Part shown: positions 1 to 64,000 of the stretch, piece by piece
Layout: every line of letters begins with the position of its first letter
Numbering within the stretch: the stretch's first letter is position 1
DNA from: Leptolyngbya sp. Heron Island J
GTDB lineage: Bacteria > Cyanobacteriota > Cyanobacteriia > Phormidesmidales > Phormidesmidaceae
Assembly (NCBI RefSeq): GCF_000482245.1
Contig: NZ_AWNH01000112.1
Span: 1-64,000 of the forward strand
DNA length: 64,000 bases
Direction of reading: 5' to 3'
Translations under genes and position numbers: made by a program
Notes under the pieces: model-generated
The model's database searches: none
What the model was told of the DNA's origin: nothing
Seen by the model: only the letters and a program-made list of their open reading frames with translations

Positions 1-57
1 CCAAAATTAGGACAGGACTGATAGAGCGTAAGCTAGAGTCCAATAGGGGTAAAGAAT

Positions 58-360
58 ATGGCGAGTAAACACAGGAACTACAGTAGCGAATTTAAGGCAA
101 AAGTCGTGCTGGAGATCGTCAGTGGCCAACGGAGTGTCAGCGAAGCGAGTCGCGCCCATAAAGTGCATACGTCCGTGATCAATCGTTGGCGCAATGAATT
201 TCTAAACCAGGCGCATTTAGCGTTTGGAGGCAACGGAAGTGGGAATGAATCAGCCGAACGAATCGCAGAATTAGAACGCATGGTGGGTCGGCTAACAATG
301 GAATTAGCGGTAGCAAAAAAAGCTTCGGACTTGTGGAATCTGAGCGGAAACGAGCCATGA
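58..360 (+). CDS. IS3-family transposase OrfA (HTH protein)
   Basis: 100 residues. The N-terminal part (about 5-55, containing SSEFKAKVVLEIVSG and a helix-turn-helix) is the HTH_Tnp_1 domain that recognises the IS ends. The C-terminal part (about 65-90, AERIAELERMVGRLTMELAV) is a leucine-zipper-like coiled coil for multimerisation. The start ATG follows GGGGTAAAGAAT. It overlaps orfB by 28 bases in the -1 frame, and a run of seven A at 315-321 within codons Ala-Lys-Lys is the likely slippage point. The fused OrfAB product is the active transposase in this family. Confidence 0.88.
   Translation: MASKHRNYSSEFKAKVVLEIVSGQRSVSEASRAHKVHTSVINRWRNEFLNQAHLAFGGNGSGNESAERIAELERMVGRLTMELAVAKKASDLWNLSGNEP
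315..321 (+). promoter_or_regulatory. Probable -1 programmed frameshift site (A7 run)
   Basis: Seven consecutive A residues lie in the orfA frame as GCA-AAA-AAA, in the zone where orfA and orfB overlap. A -1 slip here joins the OrfA zipper to the OrfB sequence upstream of its GTG at 333. A-runs of this type (A AAA AAG or A7) are the standard IS3 slippage signal. The exact shift position is inferred. Confidence 0.65.
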
Positions 361-1187
361 TTGAGCAGTTGAAAGGAGACTATTGGATCCAGGTAATCTG
401 TGATGTGATTGGCTACAGCCGAAGCCGCTATTACTATCGGACAAAATCAGCAAAACAGACGCAAGAAGAGACCCTGAAAAAAGCGATCATTGATGTGGCG
501 GGGAGATATCCAACCTATGGATATCGACGGATTACTAAACAATTGCAGCGAGAGGGATGGACGGTTAATCACAAACGGATCAGCCGATTAATGAAAGACT
601 TGGGATTCCTTGCCAAACGACGAATACGCCGGAAACGCACGACGAATAGTGTCCATGGCTATAAGCGGTATCCTAATCTAGTCAAAGGACTGGTCGTCGA
701 GCGTCCAGAGCAGATATGGGTTGGCGACATCACCTATATCCGGTTGAGGGATGAGTTTGTTTATTTAGCGGTGTTAATGGATGTGTTTACCCGCAGTATT
801 CGAGGCTGGCACTTGGATAGGACGATGGAGAAACAGTTAACGATAACAGCATTAGAGAAAGGACTGAAGCAGTGTATTCCAGAGATTCATCATTCAGACC
901 AAGGCGTTCAATATGCAGCCAATGCGTATGTTCAGCTATTGGAAGAGAACGAGATAGCGATTAGTATGGCGGGTGTGGGTAAAGCCTATGAGAATGGCTA
1001 TGCTGAACGACTGATGAGAACCATTAAAGAAGAGGAGGTTGACTTGTCGGACTATCGCAACTTTAATGAAGTGTATGAGAGAATAGAAGAGTTTTTAGAC
1101 GAGGTGTATATGAAGAAGAGAATTCACTCGTCTTTGGACTATTTAACGCCCAGCGAATTTGAGAAAAAGTGGAGGCAGGAAGCGTAG
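333..1187 (+). CDS. IS3-family transposase OrfB (DDE integrase core)
   Basis: 284 residues from the in-frame GTG, although in vivo it is probably made mainly as an OrfAB fusion. An HTH_21-type region (about 40-100, YPTYGYRRITKQLQREG) precedes the rve catalytic core. The catalytic triad is visible: Asp in VGDITYIRL, Asp in IHHSDQGVQYA, and Glu in ENGYAERLMRTIKEEE. The C-terminal IHSSLDYLTPSEFE motif is typical of the IS150/IS3 group. The frame is intact to its stop, just inside the right inverted repeat. Confidence 0.9.
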   Translation: MESERKRAMIEQLKGDYWIQVICDVIGYSRSRYYYRTKSAKQTQEETLKKAIIDVAGRYPTYGYRRITKQLQREGWTVNHKRISRLMKDLGFLAKRRIRRKRTTNSVHGYKRYPNLVKGLVVERPEQIWVGDITYIRLRDEFVYLAVLMDVFTRSIRGWHLDRTMEKQLTITALEKGLKQCIPEIHHSDQGVQYAANAYVQLLEENEIAISMAGVGKAYENGYAERLMRTIKEEEVDLSDYRNFNEVYERIEEFLDEVYMKKRIHSSLDYLTPSEFEKKWRQEA

Positions 1188-1260
1188 GATGTCTCAGATT
1201 GATACATGTCAGTCTAGACTCGTTATTATCTGATTTTACTGTCCAAAATTAGGGGTTCAT

Positions 1261-1493
1261 TTCACTGACCTGCTAAGGCTGCGGTGGAGCTATCACAGTA
1301 AACGCTATTGTTTGTCGTTAGGTTTGCACGATACACAAGCCAATCGTCGAGTGGCGATTCAGAAAGCTCAATAGATTTAGCTGGACATGATCAGCGATAA
1401 CTTTGATGTCAGTCTGGATAAATCCAAGTCAGAGCCTTTTGAGGAGGAGCTAGAACCTAAGAAAGTGTTGGAGAAAGCTCAAACCTTTCCAGT
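1261..1493 (+). pseudogene. Remnant of a tyrosine integrase, N-terminal arm-binding domain
   Basis: Directly right of the IS, frame 1 reads LLRLRWSYHSKRYCLSLGLHDT and then ANRRVAIQKAQ, stop, I, stop, LDMISDNFDVSLDK. This is the pattern of the DUF3596/Arm-DNA-binding N-terminus of cyanobacterial phage-type integrases (LRLRW-Y-GKRY-LSLGL, then LDI-SGNFD-TL). Two in-frame TAG codons near 1372-1380 and the absence of any catalytic domain show it is dead. The beginning is cut by the IS end and the right side merges into the transposase remnant near 1490. Recognition is from motif memory, without an alignment. Confidence 0.55.
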
Positions 1494-2031
1494 GGTATTT
1501 GAGAAGCATGAGCAACAACGAATAGGTTGCTGTTTGCCATAGATCATCTCCCAGATATAGCGTTGCTCTGTTTTTTGTCTGAGAGTGTATGAGTATATTG
1601 TCGCCGACAATACCATTTTCGACTTTGCCCAAATTACCGATGTATTGTCGTTTCATATAATCGGTAGAGGTGCCTTTTCTACGGTCACCCGTTTCATCGA
1701 TAATCAGTGTAACTTTTCTACCAGCAACAACTTTTGGAATGAGTATTAGTTGCTGCTGAAAGAAGGCTTGGGCAGACCAAGGAGATTCACATAGAAATTG
1801 TTGTAATGATTGTGAATTAGACAAACCAACAACTTTAGCGATAACCGGTAAGGGTTTGCGCTTAACCTCTGAAATCAGACCCACATGTAAATGTTTGAAG
1901 GCTTCAAAACTCCTGACTTCAGCAAACAGGTCACGATAGGACTTGCAGGAGTCATCGATAAATTTGACAGTAGGTTGAGCAGCTCGGGGTGTCACCATAC
2001 ATGCGGTTTGACCCACTTGAGTCGATAGCAA
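1450..2031 (-). pseudogene. Truncated IS701/IS4-type transposase
   Basis: The minus-strand frame encodes an N-terminal half like IS701-family transposases: TVKFIDDSCKSYRDLFAEVRSF, then LISEVKRKPLPVIAKVVGL, SLQQFLCESPWS, and the catalytic-Asp motif LIIDETGDRRKGTSTDYMKRQY. After GNLGKVENGIV (about codon 145) the sequence no longer follows the family. A neighbouring frame resumes with RYIWEMIYGKQQPIR, which looks like a more C-terminal part of the transposase, so an internal deletion or frameshift is likely. The second and third catalytic residues are absent from the open frame. Confidence 0.65.
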
Positions 2032-2311
2032 ACCCTATTTTATACCGCCAGAGTCATTAAAGAGCGCTATTTGAATGGGGTATTGAGGGGCCTTGATAGT
2101 GCGATAAAACCTTATACCTGCGCCCTGAACTTGTGAACATTACTGAGGGTACCCTAGAGGTTTACGTAGGCTTTAAGCCATCTAGGAATACTGCGGAAGT
2201 GTAAGTTAATATAGACATCTTCCTTAAAATTACTTTTAGGTTCTTATCTCTACGGACGTTTTCGACATCCCCTTGCTGTCTGAGGGGGTTATCCATAATT
2301 TCTAGTACAGC
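2032..2311. other. Intergenic stretch without a gene
   Basis: The 280 bases between the transposase remnant and the GH15-like gene contain only short overlapping frames without family resemblance. No terminator or regulatory motif stands out. The promoter of the downstream gene should lie here. Confidence 0.5.
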
Positions 2312-5300
2312 ATGTCTCGTTTCGCCTCCCGCCAAGATCATCTCGATTATTATTATCAGCAGATTCAGACAGTTATTCTGTCGCGTCAAAATCCGGTCAC
2401 TGGCCTCTTACCTGCGAGTACCGCCATTAATACCCACGGTGACTATACCGATGCCTGGGTGCGGGACAATGTTTATAGCATCATGGCCGTGTGGGGGCTG
2501 GCCCTGGCTTATCGAAAAATTGATGAAAACCTGGGGCGTACCTATGAACTGGAGCAAAGCGTCACTAAACTGATGCGCGGTTTGCTGTTTGCCATGATGC
2601 AGCAAACCGACAAGGTGGAGGAATTTAAGCGTACCCAAGATCCCTTAGATGCGCTTCATGCTAAGTACGATACCCCCACTGGCAGTACCGTTGTAGGTGA
2701 TGACGAGTGGGGCCATTTGCAGCTGGATGCCACTTCGGTGTATTTGCTGATGCTGGCGCAGATGACCAGTTCAGGACTGCAGATTATCTACACTCGCGAC
2801 GAAGTCGACTTTGTTCAAAATTTGGTCTACTACATTGGTCGCGCTTACCGAACGGCTGACTATGGCATTTGGGAGCGGGGCAATAAACTTAACCACGGCA
2901 AACCGGAACTTAACGGCAGCTCGGTGGGTATGGCCAAAGCCGCTCTGGAGGCCATGAATGGTTTGAACTTGTTTGGGGTGCGAGGCGGTCATGGGTCTGT
3001 GATCCATGTTTTGCCCGATGAGATTGCGCGCACACGGATCACGCTGGAATCTTTGTTGCCCAGGGAGTCGGGGTCTAAGGAAATTGACGCGGCTCTGCTG
3101 AGCGTGATTGGTTTTCCTGCCTTTGCTGTTGATGATCCAGACCTGTTGCAAACTACCCACGATGCCATTGTGGAAAAACTACAGGGTCAGTACGGCTGTA
3201 AGCGGTTTCTCCGCGATGGCCACCAATCTGTAGTTGAAGATGCTGAGCGGCTGCATTACGAGCCTGGCGAACTTAAGGCTTTTGAACATATTGAATGTGA
3301 GTGGCCGCTGTTTTTTTGCTATTTGCTGCTCAATAGCCTGTTTCGTAATCAAGGCGATCAGGCGGCCTTCTACCGAGAGCGCCTGGAGGCGTTGGCGGTG
3401 AATAAAGGAGGGCTAGACCTATTGCCGGAGCTTTATTATGTGCCTGCGGCGGTGATTGAAGCTGAGCGTGAAAATCCCCATAGCCAGATTCGTGAGCCCA
3501 ATGACAACATTCCGTTGGTGTGGGCGCAGAGTCTCTATTACATGGGGCAAATGATTCAGGATGGGTTGATTACTCTGGGGGACATTGATCCTCTGGCTCG
3601 TCATCTTAAAGTTGGGCAAAACCGTAAACCGATTGTGCAGGTGTCTCTGCTCTCTGAAGATAGTGATCTGCAGCAGCAACTGGCCAACTACGGTATTGAG
3701 ACTCAGGTTTTAGAGCAGATCGATCCAGTCCAGGTGCGGACCTCGACCAATCTAGCTGACCTGTATGCCCAGTTTGGCTGCAACAACAAGCTAAATACCA
3801 CCGGCCGCCCCGATCGTCGTCTGCGCAGTTTGACTACATCCCGCATCTTTCGTATTCAGCGTGAGACTGTTGTCTTTGTCCCTGCTTTCTTAGATCCCAG
3901 CCAATTTTATATTACCCTCGACTATCAGTTTCTGGTGGCCCAGATTCGGAGTGAGTTGGCGTATATCCATGAGCATTGGAATGAACCGGGTCGACCTACG
4001 GTGACTCTGCTGCTGACTCATCGCATGTTTGAGCTGGGTCACAAGGCGATTAGTGATTCTCCGTTACTTCAGCTGATTTTTGAATTGAAGGATGGCGAAT
4101 GTAACGGAGTATCGATCAAGGTGGGCTCGTTGTTTCAGCTGATGCTAACGGCGGCTACTGAGCGGATTGAGGATGTGTCGCTACCGCATGTAGAGGAAAC
4201 TCTGTCGACCTATACGATGCCCATTTCGGCCTATTTACCGCTTTCTGAAAGTAAGACCAAGCCTCTGAATCAGCTTCAGGAGCTAGATCTGGAGCGGGAA
4301 ACGGATGTTTGGCAGTTGCTCCAGACTCTAAAGGCTTCTGATAATTTGTATGAACAAATTGAGCTGATTAGCAATCTGTGTCGCTTGGAAACGCTTGCTT
4401 TTGAAACGGACTGGGGCGCGGAAGCGGGTGAACAGGTGACCCTGGCCAATTTGCTCAATGAGCTTTATACCAAGGCAGGTCGTTTGGAGCTGTGGGCGAT
4501 TGTGCGGCGGGCAGCGGGTTTGCTGAATAAGATGGCCATCGGTTTGGCGGATGCGGCCACAGAACTGCTGGTGCGTCAGAAGCAGATTGCGGTGGGTAAG
4601 GCCTATAGCGAGGCTTCGCTAATTATAGATCCGCTGTCTCCTCAGGAATTGCTGGCTAAGATTAATGCGTTTTGTGGTGAGGATATTCGCGATCGCACCC
4701 TCACTCAAGAAATCCTCATCTACCTCAGCGTCCTAATCAACTCAGAACCCGAGCTATTTGACGGACTCCTGACCCTACGAGTCAGCTATTTGATCTTGCT
4801 AATCAACAGTGAAATCTGCCGCGAACAGCACTGCACCCAGGACGAAGCCTATGAAATGCTCATGGCCATGAGTCCGTTCGAAATCAAAATGCGACTGCGG
4901 CAGGTACTAGCAGGTTACGAAGGACTCGATAACAGTCTGTTCCGTCAAGAGTCTATCCAGTCCCGTAAACCCCAAGCCGTCAACTGGGTAGTCCTGCCCC
5001 AAGCAGAAGAAACTGACCCCTCTGAAGAAGACTGGCTCCACCGCCGACAGCGAGAAGGAGGGCTACACCGAGTCCCCGAAGACTTTTATCCACGGGTATG
5101 GCGGTTGCTCAAACATTGCAAAGGTATCGTCATTGGCGACAAACTAGAACGTCGTAACCGTCTAGTTAGCGAACTCGTCCTCTCCGACACTACTCCCGAA
5201 GAAAAAGACTTTGCCCTGCGCATCGAACACCTATTCAACAAAATTCAGGCACCCGAATACCGCCAGGTCAATGTTGAAGCCCTGATGGAACTCTCAGAGC

Positions 5301-5542
5301 TATTTGATACCAACCCCGACTTGCAGGTCGACGACTATATTGTGCTTGATGTTCTGGTTGGCCACGCTGTTCGTCTTGCCTGGCTTGATGGCGGTGCCCA
5401 CCGCGCCCACCGTTATCTCCAAGACAAAGCCAAAGCCTGGCGCTCGTTTTACCAAGACTCCCCCCACCGCTGCGCCAAATACATCGCCAGAGCCATGCAG
5501 TTCCTGATTGAGCTGAATGAGGGTGAGGTATTGCCAACATGA
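2312..5542 (+). CDS. GH15-family / phosphorylase-kinase-alpha-like protein
   Basis: 1076 residues. The N-terminal half has the (alpha/alpha)6 toroid signature of GH15 enzymes and eukaryotic phosphorylase kinase alpha/beta subunits: GLLPASTAINTHGDYTDAWVRD, VWGLALAYRK, TGSTVVGDDEWGHLQLDATS and IWERGNKLNHGKPELN. The long C-terminal half (about 500-1076) is helical and matches the regulatory part of the kinase subunits in kind. Cyanobacteria often carry one such gene of about 1050-1100 residues, and its physiological role is not established. A glycogen-related function is inferred from the family only. It starts at ATG 2312 and ends 58 bases before gatB, so the two may be co-transcribed. Confidence 0.8.
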   Translation: MSRFASRQDHLDYYYQQIQTVILSRQNPVTGLLPASTAINTHGDYTDAWVRDNVYSIMAVWGLALAYRKIDENLGRTYELEQSVTKLMRGLLFAMMQQTDKVEEFKRTQDPLDALHAKYDTPTGSTVVGDDEWGHLQLDATSVYLLMLAQMTSSGLQIIYTRDEVDFVQNLVYYIGRAYRTADYGIWERGNKLNHGKPELNGSSVGMAKAALEAMNGLNLFGVRGGHGSVIHVLPDEIARTRITLESLLPRESGSKEIDAALLSVIGFPAFAVDDPDLLQTTHDAIVEKLQGQYGCKRFLRDGHQSVVEDAERLHYEPGELKAFEHIECEWPLFFCYLLLNSLFRNQGDQAAFYRERLEALAVNKGGLDLLPELYYVPAAVIEAERENPHSQIREPNDNIPLVWAQSLYYMGQMIQDGLITLGDIDPLARHLKVGQNRKPIVQVSLLSEDSDLQQQLANYGIETQVLEQIDPVQVRTSTNLADLYAQFGCNNKLNTTGRPDRRLRSLTTSRIFRIQRETVVFVPAFLDPSQFYITLDYQFLVAQIRSELAYIHEHWNEPGRPTVTLLLTHRMFELGHKAISDSPLLQLIFELKDGECNGVSIKVGSLFQLMLTAATERIEDVSLPHVEETLSTYTMPISAYLPLSESKTKPLNQLQELDLERETDVWQLLQTLKASDNLYEQIELISNLCRLETLAFETDWGAEAGEQVTLANLLNELYTKAGRLELWAIVRRAAGLLNKMAIGLADAATELLVRQKQIAVGKAYSEASLIIDPLSPQELLAKINAFCGEDIRDRTLTQEILIYLSVLINSEPELFDGLLTLRVSYLILLINSEICREQHCTQDEAYEMLMAMSPFEIKMRLRQVLAGYEGLDNSLFRQESIQSRKPQAVNWVVLPQAEETDPSEEDWLHRRQREGGLHRVPEDFYPRVWRLLKHCKGIVIGDKLERRNRLVSELVLSDTTPEEKDFALRIEHLFNKIQAPEYRQVNVEALMELSELFDTNPDLQVDDYIVLDVLVGHAVRLAWLDGGAHRAHRYLQDKAKAWRSFYQDSPHRCAKYIARAMQFLIELNEGEVLPT

Positions 5543-5600
5543 CCCCAATCCCCCGCCAGCCGCTACAATGGGACACGTTCTATTTCACCCACCGTCTACT

Positions 5601-7091
5601 ATGACCGCTGCGGCACCTGCGAAGACCGAGTACGAAGCCGTCATTGGCTTAGAGATCCACTGCCAGCTCAGCACCAATACTAAAATATTCACCCCCAGCT
5701 CGGCAGAGTTTGGAGCCGATCCCAATACCCACATCGACCCCATCACATTGGGCATGCCGGGAGTATTGCCGGTGCTGAACGAAAAGGTATTGACATATGC
5801 GGTCAAGACAGGACTGGCCCTCAACTGCCAGATCGCTCCTTACAGTAAGTTTGATCGCAAGCAATACTTCTATCCCGACCTGCCCAAAAATTACCAAATA
5901 TCGCAATACGACCTACCCATTGCCGAACATGGCTGGATTGAAATCGAGCTAGTCGATAAAAAAAGCGGCAATGTAGAACGTAAGAAAATCGGCATTACCC
6001 GTCTGCATATGGAAGAAGATGCCGGCAAGCTGGTTCATGCTGGCAGCGATCGGTTAGCTGGCTCTACCTATTCGCTGGTGGACTACAATCGGGCCGGTGT
6101 TCCCTTGGTCGAAATCGTCTCCGAACCCGATCTTCGCACTGGTAAAGAAGCCGCTGAATATGCCCAAGAAGTTCGCCGGATTGTCCGCTATCTGGGTGTG
6201 GGTGACGGCAACATGCAAGAAGGCTCCCTGCGCTGCGACGTCAATATTTCCATCCGCCCTAAAGGTCAAGAAGCCTTTGGCACCAAGGTGGAAATCAAAA
6301 ACATGAACTCCTTTAGCGCTATTCAAAAGGCAATTGATTACGAAATTGAGCGCCAGACTGAAGCGTTAGAAAGCGGTGACGAAGAGATTATCCAAGAAAC
6401 CCGGCTGTGGGATGAAGGCACCCAGGTGACAAAGAGCATGCGCTCGAAGGAAGGCTCTAGCGATTATCGTTACTTTCCAGAACCTGACTTGCCCCCTATC
6501 GAAGTCTCTAAAAAACAGCTTGAAACCTGGAAATCAGAATTACCCGAACTCCCTGCTGATAAGCGCCATCGTTACGAAACAGAATTAGGGCTGTCGGCCT
6601 ACGACACTCGTGTACTCACTGATGACCGCTCCATTGCTGACTACTTTGAGCATACTATTGCCACCGGAGCCGATGCTAAAACCTCAGCGAACTGGGTCAT
6701 GGGGGATATTTCCGGTTACCTCAATGCCGAAAAGCTATCCATCAACGACATTGCGCTGACTCCTGAAGGGCTGGGGGAAATGGTTAACTTGATCACGTCG
6801 GGGACCATCAGTAACAAAATTGGCAAAGATTTATTGCCCACCCTGCTTAAAGACGGCGGGTCCCCCAAGGCTATTGTCGAAGAAAAAGGGCTGGTGCAAA
6901 TTTCTGACCCGGCTGCTATTGAAGCCATCATTGACCAAGTCATGGCCGATAATCCAGACGAACTAGCCAAATATCGTGCTGGTAAGAAAAAGCTCCAGGG
7001 CTTCTTTGTGGGGCAGGTAATGAAACGCTCCAGTGGACGGGCAGATCCTAAATTAACGAACCAGTTATTGGGCAAAAAGCTAAATGGGTAG
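5601..7091 (+). CDS. gatB: Aspartyl/glutamyl-tRNA(Asn/Gln) amidotransferase subunit B
   Basis: 496 residues. GatB binds the misacylated tRNA and activates it so that Glu-tRNA(Gln) or Asp-tRNA(Asn) is amidated with ammonia supplied by GatA. Family blocks are clear: YEAVIGLEIHCQLST near the start, KNYQISQYDLPI, GITRLHMEEDAGKLVH, DYNRAGVPLVEIVSEPDL, MQEGSLRCDVNISIRP, KVEIKNMNSF and the C-terminal GatB/Yqey helical domain ending in KRSSGRADPKLTNQLL. I chose ATG 5601 (MTAAAPAKTEYEAV) over the longer in-frame opening at 5517 because family proteins start just before the YEAVIGLE block. The usual partner genes gatA/gatC are not adjacent. Confidence 0.95.
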   Translation: MTAAAPAKTEYEAVIGLEIHCQLSTNTKIFTPSSAEFGADPNTHIDPITLGMPGVLPVLNEKVLTYAVKTGLALNCQIAPYSKFDRKQYFYPDLPKNYQISQYDLPIAEHGWIEIELVDKKSGNVERKKIGITRLHMEEDAGKLVHAGSDRLAGSTYSLVDYNRAGVPLVEIVSEPDLRTGKEAAEYAQEVRRIVRYLGVGDGNMQEGSLRCDVNISIRPKGQEAFGTKVEIKNMNSFSAIQKAIDYEIERQTEALESGDEEIIQETRLWDEGTQVTKSMRSKEGSSDYRYFPEPDLPPIEVSKKQLETWKSELPELPADKRHRYETELGLSAYDTRVLTDDRSIADYFEHTIATGADAKTSANWVMGDISGYLNAEKLSINDIALTPEGLGEMVNLITSGTISNKIGKDLLPTLLKDGGSPKAIVEEKGLVQISDPAAIEAIIDQVMADNPDELAKYRAGKKKLQGFFVGQVMKRSSGRADPKLTNQLLGKKLNG

Positions 7092-7222
7092 ACTAGACGG
7101 GATGTTGACCGACTACTATCCTGTTGTTGCATCAGGGTAGTACCAGACCTTGCTGGACGGTAGGTCCAGTGCTGTTCCACACACCAGGTTCTAAATCTGT
7201 CGGCTTTACATAAACCTCATGA

Positions 7223-7251
7223 TTGTAAAGTTCTAGCAAGATTCCTAAAAA
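7223..7251 (+). promoter_or_regulatory. Putative promoter of a small RNA
   Basis: TTGTAA at 7223-7228 and TAAAAA at 7246-7251 are spaced by 17 bases, a sigma-70-type layout, just upstream of a short GC-hairpin/terminator region without a reading frame. Confidence 0.4.
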
Positions 7252-7258
7252 AACTAAA

Positions 7259-7350
7259 TAGGGGGTTACACCCCACATCCCATCCGTGGCATACTATGTT
7301 AAGTAGATGCACCCTGATGGTTGGAGAGCTTGTATGCTCTCCTTTTTTTT
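7259..7350 (+). ncRNA. Candidate small RNA of about 90 nt ending in a strong terminator
   Basis: The segment has a 5' hairpin (GGGG-TTACA-CCCC near 7261-7274), an unstructured middle of about 45 bases, and a perfect 3' stem GGAGAGC / GCTCTCC (7323-7329 with 7336-7342) followed by eight T. No reading frame with a ribosome-binding site fits inside, and gatB ended 170 bases earlier. The 5' hairpin, open middle and terminator plan is that of cyanobacterial sRNAs such as Yfr1. The Yfr1 core ACUCCUCACAC is absent, so it is not that RNA. It could instead be a late terminator of gatB. Confidence 0.4.
7323..7350 (+). terminator. Intrinsic terminator
   Basis: A seven-base-pair perfect stem (GGAGAGC/GCTCTCC), loop TTGTAT, then T8. 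It ends the candidate small RNA, or read-through from gatB. Confidence 0.8.
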
Positions 7351-7636
7351 GGGATTTTTTTGGCAGACGTAGAAAATATGTTTGGGTTGGTACATAGAAT
7401 GTTGAGTGTCTTGAGCATCTGCCTGCTCCAAAGGACACATTAGTGCGTTACCTCCTCTGTCGGATCGCTACAGAGGTTAACAGAGAACACTTTTAGGGTG
7501 ATCACTCGGTTAGGATTTAAAGCATGATTAAGAGGATTACGGCGTAAACGTCTGCTTCAGGACGTTGGCTAGCGATACTCAACCATAATTACCGAATTAA
7601 TATGCTGTATTTTTCTAGCTCTATAGATATCTACCG

Positions 7637-7662
7637 GGCACAGGAATCTCCTGTGCCTTTTT
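7637..7662 (+). terminator. Intrinsic terminator
   Basis: Stem GGCACAGGA / TCCTGTGCC (7637-7645 with 7649-7657) and five T. The transcript it ends is unclear. The 280 bases upstream hold no convincing gene, only a small hairpin CCTCTGT...ACAGAGG near 7452-7477, so a second small RNA or a leader is possible. Confidence 0.7.
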
Positions 7663-7719
7663 GGTAACTATGACTAGATGCAGCCATCTGTCTTTTGATA
7701 TCTCTCGAATACATAGATC

Positions 7720-8061
7720 ATGAGTTACAACTTTGATATTGTCGGGGTTTCACCTGTTTGGAACTTCTTTAAGCATCAACAGTATGTGGAGCAGTCACCT
7801 GGCCGCAGCTGCGCCTATCTAGGCAGCTATGAGTGCACCCTGGATGGTTTTATCGAAGCAACCTCGCTGGTGCATAAAAAACCAGACTGGGACTGGGATA
7901 CGGTAGTCAATGAAATCGTCAACTTTTGGCTAAATGCAGGCGACCATGTCAACCAGTGGAAAAAGGAACTGGCTGCAGCGGAGGAGACTAGCCTGATTGT
8001 GGGTCGGGTGGCAAACTTTGAAAATTTGCGATCCGAATTTGAAGGATTGATTGGAGATTGA
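7720..8061 (+). CDS. Conserved cyanobacterial hypothetical protein
   Basis: 113 residues, starting MSYNFDIVGVSPVWNFFKHQQ. Rich in aromatic residues (several Trp) and acidic, with no signal peptide or membrane segment. The sequence looks like a compact soluble alpha/beta protein, and I do not recognise a characterised family. It stands alone behind a terminator at 7637-7662. Codon use is similar to its neighbours. Function unknown. Confidence 0.65.
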   Translation: MSYNFDIVGVSPVWNFFKHQQYVEQSPGRSCAYLGSYECTLDGFIEATSLVHKKPDWDWDTVVNEIVNFWLNAGDHVNQWKKELAAAEETSLIVGRVANFENLRSEFEGLIGD

Positions 8062-8708
8062 TCGATAAATTATCCCGACCGTTGCTGATCCTTAGGATGA
8101 TTTCATCTACAAGATATAGGTGAATGGTATTTCTCCAGATCGGTGCATCCTCTAAATCAGCAACGGTTTATCTCGGAGGGTGGGCAACGCCTATCCTCTG
8201 ACAAAAAATCATTCTGTGCAATGCCGATATCACGATCGATCTTGGTCTGTGGAATCGATAAACATAGCTGGGGGATACGTTTGATTCATCCAAAGGATAT
8301 CAAGCGCATGGTGTGCGCTTGGGATGGCTAATTAATCCTTAGAAGCAAACTGTAGCAATTTAGTTCAGGTTCTGTTGAAATTTCGCAGTCTCCTCAACTG
8401 CTCGATGGTGGGGATGTTTTCCCCGACTTTGTGCTTGATTTGAAGAATATCTTTAGTTGAAAGAGAAGACCAACAGAAAGTGGTTAATGCCTACCCTGCT
8501 GTCGCAGATATTTCGGCGTATCTGTGGGAAAATTGGGAATATGCAAATTGTCTTAGCCATCTGAGCCGTTTAGCTTAAGGAGATTATCCGTATAAAGCTA
8601 ATGCTTTATGTATCAAAAACTACGTGAAATTTCAGGGTATTTTCGCAGTTTTTGTTCAATTAAATTCGAAATTAGCGGAGACTAGAGCTATGTCAACGAA
8701 TACATGCT
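8062..8708. other. 650-bp stretch without a supported gene
   Basis: Only short frames occur, for example one at 8143-8331 that starts without a ribosome-binding site and resembles no family. The stretch may contain a decayed gene: around 8490-8570 one frame reads like a coding remnant, but I cannot assign it. A 5' leader for the small gene at 8709 is probably included. Confidence 0.4.
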
Positions 8709-8912
8709 ATGTCTCTAGATGAATTTGAGCAATATTACCGTGAAGCGATGAGTAATGCGCTCAATCAGCTCCAACGGATAACATTGCTATCATCAAATTT
8801 GCAAGACACTGTAGAAGAGATTTCTACTTCTTTGGAACAACTCAACCGCACAACGGAGCAATTTATTAAAGTTCAGCGCCAAAATTCCGATGAATCGGAT
8901 TCTGAGTCTTGA
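8709..8912 (+). CDS. Small coiled-coil hypothetical protein
   Basis: 67 residues, MSLDEFEQYYREAMSNALNQ onward, with a heptad-rich central part (QLQRITLLSSNLQDTVEEIS) and a Ser/Asp/Glu-rich tail. No signal or membrane segment. Its last 40 bases overlap the end of the convergent receiver gene at 8873. The ATG sits among two other close ATGs and the ribosome-binding site is weak. It looks like a real small protein by composition, but no function can be given. Confidence 0.45.
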   Translation: MSLDEFEQYYREAMSNALNQLQRITLLSSNLQDTVEEISTSLEQLNRTTEQFIKVQRQNSDESDSES

Positions 8913-9325
8913 GCAAGATTGTCTCGGGGAATAGGGGTAGGTGCTCCTTTTAATAAAGAGAGAATCTTACTGTTGAGGGTGGCCGGCAAAATGGGTTTAA
9001 CCATATAGTCAGTCGCCCCAACAGCGATGGCTCGTTGCCGATCTGCTTGAAATGCATAGCCACTGACTACCAAAATTGGTAAATTACAAAACTGGGGATG
9101 ATGGCGAATGGTTTGGATAAGGGTGAGACCATCCACCTGTGGGAGCTTAATATCCAGCAATACAATGTGAGGCATAAATTCCTGCATCATCTCAATGCAG
9201 TTGTTGCCGTCAGCCAGCGGTAAAACTCGATAACCGCAATGTTCTAAAAAGTCTGCAAATAATACACGATTGCCGTAATCGTCTTCAATCAGTAAAATGC
9301 GGCGTTGCTCTGGTGGAAAATTCAT
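8873..9325 (-). CDS. Single-domain response regulator (CheY-like receiver)
   Basis: 150 residues. A complete receiver domain spans about 8-128: the acidic pair in LLIEDDYGNR, the phospho-acceptor Asp in HIVLLDIKLPQVDG, Ser in ILVVSGYA and the conserved Lys in YMVKPILP. It is followed by a short Ser/Asp-rich tail with no output domain. It probably acts in a phosphorelay or by protein binding. No kinase gene is adjacent. The 3' end overlaps the convergent small gene. Confidence 0.85.
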   Translation of the reverse strand: MNFPPEQRRILLIEDDYGNRVLFADFLEHCGYRVLPLADGNNCIEMMQEFMPHIVLLDIKLPQVDGLTLIQTIRHHPQFCNLPILVVSGYAFQADRQRAIAVGATDYMVKPILPATLNSKILSLLKGAPTPIPRDNLAQDSESDSSEFWR

Positions 9326-9632
9326 AGATGGCTGCAGCGCAGTAGCAAGCTAATCGACATTTACTGGTAGAGGTGACGTTAACACCGATCTTGAATACAG
9401 GAAAAGTGTCTTTATAATTCTAGCTAACTTACTCTCCGGCAAGAATGATATGCATGATGGGGGTATTGTAATGTACGTACAAACACAGAACCCTGTGTTT
9501 TCTTCGTATAAATAATACCTGTATCTATTGCTAAATTACTGGGTACTGCCAAGAGCTGTCCTTACAGTTGCTCAAGTAACTGCGATGGCGGCCTTAACAC
9601 CGGTTATTCGGTAATTTACCTATGGATTTAAT
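9326..9632. other. Intergenic region
   Basis: 307 bases between the receiver gene (start at 9325) and the end of the aminotransferase, both on the minus strand. It should hold the receiver promoter. No reading frame, repeat or clear terminator was seen. Confidence 0.45.
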
Positions 9633-10805
9633 TTAGTTACGGCTATACATAAACTCGACAATCTGCTGTGCGGCTTGTTTTAGAACTGCAGGAGGTTGTA
9701 CCAGGGCAAAGCGGACGTATCCTTCGCCAGATTTGCCAAAACCTCTACCCGGTGCCAATGCTATGCCGGTTGCTTCCACTAGTTGCACGCAAAAATCAAT
9801 GGAGTCGCTCCAGGATGCGGGTAGCTTAGCCCATAGGTACATGGTGGCAGTGGGGCTAGTAACGTGCCAACCATGGTGGTTGAGGGCGGTGACCATGGCA
9901 TCTCGACGGGCTTTGAAGGTGTCGACGGTGGTGCGGACGCAGTCTTGGGGGCCTTCAAGTGCTGCGATCGCACCTCGCAAAATTCCCTGATACTGATTAA
10001 AGTCCACCGTGGCCTTAACCTGACGCAGCGCCAGAATCAGCTCACGATTACCAATGGCATAGGCGATGCGAAACCCACCCATGTTGTAAGCCTTGGAAAA
10101 GCTAAAAAACTCGATAGAGCAGGTCTTATTTGCATCGGCCTGCAGCACTGATGGTGCCGGATATCCATCAAAGCAATGGTCAGCGTAGGGAAAGTCGTGG
10201 GCCAGGACAAGATTTTGCTCCTGGCAGAAAGCGACGGTCTTAGCAAAAAACTCTGGTGAGGCGATGCCGGTGGTGGGATTGTGGGGATAGCTCAACACCA
10301 TCAGCCTGGCCTGGGCCAACACCGCTGTTGGGATATCGGTCAAGACGGGTAAAAATCCGTTTTCTGCCAATAGCGGCATGGCATAAATCTGTCCGTTAGC
10401 CAGATGAATACCCCCGGTATGGGAGGGATAGCACGGGTCAGTGAGCAATGCAAAATCCCCAGGATTCAAAATTGCTAACGGTAAATGGGCTGTGCCTTCC
10501 TGAGAACCAATCAGGGGCAGCACCTCGGTTTCTGGATCAACTGCTACACCAAACTTTTGGGTATACCAGCGAGCTGCGGCTTGTCGAAAAGCGCGGGTAC
10601 TTTCAAATAGGTTATAGCCGTGGGTGGCCGGGTCGCGCAGTGCCGTTGCGATCGCATCTAACACATGGCCCGGTGTTGGTAAATCTGATGACCCCAGGGA
10701 TAAATCTACGATTGGCTTACCGGCTGCTCGTGCTCGTCCCTTGGCTCGATCCATGTCGGCAAAAACGTTGGTCTGCAAAGGGGTAAGACGATCGGCAAAG
10801 CGCAT
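9633..10805 (-). CDS. Class I/II PLP-dependent aminotransferase (LL-DAP-aminotransferase-like)
   Basis: 390 residues, full length for fold-type I aminotransferases. Visible are an N-terminal substrate loop with DLSLGSSDLPTP, the cofactor-binding Gly-Ser region in LIGSQEGTAHL, the Asn of SYPHNPTTG, the Asp/Tyr of HDFPYADHCFDGY, the PLP Schiff-base Lys in FFSFSKAYNMGGFR and the C-terminal carboxylate-binding Arg in GYVRFALV. The pattern fits the cyanobacterial branch related to LL-diaminopimelate and alanine/aspartate aminotransferases. The exact amino donor cannot be read from sequence. It is transcribed alone. Confidence 0.85.
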   Translation of the reverse strand: MRFADRLTPLQTNVFADMDRAKGRARAAGKPIVDLSLGSSDLPTPGHVLDAIATALRDPATHGYNLFESTRAFRQAAARWYTQKFGVAVDPETEVLPLIGSQEGTAHLPLAILNPGDFALLTDPCYPSHTGGIHLANGQIYAMPLLAENGFLPVLTDIPTAVLAQARLMVLSYPHNPTTGIASPEFFAKTVAFCQEQNLVLAHDFPYADHCFDGYPAPSVLQADANKTCSIEFFSFSKAYNMGGFRIAYAIGNRELILALRQVKATVDFNQYQGILRGAIAALEGPQDCVRTTVDTFKARRDAMVTALNHHGWHVTSPTATMYLWAKLPASWSDSIDFCVQLVEATGIALAPGRGFGKSGEGYVRFALVQPPAVLKQAAQQIVEFMYSRN

Positions 10806-10925
10806 GGGGCAGCAGGACGGTGGGTAGTGGGGGATTTGTTTGAGATACTCGGTACCTCAATCCATCCTATTTTAAACCCATTACATGGTGAGCCTGCTAA
10901 GACCTATTGTTCGGTGGGACCTATC

Positions 10926-11699
10926 CTACAGGTTGTCTAGTTCCTGTTTGAGTGCTTCTAATTCTGCATCGACGGCTTTATTGGTGGGAGCATCAACCGG
11001 CTGGGCATCAGCGGGCGGCAATGCTTCCTGGTTAACTGAACCTCCTGATAGCTGGGCTTTCATCGCAGCGAGTTCAGAATCGACATCACCACCGGCTTCA
11101 AGGCTGACAAACTGGCTTTCGAGATCTGCACCCGCTAGCTCTGCGGCTGCCTGCCCCCGAGCTTCCAGTTCTAGAATTTTTTCCTCCATGCGCTCAAAGG
11201 CACCAACAGAGCTGCTGGTGCTGAGGGTACCCACGGTTTTTTGTAGCTTTTCGTTGGCCTTAGCCGCACTGGCACGGGCCTTGAGCATGTTTTTCTTGGT
11301 CTTGTATTCAGAAATCTTGCTCTCTAGACCAATCAGGTTACGCTTGAGGGTCTCGACTGAAGCAGTCTGCTGTTCGAGCTGAGTTTTTAAGGCCGTTGCT
11401 GTTTCGGCATGGCTTTTTTTACGAACCAGGGCTTCACGAGCCAGGTTTTCATCCCCTTTCTGTAATGCTAGCTGTGCCCGCTGAGTCCACATGTTAGCTT
11501 CGGACTGGGCCTTTTCCTGCTGCTGCTCTACCTTTTTCTTGCTCGCGATCGCACCCGCCACCGCTTGGCGCATTTGCACTAGATCCTCTTGCATATCCAT
11601 GATGCTTTGCTCAAGAATCTTTTCTGGATCTTCGGCTTTGCTGACAGCATCGTTGACATTGGCGCGGATAAGTCGGCTAACGCGATCAAATAACCCCAT
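10926..11699 (-). CDS. vipp1: Vipp1/IM30, thylakoid membrane-maintenance ESCRT-III-like protein
   Basis: 257 residues starting MGLFDRVSRLIRANVNDAVS, the amphipathic helix 0 that binds membranes. It continues as the long PspA/IM30 coiled coil (EDPEKILEQSIMDMQEDLVQ, then AVAGAIASKKKVE). A C-terminal extension after about residue 220, ending AVDAELEALKQELDNL, distinguishes Vipp1 from bacterial PspA. It assembles into rings and rods that maintain thylakoids. I set the start at the ATG of MGLFD, 19 codons inside the longer frame, because the helix must be N-terminal and a purine-rich ribosome-binding site precedes it. Confidence 0.93.
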   Translation of the reverse strand: MGLFDRVSRLIRANVNDAVSKAEDPEKILEQSIMDMQEDLVQMRQAVAGAIASKKKVEQQQEKAQSEANMWTQRAQLALQKGDENLAREALVRKKSHAETATALKTQLEQQTASVETLKRNLIGLESKISEYKTKKNMLKARASAAKANEKLQKTVGTLSTSSSVGAFERMEEKILELEARGQAAAELAGADLESQFVSLEAGGDVDSELAAMKAQLSGGSVNQEALPPADAQPVDAPTNKAVDAELEALKQELDNL

Positions 11700-12134
11700 T
11701 GGTCTTCCTTGTCCTTGATAAGTTTCTATCTGGGTGTTTGTGGGGCTTGAGATCAACTAGCCCCGTTGCAGCACCTAACGGCACCTCGCGCTTTAGTTTT
11801 AGCACACGTTGCCGTCCCACAGAGGTGTGGATAAGCGCCTGGATATATCTTCTAGGTTGTCTAAAGAAATGATAATTACATTAGATCCGCTAAAAAAATT
11901 TAGACTTGCGGGTGTGGATGATGGCATTTCCCAGCTCTAAAGATAGATATAGTTAAGTACTTATGAATTATTTTTGATGAATGCTTGGGCATATTAAGCC
12001 TGCATCTTTAATAGGTACTCATAATCACACGGTAGCTTTTCGTCTAAGCTTGTGGAAAATCAGGGTGACTTATCTGCATAAGCACTGAGCCGCCCCCTTT
12101 GAAATATCTGCCATTTATAGTTTCCATTAAAAAA
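11700..12134. other. Divergent promoter region with two DnaA-box-like nonamers
   Basis: 435 A+T-rich bases separate vipp1 (leftward) from the Asp-box protein (rightward). TGTGGATAA near 11826 and TGTGGAAAA near 12051 match bacterial and cyanobacterial DnaA boxes. Two boxes are too few, and dnaA/dnaN are not here, to call an origin. Confidence 0.4.
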
Positions 12135-14489
12135 ATGTACGTCCTTAAATATGGTTCTAAGGTTGGACTATCCAAGCTATTGGTAGCGGTCGTTAATCTG
12201 ATTAGACGTCAGCTGGGCTGGGTGGCTTTGGGGTTATTACTAACGGTAGTTTGGTCATTTCAACCGGCCTATGCCCATCGTCCCCACGATGTGGTTACTC
12301 AGATTAAACTCTCGCCTAACTATAGTCAGGACCAGACTGCCTACACGATTGTACGGGGTAACTTGTTAAAGTCCGTGGATCAAGGCGAACGTTGGAAACG
12401 CCTTGTGCAGGGGTTAGACACTCTAGCGCCGTTGTCTACCCTCACAATCGACCAGACCGAAGGACAGTTACTGGCACTGGGCACCCATGGGGATGGCATT
12501 TTCTTATCAGATGATCAAGGTGAAAGCTGGCGTCAGTCTAATCAAGGGCTGGATACCTTAGATATTGGCCTGATATATAGTCTGCCGAGTAATTCTCAAG
12601 TGCTGTTGGCAGCAGGTGCCGAGGGGGGCGTCTTTCAAAGTGTTGATCGTGGCCAAACCTGGAATTCAGTTGTGGATGCCAGCCAGCTGTTGTTAACCCT
12701 GAATGAAGTTAGTGGTACAGTGTGGGGTGGTGATGACAGGGGCCAGTTGTTGCGCTCCAACGACAGCGGTCAAAGTTGGCAAAGAGTCCTCACTGTGGCG
12801 GATGATCCGATCAGTACGATTGCTGCCAATGACAATGTGCTCTATGTAGGCACCGATTCTAAGGGAGTTTATCGAGTTGATCCGACAACTCTTGAGATAA
12901 TTGACATCAACCAAGGGTTAGAGGATTTGCGCATTCAGGACGTCAAGATTCTACCGGGTGATTCTAGAGGGGTAATTCTCTCTAGCTGGGATAGAGGTAT
13001 TTCGATCTCTCTGGATACTGGTGAAACCTGGACGGATTACCCTAATGGTCTCATCAAAGACAAGCAAGCGGATGAATTTGAAACCCATCACTTTTCTGAA
13101 ATTGCGGTGTCGGACAATTTTGTCGAGGATGAGACTGTCTTTTTAGGCGGGTTTAACGGTCTTTATAAGTCGAACCAGGGGGGGCAACGATGGCGTGAGA
13201 TTAGCACGCTGGACGAAGGTGTCGTGGCGGCGATGGATGTGTCGCCTAATTATGCTGAGGATGGCACTCTGGCTCTGACCACCTACGTTGGCAAGATTAT
13301 GACGAGTAACGACCAGGGTAAAACTTGGGAGTTGACTATGAATGGTGTGGAAGTGCCTCGATTAAACGGTAGCTTTAAGCAGACTTATCAAGATCCGCGA
13401 CGGTTTTTTGACATTGCTTTTTCTCCTGACTACGGCACTGATAAAACATTGTTTACTACAGGGCTATGGACTAAGTTTGTCCGGTCGACCAACGGGGCTA
13501 GATCCTGGTCAGTCCATAGTTTGAGCAAGGAAGCTCGGGGACTAACATTGCTGCTATCGCCTGAATTTTCGACTGACAAGACGATGTATGTGAGCAATCA
13601 GGCTGGGCTTTTGTTTCGGTCGACCAATGGTGGCAGAACTTTAGAGGAGATTGCTAATTTGCCCTGGGAACGGGGTAACGATAGTCCCTCCATGGCGATC
13701 TCTCCTAGTTTTACAGAAGATCGCACCTTGTATACGGTGGCTGAAACTGGGGTATATCGGTCTACAGATGCTGGTGAAACTTGGCAGGCGACGACGGCAG
13801 CGACCCCAATTGCGGCGGCAGGGAACTTACACATTGAGATTTCTCCCAACTATCCTCAGGATAAAACGCTGTTTGTCAGCAGCTACGATGGCTTATTTAA
13901 GACCACAGATTCCGGTGAGAGCTGGCAGTCTGTGGCGATCGCAGATGTTGCCCCTGAGCGTACCTTTCTAGAAGGGGTGGCCGTATCCCCCAACTATGGT
14001 CAGGATGGCACGGTGATGGTTAGCCTCCGGGGTAAAGGGCTTTATAGAAGTGTGGATGGCGGCGACTCTTTTACACCTATTGGTGATGCCAGTCTGGCCT
14101 TCTCTCGGATGTACAATGTCCCCTGTGCTGGACGTCCTATCCAGTTTTCACCCAACTATGCTGAGGACAATACAATTTTTGGCTTTGGTACTGCCCATAC
14201 CGATGTTTATCGCTCCACCGATGGTGGGGAAACCTGGGAGACTTTAACCACGCCCGATATTGAGCCTCCCACTGAGCTGAGTACGCTGACAACCGTTGCG
14301 ATCGCAGCTGAACTGTACCGTGGTAGAATCCTCAAAACTTTACTGGCAGTGGGGGTAGCGATTGTCGCCTATTTTGTGGTCGGTCTGTTGCCGTTGAGAA
14401 AAATCATCAAACTCAACCGACGCTTACTTCAATTTGGTACCGCCATGGCCAGTTTTGCAGTTGCTTTAGTCGTGTTGCTTAAAATTTAA
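12135..14489 (+). CDS. Secreted, membrane-anchored Asp-box (VPS10/sortilin-like) beta-propeller protein
   Basis: 784 residues from ATG 12135; an in-frame TTG at 12099 would add 12. A signal/anchor segment (WVALGLLLTVVWSFQPAYAH) is followed by about 13 Asp-box motifs of the type S-x-D-x-G-x-x-W, for example DDQGESW, VDRGQTW, NDSGQSW, TDAGETW and TDGGETW, spaced roughly 45-60 residues. Many are preceded by LSPNYxxDxT. That is a BNR/VPS10-type double propeller facing the periplasm or lumen. Two hydrophobic segments close the protein (TLLAVGVAIVAYFVVGLLPL and FGTAMASFAVALVVLL). The ligand is unknown. The cupin gene starts 23 bases downstream. Confidence 0.75.
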   Translation: MYVLKYGSKVGLSKLLVAVVNLIRRQLGWVALGLLLTVVWSFQPAYAHRPHDVVTQIKLSPNYSQDQTAYTIVRGNLLKSVDQGERWKRLVQGLDTLAPLSTLTIDQTEGQLLALGTHGDGIFLSDDQGESWRQSNQGLDTLDIGLIYSLPSNSQVLLAAGAEGGVFQSVDRGQTWNSVVDASQLLLTLNEVSGTVWGGDDRGQLLRSNDSGQSWQRVLTVADDPISTIAANDNVLYVGTDSKGVYRVDPTTLEIIDINQGLEDLRIQDVKILPGDSRGVILSSWDRGISISLDTGETWTDYPNGLIKDKQADEFETHHFSEIAVSDNFVEDETVFLGGFNGLYKSNQGGQRWREISTLDEGVVAAMDVSPNYAEDGTLALTTYVGKIMTSNDQGKTWELTMNGVEVPRLNGSFKQTYQDPRRFFDIAFSPDYGTDKTLFTTGLWTKFVRSTNGARSWSVHSLSKEARGLTLLLSPEFSTDKTMYVSNQAGLLFRSTNGGRTLEEIANLPWERGNDSPSMAISPSFTEDRTLYTVAETGVYRSTDAGETWQATTAATPIAAAGNLHIEISPNYPQDKTLFVSSYDGLFKTTDSGESWQSVAIADVAPERTFLEGVAVSPNYGQDGTVMVSLRGKGLYRSVDGGDSFTPIGDASLAFSRMYNVPCAGRPIQFSPNYAEDNTIFGFGTAHTDVYRSTDGGETWETLTTPDIEPPTELSTLTTVAIAAELYRGRILKTLLAVGVAIVAYFVVGLLPLRKIIKLNRRLLQFGTAMASFAVALVVLLKI

Positions 14490-14512
14490 ACTAGCATAGG
14501 CAGGTCTTCTCT

Positions 14513-15013
14513 ATGGGTAATCCAGCGGGCCAGCAAAATCCCCTCGTCAAGGCATCCGAGATTAATGCCATGGACGAAATTGAGTTTCACCATCCACTCA
14601 ATCCCAACTCAGAAATCCACATACGCCCTCTGGCCAATGCTGTGGGCTTTGATCGGATTGGCCTATCGCTAGTACGTATGCCTCCAGGTAAGGAGTCTTT
14701 TGTGTACCATGCCCATCACAATGAAGAAGAGTGGCTTTATATTCTCTCAGGGCGTGGGATGGCTGAGATTGGGGACAGGGAAGTTGAGGTAGGGCCAGGA
14801 GATTTTATGGGATTTGGTCTCCCTCAGGCACCCCACCATCTTCGCAATCCATTTAGCGAAGACCTGGTTTATCTGATGGGTGGAGAGCAGCTCAGCTTTG
14901 ACATTGCTGTTTTTCCGCGACTTAATAAACGGATAATACAGGACGGTGAGACTGCTTATATTGTTGACGATGCCTCTCTCCAGGGCCTGGGCACCCTTCA
15001 GGAAACCGAGTAA
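14513..15013 (+). CDS. Cupin-domain protein
   Basis: 166 residues. A single conserved double-stranded beta-helix barrel has both cupin motifs: G-x5-HAHHNEEEWLYILSG with metal-ligand His and Glu, and GPGDFMGFGLPQAPHHLRN with the second-motif His. Such proteins bind a metal and act as isomerases, oxygenases or sugar-binding sensors; the substrate cannot be deduced. It follows the propeller gene by 23 bases and is likely its operon partner. Confidence 0.8.
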   Translation: MGNPAGQQNPLVKASEINAMDEIEFHHPLNPNSEIHIRPLANAVGFDRIGLSLVRMPPGKESFVYHAHHNEEEWLYILSGRGMAEIGDREVEVGPGDFMGFGLPQAPHHLRNPFSEDLVYLMGGEQLSFDIAVFPRLNKRIIQDGETAYIVDDASLQGLGTLQETE

Positions 15014-15423
15014 TCATAAGCGCAATTCATTAATTGTCTTGCACCTGGCAATGAAGCTTCAAATCGCCTTGGACTCAAAATCAAAAGGCTAACTGGACCA
15101 AAACCCGCTGCAGGGGTTAAGAGATAGCTGAAAATGCTCTGTGTCCAGGGGCTTACAGCAACTTGTCCTTTCAGCGAACAGCCCTCAATTAGCGGTGGGT
15201 TTTTGAACTCGGCACAGGCTGGAGCCTCATGGTCTACTCAAAGTGGCTGTCATCACCCCCGTTGAGATTCTAAGAGATTTCTTAAGGGATTGAGAGCCAG
15301 CCAGCAGCTTGTTATGCACTTCCTTAAAACAGCTGCTCAAAATTTAAAGAAAAAAAACAATCTATTAACACTTCTACTTATCCCCCATAGAGTGAGGAGA
15401 TAACGTGATGCAATCTATCCCTA
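15014..15423. other. Leader region of the two-component operon
   Basis: 410 bases with no reading frame of note. A single TTGCACC half-site occurs near 15050 without a partner at the right spacing, so it is not counted as an L box. A purine-rich GAGGAG at about 15394 lies upstream of the kinase ATG. Confidence 0.4.
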
Positions 15424-17649
15424 ATGGCATCTGATGATAGAACGAGTAAACTGACGTTCTGGGACGAGGTAGTAGATCCCCACCCCCTAACTATCTCCAG
15501 TCAGACGCTGCTGCCTAAGGTTTTAGCCAAATTGGTCGCCCAGCCTGAATCAAGCTGCATTTTAGCGATGCATCGTGGTCGGGTGAGCGGTATTGCTACC
15601 CGTCAGGACTTAATGCAAGCCATTGTGCAACGGTCGACCTGGACTAAACTGCGACTCTCAAAGGTGATGAGTCGTCCGGTGATCACTGTTTCAAGGTCTG
15701 AGCTATCAACGGTTGCATCCCTTGTAGAACAATTTGAGCGACATCAGATCAGTCACCTGCCAGTTTTGGATGAGCGTAAGACCCTGATTGGCGTGATTGT
15801 ACAAAAGCGGCTGCTGCTGCTTTCCAATTTACAAAGTGCGGAATTTCAGCTGAATCGGCAGCATCAGCGAGCACAGCTCTTTGCCGAAATCACCCTCAAA
15901 ATTCGTCAGTCATTACAGCTTAAAGAAATCCTGCAGACTACGGTGGAAGAAGTCCAGAAGCTTCTGGATGCTGATCGGGTTTTGATTTATCGGGTATTGC
16001 CTGATAGTACGGGCATTACTATTAGCGAAGCTGTTAAAGAAGCCTATCCTTCGGTTTTAGGGGTTGCCTTCCCTGAAGAAGTCTTTCCAGAAGAGTATCA
16101 ACGCCTGTACGCCCGAGGACGGGTACAAGCCATTGCCGATGTTCATGCCCCTAACTCCGGCCTTGCGGAATGTCTGGTGGACTTTATTCAACAGTGGGGC
16201 ATTCAATCTAAGCTGATTGTGCCGATTGTGCATCCCTTGCCATCAAAACAGTCCATCCGCCACAAATCGATTCAAAATCATCTGTGGGGGTTACTGATTG
16301 CCCATCAGTGTGAAAGTCCACGGCAGTGGACAGACTTTGAGTTAGAACTGATGCAGCAGTTAGCTGATCAGATTAGCATTGCCCTGTCCCAAGGCCAGAC
16401 CCTGGAATATTTAGAAGACCGGGTCAAACTGCGTACGGTAGAATTAACCCAAGCCAACATCGCTCTGCAACAGGAAATTCAGGAGCGTAAACAGGTGGAG
16501 ATGGCACTACGCCAAAGTGAAGAACAAATTCGCCTAATTACCAATAACTTACCAGTGTTGATCGCCTATGTCGATCGACAGCAGTGCTATTGTTTTAACA
16601 ATCAAGCCTATGAATACTGGTTGGGACAAGCTCCCAAAGAGCTGCACGGGCAATCTATTCAAGCGGTCACACCGGCCAACTACTATAAACAGATTCGGCC
16701 CCACATTGAAGCTGCTCTTCAAGGGCACCAGGTCACCTATGAGAGTGAACTCACCTTCAAAGATGGACGGTGTCATTCAGTGAGTGTGAGCTATATTCCC
16801 CACTTGGATGTGGTCGCTACAGGAGAAACAAAAATCAACGGTTTTTTTGCCCTCACTAGCGATATCAGTGAGCGTAAAGCGATAGAACGCATGAAAGATG
16901 AGTTTATTGCTGTTGTCAGCCATGAACTAAGAACGCCGCTAACATCACTACATGGATCGTTAAAACTGATTGCAACCGGTCGTTTGGGGCATTTGTCTGA
17001 AGCGGGCCAACAAATGTTGGCGGTGGCTGATGAAAGTACGGACAGACTAGTGCGTTTAGTTAACAATGTGCTGGATCTGCAGCGTATAGAGGCGGGTGAA
17101 GTGACAATGGATGCATGTACATGTAATGCGGCTGACCTGGTCGAACAAGCCGCTGAAGCTATGCAGCCCATGGCGCAAGAATACGATATTGAGATCTGCC
17201 GACAGCTTAACCCGCTTTCAATTTGGGCAGATCCAGACTATATCGTGCAAACTTTAACCAATTTGATTGGTAATGCTATTAAGTTTTCATCTCCTAGCAA
17301 AACCATTACTTTAAAGGTTGAATCTTGTTCAAACTTGCAACAACGGTCTAATTTGTCGGATGGCTTGACCGATACCGACTTGTCTATACCAATGTCAGCC
17401 CTCTTTTGTGTGCAAGACAACGGCCAGGGGATTCCTCTCGATAAACTAGGTAGTATCTTTGAACGATTTCAGCAGGTGGACTCTTCTGATTCTCGTAAAA
17501 AGGGAGGTACAGGTCTGGGTTTAACAATCTGTCGCAAAATTATTGAACAACACGGCGGTAGAATTTGGGCAGAGAGCCAGGTAGGGATCGGTAGTTGTTT
17601 TTATTTTACTGTCCCCCTTTCCCATGAGCAGGTATTAACACCAACATGA
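15424..17649 (+). CDS. CBS-GAF-PAS hybrid-sensor histidine kinase, RcaE-like position
   Basis: 741 residues, soluble. Domains in order: a CBS pair (about 20-135, MSRPVITVSRSEL and HQISHLPVLDER); a phytochrome/cyanobacteriochrome-type GAF (about 166-322, LDADRVLIYRV, LIVPIV, LWGLLIAHQCESPRQW); a coiled coil; a PAS (about 365-485); HisKA with His500 in VVSHELRTP; and HATPase with N (NLIGNAIKFS), G1 (DNGQGIP) and G2 (GGTGLGL) boxes. Cys250 of GLAEC aligns exactly with the bilin-binding Cys of cyanobacteriochromes, 17 residues before the conserved Pro-Ile, but the usual following His is Leu. It overlaps the next gene by ATGA. Order and neighbours resemble RcaE; bilin binding is unproven. Confidence 0.85.
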   Translation: MASDDRTSKLTFWDEVVDPHPLTISSQTLLPKVLAKLVAQPESSCILAMHRGRVSGIATRQDLMQAIVQRSTWTKLRLSKVMSRPVITVSRSELSTVASLVEQFERHQISHLPVLDERKTLIGVIVQKRLLLLSNLQSAEFQLNRQHQRAQLFAEITLKIRQSLQLKEILQTTVEEVQKLLDADRVLIYRVLPDSTGITISEAVKEAYPSVLGVAFPEEVFPEEYQRLYARGRVQAIADVHAPNSGLAECLVDFIQQWGIQSKLIVPIVHPLPSKQSIRHKSIQNHLWGLLIAHQCESPRQWTDFELELMQQLADQISIALSQGQTLEYLEDRVKLRTVELTQANIALQQEIQERKQVEMALRQSEEQIRLITNNLPVLIAYVDRQQCYCFNNQAYEYWLGQAPKELHGQSIQAVTPANYYKQIRPHIEAALQGHQVTYESELTFKDGRCHSVSVSYIPHLDVVATGETKINGFFALTSDISERKAIERMKDEFIAVVSHELRTPLTSLHGSLKLIATGRLGHLSEAGQQMLAVADESTDRLVRLVNNVLDLQRIEAGEVTMDACTCNAADLVEQAAEAMQPMAQEYDIEICRQLNPLSIWADPDYIVQTLTNLIGNAIKFSSPSKTITLKVESCSNLQQRSNLSDGLTDTDLSIPMSALFCVQDNGQGIPLDKLGSIFERFQQVDSSDSRKKGGTGLGLTICRKIIEQHGGRIWAESQVGIGSCFYFTVPLSHEQVLTPT

Positions 17650-18026
17650 TGTCTAAACTAATACTGCTGATCGACGATGAAGAGCCTATTCAAAAGGTGG
17701 TTAGGCTGAGTTTACAAATGGAAGCCAATTGGCAAATTATTTGTGCATCTTCCGGATTAGAAGGCTTACATCAAGCTGAAGCACAGCAGCCTGATGCTAT
17801 ATTGCTGGATGTGATGATGCCTGAAATTGATGGCATTAGTACGTTTGAGAGATTACGTGACAATCTTGAAACCCAGGCTATTCCAGTTATTTTGTTGACT
17901 GCTAAAACTGGTACAGCAGAAAAGCGTCTGTTTCAGAAAATTGGGGTGACTGGAGTGATTACCAAACCGTTTAACCCGCTAACGTTGGCCAGTCAGATGG
18001 CTCGATTACTGGAATGGCAGCTTTAG
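17646..18026 (+). CDS. rcaF: Single-domain response regulator, RcaF-like
   Basis: 126 residues. A receiver only: LLIDDEEPIQK acidic pocket, phospho-Asp55 in AILLDVMMPEIDG, Thr in VILLTAKTG and Lys in GVITKPFNP. The start codon overlaps the stop of the kinase gene, and the large regulator gene begins 9 bases downstream, so the three form one operon. In the Fremyella Rca pathway the small protein RcaF carries phosphate from RcaE to RcaC. The same gene order here suggests the same job. The symbol rests on architecture and context, not on an alignment. Confidence 0.75.
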   Translation: MMSKLILLIDDEEPIQKVVRLSLQMEANWQIICASSGLEGLHQAEAQQPDAILLDVMMPEIDGISTFERLRDNLETQAIPVILLTAKTGTAEKRLFQKIGVTGVITKPFNPLTLASQMARLLEWQL

Positions 18027-18035
18027 GGTAGGGCG

Positions 18036-19952
18036 ATGAAAGTTTTATTGGTGGACGATGATGCTGCATTGGCGGAGGTGTTAACTCAGCAGTTAGCCAT
18101 CCAAAACTATGTTGTTGATCGGGTGGCTGATGGTGAAACTGGTTGGTCCTATGCATCTACCTTTGATTATGACCTGATTGTATTGGACTGGATGTTGCCA
18201 CGGCTGAGCGGTCTGCAGCTCTGTCAGCGGCTGCGAGATGAGGGCTATGGGGTACCCATCTTGTTGCTGACGGCGAAGGATCAACAAACTGACAAAATTC
18301 AAGGTCTTGAAGCGGGTGCCGATGATTATCTTGTCAAGCCAGTGGATGTGGCTGAGCTGTTGGTGCGGATTCGGGTATTGCTACGTCGTGCGCCGGCTGA
18401 GGCACAACCGATCTTGGTCTGGGGTGATCTCTGCCTTGATCCGGTCAGTTGTGAGGTGACCTATCAGGGCAATCCAGTTTCTCTAACGGCTAAGGAGTAT
18501 GCTTTACTGGAACTCTTTTTGCGCCATAGTCACCAAGTGTTTAGCCCACCGGCTCTATTGGATCAAATTTGGTCGTCCGATGACTTTCCTAGTGAGGCTA
18601 CTGTGCGATCGCACATTCGCGGACTGCGACAAAAACTCAAGACAGCAGGGGTTACCGTAGACGTGATTGAGACTGTGCGTGGCTTGGGCTATCGTCTTAG
18701 CTCACCAGGACTCACCCCACCTCTCCAATCCTCCCAGGCGCTCTCCATTGAACGACAGGCCAGATATCTAGAGGGGCTGACTCAAACCTGGCAGGCCCAT
18801 AGGGGTGAGAGCGTCGATCGATGGAATTTTTTAGTTCACCTGTCCCATACCCTGACAGAACATACCATCAGTGAGCAACAACGCTTGCAAGCCAAACAGA
18901 TCGCCCACAAGCTAGCAGGTACCCTGGGCGTTTTTGGCTTGATGGAGGGATCGCGTCTAGCCCGCCAAATTGAACAGTTGTTAGAATCAGTATCGACAAC
19001 ATTGTCACTGACCCAAATCAGTCAGTTTCAGACATTGGTTACCACCCTGGGCCATGCCTTAGATGCCCCACCACAGTTAGTCTCCTGGTCAGACAACGCT
19101 CCCCTTTTGCCAAAAATTTTAATTGTAGATATCCACGCGGCCCCCTATATTCAACAGCTTATGGCTTTAGCCATCGCCCAGGGCCTAGGCGTAGATGTTG
19201 TCGCTTCAACCGAGATGGCCGCTCAAATTTTATCCTTGCACGATGCAGTTCCGTCCTCCCTAGATACAGAGCCATTGCTCCCAGACATTGTTTTAATCAA
19301 TCTGGTGGGCGATCAAACCAACCCCGTCTTAACCGAAACCAGTGTCCAACTGTTATTGGGATTCATCAATCTCCTCAGCCATCATTGCCCCCAGCTGCCC
19401 ATCGTATTAATGACACCCCAGGCAGACTTTGGCAATCGCCTGGACCTAATTCGGCGAGGTGTGGCCATGGTGTTGGAATATCCCATGAGTCCGGCAGAGG
19501 TGTTAGAAGCAATCGACCAGGTCACACACCTAAGATACCGCCATAGCAAAATTATGCTGGTGGACGATGATAGCCACCATTTGCAACACATCGTCAATCT
19601 GCTACAGCCCTGGCAGTTGCAGATTACTCCCCTGGTCAATTCACAACGCTTTTGGTCTCTTTTTACTCAGATTCTGCCCGATGTCATTATTCTAGACATT
19701 GAAATGCCTGGTATTAATGGCTTTGAACTCTGCAAAGTTATTCGCAGCCATCCTCAATGGCAACACTTGCCAATTATTTTTTTAAGCATCCATGCCGATC
19801 AGGACCATCGTGCCCGAGCGTTTGCCATTGGTGCCGATGACTACATGACAAAGCCAATTCAAGGACAAGATTTAGTGGTTCGAATTTTTAATCGTTTAAA
19901 ACGTTATCACGCCTGGTGTAGCCAGGAAAAAACATTAATGGCTTTGGAATAG
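18036..19952 (+). CDS. rcaC: REC-OmpR-HPt-(pseudo-REC)-REC response regulator, RcaC-like
   Basis: 638 residues. The N-terminal receiver has phospho-Asp51 (YDLIVLDWMLPRLSG) and Lys101. An OmpR-type winged helix follows (about 125-222, SLTAKEYALLELFLRH, RSHIRGLRQKL, VRGLGYRL). The HPt domain has His291 (IAHKLAGTLGVFG). A degenerate receiver (about 359-498) has Asn where the phospho-Asp should be (DIVLINLVG). The final receiver has Asp554 (VIILDIEMPGING) and Lys607. REC-DNA binding-HPt-REC at about 650 residues is the hallmark of RcaC, the DNA-binding regulator of red/green chromatic acclimation. Probable targets are the L-box-like repeats at 19965 and 20982, upstream of pcyA and cpcB. Confidence 0.8.
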   Translation: MKVLLVDDDAALAEVLTQQLAIQNYVVDRVADGETGWSYASTFDYDLIVLDWMLPRLSGLQLCQRLRDEGYGVPILLLTAKDQQTDKIQGLEAGADDYLVKPVDVAELLVRIRVLLRRAPAEAQPILVWGDLCLDPVSCEVTYQGNPVSLTAKEYALLELFLRHSHQVFSPPALLDQIWSSDDFPSEATVRSHIRGLRQKLKTAGVTVDVIETVRGLGYRLSSPGLTPPLQSSQALSIERQARYLEGLTQTWQAHRGESVDRWNFLVHLSHTLTEHTISEQQRLQAKQIAHKLAGTLGVFGLMEGSRLARQIEQLLESVSTTLSLTQISQFQTLVTTLGHALDAPPQLVSWSDNAPLLPKILIVDIHAAPYIQQLMALAIAQGLGVDVVASTEMAAQILSLHDAVPSSLDTEPLLPDIVLINLVGDQTNPVLTETSVQLLLGFINLLSHHCPQLPIVLMTPQADFGNRLDLIRRGVAMVLEYPMSPAEVLEAIDQVTHLRYRHSKIMLVDDDSHHLQHIVNLLQPWQLQITPLVNSQRFWSLFTQILPDVIILDIEMPGINGFELCKVIRSHPQWQHLPIIFLSIHADQDHRARAFAIGADDYMTKPIQGQDLVVRIFNRLKRYHAWCSQEKTLMALE

Positions 19953-19964
19953 GGAAAATCAGCT

Positions 19965-19982
19965 CTGCACGGAGCCTGCACA
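19965..19982 (+). promoter_or_regulatory. L-box-like direct repeat upstream of pcyA
   Basis: CTGCACG, four bases, CTGCACA: two heptamers at an 11-base period, 143 bases before the pcyA ATG. The RcaC L box of Fremyella is, as I recall, TTGCACA-N4-TTGCACA, so the halves match at 5 and 6 of 7 positions. The site lies 13 bases after the rcaC-like stop codon. Confidence 0.5.
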
Positions 19983-20124
19983 GGGATGCGACATGGTTAA
20001 GACTATGACTTTGCCATATTCATGAATACCCCTCTAGTTTTTAGACCTCTCAATGTGCGTTATTAACTACATGAGAGACCATTTGTGATTGTGCATAGGA
20101 TTCCACAATGATTGAAATACAACC

Positions 20125-20880
20125 ATGGATCAAGTTCGTTACCAATCTCTATGTCAACATCAACATCCTCTCATCTCTCAACTAGCCAAAACGATTGAAT
20201 CGACCTGGAACAGCGAGTTTGTACTCTATCCCTACAAAATACCAACCGATTTAGGCTACGTAGAAGGGAGTCTAGAAGGTGAGAAGCTGATGATCGAAAA
20301 TCGCTGTTATCAAACAGCACAGTTTCGTAAAATCCACTTGGAACTGGCCAAGGTCGGCAAACATTTGGATATTCTGCATTGTGTCATGTTTCCACGCCCC
20401 AACTTTCCCCTACCTATTTTTGGGGTTGATCTAGTGGCAGGACGTGGACAAATTAGTGCCGCGATTGTTGATTTATCACCTATTTCATCCAATAAACAGC
20501 TGCCGATTCAGTACCAGCAAGCGTTACAAAAAATTCCCCAAGCACACTTCTCCCAGCCTCGCGCCTTGCCAGCATGGGGAGATATTTTTTCCGATTTTTG
20601 CCTGTTTGTGTGTCCAACCAACCCGCTGGAAGAAACGACATTTCTGACTCAAGTCAGGCATTTTCTGTCACTACATTGCCAGTTAAGTAATCAAACAAAC
20701 CCTGTTCAATCCATTGAGCCATCAATTGTTGCTGGGCAGCGCTATTATTGCTTACAACAGCAAAAGAATGATAAAACCAGACGAATCTTAGAACGAGCCT
20801 TTGGTACAGACTGGGCAGAAAGATATCTGCAAACTATGTTGTTTGACTATGCAGATACCTCTATAGTCGCCATAACGTAA
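20125..20880 (+). CDS. pcyA: Phycocyanobilin:ferredoxin oxidoreductase
   Basis: 251 residues, the usual PcyA length. It reduces biliverdin IXalpha by four electrons from ferredoxin to phycocyanobilin, the chromophore of phycocyanin encoded just downstream. The HY2-family core is present: [26 protein letters not shown] contains the equivalents of Glu76 and His88, and [23 protein letters not shown] contains the catalytic Asp105 equivalent. Placement between the RcaC-like regulator and the cpc operon, each preceded by an L-box-like repeat, suggests co-regulation of chromophore and apoprotein. Confidence 0.94.
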
Positions 20881-20981
20881 CAAAATGCAAACAAACTTGT
20901 CGACTTTACAGACAATTGATAGTGCTTAAAAGGCTCGATTTCAAAAGGTTTAGCTGATTGTAAAGATTCAGATACAAAGAT

Positions 20982-20999
20982 ATGCACAGTATCTGCACA
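20982..20999 (+). promoter_or_regulatory. L-box-like direct repeat upstream of cpcBACCD
   Basis: ATGCACA, four bases (GTAT), CTGCACA: each half differs from TTGCACA by one base and the 11-base period is kept. It lies 319 bases before the cpcB start. With the similar repeat before pcyA it forms a matched pair in a locus encoding an RcaC-type regulator. Confidence 0.55.
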
Positions 21000-21034
21000 A
21001 TCAAATTGATTAAATCAACTTGGTTCAAAAGTCA

Positions 21035-21062
21035 GAGTCTTGATCACGATCAAGGCTCTTTT
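21035..21062 (+). terminator. Terminator or attenuator hairpin in the pcyA-cpcB gap
   Basis: GAGTCTTGATC (21035-21045) pairs with GATCAAGGCTC (21048-21058) along 11 positions with one G-T pair, followed by TTTT. It could end pcyA transcripts. Because it lies downstream of the L-box-like site it could also act in the cpc leader as an attenuator, depending on where transcription starts. Confidence 0.6.
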
Positions 21063-21317
21063 CCCTCAATACTCATTGGTTCTTTTAGGGCCATACAGCA
21101 TGGTATTTAAGGGGGATTTTTTATATCGATAGGTCTGTCTGTTAGCAATGTATGACTTGCTTTTGAGGGTGATGCTCTCCTCTCTCACATGCTAAGAAAC
21201 CTGACTTAAGGCGTTTGAATCATGCTTTGTTGTGACTGTCTTATCGATAAAACCTGTGGCTCGGATTCGATGCTGCAAAGACTTGTACATACTTGTTTAG
21301 AGTAGGAGATTTTTTCC

Positions 21318-21836
21318 GTGTTCGATGCTTTTACAAAGGTCATTTCCCAAGCTGATGCCCGAGGAGAATTTGTTGGTGATTCTCAAATTAGCGCACTCAA
21401 TCAACTCGTGATAGAAGGCAGCAAGCGCATGGATGTGGTGAACCGTTTAACGGGGAATGCCAATGCTATTGTTACCAATGCGGCACGGTCCTTATTCAAA
21501 GAACAGCCTCAGCTGATTGCCCCTGGTGGTAATGCTTATACCCATCGACGGATGGCGGCTTGTTTGCGTGATATGGATATTATCTTGCGCTATGTTACCT
21601 ATGCGATTTTTACAGGTGATGTCAGCATACTTGACGATCGTTGCTTGAATGGCCTCCGTGAGACCTATCTGGCGCTGGGCGTACCTGGTGCTTCTATGTC
21701 AGAGGCAATCAACAAAATGAAAGCAGCTGCTCTTGCGATCGCGAATGACAGAACAGGCATCACTCCTGGTGACTGCAGCTCCTTGATGGCCGAACTCAGC
21801 GGCTACTTTGATCGAGCAGCCAATGCCGTTGGCTAA
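21318..21836 (+). CDS. cpcB: C-phycocyanin beta subunit
   Basis: 172 residues, the standard length. [19 protein letters not shown] at the N-terminus, the methylatable Asn72 region [11 protein letters not shown], the bilin-attaching Cys in [17 protein letters not shown], and the second bilin Cys in ITPGDCSSL identify phycocyanin beta. Two attachment Cys and no third argue against phycoerythrin. It pairs with CpcA to form the rod hexamers that absorb red-orange light. The start is GTG, with an excellent ribosome-binding site (AGGAGA) 10 bases upstream; no ATG fits. It heads the operon cpcB-cpcA-cpcC-cpcC-cpcD. Confidence 0.97.
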
Positions 21837-21893
21837 TCTGATAAACGAAGCTTCTTGACCATGTTTTAGCAACTTACAGAGAGATTTAACACC

Positions 21894-22382
21894 ATGAAAA
21901 CTCCCATGACAGAGGCTGTGGCCACCGCTGATTCCCAAGGCCGTTTTCTCAGCAGCGTTGAGCTACAGATCGCCTTTGGTCGATTCCGTCAGGCCCAGGC
22001 AGGGTTGGCGGCTGCTCAAAGCTTAACCCAAAATGCAGATGGTCTGATCAATGGAGCTGCCCAGGCCGTATACCAAAAGTTCCCCTACACCACTCAAATG
22101 CAGGGTAATAACTATGCGTCTACCCCAGAAGGCAAGGCCAAGTGCTCCCGTGATATTGGCTACTATCTGCGAATGGTGACCTATTGCCTGATTGCCGGGG
22201 GGACAGGACCTATGGACGATTATTTGATTGCTGGCGTTACCGAAATCAACAAGGCCTTTGAACTCTCGCCCAGTTGGTATGTGGAAGCCCTCAACTACAT
22301 CAAAGCTAACCATGGACTCACCGGAGATTCTGCCGTTGAAGCCAACTCTTACCTGGACTATGCCATCAATTCCTTGAGTTAA
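21894..22382 (+). CDS. cpcA: C-phycocyanin alpha subunit
   Basis: 162 residues, full length. [45 protein letters not shown], the bilin-attaching Cys84 equivalent in [20 protein letters not shown] and [13 protein letters not shown] are diagnostic. It carries one phycocyanobilin. The lyases CpcE/CpcF that attach it are not encoded in the window. It starts 57 bases after cpcB with GAGAGA as ribosome-binding site. A pair of hairpins follows before the linker genes. Confidence 0.97.
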
Positions 22383-22399
22383 CGGTTAACAAATAACCG

Positions 22400-22480
22400 A
22401 TACCGTTTTAGCGTTCGGTCGTTAAGACGGTATGGGATACCCCCGATGCCAGCCAAGCGTCATCGTTAGGTAGGCATCGG
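22400..22480 (+). promoter_or_regulatory. Two hairpins between cpcA and the first rod linker
   Basis: Stem one pairs ATACCGTTTTAGC (22400-22412) with GTTAAGACGGTAT (22421-22433), 11 of 13 plus wobble. Stem two pairs CCGATGCC (22443-22450) with GGCATCGG (22473-22480). Neither has a T run. Such structures after cpcA usually protect the abundant cpcBA message and reduce read-through to linkers, and I infer the same here. Confidence 0.55.
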
Positions 22481-22541
22481 ACTCCCTATAGCCCACTACT
22501 CCTTACTCAATCACCATTAACGCTAGTTTTGGGAACCCATT

Positions 22542-23360
22542 ATGACCAGTGCAGCATCAGCCAGCCCCCTGGGATTTGAACCCTTTGCCCAAGTCACGCC
22601 AACTGAGCTTAGATCTAATCCTACGGCAACCGATCTTGAAGCTGTGATTCAGGCGACCTATCGGCAGCTATTTGGCAATGACTACATCATGCGCTCAGAA
22701 CGTCTGATCAGCGCCGAATCTCTTCTCAAGCAGGGGCATATTACTGTACGAGATTTTGTCCGAGCGTTGGCCCTTTCAGAACTCTATAAGCAAAAGTTCT
22801 TTTGCAATAATCCCCAAGTACGTTTTATTGAACTTAATTTTAAGCACCTGCTGGGACGGGCTCCCTACGACCAGGCAGAGATTTCTGAACATGTGGATCT
22901 CTACGTTCAGCAAGGGTATGAGGCTGAAATTAATAGCTATCTTGATACCGCTGAATATCGAGAAAACTTTGGTCAACAGATCGTTCCATATTATCGCGGG
23001 TTCACTACCCAGAGAAATCAGAAAACCGTTGGTTTTGTCAGAATGTTTCAGCTGTACCGGGGCTATGCCAGTAGCGATCGCGCCCGAGTCAATAACAAAA
23101 AAGGCTGTCTCACAACGGATCTGGCACTGAATACAGCAACGCCCCTAAGGACGGCCAGTTTTGGTAAAGAACTACAGGGAGCTACTGGTGGTAAGCGTGA
23201 GAAACTCTATCGGATTCGAGTGGCTCAATCTGCCAGCGGCCGTACCCCCCAAATTCGCCGCAGCGTACAGGAATATGTAGTTAGCTATGAACAACTCTCC
23301 CCGACGTTGCAACGTCTCAACCAAAGGGGCAGCCGGATTGTCAACATTACATCCGCTTAA
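22542..23360 (+). CDS. cpcC: Phycobilisome rod linker, CpcC type
   Basis: 272 residues. An N-terminal PBS-linker domain (about 20-150: [61 protein letters not shown]) sits inside a phycocyanin hexamer. A C-terminal CpcD-like domain (about 215-270, [32 protein letters not shown]) caps it. The product joins hexamers into rods. It is a paralogue of the next gene. The start ATG has no strong ribosome-binding site, consistent with lower expression than cpcBA. Confidence 0.93.
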
Positions 23361-23443
23361 TGGGCTTAAGCATGTCCGCCTCCCCTTAAGACGATAATTT
23401 CCCGATTAAAATAACCGATTCCATCTTTTAAGGAGATTACACT

Positions 23444-24316
23444 GTGGCGATTACAGTAGCAGCCAGTCGTCTGGGTACAAAACCATTTGCTGAACAAAGC
23501 CCCATTGAGCTATGGCCTGGGGCCTCCTCTGAGGATGCTAAAGTTGCCATCAATGCCGTCTATCGACACGTTTTGGGCAATGATTACTTGATGCAGTCAG
23601 AGCGTCTGGTTACCTTAGAATCACTACTCACTAGTGGTGCTTTATCCGTGCGCGATTTTGTTCGAGCTGTGGCTAAATCAGAGGTATACAAAACCAAGTT
23701 TTTGTATCCTAATTTTCAAACCCGCGTGATTGAACTCAACTTTAAACATCTGTTGGGTCGGGCTCCATATAGTGAAGCAGAAATTATTGAACATCTTGAT
23801 CGGTATGAGAATCAAGGATTTGAGGCCGATATAGACTCCTATATTGATACAGTAGAGTATGAAAGCGCCTTTGGCGATACAGTTGTTCCCTATTATCGCA
23901 GCTTTAATACTCAGACTGGTCAGAGCATTGCTGGATTCACCCGCATGTTTAGCCTCTATCGCGGCTATGCCAACAGCGATCGTTCACAGCTGGCCGGTAA
24001 AAAATCTCGCTTAGCTGCAGAATTAGCCTTAGGCACCACATTTGCGGTCAATGTTCCGTCAGGCACAGATAATACGGTTCGCACCTATCTCCCCGCTGAA
24101 AAAAGCAATACGCCCACCCGCGTTTTTGGGCGACGACAATCCACTAAACTACGTGGCACCCTCTATCGCATTGAGGTGGCAGGTATGTACTTGCCAGGGT
24201 ATCCCCGTGTTCGTCGCAGCAGCCGGGCCTATGTTGTCCCCTACGAAGCACTGTCCAAAACATTGCAGCGCATTAACAAAACCGGCGGACGTGTTGCCAG
24301 CATTACTCGGGCATGA
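23444..24316 (+). CDS. cpcC: Phycobilisome rod linker, second CpcC type
   Basis: 290 residues, the same two-domain plan as the preceding linker: PBS-linker domain with [39 protein letters not shown] and [20 protein letters not shown], then a CpcD-like domain ([35 protein letters not shown]). The 18-residue longer middle segment ([20 protein letters not shown]) fits a larger rod linker. The GTG start follows AAGGAGAT by 8 bases. Two CpcC paralogues plus CpcD imply rods of up to three phycocyanin hexamers. Confidence 0.93.
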
Positions 24317-24368
24317 GTCCCACTACGTTTTCTTCCCGATGATGACCGTTATTTAAAGGTGACAAACA

Positions 24369-24635
24369 ATGTTAGGACAGTATGCAACTAGCACAGCCTC
24401 TAGCTTAGATAATCGTATGTTTGTATATGAGTTAACGGGGTTGAGTGAGAACGAAGTAACCGTCAGTCATTGTTCTCCCATTCGGACCAGCCATACTCAG
24501 CTGATTCAGGTGCCTTTTCATCGCATGGGTGAAGAAATGCGGCGAATTACTCTGTTGGGTGGCAAAATTGTTGATATTCGACTGCTTGGTAGCCCGCAAG
24601 CAACATCCTCTGCGGACACCTCCCCAGAGGATTAA
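24369..24635 (+). CDS. cpcD: Rod-capping linker CpcD
   Basis: 88 residues. A free-standing CpcD domain: MFVYELTGLSENEVTVSHCS, then QLIQVPFHRMGEEMRRITLLGGKIVDIRLL. It terminates rod growth at the distal hexamer. It ends the operon, 52 bases after the second linker, with an acidic Ser/Asp tail that exceeds the usual length by several residues. The next gene is convergent. Confidence 0.92.
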   Translation: MLGQYATSTASSLDNRMFVYELTGLSENEVTVSHCSPIRTSHTQLIQVPFHRMGEEMRRITLLGGKIVDIRLLGSPQATSSADTSPED

Positions 24636-24757
24636 ATGTCATCTGGCACGATGGCGCAGGACAGAAGCCTGAAGCAGAAGCCTGAAGGAAGCAAGTTTAA
24701 AGGCTTGAAATTGTTGTCCTCACTAACTCTGCTCCTGTTATACAGATGCTGGGGCAC

Positions 24758-26671
24758 CTAGCCGCCAACGTAGGGTTTTAATAACTCAACTAAGTCTTCG
24801 TTCTCCAATTCCTGGGCCGTATCCCATACTAAATTGAGGGTGGAGGGGGTCACTCCGGCCTCTAGCAGCTGTTTAACTGTGGTTAGATCGCTGTACCCGA
24901 TGGCCCACAGTAATAGGGGCTGCCCTCGCCAACTGACATTGGTATGGGCACCATTGGCGATCAGTAGCTGAACAATCTCTGGTTGGTCATTTGCGATCGC
25001 ACTCACCAATGGTGTCATCTCCCACCACTGATTACCCACAATATTCACATTAGCCCCTTGCTCAATCAACAATTTGACCTGAGCCACATCATCATTGCTA
25101 ATCGCTTGCTGTAGTTTGGTTTGACCCTCAGCATCCAATGCATTCAAGCGGCGATCGGTCGCTATCTGTTGACGAATCTCGCCTATATCCCAACCTGTCA
25201 GCGTTGCCAGATTTTCAGCAGATCGAGCCATCCTTTGGCGATACCACCAGCGGGACATACAAACTGCAGACCCGATCGGGCGTCTCATCACATATCGAGC
25301 CTGAAAGTCTACCCCCGCCCACTGGGGAAATGAACGTCCAGCAATTTCAGGTTTCTCCATCAGTTGTTCAGGAGTAATCTCCTGAAATTCTAAATCCTCT
25401 GGAAATGTGTTTTGGTTGTAGCGCACATGCAACCGAGTGATCAGCGTTTCTGGCGATTCATTGCTCCACCAGGCTCCCATCGCCTTGAGGTCATCCAAGG
25501 TCGGTATGGATTCCGCCTCTACGGTACACGGGTCACACTTGATATTTTCTCCAAATGTACGCGTTGCATATTCTAGAAAAACAGCCTGGTCATGGCGCTC
25601 ATAACTACGTTGAAATACGCTGTTATAGAATGCTCCAAAGCCAGTCTGTACAAACGCTGGGATCTCAGAACCAGAGGGCCACAGCGAGCCAGATTCTGTA
25701 TCTGTGGGTACAGGTACGGTTTGATAATTGGTGGTTTCAGCATAGGCACCGGGGGACAAAATATGAATAATCAAGTCTTGATCACCCGTTGCATTTAATG
25801 TGCCTAGACGAATGGGCAGCATAAATTGATCGGTCTCATAGTCCAACACAATGGGCTTTAAGGCCTGCCCCCTGGACGGTTGAAACTCTGCTAAATTTAC
25901 CCGCACTACTAAGAATTTCATCCCCGCATCAACGTAGGATTGCAGCAGGCTGGCCGCTTCTGGGACCACCTGATACTCATTTTGTTGCAGCCAGGTGATC
26001 AACTGATTCGATTGTTCAGCGCTCAAAATCACAACATCATAGTCTCCGACGGTAAACTGGTCTTCCACAGTTACCGTCGGGATGGATGCGGCCGGGGAGC
26101 GATTAGGCTCTGTGTTAGTGGTGGCCTGATGGAGAAATGACGGCAGGGCGCTCACCGCCAGCAGAGTTAGCAGCAACAGAACAACCGCTAGTGCCAGTTT
26201 ATTGCTTGTTGGCCAGAGCCAGGCCACCAGAAAAAATGCGGCAATTGGAATGGCTAAAAACCCGACAATTCGATACCACTCGTATTCCTGTTGACAGGGG
26301 CGATCAAAGTATTGGGTCAGTCGCGGCGCTGTAAACGCACTCATTTTTTCCAGCAGTGCGCCATCACCAATCCTTACTTGGTCCCGCCTGAGCACCACAG
26401 GGACTGGCACAATCCGAGCAAAATCCTTGACATCTCCCTGAAAATCATTGGCCATGGTTACGACATGGCGATTGTCGCTGTGGGCAATAATCACCTGTGA
26501 GGCCGTGTTGCCCAGATTGGCATTTGTCTTCGCTACAAACAAACCACGAAACGCTTGCATGGGCATTGCGATCGCAACCCATAAAAAAGCTGCCGCCCCA
26601 GCGATTGCTAAGAGCTTTAACCAACGGACACGCGCTGCTGCGATCAAGCGTGGGGGCTGTGACGATGTCAT
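24758..26671 (-). CDS. DUF2330 membrane protein with C-terminal ankyrin repeats
   Basis: 637 residues from ATG 26671 (a frame seven codons longer exists). An N-terminal hydrophobic anchor (LLAIAGAAAFLWVAIAM) leads into a DUF2330-type region (SQVIIAHSDNRHVVTMANDF, VKDFARIVPVPVV, later YDVVILSAEQSNQLITWLQQNEY and FLVVRVNLAEF). A second membrane segment pair (about 120-170) splits it. The tail (about 540-637) holds three ankyrin repeats: AEGQTKLQQAISNDDVAQVK, EMTPLVSAIANDQPEIVQLL and QPLLLWAIGYSDLTTVKQLL. DUF2330 proteins are envelope proteins of unknown role. It lies behind a small secreted-protein gene in the same direction. Confidence 0.7.
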   Translation of the reverse strand: MTSSQPPRLIAAARVRWLKLLAIAGAAAFLWVAIAMPMQAFRGLFVAKTNANLGNTASQVIIAHSDNRHVVTMANDFQGDVKDFARIVPVPVVLRRDQVRIGDGALLEKMSAFTAPRLTQYFDRPCQQEYEWYRIVGFLAIPIAAFFLVAWLWPTSNKLALAVVLLLLTLLAVSALPSFLHQATTNTEPNRSPAASIPTVTVEDQFTVGDYDVVILSAEQSNQLITWLQQNEYQVVPEAASLLQSYVDAGMKFLVVRVNLAEFQPSRGQALKPIVLDYETDQFMLPIRLGTLNATGDQDLIIHILSPGAYAETTNYQTVPVPTDTESGSLWPSGSEIPAFVQTGFGAFYNSVFQRSYERHDQAVFLEYATRTFGENIKCDPCTVEAESIPTLDDLKAMGAWWSNESPETLITRLHVRYNQNTFPEDLEFQEITPEQLMEKPEIAGRSFPQWAGVDFQARYVMRRPIGSAVCMSRWWYRQRMARSAENLATLTGWDIGEIRQQIATDRRLNALDAEGQTKLQQAISNDDVAQVKLLIEQGANVNIVGNQWWEMTPLVSAIANDQPEIVQLLIANGAHTNVSWRGQPLLLWAIGYSDLTTVKQLLEAGVTPSTLNLVWDTAQELENEDLVELLKPYVGG

Positions 26672-26697
26672 CTCGTTGCTTCCCTGATGCAACTGGA

Positions 26698-27150
26698 CTA
26701 ATTTTCGTAGTAAGTATGGGTTTCTAACTCACATACATTGATGCCATATTTCTCTAGCTTGTCTCCATCTGCGAAAACAGCCAGAAAATCATAGATACAG
26801 CCGCGATGGCCCGCCAAGGTAATAATTGTCCAGTCACCATTCGCCTGAACTATCTTGCCCGCCAGGATATCTGCTTCCCAATCTGTCGCCGTTTGGGGAG
26901 AGGCATAAAACTCCAACATGTCCACCGATGTGTCGTTGGTGAGAGTAAAGGCATAGTCAACGCTAGGAACATCGCTTGTACTTTTGGCGACAGACTTAGA
27001 AGGACCCGCCAGCGATGGCGTCTCACCTTGCCAACCAGAGACGGTATGGGCTGCCACTCCAGGCGTGGCCGATAGACCCAGTAGCATTGCGATCGCATAC
27101 GCTAATACCCGTGAATTAGCCACGAACTGGGAAAAATAAATCAGGCTCAT
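26698..27150 (-). CDS. Small secreted protein of unknown function
   Basis: 150 residues. A cleavable signal peptide (FVANSRVLAYAIAMLLGLSATPGVAAH) is followed by a domain with VDYAFTLTNDTSVDMLEFYASPQTATDWEADILAG and HRGCIYDFLAVFADGDKLEKYGINVCE. The two Cys are likely to form a disulfide in the periplasm. Similar small cyanobacterial exported proteins exist and have no known function. It ends 27 bases before the DUF2330 gene and is probably co-transcribed with it. Confidence 0.7.
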   Translation of the reverse strand: MSLIYFSQFVANSRVLAYAIAMLLGLSATPGVAAHTVSGWQGETPSLAGPSKSVAKSTSDVPSVDYAFTLTNDTSVDMLEFYASPQTATDWEADILAGKIVQANGDWTIITLAGHRGCIYDFLAVFADGDKLEKYGINVCELETHTYYEN

Positions 27151-27467
27151 CGTAGTTCATCTGCCTTAACACCATAGTCTATGACACCTACAGAACTGAC
27201 ACACAGAGAACACTGTTTGTGTTGATAACCTATCCTTATATCTGGCCTTTAGTAACAAACAGCAGAGCAAGTCAAACCACAACCATTCATAAGTTATAAC
27301 TATTGCCGCATTTAAAGTCATCTCATTTATGATGCTTATCTCGGTTTATTGCTACTCTGTTATGTGTATTTACACACCTAAGTTAAGCGCTAAACTCTCA
27401 AACCCAATGGGTATGCGGGTCGACTACTAAAAGTTAAAAGGCATACTACTCAATTATTGATTCCGCT
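27151..27467. other. Divergent promoter region
   Basis: 317 A+T-rich bases between the secreted-protein gene (leftward) and the M23 peptidase (rightward). No repeat or operator was recognised. Confidence 0.45.
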
Positions 27468-28709
27468 ATGACTGCTGCTGACAACAAGCTAATTCAGACG
27501 ACTCGAAAATCTTTACTTCAAGGGTCGCGATTGCTAACCCTGAGCCTGTTCGCCATGGTGGGCGGATTGAGTGCTGGGGCTGTTATGGCACAGACTGAAG
27601 CAGGAGCAATTGACTTAGTTATACCTGAATCCACACCTGAGGCTCCAGCGGCCCAATCATTGCCTGTTGCGCCTGAGGTGATTGTGCCTGTTACCCCTAG
27701 TAACGTTGTACCCAGCGCCATTGAGTCCTCACCAGCTGGGCCTGATGCTGTTGACTATGGCACTGTGTTTATTGAGCAAAATCAGCCGTCTGCACCCACT
27801 CTGGAGACGCTGCTCGAAGACAGTCAGCCCGCCGATCAAACCCCTGCGGTGGAATTGATTTCTCCGGCTGATTACAGCACAGGTTTAATTGATCCGACGG
27901 ACTACGGTGTTGGGGCAACACTGCCAGAGGTGGTGATTTCAGAACGCTCTAGCGGCTGTGAGTTTGCTGTTCAAACGGATAATCAACTGGCCAATGCTGC
28001 CTGTAGACAGGTGAACCTATTAGCAAGTGCGATCGCAGGCAATCAATCACAAAGTGCCATTAGCGTACCCACCATTAACATTCCAGGGCTACAGATGCCT
28101 GGCGCAACCACTGCCGCCAGTCGAGACTATTACAACAGAGCCGCACAGCCCGTGGTTCAACTACAGCTGGGCGAGAAGTTTATCTTTCCCCTGACCACCC
28201 CTGCCACAATATCATCCCTATTTGGCTGGCGCATACATCCAATTTTTGGTGTGCGGCGATTCCATTCTGGTACCGATATTGCCGCTCCCCTCGGCACTTC
28301 TGTGATCGCCACCCAGGCCGGTCGCGTTAGCCTATCCGAATATTTAGGCGGCTACGGTCTAACAGTAATCCTCCGCCACAATGACAACACCTTGGAAAGC
28401 CGCTACGCTCACCTATCGCGTCTGCTGGTCCAGCCAGGTGAATGGGTTGAACAAGGCGAGGTGATTGGCTTAGTTGGTAGCACCGGCAATTCCACCGGCC
28501 CCCACCTGCACTTTGAACTCCGGCAGCTGACCAGCAGCGGTTGGATTGTCCTCAACCCAGACTCGCTGCTAAAGCAGACCTTAGGCAGCCTGGCACAAGT
28601 CTTGGGCAACTCTTTAGTCGCTTTCACACCGTCTACAGTTGTAGCTCCCGGTAGTGGGGATGCGTTGACCGATTTACCATTTCGACCAGCACAGCCCCAC
28701 GCTAACTAG
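27468..28709 (+). CDS. M23-family (LytM-type) metallopeptidase, exported
   Basis: 413 residues. A signal peptide (LLTLSLFAMVGGLSAGAVMA) is followed by about 200 Pro/Ala/Thr-rich residues. The C-terminal M23 domain (about 245-370) is complete: zinc ligands His and Asp in RRFHSGTDIAAPLG, and the HxH motif in STGPHLHFELRQ. It probably cuts or regulates peptidoglycan cross-links in the periplasm. The linker region contains two Cys flanking NQLANAAC, likely a disulfide. It is convergent with the following gene, 13 bases apart. Confidence 0.88.
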   Translation: MTAADNKLIQTTRKSLLQGSRLLTLSLFAMVGGLSAGAVMAQTEAGAIDLVIPESTPEAPAAQSLPVAPEVIVPVTPSNVVPSAIESSPAGPDAVDYGTVFIEQNQPSAPTLETLLEDSQPADQTPAVELISPADYSTGLIDPTDYGVGATLPEVVISERSSGCEFAVQTDNQLANAACRQVNLLASAIAGNQSQSAISVPTINIPGLQMPGATTAASRDYYNRAAQPVVQLQLGEKFIFPLTTPATISSLFGWRIHPIFGVRRFHSGTDIAAPLGTSVIATQAGRVSLSEYLGGYGLTVILRHNDNTLESRYAHLSRLLVQPGEWVEQGEVIGLVGSTGNSTGPHLHFELRQLTSSGWIVLNPDSLLKQTLGSLAQVLGNSLVAFTPSTVVAPGSGDALTDLPFRPAQPHAN

Positions 28710-28722
28710 GCGTAACTATAGG

Positions 28723-29172
28723 CTAGAACACAAAGACGTTACCGTTTTCCTCAACGGTCAGATTGCTAACATCTTCATCTAGCGCATTGGTTGGCCGAAT
28801 GATAACGTCTAGTACTCCAGTGGCTTCATCAACCGCCAGTGTGGCCTGTAGTAAACCGGTCCCTGCCTGCCGATCCTTCGGAATATCCTGATAAAAGAAT
28901 GTCAGTGTGGTTGGAGCATTAAGCTGCTGCAGGGTAACATCTGCCGTAGTCATGAGACTGCGCGGCTGAGTATCCCCTAGGGCTTCATAGGTTATCGGGG
29001 CTGATGTTTGATTGACCAGACGAATCGTAACGCCCGTTTGCGCAACTGGCACCGTGGCCATTGGGATACCCAAAGATGGCGCTTGCGCAAACAAAGGCGC
29101 TTGCGCAGTTGCCAATACTGATAGCGTTGCTAAAACAGAGAGTGAAAGGGGCGTCCACCGCTTAGTTTTCAT
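28723..29172 (-). CDS. Exported hypothetical protein
   Basis: 149 residues from ATG 29172, starting MKTKRWTPLSLSVLATLSVL with a typical signal peptide cleaved around AQA. The mature part (VTIRLVNQTSAPITYEALGD, TTLTFFYQDIPKDRQAGTGL, LDVIIRPTNALDEDVSNLTV) looks like a small all-beta domain. I rejected the longer frame to 29295 because the signal peptide must be N-terminal. Function unknown; similar single-domain secreted proteins occur in cyanobacteria. Confidence 0.7.
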   Translation of the reverse strand: MKTKRWTPLSLSVLATLSVLATAQAPLFAQAPSLGIPMATVPVAQTGVTIRLVNQTSAPITYEALGDTQPRSLMTTADVTLQQLNAPTTLTFFYQDIPKDRQAGTGLLQATLAVDEATGVLDVIIRPTNALDEDVSNLTVEENGNVFVF

Positions 29173-29674
29173 AGATTTTTTAGACAATGTAGTTGATAGG
29201 TCAGTAATTTCTACCTTAAAAAAAATTGTATTGGGCTTTTCAAGCTTTGTGACACATATCTGCCAAGACCATCCAGTCCTCGACATGAATGCCATAGTCT
29301 ACGATTGATCCTAATCGCCAGGGCTGCTCAGTCACGTCCAGAAATTATTCTCTATCAAAGAAGCCCAGGGCGTAGACTTGAACGTGGGTGGATCAGCTGT
29401 CCAAGCATGACCGAGATATCTAAAATCTTTTCAATCAAAGTCTGAGATAGGCATAAATTTTGCTGTAAAAAGACTGAGTTGTTTCGTGATGCAGCCTACG
29501 GCCAGGCTAGTTTTATGAGAAGAGTCTCAGCCAACTTATGTAATTCTGTCATTCACTTCTAATCAAGGATTAAATCTACGACCGTGATGTCTGGATATGG
29601 TAGGTGACATAAGAGAGAAGACAACTGTTTTCTCTTATCGTTGATAACAGTCTAGATTCTTTGAGGTATTCACC
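29173..29674. other. Intergenic region with leader hairpin
   Basis: About 500 bases. Apart from the hairpin at 29609-29638 there is no supported gene. Confidence 0.45.
29609..29638 (+). promoter_or_regulatory. Hairpin just upstream of the GG-leader peptide gene
   Basis: ATAAGAGAGAAGAC (29609-29622) pairs with GTTTTCTCTTAT (29627-29638), with bulges. It ends 36 bases before the peptide start codon. It may be a leader structure or the terminator of an upstream transcript. Confidence 0.45.
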
Positions 29675-29854
29675 ATGACAGAAGAAACTAAGAACATTCA
29701 ATCAGATGAGCAAATTTCGGATGAGCAGCTAACAGAGGTTTCTGGTGGCAACAGTTTGCACCAGACTCGTTTGGAGCATTTGGATAATCAAACTAAGAGT
29801 GTCAAAGACATTCAGCAGGCACGCTTAGAGCACCTGGATAATCAAACTAAGTAG
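29675..29854 (+). CDS. Double-glycine-leader precursor peptide with duplicated core
   Basis: 59 residues. The acidic leader (1-25, ending ISDEQLTEVSGG) has the LS/IS-DEQL-x-x-V-x-GG pattern of leaders cleaved by C39-peptidase ABC exporters. The 34-residue core contains two copies of RLEHLDNQTK: residues 29-41 (HQTRLEHLDNQTK) and 47-59 (QQARLEHLDNQTK), joined by SVKDI, the second at the very C-terminus. No Cys, so no lanthionine. GAGGT lies 9 bases before the ATG, and a GC hairpin follows at 29912. Third-position differences between the copies suggest selection on protein sequence. No modifying enzyme or exporter with peptidase domain is adjacent; the MATE gene downstream is on the other strand. 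Confidence 0.75.
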   Translation: MTEETKNIQSDEQISDEQLTEVSGGNSLHQTRLEHLDNQTKSVKDIQQARLEHLDNQTK

Positions 29855-29911
29855 GCATCGAGACAAACGGATTTTATAAAATTCTTAATTGTCTCGTTAT
29901 GAGCTAATGCC

Positions 29912-29936
29912 AGGGCGCACCGATGTGCGCCCTTTG
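29912..29936 (+). terminator. Terminator of the peptide gene
   Basis: AGGGCGCAC / GTGCGCCCT (29912-29920 with 29925-29933), loop CGAT, followed by a short T run. It isolates the peptide gene as a monocistronic unit. Confidence 0.6.
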
Positions 29937-30145
29937 AGACTTAGGCTAATGATTGATATCCTGAACTGGATTTAATGAATACCCTACGCCATCATCCGAA
30001 CGTTCTTGGGCTGATTGTGGTTACGTGGATGCGATCGCACAGTTGGTAAATAGCGACTATCCAAATGCAATTAAACGAGGGTGGGCGTATGGTGCAAAAA
30101 TCCTGGATGGATCTACCCAATCGATTTCCCCGCATCGCATTCTTC

Positions 30146-31531
30146 TTATGCAGAGAATAGGCGCTTGCGGCGACCGATGAGCTGGTAGAGTCGCCAGCTA
30201 AAGAGGAGAGCAACGGCTGCGATCGCAACCGACTGCCCGATCCATAATCCCCGACTGCCCATATCAAGGGAAAAGCCTAGACCATAGCCAACTGATAAGC
30301 CTACACCCCAAAAGCCCAATACATTCAGCGCCATTGGTACTCGGGTATCTTGCACCCCCTGCAGGGCACCGTATACTGCCTTTTGCAACCCATCTAACAC
30401 CATCGTGATCGAAGCAATCGTTAGTAGCGGCATTGCTAGAGCAACAATGTCTGCATTTTCAGGACTGTTGATATCCAAATAGATACCAATTAGCTGTTTG
30501 GGAAACAACAGAAACGCGAGTGACCCTACCAGCATCGAGACCGTCGTCAGTCCCATACTTACCCAGGTCGCCTGTTGCATGCCGGCCAAATCTTGCTTGC
30601 CAAACCATTGACCGACGCGTACTGTGGTTGCAAAAGAAATGCCTAGCGGCACCATAAATACAACAACAATAGTTTGCAGCACGACCTGATGGGCTGCCAA
30701 CGCATCAGTCCCTAATCGGCCCATCAACAGCATGATGGTTAGAAAGAACCCCGATTCCAGACCCGAAAAGATGCCAATGGGCACACCAACCCAGGCCAGT
30801 TGCTTGAGCATGGTCAGTTTGGGCCAGTGTAAACGCTGGAGAATCCGATAGCCGCGCATAGCAGGATGAAACCGCACATATAGCGCTAGAGCCAGAGCCA
30901 TTCCCCACCAGGTGAGCGTGGTTGCTAGGGCTAACCCAGATAGTCCCATGGCGGGTAGACCCAGTTTGCCAAACCCCAAAATATAGTTGCCAACAATGTT
31001 AAACAGGGTGCCCACTACGATGATCACCATAATTGGCTTAGCCTGAGAAAGGGCAGATACGGTGGAACGCAGCACCGTAAACCCAGCCATGGGTAAAAAG
31101 CTCCAGAGAATAATATCTAGATAGGTGTCAGTCAGTTCAACAACACCAGGATTTTGGCCCATTCGAAGCATCCAGCTATTGAGTTGTCCAGTGAAGAGCA
31201 TGGCAGGAATGGCCACCAGTAACGCTAGCCAGAGTCCCTGGCGGGCTACCTGTTGAATCCGGCTTTTTTGTCCGGCTCCAAAAGCTTCAGCTACCAGCGG
31301 GCTCACCCCCATAATTACTCCGGTGAAAGCAGTCATGACCGCAATGTAGATAATGGCGGCTAGTCCACCAGCGGCTAGTACCTCCGGTCCCATGCGACCC
31401 ATCATAATAGTGTCGGCAAATCCGGTAGCTGACTGCGCCACCTGGGCACTGATCAGGGGAACGGCTAATTTAAAGAACTCATGCACTTCGGTACGTAGAG
31501 CACTCTGACGAAATGTTATGGGGAAGGTCAT
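30146..31531 (-). CDS. MATE-family multidrug/toxin efflux protein
   Basis: 461 residues, the normal NorM-type length. About 12 membrane helices in two MatE domains: FFKLAVPLISAQVAQSATGF with the usual small-residue-rich helix 1, TIMMGRMGPEVLAAGGL, FTGVIMGVSPLVAEAFGAGQ, and the second-half repeat FFLTIMLLMGRLGTDALAAH with GISFATTVRVGQWFG. It exports cationic compounds in exchange for Na+ or H+. It lies 98 bases behind the SDR gene in the same direction, so the two may form a LysR-controlled pair. Confidence 0.9.
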   Translation of the reverse strand: MTFPITFRQSALRTEVHEFFKLAVPLISAQVAQSATGFADTIMMGRMGPEVLAAGGLAAIIYIAVMTAFTGVIMGVSPLVAEAFGAGQKSRIQQVARQGLWLALLVAIPAMLFTGQLNSWMLRMGQNPGVVELTDTYLDIILWSFLPMAGFTVLRSTVSALSQAKPIMVIIVVGTLFNIVGNYILGFGKLGLPAMGLSGLALATTLTWWGMALALALYVRFHPAMRGYRILQRLHWPKLTMLKQLAWVGVPIGIFSGLESGFFLTIMLLMGRLGTDALAAHQVVLQTIVVVFMVPLGISFATTVRVGQWFGKQDLAGMQQATWVSMGLTTVSMLVGSLAFLLFPKQLIGIYLDINSPENADIVALAMPLLTIASITMVLDGLQKAVYGALQGVQDTRVPMALNVLGFWGVGLSVGYGLGFSLDMGSRGLWIGQSVAIAAVALLFSWRLYQLIGRRKRLFSA

Positions 31532-31629
31532 GGTAAAAAGCGTTTCAATATAATCACTGTAAAGAATTTGAATGGCTATCGGTATCGATGGTTTGCCACG
31601 GATCTATCAATGCTGTAGGACCAAATGGA

Positions 31630-32340
31630 TTAAATCGCCCCGGAATAGGCTTCATCAACTTTGAGGGTGGTGCCTGAAATAAATTTGGCATCGTCTGAGA
31701 GCAGAAAAGTGACAGCTTTGGCCAGCTCTTGATAGGTGGCAGGACGGCCCCACATCAGATCGTCTGGTACAGTCCATCCTTCTAGTTCGGTGATGTCATC
31801 GGCAACAAAATAGGGGGCAATGGCGTTGATGCGGATGAGATCGCACCGATATCGTTTGGCATACAGCTTGACAAAGCCTGCCATTGCCGCTCGCAAGGTG
31901 CCACTAAACGGCGTGCTCAATGATGGCTCTTGAGAATCGCTGGCAGAAATCATCACCATCGCCCCGCCACCCTGCTGTTGCATCGGTTTAGTTACCAATC
32001 GAACTAAGCGGACAACACTGAGAAACAACATTTCAAAGTTGTCAAGCCACATCTGGTCAGAAATATCGAGCAAATCAGGTCGGGGTGGATCGCCAAAACT
32101 CATGACTACGCCGTCAATGCGGCCCCATTTATCCAAGGTGTTTGTCACCAGGGTGGCCAAATCAGTTGCACTTGCTAGAGAACCCTGTAAGGCAATCCCC
32201 TGGAGCGACTGTGCTAAATCTGAAACAGAGGCCGAACGGGCTAGAAGAGACACCTTGTATCCCCGAGCTGCCAGTTCTTTAGCACAACCGGCACCAATGC
32301 CGCGGCTGGCTGCCGTCACAATTACAACTTTGTCATTCAT
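31630..32340 (-). CDS. SDR-family protein with atypical active site
   Basis: 236 residues from ATG 32340 (MNDKVVIVTAASRGIGAGCA); an upstream in-frame start adds six. The Rossmann fold and NAD(P) motif TAASRGIG are intact, and IRINAIAP is present. Where classical SDRs have Tyr-x3-Lys the sequence reads S-G-T-L-R (PFSGTLRAAMAGFVK), so the catalytic Tyr and Lys are missing. Other SDR subfamilies with LRAA at this place exist. It may bind rather than reduce, or use another mechanism. It is divergent from a LysR gene, the classic arrangement for LysR targets. Confidence 0.75.
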   Translation of the reverse strand: MNDKVVIVTAASRGIGAGCAKELAARGYKVSLLARSASVSDLAQSLQGIALQGSLASATDLATLVTNTLDKWGRIDGVVMSFGDPPRPDLLDISDQMWLDNFEMLFLSVVRLVRLVTKPMQQQGGGAMVMISASDSQEPSLSTPFSGTLRAAMAGFVKLYAKRYRCDLIRINAIAPYFVADDITELEGWTVPDDLMWGRPATYQELAKAVTFLLSDDAKFISGTTLKVDEAYSGAI

Positions 32341-32472
32341 CGTTGTTGCACCTCCCATCCCCTTAGTTGCTCACAACTTTGAGTTTGATACTGCCATGAT
32401 CTCAGCCTAATCTGTGCTTTTCTAGAAGATAAGACCCTATATGGGCACATCACCTATGCCTATCAGGAATCA

Positions 32473-33369
32473 ATGCTGAATTTTTTCAATCAACTACCCG
32501 AGCTAATTGCCTTTGTGGAAAGTGTGGAAGAGGGCAGCTTTAGTGCAGCTGCTCGGTCTTTGGGAACGACCCCTTCGGCTATTAGTAAACGTGTTGCCAA
32601 ATTAGAAGATCGGCTCAGCATACGGCTCCTGCAGCGCACGACACGGTCCCTGAGTCTGACAGCTGAAGGAACAATTTACTACGAACGTGTAGCACGACTG
32701 CTGCAGGAATTAGATGATGCTAACGACAGCATCATTTCAGGAGGGAGCCCCCGAGGTAAACTGACCATCAGCACATCCCTGGACTTTGGTCAACGGTTTC
32801 TAGTCAAGCGGCTGCCGATCTTTCTCGCCCAGTATCCAGAAATCGAGGTGAATTTGCAGTTAACTGAGCGAATAGTTGATCTAGTCACCGAAGGGATTGA
32901 TGTGGCGATTCGACTGGGGGATTTAAAAGACTCCAGCCTGATCCGCAGACACCTGGGGGCCGCTGAGTTTGTATTGTGTGCCTCTCCTGAGTATCTTGAG
33001 ACCCACGGTCAGCCAGCGACACCAGCTGATTTGGTCAATCATAATTGCATGCGTTACAACTTTGATGGTCAGCCCTTATCCTGGGAATTTCTGATTGATG
33101 GTAGCTGGCAAACAATCCCAATTCGTGGCTCGTTTAATTCCGACAGTGGTGAAGCGCTAAAAAATGCCGTGCTCAATGGTCTGGGCTTTGCTCGATTGTT
33201 GAGTTTTCATGTGCAAGAGGAGTTGGATAATCATCAGCTGGTTTCACTATTCGCTGATCAAATGCCTCCTGGATTAATGACTCAGGCGGTGTTTACCCAT
33301 CGTCGTAATTTGTCACCACGGGTTCAGGCTTTTCTTGAGTTTTTGAGTGTTCATTGCACTGTCTTCTAA
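32473..33369 (+). CDS. LysR-family transcriptional regulator
   Basis: 298 residues, the normal length. The N-terminal winged helix (FVESVEEGSFSAAARSLGTT, then SAISKRVAKLEDRLSIRLLQ) precedes the substrate-binding-fold effector domain (RGKLTISTSLDFGQRFLVKR, DVAIRLGDLKDSSLI, FVLCASPEYLETHG). It resembles the AaeR/DsdC-type CrgA-like branch. It is divergent from the SDR gene with about 130 bases between, so it probably controls the SDR-MATE unit and itself. Inducer unknown. Confidence 0.88.
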   Translation: MLNFFNQLPELIAFVESVEEGSFSAAARSLGTTPSAISKRVAKLEDRLSIRLLQRTTRSLSLTAEGTIYYERVARLLQELDDANDSIISGGSPRGKLTISTSLDFGQRFLVKRLPIFLAQYPEIEVNLQLTERIVDLVTEGIDVAIRLGDLKDSSLIRRHLGAAEFVLCASPEYLETHGQPATPADLVNHNCMRYNFDGQPLSWEFLIDGSWQTIPIRGSFNSDSGEALKNAVLNGLGFARLLSFHVQEELDNHQLVSLFADQMPPGLMTQAVFTHRRNLSPRVQAFLEFLSVHCTVF

Positions 33370-33395
33370 CACTGCTTTAAAGAGTAGAGCGCAGA

Positions 33396-34043
33396 TTACC
33401 CAAAGCTCTCGTTCAATGGGTCCAACTCACCAGTCTGTAGCCCCTCCGTTAACGACTGGGTGGCTAATTCTGCAAAGGCAACGATGGAGGCTTCATCCAT
33501 CAAAGGCAGCTGATGTTCAATCACCAGCATCGCTAAACCGTGTACTAATGACCAGGCTACCCACGCTAGCTGCTGTGGATCGCCTGGTTTTACTTTGCCA
33601 GCCGTCTGTCCGGCAACAATGGCGTCTACCAATACCAAAAATGCTTCCTCTCCGGCCTTATTCAATTCAGCACAGGAGGCTTCCCCTGGCTGAAAGGCAC
33701 TAAACATGACTCGGTAGTAGGAGGGATGTGCGATCGCAAACTTCACATAGCCCACCCCACTGGCCTGCAGACTATGCAAAGGGTCATCGGCCGATGCCAT
33801 CCCTGCCCGTAAAAAAGCTGTCAGCATCCGAAATCCTTTTTCTGCCAGTGCCGCTAACAGCGCATCCTTATCGGCAAAGTGACGATAGGGCGCTGCATTC
33901 GAGACTCCTACCCGACGAGCTACTTCCCGTAGCGATAGCGTCCGGCCATCTTTTTTTTCGTTAATCAGTGTTAAAGCACCTTCAATCAATGCCTGACGTA
34001 GATCGCCATGGTGATAGGAGGCTTCACGGTCAGACTTTGCCAT
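33396..34043 (-). CDS. TetR/AcrR-family regulator (WHG-domain type)
   Basis: 215 residues. An N-terminal TetR HTH (about 12-65, YHHGDLRQALIEGALTLINE, SLREVARRVGVSNAAPYRHF) precedes a C-terminal WHG-type ligand domain (FAIAHPSYYRVMFSAF and AWSLVHGLAMLVIEHQLPL). It is divergent from the FAD oxidoreductase gene. A large inverted repeat at 34086-34141 between the two starts is its probable operator. It ends 27 bases from the convergent LysR gene. Confidence 0.9.
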   Translation of the reverse strand: MAKSDREASYHHGDLRQALIEGALTLINEKKDGRTLSLREVARRVGVSNAAPYRHFADKDALLAALAEKGFRMLTAFLRAGMASADDPLHSLQASGVGYVKFAIAHPSYYRVMFSAFQPGEASCAELNKAGEEAFLVLVDAIVAGQTAGKVKPGDPQQLAWVAWSLVHGLAMLVIEHQLPLMDEASIVAFAELATQSLTEGLQTGELDPLNESFG

Positions 34044-34085
34044 TAATAGGGGATTTCATAGAAGGCTTAAAAAGATTTTAGCATT

Positions 34086-34141
34086 GAATGTTGACGCCGA
34101 TAACATTTGGAGTTAAGTTTATGTTGTCAGCGTTAACATTC
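34086..34141. promoter_or_regulatory. Probable TetR operator: 21-bp inverted repeat
   Basis: The left arm (34086-34106, GAATGTTGACGC then CGATAACAT) and right arm (34121-34141, ATGTTGTCA then GCGTTAACATTC) are reverse complements at 18 of 21 positions, separated by 14 bases. The repeat lies exactly between the TetR start at 34043 and the oxidoreductase start at 34228. It is large enough for two TetR dimers. Confidence 0.7.
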
Positions 34142-34227
34142 CCTTTGTCAGGGGGGTAAACGACTTATCGCTTCAAGCAAGCCATTTATTTCAAAGTTCG
34201 CGATCGCACCGACCGTTGGAGGTCACC

Positions 34228-35880
34228 ATGAAAACACAACGCAAAGACTATGACCTAATCTTGATCGGTTCTGGTATCGGTGCCTTAACCGTTGCTAGCT
34301 TGATGGCCCAGTTGCGCAACAAACGTGTACTAATTCTGGAGCGTCACTTTGTTGCCGGTGGGTTTACCCATACATTTCAGCGTAAAGGTTTCCACTGGGA
34401 CCCAGGACTGCACTATGTAGGGCAAATGGAAGCGGGTTCTAGCGTCCGTCATCTGTTTGATCTGGTCACCAACCAACAAGTACTGTGGCAAAAGATGCCA
34501 GAACCCTTTGAAAAGTTTGTCTATCCAGGCTTAAGTTTTGACCTTTATGGCGATCCTCAGCGGTTTCAAGCTGATTTAATCGAACGCTTTCCAGATGAAT
34601 CCCAGGCCATTCGTCAGTACTTTAAGGATCTTTCCAAGGCAGCTGCAGCATTGTTCCTGGATGCAGCAAGAAACAACAGTGCTTTTCTGTTTAAAGTTGT
34701 AGGTGCAGTTGCAAAACTTTGGCATGGCACCAGTTTAGATCTGACAACCCAGGACTATTTAGATCAACACTTTCAATCTCCTGAACTGAAAGCGTTGTTA
34801 GTCTCACAGTGGTTAGACCACGGACTGCCACCGGCAGACAGTCCCTTTGCCCTCCATGCCACCATTGTTAGCCACTATCTAGATGGAGGCTATTACTCTG
34901 TAGGCGGATCTGGCACCATTGCCAAAAGTGTACAGCAGGTAGTGGAAGCTAAAGGCGGTCAAGTCTTGGTGAGCCGAGAAGTGACTGAAATTCTGCTCGA
35001 TGATGGCCAGGCTGCTGGGGTACGGGTGCGTAATTTGCAGGCTAAAGAAGAGACCTTTGAAGACTATTATGCCCCTGTAGTAGTTTCCAACGCGGGTGCT
35101 TATAACACTTACCTTAAGTTTATTCCAGATAGCTATCCCATCCCATTCCGAGAATCTCTGCAACAGTTTGTAGACACTCACCCACCCACCACGGGTGTGT
35201 CTGTATTCATTGGTTTCAAAGATGATCCACGGCAGCTGGGCTTCAAAGGTGAAAACCACTGGATTTACAACACTTTTGATCACCAGGATGTAGAACGACA
35301 AAAAAGTCGCTGGGTTTATGCGGGCAAGCCACTTCAGATCTACCTGTCATTTCCATCCCTAAAAAATCCCCATGCTAAAAAACATACAGCTGAATTGAAC
35401 GTGGCTGCTGATTACAATAGCTTTGTTTTCTGGCGCGATCAGGCGTGGCTACATCGCGACAAAGATTACAGCGCTCTCAAGCAGCGTATTCAAAACGTTT
35501 TGCTGGAGATGGTTGAAGAACACTATCCAGGTTTCTCAGATTTAGTGGACTACTGCGAAGTCTCCACCCCTCTGACCAATGAACATTTCACAGCGCATCC
35601 TAAAGGTGGGATATATGGATTACCCATGTATGCAGAACGATTTGCAGCTAAGAATCGGGGCTGGACTAAAATCAAAACACCAGTGCCAGGTCTATATATG
35701 ACTGGCAGTGATGTTTATGTCATGGGTATTGTTGGTGCGATGATGGGAGCAGTTTTGACGACAAGTCACTTGCCTGACGGGGTGTCTATACCTCAGGTAT
35801 TTTCGACTGCAGCCAAGGCTCAAGATAGTGGGAAGCAAGACTTGTCAAAGTCATCTCATGCAGTACGCTTAGCAGGTTGA
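34228..35880 (+). CDS. FAD-dependent oxidoreductase, retinol-saturase/CrtISO-like
   Basis: 550 residues from ATG 34228 (MKTQRKDYDLILIGSGIGAL); four more codons are possible. An N-terminal FAD dinucleotide fold (DLILIGSGIGALTVASLMAQ, VLILERHFVAGGFTHTFQRK) is followed by GFHWDPGLHYVGQM. The C-terminal FAD contact region is PGLYMTGSDVYVMGIVGAMM. The family includes phytoene desaturases, carotene isomerase CrtISO and animal retinol saturase (RetSat); the GLHYVG and SDV features fit RetSat-like proteins. The substrate is probably a polyene or lipid. Regulation by the divergent TetR is likely. Confidence 0.8.
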   Translation: MKTQRKDYDLILIGSGIGALTVASLMAQLRNKRVLILERHFVAGGFTHTFQRKGFHWDPGLHYVGQMEAGSSVRHLFDLVTNQQVLWQKMPEPFEKFVYPGLSFDLYGDPQRFQADLIERFPDESQAIRQYFKDLSKAAAALFLDAARNNSAFLFKVVGAVAKLWHGTSLDLTTQDYLDQHFQSPELKALLVSQWLDHGLPPADSPFALHATIVSHYLDGGYYSVGGSGTIAKSVQQVVEAKGGQVLVSREVTEILLDDGQAAGVRVRNLQAKEETFEDYYAPVVVSNAGAYNTYLKFIPDSYPIPFRESLQQFVDTHPPTTGVSVFIGFKDDPRQLGFKGENHWIYNTFDHQDVERQKSRWVYAGKPLQIYLSFPSLKNPHAKKHTAELNVAADYNSFVFWRDQAWLHRDKDYSALKQRIQNVLLEMVEEHYPGFSDLVDYCEVSTPLTNEHFTAHPKGGIYGLPMYAERFAAKNRGWTKIKTPVPGLYMTGSDVYVMGIVGAMMGAVLTTSHLPDGVSIPQVFSTAAKAQDSGKQDLSKSSHAVRLAG

Positions 35881-35979
35881 AGTAATCGATCTGGCACCCG
35901 GTGAAGCGGCATCGGGTGCAAGCATATTATGGTGAGATGGGACGTTTTGTTGAAGCAAAATGCCAAAAGTGGTCTTTAG

Positions 35980-36963
35980 CTACCCATACTGCCCAAATCC
36001 AGTTAATGGATGGGTCGCATCCCAAAACAGCGCTTGTTCTCCTGCCTGTTGCAAGATCACTTGAGACCCTGCTGTTATCTTGCCAACAGCCTTACAGGTG
36101 ACTCCATAGGGTTGAAACAGCTTTTTTACCTGCGCAAGATGTTCAGGAGGTACACTGAAAATAAAGCCGAAACTGGGAAAACTCGTGAGCCATTTTTCCC
36201 AAGTAACCTCAGGTGGATGAGGTACTAAATCTAGGCTCAAGGTAGCCCCCACGCCGGATGCTTCAGCCAGCATAAGTAGGGTGCCGACCAGGCCTCCCAT
36301 GCTGATATCCTTGCCTGCGGTGCATAACCCAATGTTGGCAAGCTGGGGTAGTAAGCCTATTTGTTGTTGCAACATCATCGGTTCAGCCGTTGTTGCCGCA
36401 TTCCAAAATGGATAGTCTCCATAGTAGCTCCCTGCCATATTCACAACCATGACCAAATCATCACCGGGCTGGGCGTCAAAACTGGTAATCAGCTGCTGGG
36501 CTCGACCCAAGATGGCAACGGCAAGGCCATCGTAGGGGCTATGACAGTTGGTATGGCCGCCAACAATCGGTACATTATAAGCACGAGCCGCTGCCTGCAT
36601 TCCTTGCCATAAGGGAGTATTAGAAGTAACCGATTGACTCCAAAGCGTATCAACTACGGCGATGGGAGTTCCTCCCATGGAGGCGATATCGGAAATGTTG
36701 ACCATAATGGCACACCAGCCAGCAAACCAGGGATCTTGAGTCACCAGCTGGGGCCAAAGTCCTTCTGCTGCTAGTAGGAGATAGCCATCACCATCAGGAA
36801 TGGCCGCACAGTCATCTCCCAGGCGAATAGATTCTCCTGAGGCAGTTTGAACGTATTGTCCAATGGCTGTGGCAGCGGTTTGAATGTCTTGTTTGTTGAG
36901 GATGCTGACAGATTTCTGGAGAGTATTGACGAGGTCAGATAGGTGATTGTTTTTTGGGTTCAC
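35980..36963 (-). CDS. nitF: AIR-synthase-related protein of the Nit1C cluster (Sll0787-like)
   Basis: 327 residues from the GTG at 36963; a TTG at 36996 would overlap the previous gene by 17 bases. PurM-like ATP-binding fold: the N-domain (IRLGDDCAAIPDGDGYLLLA, MVNISDIASMGGTPIAVVDT) and C-domain (KDISMGGLVGTLLMLAEASG) align with AIR synthase/HypE/SelD-type kinases. Proteins of this kind form phosphoester or amidine intermediates. It is the last gene of the minus-strand Nit1 unit. Its individual role in cyanide or nitrile assimilation is not established. Confidence 0.82.
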   Translation of the reverse strand: MNPKNNHLSDLVNTLQKSVSILNKQDIQTAATAIGQYVQTASGESIRLGDDCAAIPDGDGYLLLAAEGLWPQLVTQDPWFAGWCAIMVNISDIASMGGTPIAVVDTLWSQSVTSNTPLWQGMQAAARAYNVPIVGGHTNCHSPYDGLAVAILGRAQQLITSFDAQPGDDLVMVVNMAGSYYGDYPFWNAATTAEPMMLQQQIGLLPQLANIGLCTAGKDISMGGLVGTLLMLAEASGVGATLSLDLVPHPPEVTWEKWLTSFPSFGFIFSVPPEHLAQVKKLFQPYGVTCKAVGKITAGSQVILQQAGEQALFWDATHPLTGFGQYG

Positions 36964-36979
36964 TACTGCATGTCTGTTC

Positions 36980-37492
36980 CTAAGCAACCTGTTCAATGGG
37001 CAATGCCGGACGAGGTTGATCCGTTGCTGGATAATGCTCTAAGTCAGCTTCCATTAAATGGTGAGGGTGGCCCAGAATTTCAATCTCTTCCAGGCTGTGC
37101 CAGTGCAGACGGGTGAAGAAACGAACGTTTTGCAGTTGGACGGTGGCCAAGAAGCGATCGCAACCCCAGGTATTCGCCGTGGTCACTGCTTTTTGAATCA
37201 ACCCTTTACCAATGCGGCCCACCCGGCGAAAGTCTGGATGTACCCCCAAGCGTCCACCGTACCAAAGGCGAGGCTGTTCTTCATAAATGCGTACAACCCC
37301 AACCACCTGGTCAGGCTGGTCAGGCGTATGGGCAATGGCCACAATTGGGTACGACGTACTGTCGATGGAATCACGGTCATGGCCCTGAAATAATCCCTGT
37401 TCCTCACAGAAAATCTGTTGCCGCAGATTGAAATACTCAGCAACATCAGGTTTAGACAGAGCAAGCTGAAAACTATAAGTACGTTTTTTCAT
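36980..37492 (-). CDS. nitE: GNAT-family N-acetyltransferase of the Nit1C cluster (Sll0786-like)
   Basis: 170 residues. A GNAT domain with the acetyl-CoA loop RLGVHPDFRRVGRIGKGLIQ (Q/R-x2-G-x-G/A type) and the preceding strand VVGVVRIYEE. The family is called the MSMEG_0567/Sll0786 nitrogen-starvation acetyltransferase. Its acceptor is unknown. It abuts the AIR-synthase-like gene downstream. A GC-rich inverted repeat separates it from the radical SAM gene upstream, which may modulate transcript levels. Confidence 0.85.
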   Translation of the reverse strand: MKKRTYSFQLALSKPDVAEYFNLRQQIFCEEQGLFQGHDRDSIDSTSYPIVAIAHTPDQPDQVVGVVRIYEEQPRLWYGGRLGVHPDFRRVGRIGKGLIQKAVTTANTWGCDRFLATVQLQNVRFFTRLHWHSLEEIEILGHPHHLMEADLEHYPATDQPRPALPIEQVA

Positions 37493-37539
37493 ATCTTAGG
37501 ACCCAAAATCAAATGCAAAACATCAAGCTAGAATCGATA

Positions 37540-37636
37540 CCCCATCCCCTCCTGGGAGGGGCTTCGGGGTGGGTTGACCGTTAGCGCTAGTGATTGAGAC
37601 CCACCCCGTCGGGGGCACCCCTCCTGGGAGGGGATT
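37540..37636. repeat. GC-rich imperfect inverted repeat inside the Nit1 unit
   Basis: The left arm (37540-37574, with CATCCCCTCCTGGGAGGGG and CGGGGTGGGT) and the right arm (37599-37636, with ACCCACCCCG and CACCCCTCCTGGGAGGGG) fold on each other. Each also contains its own palindrome CCTCCTGGGAGG. It lies in the 190-base gap between the GNAT and radical SAM genes and looks like a REP/MITE-type dispersed repeat. In RNA it would form a very stable stem. Confidence 0.65.
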
Positions 37637-37681
37637 GAATTGAATACCTAAATGAAACTCTGTAATGAAACTCTGTTTCTC

Positions 37682-38764
37682 TTAACTCTCAAACAAAGAC
37701 AGTGCTGAGCAGGCTCCACACTTAGCGCAACCCGCTTTCATCTCACTGGACAACAAATTTGCCTGCTTAAGCATCTGGCCAATGCCCTGATACAGGTCAT
37801 ACATAAACTCACTGCTGGGGGGCTGATGCTCCGCTAACGGTGTTCCGCCAATGGGTACAAAGGGAACCACAAACGGATATACACCAATATCAATCAGTCG
37901 CTGACTGACGTCCAGTAATGTCTCTTTGCTATCCCCCAGCCCTGCTAATAAATAGGTGCTGACCTGGCCATGACCAAAGATATTGATTGCTGCTTCAAAG
38001 GCCTTAAAGTAGTAAGAGACAGGTACTTTGGCTTTACCTGGCATAATCCTGGCGCGTACCTCAGGATCAGCCGCTTCTAGATGCATACCTAAACTGTCGA
38101 TACCTGCAGTCCGCATCCGCTCAAACCAGGCAAAATCATTGGGCGGTTCGCATTGAGCCTGAATCGGAAGATTCACGCGGGCACGAATAGCCTGGGCGCA
38201 TTCGGTTAAATAAGCAGCACCACGATCGGTCGTATTCGGTGTACCTGTGGTCATAATCATATTCTCCACCCCGTCCAAACGGACAGCGGCTTCGGCCACC
38301 TCTGCCAGTTGCTCTGGTGTTTTTTTGGCAATGGTGCGATCGGCTGCTAACGATTCACCAATGGCGCAAAACTGACAGGCTGTTTTGCGATTCTCGTAAC
38401 GAATGCAGGTTTGGAGAACTGTTGTGGCCAACACATTGCGGCTATGGAGCAGGGCAATCTTCCAGTAGGGAATGCCATCGGCGGTTTGAAGATCATAAAA
38501 CCGAGGTTTTTCTGGAAAATCTAACTCGGTAATCACTTGATCACCTTTGGTGAGAACAGAGTGGCCTGCCTCATAATCAATACTATAGGGTGACTGGGCG
38601 GCTCCATCGGTGTAGACCGGTACCATAAATGTGGTATCACCCAGGGTGACTGCCTTATGATCCGATGGACCGGCTCCCCCCTTGCGACCTGACGCACCAA
38701 CGGTATCGGTGACCAAGTTAAGGCCCTTGGTCTGAAGCTCGGTAATCACCTGCTGTGGGTTCAT
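37682..38764 (-). CDS. nitD: Radical SAM protein of the Nit1C cluster (MSMEG_0568/Sll0785-like)
   Basis: 360 residues. A radical SAM barrel with an unusual cluster motif: the Cys spacing is C-x9-C-x2-C (TCIRYENRKTACQFCAIG) instead of C-x3-C-x2-C. MTTGTPNTTDRG and IQAQCEPPNDF follow the SAM-binding order. The C-terminus carries a second C-x2-C-x2-C (GCAKCGACS), likely an auxiliary iron-sulfur site. It resembles biotin-synthase/lipoyl-synthase-like members in its barrel. The reaction is unknown; family members sit with the Nit1 nitrilase. Confidence 0.85.
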   Translation of the reverse strand: MNPQQVITELQTKGLNLVTDTVGASGRKGGAGPSDHKAVTLGDTTFMVPVYTDGAAQSPYSIDYEAGHSVLTKGDQVITELDFPEKPRFYDLQTADGIPYWKIALLHSRNVLATTVLQTCIRYENRKTACQFCAIGESLAADRTIAKKTPEQLAEVAEAAVRLDGVENMIMTTGTPNTTDRGAAYLTECAQAIRARVNLPIQAQCEPPNDFAWFERMRTAGIDSLGMHLEAADPEVRARIMPGKAKVPVSYYFKAFEAAINIFGHGQVSTYLLAGLGDSKETLLDVSQRLIDIGVYPFVVPFVPIGGTPLAEHQPPSSEFMYDLYQGIGQMLKQANLLSSEMKAGCAKCGACSALSLFES

Positions 38765-38850
38765 GGTCTGGAAAAAAGAGTATCTAAATTAAGTGATCTA
38801 AGCTGTGTGGATAGGCCTTACCTATCCTCCATCATCCTATGTTTCCTTGG

Positions 38851-39855
38851 CTACTCAGGTAAAGCGTCTGGGGTGGCTATTGCTTCTGGTGCAGTATAGG
38901 AAACAGTTTCAGCTGAAGCAGTGTTTTCTGAAGAAATAACAGAATAAGCGGATTTATTGACTGAAAGTTGCAATAAATCAGGACGGGAATAATGGCCAAC
39001 TGAGTCCATCATACGTTTACGTTTGGTGATCAAGGAGAAATCTAGGGTTGCGATCGCAATTCCTTCCCCTTCCCGAATTGGTTCACACAGCGGCACCCCT
39101 TCCGGGCTAATAATCGTGGTATAACAGCCACCGCGCAACACCTTCTCCAACCCCTCACTCGGAGCAATCTCACTCACCTGGTCAGGCGTCAACCAACCCG
39201 TAGCATTAACCACAAAACATCCAGACTCCAGCGCATGGTGGCGCAGCGTCACCTCGGTCTGGTCTGCAAAAATCTCCCCAACCATGGACCCAGGAAACTG
39301 AGCACAGTGAATCTGCTCGTGCTCAGCCATCAGGCTATATCGCGCCAATGGATTGTAATGCTCCCAGCAAGCCAGGGCTCCTACCCGACCCACCGCCGTA
39401 TCACATACCTTGAACCCGGAACCATCCCCCTGGCCCCAAACCATCCGCTCGTGGTAAGTGGGCGTAACTTTTCGCCGCTTCAGCAAACATGAACCGTCCG
39501 CATCAAAAATCAGCTGAGTATTATACAGCGACCCTTTATCCCGCTCATTTACACCCAAAACAACAACCATGCCATGGTTCCGTGCCGCCCGACTAACCGC
39601 TTCAGTCACCGGCCCAGGAACTTCCACCGCTTCCTCGTAGAGCTTCATATGCTCTTTGCCCATCAGTACAGGGGGCAAAACAAATGAGAAGTAAGGATAG
39701 TAGGGGACAAAAGTTTCTGGAAAGACAATCAGCTCAGCACCTTCAACAGCTGCATCATCAATGGCTTTCAAGACCTTTTCCAACGTACCTTCGCAGCTGT
39801 GCAATACAGGTGAAATCTGTACGGCAGCTGCCCTTACGGTTCGAGAATAGTCCAT
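38851..39855 (-). CDS. nitC: Nit1-type nitrilase
   Basis: 334 residues from ATG 39855 ([20 protein letters not shown]). GGGGGAG lies nine bases before it, which favours it over the ATG six codons upstream. The catalytic triad is complete: Glu in [17 protein letters not shown], Lys in [20 protein letters not shown], and Cys in [16 protein letters not shown]. It hydrolyses a nitrile to the acid and ammonia. The Nit1 branch is tied to the conserved Nit1C cluster and, in some proteobacteria, is needed to use cyanide as nitrogen source. The C-terminal Ala/Glu-rich tail after about residue 300 is variable in the family. Confidence 0.92.
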
Positions 39856-39969
39856 AGATACTTTCTCCCCCATATGGTTGCTAAAATTCTGTCAAAACTA
39901 AAATTGGGAAGAGTGAGTTTTCTGAACAATCACTAGAGTTGCAATTATTCCTCACCCCTCTCCTAATTC

Positions 39970-40452
39970 TTACATTGTCCAGGTATCAAGAACAAATGCA
40001 CCTTCCTTACGATGCAGCAAAATAATGTCTAAAACATCCAATGGATTAATCGGTGTAATCCCAGGAATCAGAGAAGGTTCACCGTGACCGTATAACGCCT
40101 GCAGGGCAAACCGACAAGCATAGACTTTGCCGCCTTCTTCCATCACCTTGACCAGCTGATTATTCATCGCTAAGTGACCGGGAAACGCCTCATCCCCAAT
40201 CTTTGGAAAGCCACGCTGGACACCTAGAGTAACACCAGGACCATACAGTAAAACTGATGTTTCAAATCCCTTACGAATAAGACGAGTTGCCTGCAATAAG
40301 TTAACTAAACCAATAGAGCCTTCAAAGGCAACAGTATGAAATGCCACCAGGGCTTTTTCACCAGGTTCCGCTTGAACATCGGGAAATACTTTCTCTTCGT
40401 AATCAACGAAAAAATCACCCGCCTTATGAGCTGGGGTCGTTACTTCAGGCAT
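39970..40452 (-). CDS. nitB: Sll0783/MSMEG_0572-family nitrogen-starvation protein
   Basis: 160 residues. Conserved blocks: [60 protein letters not shown] and [20 protein letters not shown]. The fold looks like a DsrE/DsrF-type alpha/beta protein with one Cys in YACRFA. The Synechocystis homologue Sll0783 is strongly induced in nitrogen starvation and needed for PHB accumulation. It is the first gene of the minus-strand Nit1 unit. A canonical NtcA-activated promoter (40484-40525) lies about 30-70 bases upstream. Confidence 0.88.
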
Positions 40453-40483
40453 CTAACGCCGCTCCCAATATGAATTTGTCAGC

Positions 40484-40525
40484 AGCTTAAAAGGTCTCAG
40501 CACTGATTCTCGTATCTGTTGTTAC
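40484..40525 (-). promoter_or_regulatory. NtcA-activated promoter of the Nit1 unit
   Basis: On the minus strand: GTA-N8-TAC (40525-40512), 22 bases, then TAAGCT (40489-40484) as TAN3T -10 box. This is the exact class II NtcA layout. The predicted start lies about 25 bases before the nitB ATG. Confidence 0.8.
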
Positions 40526-40705
40526 AAATTGGATAAGCCTGACAAATGAGACAGCCAAACCAATTTAATTCCCATGAGATATATTTCAAAAGGACAGTTA
40601 CCTGTTAAAAAGTGCAGGTTCATAGGTATCAATATAGCCTTCCGTGAGCCTTCAGACAATTGCCTGTATCTGAAGCCTGCCCATAAGCCGAGATTTCAGT
40701 GTTTG

Positions 40706-40747
40706 GTAGCGACTGCTACAGGTGATTATAGGTCTGATTTCTATGGT
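40706..40747 (+). promoter_or_regulatory. NtcA-activated promoter of the flavoprotein gene
   Basis: GTAGCGACTGCTAC (40706-40719) is GTA-N8-TAC, followed after 22 bases by TATGGT (40742-40747), a TAN3T -10 box. The predicted start is near 40754, about 30 bases before ATG 40783. It is divergent from the similar promoter at 40484-40525. Confidence 0.82.
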
Positions 40748-40782
40748 TGAACTGTCATCCATTGTTTTCTGGGATTGAGTCC

Positions 40783-42072
40783 ATGCGGGCACTTACGAGT
40801 TCACATTTCCCCGTCGCTATTGTCGGTGGAGGTCAAGCGGGCCTATCCATCAGCTACTGTCTAAAGCAGCGGGGCATTGATCACATCATTTTTGAAAAGA
40901 ATCAAATCGCCCACTCTTGGCGCTCAAAGCGATGGGATTCATTCTGTCTGGTAACCCCTAACTGGCAATGTATGCTGCCGGGCTATCCCTACTCTGGCCA
41001 TGATCCAGATGGCTTTATGCAACGGGATGAAATTGTTCAATATATTGAAGACTACGCCAAATCTTTTAAGCCTCTGATTAAAGAGGGGGTTACCGTTTCA
41101 AAAATAAGTAAGCCGGAAAACGTATTTGAAATCGAGACGTCTATTGGCCACTATATTGCTGATCAGGTTGTCGTCGCGACGGGTGGCTATCACACCCCGA
41201 AAATTCCTAGAATGTCTGAACGGCTGCCGTCCAGCATCACTCAGCTGCATTCTTCGGAATATAAGAATCCTGAGTCGTTGCCAGAGGGAGCTGTATTGGT
41301 GGTGGGTACAGGCCAGTCAGGCTGCCAGATCGCGGAAGATTTACATCTGGCGGGCAGACAGGTACACCTCTGTGTCGGTGGTGCGCCCCGTGCCCCTCGA
41401 AGATATCGGAATAAGGATGTGGTGGACTGGCTTGACCAGATGGGCTACTACGATTTGGCCATTGATGACCATCCTCAGAAAGCCTCTGTTCGCGTTAAAA
41501 CCAATCACTACGTTACTGGTCGCGACGGTGGTCGAGAGATCGATCTAAGACGATTTGCCCTGGAGGGGATGCGTCTCCATGGCAAACTCAACCATATTGA
41601 TGGGGCTCAGCTGGAATTTAATGATGATCTCAAGCACAATCTGGATCAGGCTGATGCTGTTGCTGAGAGCATTAAACAGACTATTGATAGCTACATTGAA
41701 AAGAACCATCTAGATGCGCCGTTAGACCCTCCATATCAAGCCGTTTGGCAGCCAGAAACTAGTCTACTTTCTTTGGATTTAGCCGCTGCGAACATCTCAG
41801 CGGTAATCTGGTCCACGGGTTACCACACGGATTTTAGCTGGATCGATATTCCGGTATTTGACGGCAAAGGCTACCCTGGCCACGAGCGTGGGGTCACTGC
41901 TAACCAGGGTCTGTATTTTCTAGGATTGCCCTGGCTGTATACCTGGGGCTCAGGCCGGTTTTCGGGAATTGCTCGTGATGCTAACTATCTGGCTGATTGT
42001 ATTGCTCTACAGAATAGAGTCCTACCGCGACAGCTGAGTCGCAATGTCAATCAAGTAGCCCTGGGATCATAG
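40783..42072 (+). CDS. nitH: Flavin-dependent oxidoreductase of the Nit1C cluster (MSMEG_0569-like)
   Basis: 429 residues from ATG 40783. A TTG at 40747 overlaps the predicted -10 box and is rejected. A class-B-flavin-monooxygenase-like fold: FAD motif VAIVGGGQAGLSISYCLKQR, IAHSWRSKRWDSFCLVTPNW, second dinucleotide motif VLVVGTGQSGCQIAEDL, and ATG motif VIWSTGYHTDF. It probably oxidises or hydroxylates a substrate using NAD(P)H. It is divergent from the rest of the Nit1 set but shares an NtcA-type promoter layout, so the six genes should respond together. Confidence 0.87.
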   Translation: MRALTSSHFPVAIVGGGQAGLSISYCLKQRGIDHIIFEKNQIAHSWRSKRWDSFCLVTPNWQCMLPGYPYSGHDPDGFMQRDEIVQYIEDYAKSFKPLIKEGVTVSKISKPENVFEIETSIGHYIADQVVVATGGYHTPKIPRMSERLPSSITQLHSSEYKNPESLPEGAVLVVGTGQSGCQIAEDLHLAGRQVHLCVGGAPRAPRRYRNKDVVDWLDQMGYYDLAIDDHPQKASVRVKTNHYVTGRDGGREIDLRRFALEGMRLHGKLNHIDGAQLEFNDDLKHNLDQADAVAESIKQTIDSYIEKNHLDAPLDPPYQAVWQPETSLLSLDLAAANISAVIWSTGYHTDFSWIDIPVFDGKGYPGHERGVTANQGLYFLGLPWLYTWGSGRFSGIARDANYLADCIALQNRVLPRQLSRNVNQVALGS

Positions 42073-42105
42073 TCTGTTGTTACTGGTTACCATTTTGACC
42101 ATGGA

Positions 42106-42119
42106 GTAGAAAGATATAC
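42106..42119 (+). promoter_or_regulatory. GTA-N8-TAC match before the TetR gene
   Basis: GTAGAAAGATATAC fits the NtcA consensus core. It is only 28 bases before the ATG and no TAN3T box sits at 20-24 bases, so it could be a repressor-type site or chance. Confidence 0.3.
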
Positions 42120-42147
42120 TATGTAGACTTGTCATCTTAAAGCTGTT

Positions 42148-42741
42148 ATGGCTAACCTCAAACGCACCCGTGAGGACATTTTGAAGTCGGTGGTTACTAC
42201 GGTTCATCGTCAGGGGCTAACGGCAACGGGGTTAAGCAAGTTATTTGAGGTTAGCGGTGCCTCTTCAGGTAGCTTTTATAACTATTTTCAGTCTAAGCAT
42301 GAGTTAGGGCATGCTCTGATCGACTTTGAATGGGCACAGCTGCAGGCCCATGTCTTAGAGCCTGCTTTTTCTCACAGTCAAGACCCTATCGAGCAGATTC
42401 TTTGGATGTTGGACCGTTTAGAGGAAAAACAGCTGAGGGAACCTAAGTGTGGCGGTTGCCTGCTGGGTAATTTGATCGTTGACCTGGTAGAGCAAGAACC
42501 CTCATTTCGCGATCATTTGATGCAGGTATTTAGTAAGTGGGAGGGTGCGATCGCACAAACACTGCGTCAGGCCAAACCCCAGCTCAAGACTGACATTGAT
42601 CTAGACCATTTAGCCGAACAAATCATTACCGCCATCGAAGGAGCGATGCTGATGGGCAAACTGCATCGCAGTGACATCCGCCTCCGGCGAGGTTTTAACC
42701 TGGCTCGACAGACCTTAAAGAGTGCTCTGATTGTCTACTGA
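42148..42741 (+). CDS. TetR-family transcriptional regulator
   Basis: 197 residues. The HTH (about 8-55, TREDILKSVVTTVHRQGLTA, SGASSGSFYNYFQSKHELGH) is followed by a C-terminal domain like the AcuR/TetR_C_16 type with CGGCLLGNLIVDLVEQEPSF, carrying two Cys (CGGC) that could sense electrophiles or redox. The usual targets of such regulators are neighbouring genes. Candidates are the NTF2-like and OsmC genes, whose promoters lie within 1.4 kb. It is convergent with the NTF2-like gene across a hairpin terminator. Confidence 0.85.
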   Translation: MANLKRTREDILKSVVTTVHRQGLTATGLSKLFEVSGASSGSFYNYFQSKHELGHALIDFEWAQLQAHVLEPAFSHSQDPIEQILWMLDRLEEKQLREPKCGGCLLGNLIVDLVEQEPSFRDHLMQVFSKWEGAIAQTLRQAKPQLKTDIDLDHLAEQIITAIEGAMLMGKLHRSDIRLRRGFNLARQTLKSALIVY

Positions 42742-42793
42742 GGATAAGAAAACGTAGGGCGATTCAATGCGGTATTGATGCCTTATACCGATA

Positions 42794-42821
42794 CTTAATC
42801 CCTTCCGAGGAGGGGATTAAG
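42794..42821. terminator. Bidirectional hairpin between convergent genes
   Basis: CTTAATCCC pairs with GGGGATTAAG (42794-42802 with 42812-42821). It lies between the TetR stop (42741) and the stop of the convergent NTF2-like gene (42856) and so can serve both. Confidence 0.6.
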
Positions 42822-42855
42822 CGTAAGAGATTTTTGTCTGGTCAGTCCAATTGCA

Positions 42856-43326
42856 CTACTCTGGAGAATCAATTAATCCTGGATGATCCTCTGGACGAGG
42901 CCCTGGTGCAGGCCAGAAAAACCGACGTTCTGCTTCAGCAATTGGCTTATCATTAATGCTGGCCTCTCGCCGTCGCATTAAGCCATCTTCGTCAAATTCC
43001 CAATTCTCATTGCCATAGGCGCGATACCACTGACCGGCATCATCATGCCATTCGTACTGAAAGCGCACTGCAATCCGATTCTCACCAAACGCCCACATTT
43101 CCTTAGTTAACCGATAGTCCAGTTCCTTATCCCACTTGCGGCTCAAAAACTCTCGGATTGCATCTCGTCCCTGAAAAATCTCAGCCCGATTACGCCAGTG
43201 GCTATTTTCTGAGTAAGCCATGGAAACCCGCTGTGGATCTCTACTGTTCCAGGCATCTTCTGCCATACGAACTTTTTTAACAGCAATCTCATAGGTAAAT
43301 GGGGGGACCAGTTTCGAAGCTGACAT
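42856..43326 (-). CDS. NTF2-like (SnoaL/DUF1348) protein
   Basis: 156 residues from ATG 43326, preceded by AGGA at nine bases; a TTG two codons upstream is less likely. DUF1348 blocks are clear: [99 protein letters not shown]. The cone-shaped alpha+beta fold holds small molecules, and several family members are enzymes or carrier-like. Substrate unknown. Its promoter faces the OsmC promoter. Confidence 0.85.
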
Positions 43327-43548
43327 GGGCAAGAATCCTGATTAATCAGTCAAATGGTGAATTCGGAGTTCATTCTCCTTATATATACCCCTCAGTGTTG
43401 CCAGTTAGATGGGACGAACTTTTGGAAAACTAGGATTTTCTTGAGGGTCTCAGTGTTGTTTATTTTTACCAATTAATAACATTGACCTTTCACCTCCCAG
43501 AAGTTTCTTGTATCTTAAATAGAGTGATCATTCTACTTGGATAGAACC

Positions 43549-44091
43549 ATGGCCGAAGCAACTACCGTGACCGCCGAGGTAAAAGCACCGCTTACTCCCA
43601 TTCCTCAAGACGGTCTAACAGATTTAGCCGCTAAGAATAAGGCCAACCCTGCCGATAAAACCCTGAAGGTTAAAACTGTCTGCACAGGCAAGTTTCGCAG
43701 TCTTAACTATGCCCGTGACCTGGACGCGTTTGCCATTGATGAGCCTCCTGTTCTTTTGGGAGATAATACCGCACCTAACCCATCTGAGATTGTATTGGGA
43801 GCCCTGGGTTCCTGTTTGGTGGTGGGCATTCAGGCCAATGCAGCTGCAAAAGGCGTTACTTTAACTAAGCTAGAAATCTCCCTAGAAGGCGATATCAACA
43901 TTGTTAGCACCTGGGGGACTGGAGAATTAGCAAAGCCTCAGGCTGGGTTTACTGACGTCCGCGTTAAGGTAGACATCGACGGTGATGCTGACCGGGCAGT
44001 ACTAGAGGAAATGGTGGCCCATGCGAATACCTGGTCACCGGTGTCTGCGACATTAAGCAATCCTATGCCGGTATCGGTTTCAACGGTTTAG
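43549..44091 (+). CDS. OsmC-family protein
   Basis: 180 residues from ATG 43549 (MAEATTVTAEVKAPL). OsmC/Ohr fold: FRSLNYARDLDAFAIDEPPV, LLGDNTAPNPSEIVLGALGSCLVVGIQANAAAKG with the single conserved Cys, then LEISLEGDINI. The second peroxidatic Cys of Ohr is missing, so it is not a classical organic-hydroperoxide reductase. The one-Cys OsmC group has unknown substrates. It is divergent from the NTF2-like gene and upstream of the acyl-CoA-dehydrogenase-like gene. Confidence 0.83.
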   Translation: MAEATTVTAEVKAPLTPIPQDGLTDLAAKNKANPADKTLKVKTVCTGKFRSLNYARDLDAFAIDEPPVLLGDNTAPNPSEIVLGALGSCLVVGIQANAAAKGVTLTKLEISLEGDINIVSTWGTGELAKPQAGFTDVRVKVDIDGDADRAVLEEMVAHANTWSPVSATLSNPMPVSVSTV

Positions 44092-44371
44092 TTGGCACTG
44101 TTGGATTAAATTTATCTAAAGTCGGAGTTTCTCATGCTAGAAACTCCGGAAACTTCTCTTTAACCTTTTCGTCTCTGGTTTAGGGCATTTCTTGCCTGCA
44201 TTCGTTTGGGTAATGTCAGCTCTGGCAACCACTACAATATTTTTGGAATCGCTAGATCTCTATTAGGTTTTCCATCTTAGTTTTCAATCTTCAAACATCT
44301 AACCCAGCGATCATCACGTCCCGCTTTATCAGCCCAACTCAATACATCGGCCTTATATACAGAGCATCGCC
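44092..44371. other. Intergenic region with a hairpin
   Basis: 280 bases. A stem CGGAGTTTCT / AGAAACTCCG (44123-44132 with 44139-44148) probably ends the OsmC transcript, though no T run follows directly. No NtcA-type site was found before the next gene. Confidence 0.5.
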
Positions 44372-45541
44372 ATGCAAACCATTTCAAAATCATCGAGTCA
44401 TAAGGCATCTTTGGAAACCTTAGATTCAGATCCGGCTATTGCTAACCTACGCACTGTAATTAATCAAGTACTGACACCTAAGGTGCAAGACATTGATCTC
44501 AAAGGAGAGTATCCGGAGCAGATTATGCATCAGCTAGGTGCTACCAATGCCTTTGCCCATGCAGTATCCACAGGCTACCAGGGGTCGGGTAAAGGATTGA
44601 GAACAGCTATTCAAAGCATTGAAGAAATCTCTAAAGACTGTCTTTCGACCGGATTTATTGCCTGGTGTCAGGTGGCCTGCACCTGGTACTTAGAAAACAC
44701 TCAGAACACGACGCTGAAAGCAGAGATGCTGCCTAAAGTCGCTACTGGTCAGGTGCTAGCTGGTACTGGGTTATCAAACCCCATGAAGCATTTTGCCGAT
44801 ATTGAGAAAATTGCCCTGACGGCGACGCGTGTAGACGGTGGCTACATCATCAACGGCCTGCTGCCCTGGGTATCTAATTTGGGGCCTGGCCACTATTTTG
44901 GGATTGCTGCCAAACTGGCTGATTCGGAAGACTACATGATGGCGATTGTTTCCGATGCGCTAGAGGGGATGTCACTGCGGCTTAATGCTCACTTTATTGC
45001 CCTAGAAGGGACAGGCACCTATAGCTGTGTATTTCGCGATACCTTTGTGCCAGATGAGTGGGTTTTGGCGTCTCCCTGTGAGGAGTATGTCGCCTGCATT
45101 CGCCCTGGATTTATTTTGACCCAGATGGGGATGGGGTTAGGATTAGCCGATAGCTGTATTGAGCTGATGCGTCGGTCTAATAAGCGTCTGGGGCATGTGA
45201 ATTGCTATTTAGATGATCAAGTTGAAGACCTGGCTGATGATTTGCACATGGCTCGGTTGCACACCTACAGCCTGGCTGATCAGCTGAATGAATGTACAGG
45301 TCTGGCTGATCCACAACTGAATCGCGAGATTATTCAAGCCCGAGTAACCGGTGCAGAACTCTCGTTACGATCTGCTCAAGCGGCCATGCTGCATGCAGGA
45401 GCCAGGGCCTATGTGCATGGTAGTCCGGCAGAGCGTAAGTTGCGGGAGGCTTATTTTGTGGCAATTGTGACTCCCGCTCTCAAGCATCTGAAGAAGATGT
45501 TGGCTGATATGAAGCAGCAACCAGCTTTATCGGTTGCCTAA
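44372..45541 (+). CDS. Acyl-CoA-dehydrogenase-fold flavoprotein
   Basis: 389 residues. The three-part acyl-CoA dehydrogenase fold is present: N-terminal helices, beta domain (GTGLSNPMKHFADIEKIALT, VDGGYIINGLLPWVSNLGPG, FVPDEWVLASPCEEYV), C-terminal helices (MGMGLGLADSCIELMRRSNK). The usual catalytic Glu cannot be assigned with confidence. The sequence is closer to the SfnC/DszC-like flavin monooxygenase-type members than to fatty-acid enzymes. Its place between OsmC and a nitrogen-regulated binding-protein gene suggests a role in handling an N- or S-containing organic compound; that is inference only. Confidence 0.75.
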   Translation: MQTISKSSSHKASLETLDSDPAIANLRTVINQVLTPKVQDIDLKGEYPEQIMHQLGATNAFAHAVSTGYQGSGKGLRTAIQSIEEISKDCLSTGFIAWCQVACTWYLENTQNTTLKAEMLPKVATGQVLAGTGLSNPMKHFADIEKIALTATRVDGGYIINGLLPWVSNLGPGHYFGIAAKLADSEDYMMAIVSDALEGMSLRLNAHFIALEGTGTYSCVFRDTFVPDEWVLASPCEEYVACIRPGFILTQMGMGLGLADSCIELMRRSNKRLGHVNCYLDDQVEDLADDLHMARLHTYSLADQLNECTGLADPQLNREIIQARVTGAELSLRSAQAAMLHAGARAYVHGSPAERKLREAYFVAIVTPALKHLKKMLADMKQQPALSVA

Positions 45542-45708
45542 CAGTCTCGTCTCAAATTGGGAGGGTGGGAATTGCTTACCCTCCTGCAGGCTGCTTGACT
45601 GGAGCGGACATTCCGGTTCAGGAAATATAACCCTTGAGTGCACTGCCTAGCAGAGCTTGTACTCAGTGGGCACTGAGGGTTGTAACGAAAATTTAAGTCT
45701 GAAAAACG

Positions 45709-45722
45709 GTATCCGTTAATAC
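45709..45722 (+). promoter_or_regulatory. NtcA-type site upstream of the first binding-protein gene
   Basis: GTATCCGTTAATAC is GTA-N8-TAC, 69 bases before the ATG at 45791. The nearest TAN3T is TATGAT at 45755-45760, 32 bases away, which is longer than the usual 20-24. TAATTA at 24 bases is a weaker -10 candidate. Confidence 0.5.
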
Positions 45723-45790
45723 GAAAATAAGATAGATTAACCGTTCTAATTAGGTATGATCAGGCATTAGTTCTACCAAAAAAAATTAAT

Positions 45791-47407
45791 ATGAAATCGG
45801 TCACCGATCAGTTCCGTCAGTGGGATAGTCTTTCTTGCCAATATGGTGAGATTAGTACTATTCCGCCACGCTGCTTTGTTTGCGGAAGTTATCATTCTAC
45901 TCAGGACCACTGGCGTTTGATGGCTGAGTCGGAGATGCCCCAAGAACCGGCTGATCTGATCGATGATCTGGCTAAAATGCGGCTTTATAAGCCAGAGGCC
46001 ATTGAGACTGCTGATGCTATTAGTCAGGCAGAGCTACGAAAGGCTCTGTTTGTGAGTAAGGTGGGCAAGGGCAGCCCCAAGCGAGAGCGGCTGGTTCGGG
46101 ATTTAATTGACCTGGCAGGCGGTTTGGATCAGGCGTTTGGTGCAGCCTTTGGGCCTAAGGCTGGAGAGTTTTTTAGTGATGCTCAGCGCATCAGTCAGGT
46201 AACTCGGCGTAAGTTTTTACAGAACATTGCTGTAGGGGCAGCTTTAGTTACTTTGGCTAACTGTGCCGATTCAGCCGAGGTCGCTGATGATCCTCAAGGG
46301 TCTGTTGCTAGTGCTCCTGCTGGCTCGTTGGAGAAAACGAGTCTGAAGCTAGCGTTTTTGCCGATTACCTGTGCGACCCCGATTATTATGTCGCAGCCCC
46401 TGGGTTTCTATGAGAAGCATGGTCTCGATGTGGAGCTGATGAAATATGCTAGCTGGTCGGTGGTCAGGGATGCTGCGATCGCAGGTGAACTGGACGCCTA
46501 CCACATGCTGGCTCCCATGCCCATTGCCATGTCCCTTGGCTTGGGGTCCACCCCCTTCTCAGTGAAGCTAGCCAGCATTGAGAACAACAACGGCCAGGGT
46601 ATTGCCGTTGCCAACAAACACCTGGGCAATATCAACGGTCCCGCTGACTTTAAGGGCATGACCATCGGCATTCCCTATGACTATTCCAATCACAACCTGC
46701 TGTTGCGTTACTACCTGGCCACTGGCGGGTTGGATCCAGACAACGATGTCAAGCTGTTGATTTTGCCCCCGCCAGATGCGATCGCAAAAATGGCCACTGG
46801 TCAAATCGATGCCTTTATCCTGCCCGACAACTTTACCCAGCGAGTGGTGCAGGATGACATTGGTTTCATTCATCTCTTAACCAAAGACCTGTGGGAAGGG
46901 CATCCCTGCTGTGCCTTTGTAGCTGCTCAGAATTGGATTGATGAACACCCCAACACATTCCGCGCCCTCAACAAGGCCATTATTGACGGGGCTACCTATG
47001 CCAACAATCCAGCCAACCGTAAGGAAATTGCAGCGGCTATTGCCCCTCGTGAATATCTGAACCAGCCCTTACCAGTGCTAGAAGCTGTCATGACCGGTCA
47101 GTTTGAAGATGGTCAGGGCAACACCTTTGACATTCCCGATCGGATTTACTTTGACCCCTACCCTTGGAAGAGTTTTGCCAGCTGGATTACTACACAGCTC
47201 GTACGCTGGGATTACACTTCGGCGGATAAGATTGCCGACGGTGGTCGAGAGTTCTTCTTGACAGATCTAGCGCGGGAACTCGCCTTAGAACTGGGTGTGG
47301 ATTCACCAGAGGAAATCTCACGGATCGAAAAGATGAAGTTTGGCGATTTTGACCCAGATAAGGCCGATGAGTACTTGAAAGAGCAGGTTGATAAGTTTGG
47401 TGTTTAA
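45791..47407 (+). CDS. NrtA/CynA-family substrate-binding protein with N-terminal Cys/His domain and internal Tat signal
   Basis: 538 residues. Residues 1-135 form an extra domain with CFVCG-x2-H-x4-HW (Cys28, Cys31, His35, His40) and a helical part (EPADLIDDLAKMRLYKP, ELRKALFVSKVGKGSPKRER, AFGAAFGPKAGEFFSDA). Then comes a Tat motif TRRKFLQN (Arg139-Arg140), a hydrophobic stretch and Cys158 (TLANC). The rest (about 180-500) is an NMT1/NrtA-type binding domain (LAFLPITCATPIIMSQPLGF, AGELDAYHMLAPMPIAMSLG, HPCCAFVA). It shares all parts with the gene at 49931. No permease is adjacent; it may use the downstream CynBD transporter. Confidence 0.85.
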   Translation: MKSVTDQFRQWDSLSCQYGEISTIPPRCFVCGSYHSTQDHWRLMAESEMPQEPADLIDDLAKMRLYKPEAIETADAISQAELRKALFVSKVGKGSPKRERLVRDLIDLAGGLDQAFGAAFGPKAGEFFSDAQRISQVTRRKFLQNIAVGAALVTLANCADSAEVADDPQGSVASAPAGSLEKTSLKLAFLPITCATPIIMSQPLGFYEKHGLDVELMKYASWSVVRDAAIAGELDAYHMLAPMPIAMSLGLGSTPFSVKLASIENNNGQGIAVANKHLGNINGPADFKGMTIGIPYDYSNHNLLLRYYLATGGLDPDNDVKLLILPPPDAIAKMATGQIDAFILPDNFTQRVVQDDIGFIHLLTKDLWEGHPCCAFVAAQNWIDEHPNTFRALNKAIIDGATYANNPANRKEIAAAIAPREYLNQPLPVLEAVMTGQFEDGQGNTFDIPDRIYFDPYPWKSFASWITTQLVRWDYTSADKIADGGREFFLTDLARELALELGVDSPEEISRIEKMKFGDFDPDKADEYLKEQVDKFGV

Positions 47408-48673
47408 TTAACCTAGATGACCGATCTCGGAGTCTCTCCTAGGAGAGACTCCGAGATCGGCGTGGGTCTCAATAACTGGCAACGACAACGGCAAGATCAC
47501 CTTAAACGTTGTCCCCTTGCCCAGCTGACTTTTTACCTGAATATCTCCCTGCTGGAAATCAACAAACTGTTTGACAATACTTAGACCTAATCCAGTACCT
47601 GGAATGTTGCTGACATTCTTGCCTCGGTGAAACGGTTCAAATAGATGGGGATAATCTTCCGGCGGAATTCCTAAACCGTTGTCTTTGACTACAAATACTG
47701 CCTGTTCCTTATGGCGGAATAGAGACAGATAAACAGATCTGCCATCAAGGGTGTAGCGAACAGCATTAGACAGAATATTGGTCAAAATTGAACGCAAAAG
47801 CGTTTGATCCAATTTGGCAATCAAAGGTTTGTGTCTGCCAGTGAATTCCAGCTGCCCCGTTTGTGAGGGCAGTTCTGTCAGCAGATTACGACAAAAGTCG
47901 ACAAGATTTAGGGGCTCAGGATTGAGGCATAAGCGCTTGGCTTCCAACTTGCCAAGCACTAAAATATCGTCGATCATCTGAGTCATGCGCTCAACATTCT
48001 CTTTAATATTCAGAAGATATTGATTTTTCTGTGACTGCGATAATTGTTCGTCATATCGATTTAAAGAGGAGACTGACAGCGCAATATTATTCATTGGATT
48101 GCGAAACTCATGGCATACCATGGAGACAAATCTGGACTTGAGGTCACTCAACTCCCGCAATCGCTCATTGGCTGCATAGAGCTCGGCTGTCCGCTTTTTG
48201 ACTTTGAGTTCTAAATCTTCGTTGGTCTGTTGCAAAACCGTCTCAGCCCACTTGCGTTGGCTGATATCGCGAAAGGTCACCACCGCCCCAATCAGTTCGC
48301 CATGTTCATTGCGCATGGGCGTACTAATGTATTCCACTGGGAAACAGGTACCATCCTTACGCCAAAAGACTTCATCGGTAACCCGTTGCACATGCCCTTG
48401 TTGGAAGACCCCATAGATCGGACAACATTCTCTGGGATAGGGACTGCCATCAGCATGGGAATGATGTAGGACTCGATGCATTGACTGACCGATCAAATCC
48501 TCCATCTCCCAATCGATCATGGCAGCGGCCGCTGGATTTACAAAGGTAACATTGCCCTGCAGGTCTAACCCATATACCCCCTCTCCCACGGCATTGAGAA
48601 TTAGCTGATGTTGACGGCGTAGAGCTTCAAGTTCGTCATGTTCTGAAAGGCTAGCGGCATCACGTGGTTCCAT
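47408..48673 (-). CDS. PAS-domain sensor histidine kinase
   Basis: 421 residues, soluble. A PAS domain (about 25-145, AVGEGVYGLDLQGNVTFVNP, DGSPYPRECCPIYGVFQQGH) is followed by a coiled coil, HisKA (MVCHEFRNPMNNIALS with the phospho-His) and HATPase (NILSNAVRY, DNGLGIP, GTGLGLSIV). The PAS core contains CC followed by PIYG, which may bind a cofactor or metal. Its last 15 codons are encoded by a perfect 40-base palindrome. The divergent gene encodes an AraC-type response regulator, so the pair likely forms one system. Confidence 0.9.
   Translation of the reverse strand: MEPRDAASLSEHDELEALRRQHQLILNAVGEGVYGLDLQGNVTFVNPAAAAMIDWEMEDLIGQSMHRVLHHSHADGSPYPRECCPIYGVFQQGHVQRVTDEVFWRKDGTCFPVEYISTPMRNEHGELIGAVVTFRDISQRKWAETVLQQTNEDLELKVKKRTAELYAANERLRELSDLKSRFVSMVCHEFRNPMNNIALSVSSLNRYDEQLSQSQKNQYLLNIKENVERMTQMIDDILVLGKLEAKRLCLNPEPLNLVDFCRNLLTELPSQTGQLEFTGRHKPLIAKLDQTLLRSILTNILSNAVRYTLDGRSVYLSLFRHKEQAVFVVKDNGLGIPPEDYPHLFEPFHRGKNVSNIPGTGLGLSIVKQFVDFQQGDIQVKSQLGKGTTFKVILPLSLPVIETHADLGVSPRRDSEIGHLG
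47421..47460. terminator. Perfect 40-bp palindrome at convergent gene ends
   Basis: Arms of 20 bases each (47421-47440 CCGATCTCGGAGTCTCTCCT and its exact reverse complement at 47441-47460) with no spacer. It lies 14 bases after the stop of the binding-protein gene and within the 3' coding end of the convergent kinase gene. It probably acts as a two-way terminator or RNA stabiliser without a T run. Confidence 0.65.
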
Positions 48674-48688
48674 AAAGCTGTTTAAGAC

Positions 48689-48702
48689 TGTAGTGCACTA
48701 CA
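48689..48702. promoter_or_regulatory. Perfect 14-bp palindrome upstream of the kinase gene
   Basis: TGTAGTGCACTACA lies 16 bases before the kinase start codon, in the 220-base gap to the divergent AraC-type regulator gene. It is a candidate operator. It is not an NtcA site because the GTA and TAC are separated by six bases, not eight. Confidence 0.45.
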
Positions 48703-48895
48703 CTACGACTGGTTCCTAAAACCCTTAAACCTGTTAGTTAAGCATACAAAATGCTCTCAGCAGAGAGTAGGTCATTGCTGATTTATTGGAGCCATCGATC
48801 TAAAATGATTGGTTAGAGCTGGTCAGATTTGTTTTTTCTGGAGGTCAGCAACGGCAAGAGTATTGTCTTAATTTCCATCTTAGATGGTAGGGGCC

Positions 48896-49681
48896 ATGGT
48901 GAAAACGATTCTGGTCATTGAAGATGAGGCCCAAACAAGAGAAATTTTTCTCCGCTGTTTGAAATTTGAAAAGTTCAAAGGTATTGGCGCAGAAAATGGG
49001 TCTACTGGCGTTAGATTAGCGACAAAACATCGTCCTGATCTGGTGGTTTGCGACATTATGATGCCAGACATGAATGGCTATGAGGTGTTGACCTCCCTCA
49101 GAAGAAACGATGTGACGGCTGCAATTCCATTGATCTTTTTGACAGCCAAGGTGACAATGGCAGACCTCCGACAGGGTATGACTTTGGGGGCCGATGACTA
49201 TTTGACAAAACCCTGTACGGTAGAGACTTTTTTGGATGCGATCGCATCTCGACTAAAACGCCAGGACGAGCTTAAACGTGGGCTGCGGCAGACGTCTGCC
49301 CCGCTGCTTTCGACTCTACCCCCACAAAAAAGCATGCCTGTCAAAACAATTTTCCCCGACTGCCCTCGCCTAGCGGCGGTCTTTGAATTTATCGAAGCCC
49401 ATTACCAACAGCCCATTAACCTGACTGACGTGGCCCAGGCTGTTGGATATTCTCCCGCCTATCTAACCAATCTATCCCAAAGCCATACAGGACGCACGGT
49501 AAAAGCGTGGATTATTGAACGGCGAATGGTTCAGGCCCGTCAATTGTTGACCAGCACGCCCGAATCCATCAAGCATATTGCCGAGTCCATCGGCTACACC
49601 GATGCTGGTTACTTTACTCGACAGTTTCGCAAACTACATGGTGTCACACCACAGGTTTGGCGGAGCCACCCCAATTCGTAA
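48896..49681 (+). CDS. Response regulator with AraC-type DNA-binding domain
   Basis: 261 residues from ATG 48896 (GGGG six bases upstream); four codons earlier is another ATG. The receiver (about 1-125) has LVIEDEAQTRE, phospho-Asp in LVVCDIMMPDMNG, and Lys in YLTKPCTV. The AraC/XylS HTH pair (about 155-258) has LTDVAQAVGYSPAYLTNLSQ and IKHIAESIGYTDAGYFTRQFRKLHGVTPQVWR. With the divergent PAS kinase it makes a two-component system between the two binding-protein genes, which are its obvious candidate targets. Confidence 0.88.
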   Translation: MVKTILVIEDEAQTREIFLRCLKFEKFKGIGAENGSTGVRLATKHRPDLVVCDIMMPDMNGYEVLTSLRRNDVTAAIPLIFLTAKVTMADLRQGMTLGADDYLTKPCTVETFLDAIASRLKRQDELKRGLRQTSAPLLSTLPPQKSMPVKTIFPDCPRLAAVFEFIEAHYQQPINLTDVAQAVGYSPAYLTNLSQSHTGRTVKAWIIERRMVQARQLLTSTPESIKHIAESIGYTDAGYFTRQFRKLHGVTPQVWRSHPNS

Positions 49682-49930
49682 CAATTGCAACAAAACAACG
49701 CTAAAAATACCTAACAGACTTAAAAAGTCCTAGTTTTTCAAAAAATAATCCAATGTAATCCATAGAAGGGATTGGTATAAATTTTACTATCAAACCCCTA
49801 CAATCAGCTTAGTTCGTGTCCAAGGGTAGGGCTCTATTGTAAAGGACATTACAAGTTTTCGCTTGGATGCCGTTTAACTTACTTGGATAACCAATAGTCT
49901 CAGTCAACGCTAGTTAAGGTGAGTAATCCT
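49682..49930. other. Promoter region of the cyn operon
   Basis: 250 bases between the AraC-type regulator and the operon. It includes the NtcA-type promoter at 49839-49880. No reading frame. Confidence 0.6.
49839..49880 (+). promoter_or_regulatory. NtcA-activated promoter of the cyn operon
   Basis: GTAAAGGACATTAC (49839-49852) is GTA-N8-TAC, followed after exactly 22 bases by TAACTT (49875-49880), a TAN3T -10 box. The predicted start is about 45 bases before the ATG at 49931. Confidence 0.8.
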
Positions 49931-51571
49931 ATGGTTTTAACCTCCGCACACACTGATCAAAGGTGGAACAATCTAAATTGCGATCGCGGCAATCTCACCG
50001 ATTTTCAGACGGCCTGCATCATCTGTGGTGGAGCTCACCTGACCCAGTCCCATTGGGAATTCTTACAAACCATGCCCCAGGACCCAGTGGAGATGGTGGA
50101 TGACCTGATGAAGATGGGGCTGTATAAGGATCAACAGCTGCGAGCTGCCGATAATGTCAACGCCTACGAACTTCGCAAGACTCTGTTGCTCAAAGCAGCG
50201 GGCAAAGGTGATCCAAAGCGTGAAAAATTGGTACTGGCCCTGGCAAGACAAGCGGGCGGGATTGAAAATGCGTTTGCAGCGGCCTTTGGCCCCCAAGCCG
50301 GACTGTTCTTTACCGATGCCATTCGCAACAGCCAATTTACTCGTCGAGAGTTTCTTAAGAACTTAGCCATTGGTGCGGCACTAGTGACCCTCAGCAACTG
50401 TGGCCCTAATTCCCAGCAAGCGGCATTAGAAGAAGATGCCGCCGCTCCGGTGGATGTTTCTAACCTGGAGAAAACGGATCTCAAGATTGGTTTTATTCCC
50501 ATTACCTGTGCTACGCCCATTATTATGTCCGAGCCCTTGGGCTTCTACTCCAAGTATGGGTTTAATGCCGAGGTTGTCAAAATGCCCAGTTGGGGTGCCG
50601 TACGAGACTCTGCCATTGCTGGAGAATTGGACGCCTATCATATGCTTGCGCCGATGCCAATTGCCATGACCCTGGGCCTAGGGTCTGCATCCTTTGGTGT
50701 CAAACTTGCTAGTATTGAAAATATTAATGGACAGGCCATTACAGTTGCCGAGCGCTATAAAGGGCAGGTCAACGGTCCAGCGGACTTTAAGGGCTTTACC
50801 ATCGGCGTTCCGTTCCCCTATTCCATGCATAATCTGTTGCTGCGCTATTATCTAGCAACTGGGGGTATCGACCCCGATGTGGACGTTAAGATTCGCCCCG
50901 TACCGCCACCGGATAGCATTGCCCAGTTGATTGCTGGAGATATTGATGCTTACTTAATGCCCGATCCCTTTAATCAGCGTGCCGTCTTTGAAGGGGCTGG
51001 GTTTATCTTTAAGCTGACTAAAGACCTATGGCCAGGTCATCCCTGCTGCGCATTTGCCGCTAGCGATCAGTGGATTGATGCCAATCCTAATACCTTTAGA
51101 GCGCTGAATAAGTCCATCATTGAAGCCGCTGGCTATGCTAGTGACCCGGCGAATCGTCCTGAAATTGCTAAGGCAATCTCCGAGAGAGCATTTCTTAATC
51201 AGCCAGTTGAGGTGGTTGAGGCTGTGCTGACCGGTAACTTTGAGGATGGTCAGGGTAACACCCTGAGTGTGCCGGATCGAATTGACTTTGATCCATATCC
51301 TTGGCAGAGTTTTGCCAACTGGATTTCTTCGCAACTGGTGCGTTGGGATTTACAAGGAGATGGTAAAGCTACTCAGGTTATTACCAGCGAAACCTATAAT
51401 CAGATCGGGAAAGATATTTTCTTAACTGATTTAGCTAGAGAGTTAGCTCAGGAGGTGGGGCTTAACCCACCGGAGGATATTTACCGCACTGAAACCCTTG
51501 AATTCGATACCTTTGACCCTGCTGATCCAGCAGCTTATGTCAAAGAGCAAATTGATAAAAATGGTGTTTAA
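49931..51571 (+). CDS. cynA: Cyanate-type ABC transporter substrate-binding protein with N-terminal Cys/His domain
   Basis: 546 residues from ATG 49931, preceded by AAGGTGAG at seven bases; a GTG at 49919 overlaps that site and is rejected. The same plan as the protein at 45791: Cys29, Cys32, His36, His41 (CIICGGAHLTQSHW), helical segment ending AFGPQAGLFFTDA, Tat motif TRREFLKN (Arg138-Arg139), hydrophobic stretch and Cys157 (TLSNC), then a full NrtA/CynA-type domain (IGFIPITCATPIIMSEPLGF, DSAIAGELDAYHML, GHPCCAFAAS). It is first in the order cynA-cynB-cynD-cynS known from Synechococcus cyanate/nitrite transport. Confidence 0.85.
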   Translation: MVLTSAHTDQRWNNLNCDRGNLTDFQTACIICGGAHLTQSHWEFLQTMPQDPVEMVDDLMKMGLYKDQQLRAADNVNAYELRKTLLLKAAGKGDPKREKLVLALARQAGGIENAFAAAFGPQAGLFFTDAIRNSQFTRREFLKNLAIGAALVTLSNCGPNSQQAALEEDAAAPVDVSNLEKTDLKIGFIPITCATPIIMSEPLGFYSKYGFNAEVVKMPSWGAVRDSAIAGELDAYHMLAPMPIAMTLGLGSASFGVKLASIENINGQAITVAERYKGQVNGPADFKGFTIGVPFPYSMHNLLLRYYLATGGIDPDVDVKIRPVPPPDSIAQLIAGDIDAYLMPDPFNQRAVFEGAGFIFKLTKDLWPGHPCCAFAASDQWIDANPNTFRALNKSIIEAAGYASDPANRPEIAKAISERAFLNQPVEVVEAVLTGNFEDGQGNTLSVPDRIDFDPYPWQSFANWISSQLVRWDLQGDGKATQVITSETYNQIGKDIFLTDLARELAQEVGLNPPEDIYRTETLEFDTFDPADPAAYVKEQIDKNGV

Positions 51572-51607
51572 GTTCAGCGGTCAGATCTTGAAGGAGGTGC
51601 AGATTAC

Positions 51608-52447
51608 ATGGCCTTAAGTAAGCCAGCTTTAAATAAAATTAATAGCGTTGACAGTAGGTCACCATGGCTTAATGAGAATGTCAAGGCGTTGGGCCTATTT
51701 GTTATTTCGCTCATTCTTTTCTTAGTGTTTTGGGAAGTTGGTGCCAACCTAGAGTTGTTTGCTAAAGGGATGCCCACCGCTTCTAAAACGCTGCAAGAGC
51801 TATGGTGGTGGACTACTCATCCCTTTTTTGATAATGGCCCCAACGATTTAGGCATTGGGTGGAATTTATTAATTAGTTTGCGACGTGTGGCAATTGGTTA
51901 CATTTTAGCCTCTGCGATCGCAGTTCCCCTGGGCATTCTCATTGGGATTTCACCCATTGCCTATAAAGCCTTTAACCCTTATGTACAGCTCCTAAAACCA
52001 GTCTCGCCGCTAGCCTGGTTACCTTTAGGACTCTACATATTTCGAGATTCCGAAAAAACGGGCGTCTTTATCATTTTGATCTCCAGTATCTGGCCAACGC
52101 TGATTAATACAGCCTTTGGTGTTGCCAATGTAAGTCCAGAGTATCTAGATGTCTCCAAAACATTAGGAGCATCAAGGTTGCGGACCATCTTTAAGGTGAT
52201 TATTCCAGCTGCTTTACCCAATATTGTCTCCGGTTTACGGATCAGTATGGGCATCGCCTGGCTGGTGATTGTGGCGGCTGAAATGCTTTTGGGGACTGGG
52301 TTAGGCTACTTTATCTGGAATGAATGGAATAATCTCTATATTCCGAATATTTTAGTTGCGATTTTCATCATCGGTCTGGTTGGGCTCATCTTAGACAGTA
52401 TGTTTGGTGCCCTCGAAAAATTTGTTGCGTTTGGGCGTAAAGCATGA
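51608..52447 (+). CDS. cynB: Cyanate ABC transporter permease
   Basis: 279 residues with about six membrane helices ([52 protein letters not shown]). The ATPase-contacting EAA-type loop reads [20 protein letters not shown] with the conserved Gly, as in NrtB/SsuC/TauC. AAGGAGGTG precedes the ATG by 7 bases. It starts 37 bases after cynA, and its stop overlaps the ATPase start by ATGA, so they are translationally coupled. Confidence 0.9.
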
Positions 52448-53343
52448 GCATTGCTTCCGTCAATTATTCCAATAATGGTGCCGTATCTCCTGAACCTGAA
52501 TTTCCTTCGGCCCAGCTTTCCATTCGGAATGTTACCAAGGTGTTTGCAGGCAAACGGGATATCTTCAGTAGGTTGTCAGGTAAGACAAGCCGAGATTTTG
52601 TCGCCATTGAAGACATCAGTTTAGATATAGAACCGAATACATTTGTCTCTATCATTGGTCCTTCGGGCTGTGGTAAGTCGACATTGCTCAATATGGTGGC
52701 CGGGCTATCCCCCGTTACTGGGGGTGAAATATTGCTGAATGGTCACCCCATTCAAGGTCCTGGTCCCGATCGAGGCATGGTTTTTCAGAACTATGCTCTG
52801 ATGCCCTGGATGACCGTTGAAGAGAATATTCGGTTTGCGGTTGAAACCGTTTTTCCCAAGCTGTCACCCAAGCAAATGACTCGTGCCATTAAAGAGCAGA
52901 TTCAGTTAGTGGGGCTAGAAGGGGCTGAGAAAAAGCATCCCCATGAACTTTCAGGAGGTATGCGGCAAAGGGTCGGCATTGCTCGTGCTTTAGCGATTAA
53001 TCCTCAGATTTTACTGATGGATGAGCCCTTTGGAGCCCTGGATGCTTTAACTCGTGGCTTCCTACAGAGCGAAGTTGAGCGCATTTGGGAACAACACCGG
53101 AAGACCGTCATCATGATCACCCACAGTATTGAGGAAGCCTTATTACTGTCGGATCGCATTGTGATGATGACTCGCGGGCCAGCTGCTCGCATTGACGAGA
53201 TCCTCGAAGTCCCCTTCCCGCGACCTCGCGATCGAGAAACCATCGATCAGCATCCGGCCTACCACGATCTTAAGGCCGAAATGGAACACCATCTGTTCCG
53301 TGAAACCCGTGCTGTTGAAGAGTCTCGTATCCAGGTTAAATAA
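52444..53343 (+). CDS. cynD: Cyanate ABC transporter ATP-binding protein
   Basis: 299 residues. Walker [11 protein letters not shown]-loop [10 protein letters not shown], signature [14 protein letters not shown], Walker [13 protein letters not shown] and H-loop [10 protein letters not shown] are all present: a complete NrtD/SsuB-type nucleotide-binding domain. There is no fused substrate-binding C-terminal domain as in NrtC. The N-terminus is extended by about 30 residues ([20 protein letters not shown]). It overlaps cynB by four bases. Confidence 0.9.
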
Positions 53344-53404
53344 ATTAGAGCTGCGTTAAGCGTTATTCCTGTTTAAGTTTTGCAATCAAGAGGTGATTTT
53401 TGCG

Positions 53405-53848
53405 ATGGCCATTTCTGAAATCTCTGCCAAGTTTCTTGCAGCAAAGAAAGCCAAAGGGTTATCATTTGCCGATTTGGAAGCCAAGCTAGGCTATGACGAA
53501 GTCTGGATTGCATCAGTACTGTATCGTCAGGCTAGTGCTTCAGAAGAAGAAGCCACCAAAATTGTTGAAGCTCTGGGCATGGGAGCAGAATATGTTGAGT
53601 ATCTGACTGAGTGTCCTGTAAAAGGTGGTTTAGACCCGCTTGTGCCCACCGACCCCCTGATTTATCGCTTCTACGAAATCATGCAGGTTTACGGTATGCC
53701 TGTAAAAGCTGTCGTCCATGAGAAATTTGGCGATGGTATCATGAGTGCGATTGACTTCTCCATTGATGTAGAAAAGGAAGAAGATCCCAAGGGCGATCGA
53801 GTCAAGGTGATCATGTGTGGCAAATTCTTACCTTACAAGAAATGGTAG
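53405..53848 (+). CDS. cynS: Cyanase (cyanate hydratase)
   Basis: 147 residues from ATG 53405; GAGGTGA sits nine bases upstream, so the GTG at 53393 inside that site is rejected. It converts cyanate plus bicarbonate to ammonia and two CO2. The N-terminal helical, HTH-like domain ([32 protein letters not shown]) and the C-terminal catalytic domain ([20 protein letters not shown] with the active-site Arg and Glu; [20 protein letters not shown] with the Ser) are complete. It follows cynD by 60 bases. Ammonia and CO2 both serve a phototroph. Confidence 0.96.
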
Positions 53849-54191
53849 GAGACACACTAGTACTCTGTGGCGTAAGTTTGCCCACTATCAAATGTGGTTG
53901 AGTGGATGGGGGGATTAAGTTGAGGCTTTACTGCTTACAACAACTCTGTAAGGATTTTCTCGTTATCTTTTGTCATTACTCTAGTGGGCATCTAATCTCT
54001 CTCTAGGGCTTACTTTCAAAAATTGCATCGGCGCTTCTACCTGGACTAGAAGCGTCATTTTTTTGTTTTTACTAATCCAGCAACAACCGATAAAAAATTA
54101 GTTAGGCCAACTTGGAAATCTTAAACTTTGCTACTTCAAGTATCCTCCTCATTTCTCCGGCTTCATTTCTCCGTCCTGCCCTATGCGTAAA
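53849..54191. other. Intergenic region with operon terminator
   Basis: 343 bases between cynS and the convergent rhomboid gene. Besides the terminator at 54032-54066 no feature was seen. Confidence 0.5.
54032..54066 (+). terminator. Probable terminator of the cyn operon
   Basis: CGCTTCT pairs with AGAAGCG (54032-54038 with 54048-54054), followed by a long T-rich tract. It lies 180 bases after cynS. Confidence 0.65.
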
Positions 54192-54914
54192 TCACAGTGG
54201 CTGAGTTTCTTCTTCGGACTGGTCAAATAATCCCAGGGCTGGGCCTAAGATAGCCCCAAATACGAAGCCTCCTGCATGGGCCCAGTAAGCAATGCCGCCA
54301 TCCGCCATGCCGACATTCGTTGGTACGCTAAGGCTAGCTAATCCATAGGCCGCCTGCTGCATAAACCAGATGCCTAAATAAAATAAAGCTGGAACTCTTA
54401 AGGGTAAGAAAAAGAATCCCAAAGGTACAATTGTCAGGATGCGTACCGTGGGAAATTTGAAAATGTAGGCTCCCATCACACCTGCGATCGCACCACTGGC
54501 TCCCAGAGAAGGCACCTCAGAAAACATCCCAAAGTACCACTGCGCCAACGCCGCCAGCGCACCGCAAGTAAGGTACAAAATCAGAAACCGAATCCGCCCA
54601 AGCTGTTCCTCAACATTATTACCAAAAATCCACAGGTACAGCATGTTGCCCGCCAGGTGCAGGAAACCCGCGTGAATAAATTGACTCGTGAATAGAGTTA
54701 GCCATTCATGGATATCGAACGGGATTGTCTGGCTACCCAGAAAGCTTTCCGTCAGCTGCTCTGGCACCACGGCCCATGTACGAAAAAACACCGTCAGCGC
54801 CATGGGCGACGGTAGCGTCAGTTCATAGAGAAAAACTGAAATATTGAGAATGATTAGCCCGTAAGTAATATAGGGCGTAATCTGGACTGGATTTTCGTCA
54901 CGAATAGGGACCAC
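54192..54914 (-). CDS. Rhomboid-family intramembrane serine protease
   Basis: 240 residues, six or seven membrane helices. Conserved features: FTSQFIHAGFLHLAGNMLYLWIFG (His and Asn of the oxyanion site), the nucleophile Ser in PSLGASGAIAGVMGAY, and the catalytic His in YWAHAGGFVFGAILG. It cleaves membrane proteins within the bilayer. The W-R motif loop precedes as EQLGRIRFLILYL. It starts MVPIRDENPVQITPYITYGL, typical of the bacterial subgroup. Substrates unknown. It is convergent with the cyn operon. Confidence 0.92.
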   Translation of the reverse strand: MVPIRDENPVQITPYITYGLIILNISVFLYELTLPSPMALTVFFRTWAVVPEQLTESFLGSQTIPFDIHEWLTLFTSQFIHAGFLHLAGNMLYLWIFGNNVEEQLGRIRFLILYLTCGALAALAQWYFGMFSEVPSLGASGAIAGVMGAYIFKFPTVRILTIVPLGFFFLPLRVPALFYLGIWFMQQAAYGLASLSVPTNVGMADGGIAYWAHAGGFVFGAILGPALGLFDQSEEETQPL

Positions 54915-55071
54915 GCTGCACCAAGAAACTCGCTTGTTTACAAGATATCAGGAAGCTACGTATTAAAATCTAAGCGTTATAAGCAGGCCGCCATCGGTAT
55001 ATTGCTCGTCTAACCTAAGAAAGTTAGAGATTAGGTTCCTGCCGAGGATCAACAATACCTCCTCTAGGAGG

Positions 55072-55106
55072 AAGCCGTGCTTCTCCTTGAAACGGAAGCA
55101 CGGCTT
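55072..55106 (-). terminator. Hairpin downstream of the small membrane-protein gene
   Basis: AAGCCGTGCTT and AAGCACGGCTT are perfect 11-base arms separated by about 12 bases. It lies 27 bases after the stop of the minus-strand gene at 55133. There is no T run, so stabilisation or weak termination is as likely. Confidence 0.5.
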
Positions 55107-55132
55107 GCTTCCAACACAAATTCAATCAACAA

Positions 55133-55543
55133 CTACAGGTTAGTCTCTTTCGCTGACGGCAGTTTTTCATCGGCCCAATTGAAACCCCGCACAACCCACT
55201 GCCCGACTGCAATAGCTGACAAACCTAGCGCTGTTAGTTTGAGTAACAAAATAATCAACCCACCAAATGTGTTGACCAAGGTCACCAGACCAATAGATAA
55301 AACCGCCAGGGCAGCTGCCAACAACAAGTGTACAGGCTGAGTGTTACGTAGAAGTTGCCAAATAGCCTGGGTTTTATCAGTCGCCACTGGCTGATATTGA
55401 GTCCACAGGGTCAGAGCCTGATCCATAGTTTGGGTAGCCAAATGATTAACCCTTTGTTCCAGGGCAATGCCCTTGGTCTCAGCAGCCTCAGTTGCAGAAA
55501 CATTAAGGCTAGTCATACTAGATGTAGGTTTTGCTAAAGTCAT
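55133..55543 (-). CDS. Small two-helix membrane protein
   Basis: 136 residues. A soluble N-terminal half with an amphipathic region (NHLATQTMDQALTLWTQYQP) is followed by two hydrophobic helices (PVHLLLAAALAVLSIGLVTL, GLIILLLKLTALGLSAIAVG) and a charged tail. The size and plan (amphipathic helix, two TM, charged end) recall CURT1/CAAD-type thylakoid proteins, but the sequence does not clearly match them. AAGGAG lies nine bases before the ATG. Function unknown. Confidence 0.65.
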   Translation of the reverse strand: MTLAKPTSSMTSLNVSATEAAETKGIALEQRVNHLATQTMDQALTLWTQYQPVATDKTQAIWQLLRNTQPVHLLLAAALAVLSIGLVTLVNTFGGLIILLLKLTALGLSAIAVGQWVVRGFNWADEKLPSAKETNL

Positions 55544-55736
55544 AGGTAAGTACTCCTTAAATACGCTGTTGAGGATGAAGTGAGGGGCAAGAACCGCTGA
55601 TAGCCGAGTCTCCGTGAGATAGTTAAGCCCTCAGCGCTCAGATTAATTGAGTACTAGTGTACTATAGCAACTAAGATAGGCAATAGTCACTTAATAAAAT
55701 CGAATACGTTCAGCCTGTCCCCATGGAGATGCCCCT

Positions 55737-56420
55737 ATGCTGATGCTTAAAGGCTTACTCGGCGTACTATCCCAGCTAGCATTGCTGACAGCCCTACTTT
55801 TAATTCCGGCTGGTACATGGCAGTGGCCGCGGGCGCTACAGTTTTTAGCAGGGTATGGCATTGTGTTGTTGATTGCCACAGTGTTACTGGCCATGTTTGC
55901 CCCCGCCAGCCTGGAAGCGCGCCTCGAACTGCCCGCTGCTAAAAGTCAGCCGGTGGCAGATCGGGTCGTGACAGCACTAATTGTTTTAATGGCCTTTGCC
56001 TGGTTTGTATTTATTCCGATTGATGTCTTTTATCTACAGCTCTTGCCCGTTCCTGAGCCGTTTATCTCAGGTTTAGGAGCCCTGATTGGCTTAGCCGGGT
56101 ATGGGATTTTGATACTGGCGATATTTCAAAACGAGTTTGCAGTACCGATTGTCAGAGATCAGTCTGAGAGAGGACAAGTTTTGATCGACACTGGGCTTTA
56201 TGGTCTCATCCGCCATCCGTTTTATTTAGGCTTTTTACTCTTTTTTGTTGGCATTGGGTTATGGCTTGAGAGCTATGCCAGCGTACTGATGCTGTCGATC
56301 TTGTTAGTGCTTTTGGCAGCACGCATTTTTATAGAAGAGAAAACACTAAGCAAATCACTGCCTGGCTACGCTGACTATGTAGCCAAGGTAAAATACCGTT
56401 TGCTTCCTTTTGTTTGGTAG
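55737..56420 (+). CDS. Isoprenylcysteine-carboxyl-methyltransferase-like membrane protein
   Basis: 227 residues, about five membrane helices. The C-terminal ICMT/PEMT-type block is visible: LIDTGLYGLIRHPFYLGFLL (SAM-contacting G-x-Y-x-x-x-R-H-P), FIEEKTLSKSLPGYADYVAK and VKYRLLPFVW. Bacterial members methylate small lipids or isoprenoids, and the substrate here is not known. It stands alone, with the start ATG preceded by CATGGAGATGCCCC. Confidence 0.8.
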   Translation: MLMLKGLLGVLSQLALLTALLLIPAGTWQWPRALQFLAGYGIVLLIATVLLAMFAPASLEARLELPAAKSQPVADRVVTALIVLMAFAWFVFIPIDVFYLQLLPVPEPFISGLGALIGLAGYGILILAIFQNEFAVPIVRDQSERGQVLIDTGLYGLIRHPFYLGFLLFFVGIGLWLESYASVLMLSILLVLLAARIFIEEKTLSKSLPGYADYVAKVKYRLLPFVW

Positions 56421-56433
56421 TTGTTGAACTGTA

Positions 56434-56506
<73 letters not shown>

Positions 56507-56558
56507 AAGAAAGTCTGAAAATAACAGACCTAAAAATACTTACTTTGTACAGTAAGTA

Positions 56559-56631
<73 letters not shown>

Positions 56632-56881
56632 ACGGACTGCGCGTTTGCACAGAAGTAAATACTAACAGATGACAGTAACTAAAAGCGACTTTTTTTCAAA
56701 GAAATTGTAATTGCGGTGACAGCGGTCAAAAGCAATCTTTACGATTGCTGATTTATGGGATGAGCCGATCTCTCGCCACTGCTATTTGAAAGTCCTTGAC
56801 AGTCAAAGCTATCCCGAGGAGGAGCAATGCCCAATCTTTTTTTAACGAAGCTGTAATTCATTCGTATTATTGAATCCGAAT

Positions 56882-57724
56882 ATGCTTGCCACCTTGTCAC
56901 CCATGACCCCAAATCTACAATCCAAAACTTTAGAAGCACTACAGCATTTGATTGACGTTGTGGCCCAGCTGCGTGATCCCGCAGGGGGCTGCCCCTGGGA
57001 TCTGGCTCAGACGCCTGAGAGTCTAACTCCCTATGTGCTCGAAGAAGCCTATGAGGTAGTCGATGCCATTCAGCAGGGGGATCGTGAGCACATTGCTGAG
57101 GAACTCGGTGACCTGTTACTGCAGGTGGTGCTGCAGTCGCAGATTTTTAGTGAAACGGATACGTTTGACCTCGGCGATGTAGCCCAGGGAATTGCTGAAA
57201 AACTCATCCGGCGGCATCCCCATGTATTTGGCGATGATCAAGCAGCCACACCAGAGGAAGTTCATGTTAATTGGGAAGCCATTAAGGCGACAGAAAAGGG
57301 AGCCCAGGGCGATGTCACCCTCACCGCTAAGCTGGCTCGCTATGGTCGTACGTTGCCACCGATGACCGCTACTATGAAAATCTCTAAAAAAGCTGCCAAG
57401 GCTGGATTTGAGTGGGAAACGCTAGATGGTGTGTGGGAAAAAGTAGAGGAAGAGCTGGGGGAATTTCGCCATGCTCTAGACCATGAAAGTGCTGAAAATC
57501 AAGCCGCTGAGTTTGGTGATGTGTTGTTTAGTTTGATGCAGGTGGCCCGCTGGTGTGATATCGACCCAGTGGCGGCTTTGCAAGGGACTAATCGTCGCTT
57601 TGTGCAACGGTTTGGGCTATTGGAGCAGGCGGCGGAGAAACCCTTGGACGATCACAGTATTGAGGAGCTGGAGGCGCTTTGGCAGCGGGCAAAGCGAGTG
57701 ATTGCGCGGGAGGAAAAGAGTTGA
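56882..57724 (+). CDS. mazG: Nucleoside triphosphate pyrophosphohydrolase MazG
   Basis: 280 residues from ATG 56882; an ATG at 56903 is also possible. Two tandem MazG domains. The first has GGCPWDLAQTPESLTPYVLE, EEAYEVVDAIQ and the Mg-binding EELGDLLLQVVLQSQI. The second has KAGFEWETLDGVWEKVEEEL and AEFGDVLFSLMQVARW. It hydrolyses NTPs to NMP and pyrophosphate, cleaning damaged nucleotides or modulating the stringent response. It lies 157 bases before proA in the same direction. Confidence 0.93.
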   Translation: MLATLSPMTPNLQSKTLEALQHLIDVVAQLRDPAGGCPWDLAQTPESLTPYVLEEAYEVVDAIQQGDREHIAEELGDLLLQVVLQSQIFSETDTFDLGDVAQGIAEKLIRRHPHVFGDDQAATPEEVHVNWEAIKATEKGAQGDVTLTAKLARYGRTLPPMTATMKISKKAAKAGFEWETLDGVWEKVEEELGEFRHALDHESAENQAAEFGDVLFSLMQVARWCDIDPVAALQGTNRRFVQRFGLLEQAAEKPLDDHSIEELEALWQRAKRVIAREEKS

Positions 57725-57880
57725 GAGGGCAGGGAGCGTGAAGAGACGTTGCAGGCAACGTCTGTACATTTCAAAGGTGTCTAATTAGTCTTAGGCCTTG
57801 GTGTACTTTTGGCTGCTAAGTGTGCTGGAGGCTTTATCCTAGATAAACTAGACCAGTAGAACACCCATTCCACGGAACCC

Positions 57881-59197
57881 ATGTCTGTATCTTCGGTTGC
57901 TGCTGTTGAGAATTCTTTGGTTGCGATCGCAGCCAAAACTCGTCAAGCGGCCCGCACCCTTGCTAGCCTTTCAACCCAGCAAAAAAACGAGGCGATTGAG
58001 GCCATTGCTCAGGCGTTAGAAGCCGCTGCACCGGACATTACTGCGGCCAATGAAGCAGACCTCAAGGCCGCATTAGACGATAACCTGGCTAAACCCCTCT
58101 ATGGCCGATTAAAGCTAGATGCGATCAAGCTCAAGGCCGCAATTCAAGGGGTGCGGGATGTGGCCAAGCTCCCGGACCCGGCTGGAGCCGTACAGATTCA
58201 TCGGGAACTGGATGATGGGCTGGTATTAAAGCGCATTGCCTGTCCCCTGGGTGTCCTGGGTATCATCTTCGAGTCTCGCCCCGATGCGGTTATGCAGATT
58301 TCCACATTGGCTGTTAAATCGGGGAATGGGGTCATTCTGAAGGGTGGCAAGGAGGCGGTGCGTTCTTGTCAGGCCTTGGTGAAGGCAATTCGTCAGGGGC
58401 TGACCAATGCAGGGGTGGATGCCAATGCGGTGCAGCTGCTGACTACGCGGGAAGAAACCCGAGCCCTGCTGGAGTTAGATGGCTATGTGGATCTGATTAT
58501 TCCACGCGGGTCAAATGCTTTTGTTCGGTTTGTGCAGGAAAATACTCGGATTCCAGTGTTGGGTCACGCTGACGGTATCTGTCATCTATATGTCGACGTG
58601 GCGGCTGATTTAGCCAAGACAGCCAAAATTGCAGTGGATGCCAAGGTGGGGTACCCATCAGCCTGCAATGCGATTGAAACCCTGCTGGTGCATAAAGAGA
58701 TTGCTGCCCAGGCGCTGCCGGTATTAGCTAAAGCACTGCAGCAAGCAGGGGTAAAACTGCTGGGTGATGACGCTACCCGCCAGGTGCTAAAAGATGTGCA
58801 AGCGGCGACGGAGAGTGACTGGTCCACGGAATACAGCGATTTAATTTTGGCCATTCGAGTGGTCGATTCAGTGGATGCGGCGATTGACCACATTAATACC
58901 TATGGGTCACGGCATACGGATGCGATCGCAACTGAAGATCAGACCACCGCTGACCAGTTTATGGCCCAGGTAGATGCGGCTGGCGTCTATCACAACTGTT
59001 CCACCCGATTTGCCGACGGGTTCCGCTATGGCTTTGGGGCCGAGGTGGGCATTAGCACCCAAAAAATGCCGCCCCGTGGACCAGTTGGTCTAGAAGGGCT
59101 AGTGACTTACAAATATCAGGTCGTCGGCGATGGCCACATTGTCGCCACCTACTCGGGCGAAAATGCCAAAGCCTTTACCCATCGCGATCTGATATAG
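57881..59197 (+). CDS. proA: Gamma-glutamyl phosphate reductase
   Basis: 438 residues. The second step of proline synthesis: glutamate-5-phosphate to the semialdehyde with NADPH. Aldehyde-dehydrogenase fold with [37 protein letters not shown], the active-site Cys in [16 protein letters not shown], and the C-terminal [24 protein letters not shown]1 octamer lies inside the early coding part. A hairpin at 59210-59241 follows. Confidence 0.95.
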
Positions 59198-59209
59198 GGA
59201 AACAGCGTT

Positions 59210-59241
59210 CTCAAAGTCTCCCAAACTTGGGGGACTTTGAG
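59210..59241 (+). terminator. Hairpin after proA
   Basis: CTCAAAGTCTCCC pairs with GGGGGACTTTGAG (arms at 59210-59222 and 59229-59241). No immediate T run. It also lies downstream of the convergent gene ending at 59297. Confidence 0.6.
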
Positions 59242-59296
59242 GGCCTGCACATCTTCGTTTTTCCGTCTTTTGTTATCTATGGGCTAGATCTATGGG

Positions 59297-59779
59297 CTAG
59301 CCCACGGGTAGCTGCTCCAACAAGGCTGCCAATATCTCCTGAATCCGTTGGTGGGAATAGGCCACCTCTGGATGGGGCTCAGCTCCAGGTTTCTGAAAAT
59401 AGGGCCGTTCGCCGTTCATCTGACCCCATTCCACGGCCACCTGACGGGCAAATTCGTACAGTACCTGAGGCTGCTGCACAATATCTGTCATTAGCGATCG
59501 CAAAGCCAGCAGTGGCTCATCAAGATATTTACCTACTCGTACATCTGTCTTGATCCACCGTTTAAGACAGGGCTGCAGCGCCCCGTTGGTATCATCCAAG
59601 TGGCGATCAATAAATCCATTAATTACTGCTAGCGCCCGCAGGGGCCGGGGCACCATCGCCTGGCTACCCTTGAGAAATGAGCCCCCTTCACGACCAATGG
59701 CCTCACTCAAACTAAACTTACGCCCCGCCCGAATGTCGCGTTGCAAGTCTGGCGGCAGAGGATTTTCAGATGATGGCAT
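59297..59779 (-). CDS. Conserved cyanobacterial hypothetical protein
   Basis: 160 residues, soluble, mostly helical. Blocks such as RDIRAGRKFSLSEAIGREGG, FLKGSQAMVPRPLRALAVIN and LFEFARQ-like segments (VLYEFARQVAVEWGQMNGER) look conserved in kind. I recognise no characterised domain. It is divergent from the TrkA-like gene (67 bases) and convergent with proA. Function unknown. Confidence 0.65.
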   Translation of the reverse strand: MPSSENPLPPDLQRDIRAGRKFSLSEAIGREGGSFLKGSQAMVPRPLRALAVINGFIDRHLDDTNGALQPCLKRWIKTDVRVGKYLDEPLLALRSLMTDIVQQPQVLYEFARQVAVEWGQMNGERPYFQKPGAEPHPEVAYSHQRIQEILAALLEQLPVG

Positions 59780-59846
59780 TGAGCAGCGCTAGGATATCTA
59801 AAGCTACTGTATCAGAACCCCGTTGATATCCCCTTGGTGGCTGATA

Positions 59847-61994
59847 ATGGCGGATACATACATTGGACAATCTATGCCCGGTGATAACGGCGAACTGAAT
59901 CCTAGAACCTATATCCCCGATTTGCCGTCTTCAGCCGGGGTGCATCAAGACCATTTTATTGTGTGCGGTCTGGGCAGCTTAGGTCAGCAGATTATTCTCA
60001 ATTTAACGAAGTTTAGTTTTGATTCGTTTGAGGTGCAAATTGCTGGCATTGATCGACATCCGATCAATGAATGGGAGGTAGAAGACCTGCCCAGTATGCT
60101 CAATCAATCCCCCATCATTGGCGACTGTCGTCGTGACCATATTCTGCAACAGGCGGGTCTTGAGAAGTGTCGAGCGGTACTGATTGTTACCAGTGATGAA
60201 AGTATCAATGTGCAAACAGCGATCGCAGTACGGCGGCTAAACCCGAAGGTACACCTTGTCGTGCGGTCGTCTCGTCAAGGCTTAAATCAGTTACTCAGTC
60301 GGCAGCTGGGTCGATTTGTGGCCTTGGATGCCAACGAGCTACCTGCCATGACCTTTGCCCTGGCAGGTCTGGAGGATAATACCCTGAGTGTCTTCAATAT
60401 CGGCACGTTTCAGTTTCGGGTGGTCGAACGACAGATTACTGCCAGAGATCCTCAATATTGCAATATGCCGGTGCATCGTCTGCACCGACAGCAGATGCGG
60501 CTGCTCAATCTCAAACCCTTTAGCAACCCTCATCAGCCCATCGGCTGGGCCACCACGGCCTCATCTATGTTTCACCGCTGGCAGCCCCATGTGCGGGTGC
60601 AGGCTGGGGATACGGTGGCCTACGTGGAGGTGCAAACCCTCACCCCCAGTCAGATTGAGCATCTACCTAAACGCTCCGATCCCTGGTATAAACTCCGTCA
60701 GGGAATTCGGGATGTGCTGGATGGTGAATGGCGGCGGCGGCTGTGGACCTTTTGGCGCAGTGCTGATCAGCAGTCGTTACGGCGCATGATTGCGATCGCG
60801 TTTTCTACCGGCTTTGTGCTTTGGATTACCGGCACCATTCTGCTGTATCTAAATATCCCTACCATCAGCTTTACTAAAGCGATTGTGCTAGGGGCCATTC
60901 TTATCCTTGGCGGCTATGGTGATGTTTTTGGTGGTTTTGAAGACAGTGGTGCCCAAGGCTGGGTGCTAATTGCCTGTTTGATTATTGCGATTACCAGTCT
61001 GCTGATGGTGATTGGTGTCCTGGGTCTGCTGGCGGACCAGCTCCTCAGCTCACGATTTGAATTTTTGCAGCGGCGGCCCAAAGTACCTAAAAAAGACCAT
61101 GTCATCGTGGTGGGTCTGGGGCGAGTGGGCAAACGCGTTACCCGGATTTTGCACGACCTGCGGCAGCCACTAGTGGCCATTACCCATCATTTAGACAGTC
61201 CGGCCCTGCGTAACCAAATTCCCCTGTTAGAAGGCCCGATGTTGCAGCAGCTACAAGAGGCCAATCTCTCCACGGCGCGTAGTGTCATTGCCGTCACCGA
61301 CGATCCAGTGCTCAACTTAGAGGTGGCGCTGCTGGCCGCAGAAGCATTGGCCAGTGAAAATCGTCCGTTTACCCCAGTAATTCGTACACTGAGTCAACTC
61401 TTTAGTGACAATATCAAATCCTTTTTGCCCCAGGCCCGTTCGTTTTCAGTCTATGCTCTATCCGCAGAAGCCTTTGCCGGGGCTGCCTTTGGCGAAAATA
61501 TTTTAGGGCTCTTTCGACTCAATCATCAGACGATTCTGATTACGGAATACACCATTGAATATGGCGACACCTTAAACAATAAACCCCTGGCAGAAATTGC
61601 CTATGGCTATGGTGTGGTTCCCATTCTGTTGCGTCAGTCTCAGCCTAACCGCCAATATCAAGACTATCCCATGCCGTCGGATGACCTGCGGGTTCATCTC
61701 AGGGACAAACTGTATGTCCTTTCGTCGATCAATGGATTGCGCCGTATTGAACGAGGAGAAATGACCTCGCCACGTCAGTGGCTGTTGGAGGTCGATCCTC
61801 CCCTCAATCCCAATATGCTTGCGGAAGCCTGTACACTCTTAGCCAAGCTATCCAATGTAGAACTAAAACGCTGCCACCAGCTGATGGCAACCCTGCCCAA
61901 CACCTTGCAACTGGCCCTCTATGACTACCAAGCTTATCGCCTGATGCAAGAGCTACAACGCTGTGTGCCGATCCGTCTATCGCCCCTCCGTTAG
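59847..61994 (+). CDS. Two-domain TrkA-N potassium channel/regulator protein
   Basis: 715 residues from ATG 59847 (MADTYIGQSMPGDNG); a TTG eight codons upstream is less likely. A first NAD-binding RCK domain (FIVCGLGSLGQQIILNLTKF, VLIVTSDESINVQTAIAVRR) is followed by a central membrane part (MIAIAFSTGFVLWITGTILL, AIVLGAILILGGYGDVFGGF, GWVLIACLIIAITSLLMVIG). A second RCK domain follows (HVIVVGLGRVGKRVTRILHD) and a TrkA-C-like end. Topology is that of GsuK/CASTOR-like or Pochtli-type channels with an atypical pore: the K+ filter TVGYG is replaced by ILGGYGDVFGG. Confidence 0.78.
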   Translation: MADTYIGQSMPGDNGELNPRTYIPDLPSSAGVHQDHFIVCGLGSLGQQIILNLTKFSFDSFEVQIAGIDRHPINEWEVEDLPSMLNQSPIIGDCRRDHILQQAGLEKCRAVLIVTSDESINVQTAIAVRRLNPKVHLVVRSSRQGLNQLLSRQLGRFVALDANELPAMTFALAGLEDNTLSVFNIGTFQFRVVERQITARDPQYCNMPVHRLHRQQMRLLNLKPFSNPHQPIGWATTASSMFHRWQPHVRVQAGDTVAYVEVQTLTPSQIEHLPKRSDPWYKLRQGIRDVLDGEWRRRLWTFWRSADQQSLRRMIAIAFSTGFVLWITGTILLYLNIPTISFTKAIVLGAILILGGYGDVFGGFEDSGAQGWVLIACLIIAITSLLMVIGVLGLLADQLLSSRFEFLQRRPKVPKKDHVIVVGLGRVGKRVTRILHDLRQPLVAITHHLDSPALRNQIPLLEGPMLQQLQEANLSTARSVIAVTDDPVLNLEVALLAAEALASENRPFTPVIRTLSQLFSDNIKSFLPQARSFSVYALSAEAFAGAAFGENILGLFRLNHQTILITEYTIEYGDTLNNKPLAEIAYGYGVVPILLRQSQPNRQYQDYPMPSDDLRVHLRDKLYVLSSINGLRRIERGEMTSPRQWLLEVDPPLNPNMLAEACTLLAKLSNVELKRCHQLMATLPNTLQLALYDYQAYRLMQELQRCVPIRLSPLR

Positions 61995-62044
61995 GACTCT
62001 CTCTGATAGAGACAGCCATCCACCTATGTCCCAGCCTGACGGCA

Positions 62045-64000
62045 CTACAACACCTTGCTACAGTAGGTTTGAATCTCTTCAGCAGTCTGATCGTGAGTTT
62101 GCAAATAGTTCTCTAACCACTCGCAGCTTTGGTTTAATAACCGCTCCAACAACTGGGTCTGACCGCCGCTAATATCTAAATCCAAATCCCATAACAACAA
62201 TCGATCATCTTCTCCCACAGTGGCGATCAGCTTTTTATCTCGGCTCATGGTGAGATTTGTTACCCGATCTTGATGACCTCGCAGGGTGGTCAACAGATTT
62301 CCAGTTGATGCCGACCACAGCTTTACTGTATGGTCATAGCTGCCGGTGGCAATCAAGTCATCCCCATGGCTAAATCGAATCGATACCACACCGTCCTGAT
62401 GACCCTCTAAAGTTTTAAGCAATTTCCCCTCCGCGCTCCAAAGCTTAGCGGTACCATCGGCACTGGCTGTGGCCAGGGTGTTACCATCAGCACTGTAAAC
62501 AACGTCGTGCACCCATCCTTGATGGCCTTCTAATTTCTGGGGTGATTGTCCTTCTAAATTATCCCTGGCAACAATTTTATTGTCGGGGTCGTACATGATT
62601 TGGTAGACCTCTCCCTGCTGTTGGGCTGCTGCCGTTGCCAGCTTCCCGTCCAGGTTCCACAGGCTTACAAAGTGTTCCCAACCAGACGTAGCGAGGGTCT
62701 TGCCATCAAGACTAAAGGAGAGGCTCAATACATCCTTGGGTAAATCTACAATTTTGGTGAGCAAGGTACCGTCTCGTCGCCAGATGCGAACGGTGCGATC
62801 GGCAGCTCCCGTTGCAATCAGCTGACCATCGGTACTAAAGGCCACAGCGTAGACCGGTCCTTTGTGATCTGCCAAGGTGGTCACTAACTTACCGGTACGA
62901 TCCCACAGTTTTACCGTATAGTCCGAACTTGCTGATGCCAGTATCTCTCCATCTGGGCTATAGCTCAAATTCCAGATCACCGAGTCGTGACCAGGCAATA
63001 CCTTTAAGGATTTCCCGTCTCGATCCCACAAGCGAATCTTGTTATCAGCGCCCGCAGATGCAATCACCTGATCATCGGGAGAAAAAACAACGCTATAAAC
63101 ATTGGCCTGGTGGTCCCTGAGGGAGGTAATCAGCGGGCGGTCTAGCTCCCAAAGACGGATAGTGCGATCGCCACCAGCCGAAATCAGCAAGCCCTCTTGG
63201 TTGAAATGCACCCGATGGATCTGGGCGCTGTGGCCAAAGACAGTGGAAATAGGTTCTCCGGCTAAGGTCCAGGTTCTGACCGTTTTATCCCAGCTGCCAG
63301 AAGCCAAAAACTGACCGTCTGGGCTAAAGCTCACATCGTATACCAATGCATTATGGCCGCGAATGTCTCGAATAAACTGTCCCTTTGTATTCCAGAGACG
63401 AATGGTTTCATCCCAACTAGCTGATGCCACCATGGAACTATCGGGACTAAAGGCCAGCCCCTTGACCTGGGCATTGTGCCCCCGCAACGTGTGTAACAGT
63501 TTGCCATCAGGAGTATACAGGCGAATGGTGCGGTCATCGGCTCCTGAAGCTAACATCTTGCCATCAGGGCTAAATTCCACTGTACGCACAGCGGCAATGT
63601 GGGGAGTCAATGTCTTGATGGGAGTCCCATTTTGCTGCCATAGCCGCACAGTCTTATCTTCACTGGCTGATGCTAGTTTTTGCCCATCTGGTGCAAATGC
63701 CAAGGATGTTACTGGGCCTGTATGGCCTGCCAGGGTGGTTAGCAGGTTTTGCTGTTCTCCCAATTGCCAAATTTGAATCTGGCTATTTTCTAGCCCAATG
63801 GCCAAGCGCTTACCATTCGGGCTAAAGGCCACGCTGAGCACCTGAGTATCCTCAACTTGCAAAGAAGCTATTGAGGTCCCGTCTACGCTCCAAATGCGAG
63901 CGGTGCCATCGGCACTGGCCGAGGCAATCATCTGACCATCGGTGCTAACAGCAGTGTCCCAAATGATGCCCTCATGGCCATTTAAATGGTTGCGCTCGCG
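62045..64000 (-). CDS. WD40-repeat protein, N-terminus outside the window
   Basis: At least 652 residues. The frame is open through the right edge of the window (RERNHLNGHEGIIWDTAVST), so the methionine at 63931 is not the true start. About 14 WD40 blades are visible, each with GH at its start and a W-type ending such as VRLWQ, IRLWN, VRTWT, IRLWD and VKLWD, forming one or two propellers. The C-terminal LLERLLNQSCEWLENYLQTH, with a Cys-Trp-Leu and Tyr-Leu pattern, is the tail typical of cyanobacterial STAND-NTPase/WD40 proteins. The effector and NTPase part would lie to the right. Confidence 0.85.
   Translation of the reverse strand, partial: RERNHLNGHEGIIWDTAVSTDGQMIASASADGTARIWSVDGTSIASLQVEDTQVLSVAFSPNGKRLAIGLENSQIQIWQLGEQQNLLTTLAGHTGPVTSLAFAPDGQKLASASEDKTVRLWQQNGTPIKTLTPHIAAVRTVEFSPDGKMLASGADDRTIRLYTPDGKLLHTLRGHNAQVKGLAFSPDSSMVASASWDETIRLWNTKGQFIRDIRGHNALVYDVSFSPDGQFLASGSWDKTVRTWTLAGEPISTVFGHSAQIHRVHFNQEGLLISAGGDRTIRLWELDRPLITSLRDHQANVYSVVFSPDDQVIASAGADNKIRLWDRDGKSLKVLPGHDSVIWNLSYSPDGEILASASSDYTVKLWDRTGKLVTTLADHKGPVYAVAFSTDGQLIATGAADRTVRIWRRDGTLLTKIVDLPKDVLSLSFSLDGKTLATSGWEHFVSLWNLDGKLATAAAQQQGEVYQIMYDPDNKIVARDNLEGQSPQKLEGHQGWVHDVVYSADGNTLATASADGTAKLWSAEGKLLKTLEGHQDGVVSIRFSHGDDLIATGSYDHTVKLWSASTGNLLTTLRGHQDRVTNLTMSRDKKLIATVGEDDRLLLWDLDLDISGGQTQLLERLLNQSCEWLENYLQTHDQTAEEIQTYCSKVL

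Follow-up and report, generated by a model that had tools for sequence, protein, structure and literature searches.

The window (the whole stretch of 64,000 nucleotides that was analyzed) belongs to a genome of 8.06 Mb that its best matches place close to Adonisia turfae. It encodes two substrate-binding proteins, SBP1 and SBP2, with a histidine kinase and a response regulator encoded between them:

45709–45722, forward strand: putative NtcA-type site GTATCCGTTAATAC (GTA-N8-TAC), 82 nt upstream of SBP1; consensus match
45791–47407, forward strand: SBP1, solitary CynA-type substrate-binding protein, 538 aa (PF13379, 241.8 bits)
45791–46201, forward strand: SBP1 N-terminal domain, residues 1–137, predicted cytoplasmic; conserved in 49 aligned sequences
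45872–45910, forward strand: SBP1 C-x2-C-G-x2-H-x4-H motif, residues 28–40
46202–46264, forward strand: SBP1 internal Tat signal (TRRKFLQN, hydrophobic stretch, LANC; TIGR01409, 19.2 bits)
47408–48673, reverse strand: PAS–HisKA–HATPase histidine kinase (domain profile search)
48884–49681, forward strand: response regulator with AraC-type DNA-binding domain (domain profile search)
49839–49880, forward strand: putative NtcA-type promoter (GTAAAGGACATTAC, 22 nt, TAACTT); consensus match only
49931–51571, forward strand: SBP2 = CynA, cyanate-binding protein, 546 aa from ATG (PF13379, 259.9 bits)
49931–50338, forward strand: CynA N-terminal domain, predicted cytoplasmic
50015–50053, forward strand: CynA C-x2-C-G-x2-H-x4-H motif
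50339–50401, forward strand: CynA internal Tat signal (TRREFLKN, hydrophobic stretch, LSNC; TIGR01409, 21.2 bits)
51608–52447, forward strand: CynB permease (TIGR01183, 211.5 bits, cut-off 209.05)
52444–53343, forward strand: CynD ATPase, 299 aa (TIGR01184, 319.9 bits)
53393–53848, forward strand: CynS cyanase (TIGR00673, 211.6 bits, cut-off 113.3)

Based on gene order at the second protein (cynA, cynB, cynD, cynS), SBP2 is the CynA of a cynABDS operon, and SBP1 is a solitary paralog of the cyanate type; cyanate is the predicted ligand. The binding domain of SBP1 aligned to that of CynA with 65% identity. SBP1 has no adjacent permease, its neighbors being OsmC and acyl-CoA-dehydrogenase-like genes, and a cynBDS-type operon context was found at SBP2 and not at SBP1. 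A third paralog, 77% identical to SBP1, lies on another contig (G000:C43) with no transporter genes nearby. CynD lacks the C-terminal regulatory domain present in NrtC and CmpC, and the histidine kinase has no clear transmembrane segment (best 19-residue hydropathy 1.18). The putative NtcA-type promoter is 92 nt upstream of the CynA ATG; for the site upstream of SBP1, no matching −10 box was found at the usual distance. Since such sites are not commoner than chance across the whole window, it is their position that speaks for them.

All three paralogs have ~137 residues ahead of the Tat motif, and these contain C-x2-C-G-x2-H-x4-H-W (C28-FV-C31-G-SY-H35-STQD-H40-W in SBP1, CIICGGAHLTQSHW in CynA; hereafter the finger) followed by a conserved helical part that ends in AFxAAFGPxAGxFFxDxxRxSQ. 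Across the 49 aligned sequences, C31, H35, and H40 never vary, C28 is >90% conserved, and the pattern C-x1-2-C-x2-4-H-x4-H is matched by 73/77 full-length proteins; the motif is thus more than a chance occurrence. A genome-wide DNA-pattern search for it returned six matches, three of which are the paralogs. The Tat motifs of SBP1 and CynA both exceed the TIGR01409 cut-off in NCBIfam (16.7 bits), with R139 and F142 invariant and R140 >90% conserved in the 49 sequences, and the signal is internal rather than N-terminal. An earlier reading made from the window's letters alone (the sequence-only reading) had described a Cys/His and helical domain of about 135 residues before a proper Tat motif in both proteins, and both parts of that description were recovered here.

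The same reading held that the N-domain is not an artifact of start-site choice, and our analyses bear this out. The nearest in-frame ATG, GTG, or TTG upstream of the Arg pair lies 27 codons away in SBP1 and 38 codons away in SBP2. In nucleotide comparisons of near relatives, some of them between saturated sequence pairs, dN/dS was 0.02–0.16 for the helical part and 0.00–0.10 for the Cys/His segment (except for 0.53 in a single, very close pair that has hardly any synonymous change), whereas the linker after the Tat signal gave 0.18–0.73; the binding domain gave 0.01–0.13. Because there is no near start codon and dN/dS is low, the N-domain is translated and constrained as protein, and it is, judging from these ratios, under strong purifying selection. 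Annotated RefSeq starts, which take in the finger in most proteobacterial cases, agree, and a start-site artifact was ruled out. For CynA itself, ATG 49931 is likelier than GTG 49919, based on the AAGGTGAG stretch upstream of the ATG and on the homologs, which begin there.

The profile search that the sequence-only reading had proposed for the N-domain identified no family above cut-off in Pfam or NCBIfam, with no zinc knuckle match in Pfam and nothing convincing in PHROGs or in sequence-profile searches of the PDB; a match to RNA polymerase Rpb10 (E 0.04) was rejected, as it is based on the CxxCG turn. No description of the domain was found in the papers that were searched. AlphaFold2, run with 49 sequences, predicted helices at residues 37–46, 53–62, 68–76, 79–92, 96–109, 112–120, and 123–130 and a signal helix at 139–160, with a mean pLDDT of 69.5 (57–73 in the finger, best at residues 80–115); a model of the full-length protein reproduces these helices. 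Foldseek and VIA-align comparisons against PDB folds gave nothing above background which, for a model of middling confidence, is not proof of a new fold. Based on the conserved Cys and His residues, the N-domain probably binds a metal, with zinc the likeliest.

A scan with the N-domain across one genome per species identified 49 loci; every one is cyanobacterial, and Leptolyngbyaceae, Nodosilinea, Hyella, and Snowella are among the groups represented. In a second sample of 292 cyanobacterial genomes, 24 encode an intact N-domain protein, and one more (G289) has a decayed, frameshifted remnant that lacks the binding domain; remote matches in G069 (a restriction-enzyme-like protein of 1126 aa) and G136 were dismissed as chance. 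The binding-domain search was bimodal: CynA-type proteins (63–100% identity, open frame of 531–595 codons) occur in 24 genomes, the same 24 that have the N-domain, and the other matches listed align with ≤42% identity (NrtA, CmpA, NrtC, and CmpC types), none of them with the N-domain. Cyanase is encoded in 24/24 genomes with the N-domain vs 70/292 overall, which together with the operon settles in favor of CynA whether the window encodes a nitrate or a cyanate transporter. In NrtA/CmpA controls (15 cyanobacterial proteins and one Sphingobium NrtA), the Tat motif follows the initial Met by a few residues; these controls lack the domain. The N-domain is therefore, within the cyanobacteria sampled, diagnostic of CynA. 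Neither the one-genome-per-species scan nor the 292 genomes contained an intact N-domain that stands alone or is fused to another protein, which suggests that it acts on CynA itself or together with it. Solitary binding proteins without an adjacent permease also keep it, and cyanobacteria with small genomes (1.7–2.3 Mb) have a Cys-rich variant of the finger, HGYLCACVECRPIGNDH.

Kinase and regulator are syntenic in many loci, and the sequence-only reading had proposed to test the domain for interaction with the PAS kinase. The response regulator, however, is found in only 10/24 genomes with the N-domain; because it is missing in the other 14/24, partnership with the kinase is unlikely as a general role of the domain, and the proteobacterial relatives described below have a sigma-54 regulator instead. 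The idea of such a partnership lost ground.

Proteobacterial CynA sequences, drawn from plasmids, come from loci that mostly include cynB, cynD, and cynS, often with an adjacent sigma-54 regulator, as beside the cyn genes of Pseudomonas (PMC6627978). These proteins have C-x-C-G(-x-H) 40–60 residues upstream of an internal Tat motif, for example GGCSCGAHASQAAH in Methylobacterium, GCTCGRHESQDAH in Bosea, GCACGQHASQSEH in Caballeronia, and GCRCGKHVNQAEC in Moraxella; partial forms (CGCG, CQCG, CSCGAH, CACGQPHH, CFCC) occur in Loktanella, Acetobacter, Bradyrhizobium, and others, and several members lack the His residues of the finger. Using TBLASTN, we aligned the proteobacterial N-terminal pieces against all plasmids and obtained only members of the CynA family. 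In a maximum-likelihood tree, NrtA-type rows are separated at 100/99 support; C-x1-2-C precedes the Arg pair in 43/43 CynA-type rows, the fuller pattern of two Cys, His, and His/Cys occurs in 35/43 of these, and 0/16 NrtA-type rows have either. A proteobacterial sister branch keeps the Cys finger and the internal Tat signal, with no recognizable helical part, and a profile comparison between the helical part in cyanobacteria and the spacer in proteobacteria aligned the Tat segment alone. Since proteobacterial CynA also has a finger before the Tat signal, the finger appears to be ancient in the CynA branch and the helical bundle to be a cyanobacterial addition. In the simplest history, the finger would have arisen once, at the root of the CynA branch, and its His residues would have been lost several times; the one gain is our inference and is not forced by the tree.

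That the proteobacterial and cyanobacterial heads (as we call the parts ahead of the Tat signal) have little but the finger in common speaks for a passive extension, a stable n-region that shields the Tat signal, avoiding the Sec route or stabilizing the precursor, with a purely structural metal site. We consider this improbable though not negligible: invariant Cys/His residues and low dN/dS across distant lineages exceed what a passive tail needs, and the head is kept in streamlined genomes of 1.7 Mb. Its other point of support, a frameshifted copy without the finger in frame, is taken up below. The lost His residues tell against direct chemical sensing, in which cyanate/isocyanic acid or cyanide would react with or block the Cys/His site and so adjust CynA export. 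Thiols do react with isocyanic acid, and the head occurs only in cyanate systems and in a sister branch linked to nitriles; with the His residues missing in several proteobacterial members, however, we regard such sensing as very unlikely.

Based on Tat topology rules, the part of a precursor ahead of the Arg pair remains cytoplasmic (PMC7317946), so that the head would stay inside the cell, as the sequence-only reading expected; residues 1–135 contain no hydrophobic segment (best 19-residue mean 0.75–1.04). That reading went on to propose that the signal remains as a lasting membrane tether. After the hydrophobic stretch, however, 73/77 cyanobacterial proteins have a lipobox-like site by a loose pattern (LASC in most homologs, LANC and LSNC in the window proteins, where Asn at −1 is unusual), and the remaining 4/77, like the proteobacterial proteins, have Ala-x-Ala-like sites. 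The hydrophobic stretch itself, with a 19-residue mean of 1.35, is normal for a Tat h-region and weak as a permanent anchor. Because these cleavage sites are kept, the binding domain is probably released, as either a lipoprotein or a soluble protein, and head and signal remnant would stay inside; a permanent transmembrane tether is unlikely. The finger and the internal Tat signal persist while the site shifts from lipobox to AxA type; what is conserved thus appears to be the part inside the cell, not the way in which the mature end is anchored.

The tether was proposed as part of a transmembrane reporter, in which head and outer binding domain remain one molecule and cyanate binding is reported inward, e.g., to the PAS kinase. 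Such a layout has a precedent in actinobacterial Rieske proteins, in which an uncleaved internal Tat signal can hold the protein in the membrane (PMC4383559; PMC7317946), and both the synteny of kinase and regulator and the soluble appearance of the kinase would suit it. Given the conserved cleavage sites, the weak hydrophobic stretch, the 14/24 genomes without the regulator, and the sigma-54 activator in proteobacteria, we judge the reporter to be a poor candidate. Cleavage argues against a lasting transmembrane layout, not against a role inside the cell.

A natural disruption bears on what the finger is needed for. In a genome resembling that of S. elongatus (G292, of a small family also represented by G036), cynABDS has a frameshift inside cynA: the finger and the initial helices lie in ORF 1, apart from the final helices, the Tat signal, and the binding domain (451 codons); a metagenome-assembled relative, L051, is likewise broken within the N-domain. 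The cluster of S. elongatus PCC 7942 is reported to transport cyanate and nitrite (PMC6627978; PMC4390861). Should the frameshift prove real and PCC 7942 share it, uptake itself would not require the finger, which would favor a regulatory or quality-related role for it, or else a passive role.

In S. elongatus, ammonium inhibits the cyanate transporter via PII (PMC4390861; PMC6603209), with no known receptor domain, and CynD is only 299 aa long. These facts, and the restriction of the head to CynA, would fit a regulator on the transporter side: the cleaved head, signal-anchored or as a free peptide, would dock on CynB/CynD, and possibly PII, and gate cyanate import in place of the NrtC/CmpC regulatory domain. 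Signal remnants are usually degraded, however; the head also occurs on solitary binding proteins without an adjacent permease, the finger stands alone in proteobacterial relatives, and the S. elongatus-like frameshift splits the head. We therefore hold such docking to be unlikely, about on a par with the passive extension.

We favor a role before export. Cyanate-type binding proteins would be made as precursors with a cytoplasmic head ahead of the Tat signal, consisting of a Cys2His2 finger that probably holds zinc and, in cyanobacteria, a helical bundle. The binding domain would fold in the cytoplasm and be exported by Tat, with cleavage at the lipobox-like site leaving head and signal remnant on the inner face. 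The likeliest job of the head would be that of a pre-export control or assembly domain by which export of CynA through Tat is restrained or licensed, the cue being folding, metal, or the cyanate/nitrogen state. The sequence-only reading had also raised the loading of a cofactor before export, and such loading of a metal or cofactor may occur. Because CynD lacks the ammonium-control domain of the NrtC type and the transporter is nevertheless ammonium-controlled, regulation inside the cell is favored. We give this reading, a cytoplasmic Cys/His head affecting the folding of CynA or the licensing or timing of its export by Tat, a probability of about 38%, the function being guessed; somewhat more tentatively, a metal finger ancient in the cyanate clade may gate Tat export or transport according to the internal cyanate/nitrogen state. 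Counting against pre-export control are the frameshift that separates finger from Tat part in the S. elongatus-like genome, the use of Tat by nitrate/bicarbonate relatives without such a domain, and the loss of His residues in several proteobacterial members. Judged on sequence comparison, the architecture is ancient, confined to the CynA clade, under purifying selection, and independent of the kinase; metal binding, cytoplasmic location, and cleavage we infer; the pre-export function is a guess, which we rank ahead of regulation at the transporter, a passive extension, sensing across the membrane, and signaling via the kinase.

The accepted site of action of ABC-importer binding proteins is solely outside the membrane. 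The layout of the head, kept in almost every cyanobacterial cyanate-binding protein and, shortened, in related proteobacterial ones, suggests that an unrecognized control step operates within the cell, either ahead of export or in its course; it may be a checkpoint, with the head retained and removed as the binding protein leaves. Many cyanobacteria, small-genome ones among them, have this conserved domain, predicted to stay inside, in their cyanate system, where it could be a missing control element. CynA precursors also allow a natural test of the size that a folded part may have ahead of a Tat signal.

CynA and the cynABDS operon are already known; apparently new is the conserved Cys/His head before the internal Tat signal. 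SBP2 belongs to the CynA proteins of cyanobacterial and proteobacterial cynABDS operons, with the same binding domain, operon order, and co-occurrence with cyanase, and it differs from their description in an N-terminal domain that has no Pfam or NCBIfam entry. NrtA and CmpA share the fold family (PF13379), the Tat signal, and a lipobox-like site with CynA; however, their Tat signal lies a few residues after the start, they have no Cys/His domain, and they are ~31–35% identical to CynA. The CCHC zinc knuckle (C-x2-C-x4-H-x4-C) and SEC-C (C-x-C-x8-C-[CH]) share with the finger a short turn, C-x(1-2)-C-G, that is followed by additional Cys/His ligands, whereas the CynA spacing, C-x2-C-x3-H-x4-H or C-x-C-G-x-H-x5-H, differs from both, and neither profile matched. 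In actinobacterial Rieske QcrA, too, a long N-terminal part precedes an internal Tat signal (PMC4383559); that part is made up of transmembrane helices, and its signal stays uncleaved, whereas the CynA head is predicted to be soluble and its cleavage sites are kept. The C-terminal regulatory domain of NrtC/CmpC, which the cyanate transporter ATPase lacks and the nitrate transporter employs (PMC6603209), is a functional analogy only: it is a cytoplasmic part of a sister transporter, unrelated in sequence, and it is carried by the ATPase, whereas the CynA head is carried by the binding protein.

The following features accompany the CynA-type binding proteins of Leptolyngbya sp. Heron Island J.

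G000:C43:164227-165834, a further CynA-type paralogue, the third in the genome, which shares the N-domain and lies on another contig; no transporter genes close by
49839-49880, canonical NtcA-type promoter before cynA (GTA-N8-TAC, 22 nt, TA-N3-T)
42856-45541, DUF1348/SnoaL-like, OsmC and acyl-CoA-dehydrogenase-like genes upstream of the solitary binding protein

Similar neighbors recur elsewhere: genes for OsmC, acyl-CoA dehydrogenase or both, accompanied by rubredoxin or flavin oxidoreductase, also border the cynABD(S) genes of Acetobacter (L124) and Moraxella (L122) and the cynABDS operon of the cyanobacterial genome G054 (L149). Such neighbors may constitute a pathway that releases cyanate from some other compound.

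In cyanobacterial genome G292 (L156:3078-4668), a frameshift splits the N-domain within an S. elongatus-like cynABDS operon, and in its relative G036 the matching gene neighborhood contains cynS but lacks cynABD. In a further cyanobacterial genome (L140:4065-4421), the N-domain and Tat signal are left as a frameshifted remnant with no binding domain behind them; this remnant is a decayed cynA.

Small-genome cyanobacteria (L073-L076; 1.7-2.3 Mb) carry a differing Cys-rich variant of the motif, C-x-C-x2-C ... DH, and a longer N-tail. CynA-like binding proteins of rhizobia and relatives (L125, L144, L145) form a sister branch that retains the Cys part of the finger. Because their genes adjoin nitrilase-type hydrolases and a molybdopterin oxidoreductase, and also an aldoxime dehydratase in L145, the gene neighbors suggest that this sister branch takes up nitrile-related compounds.
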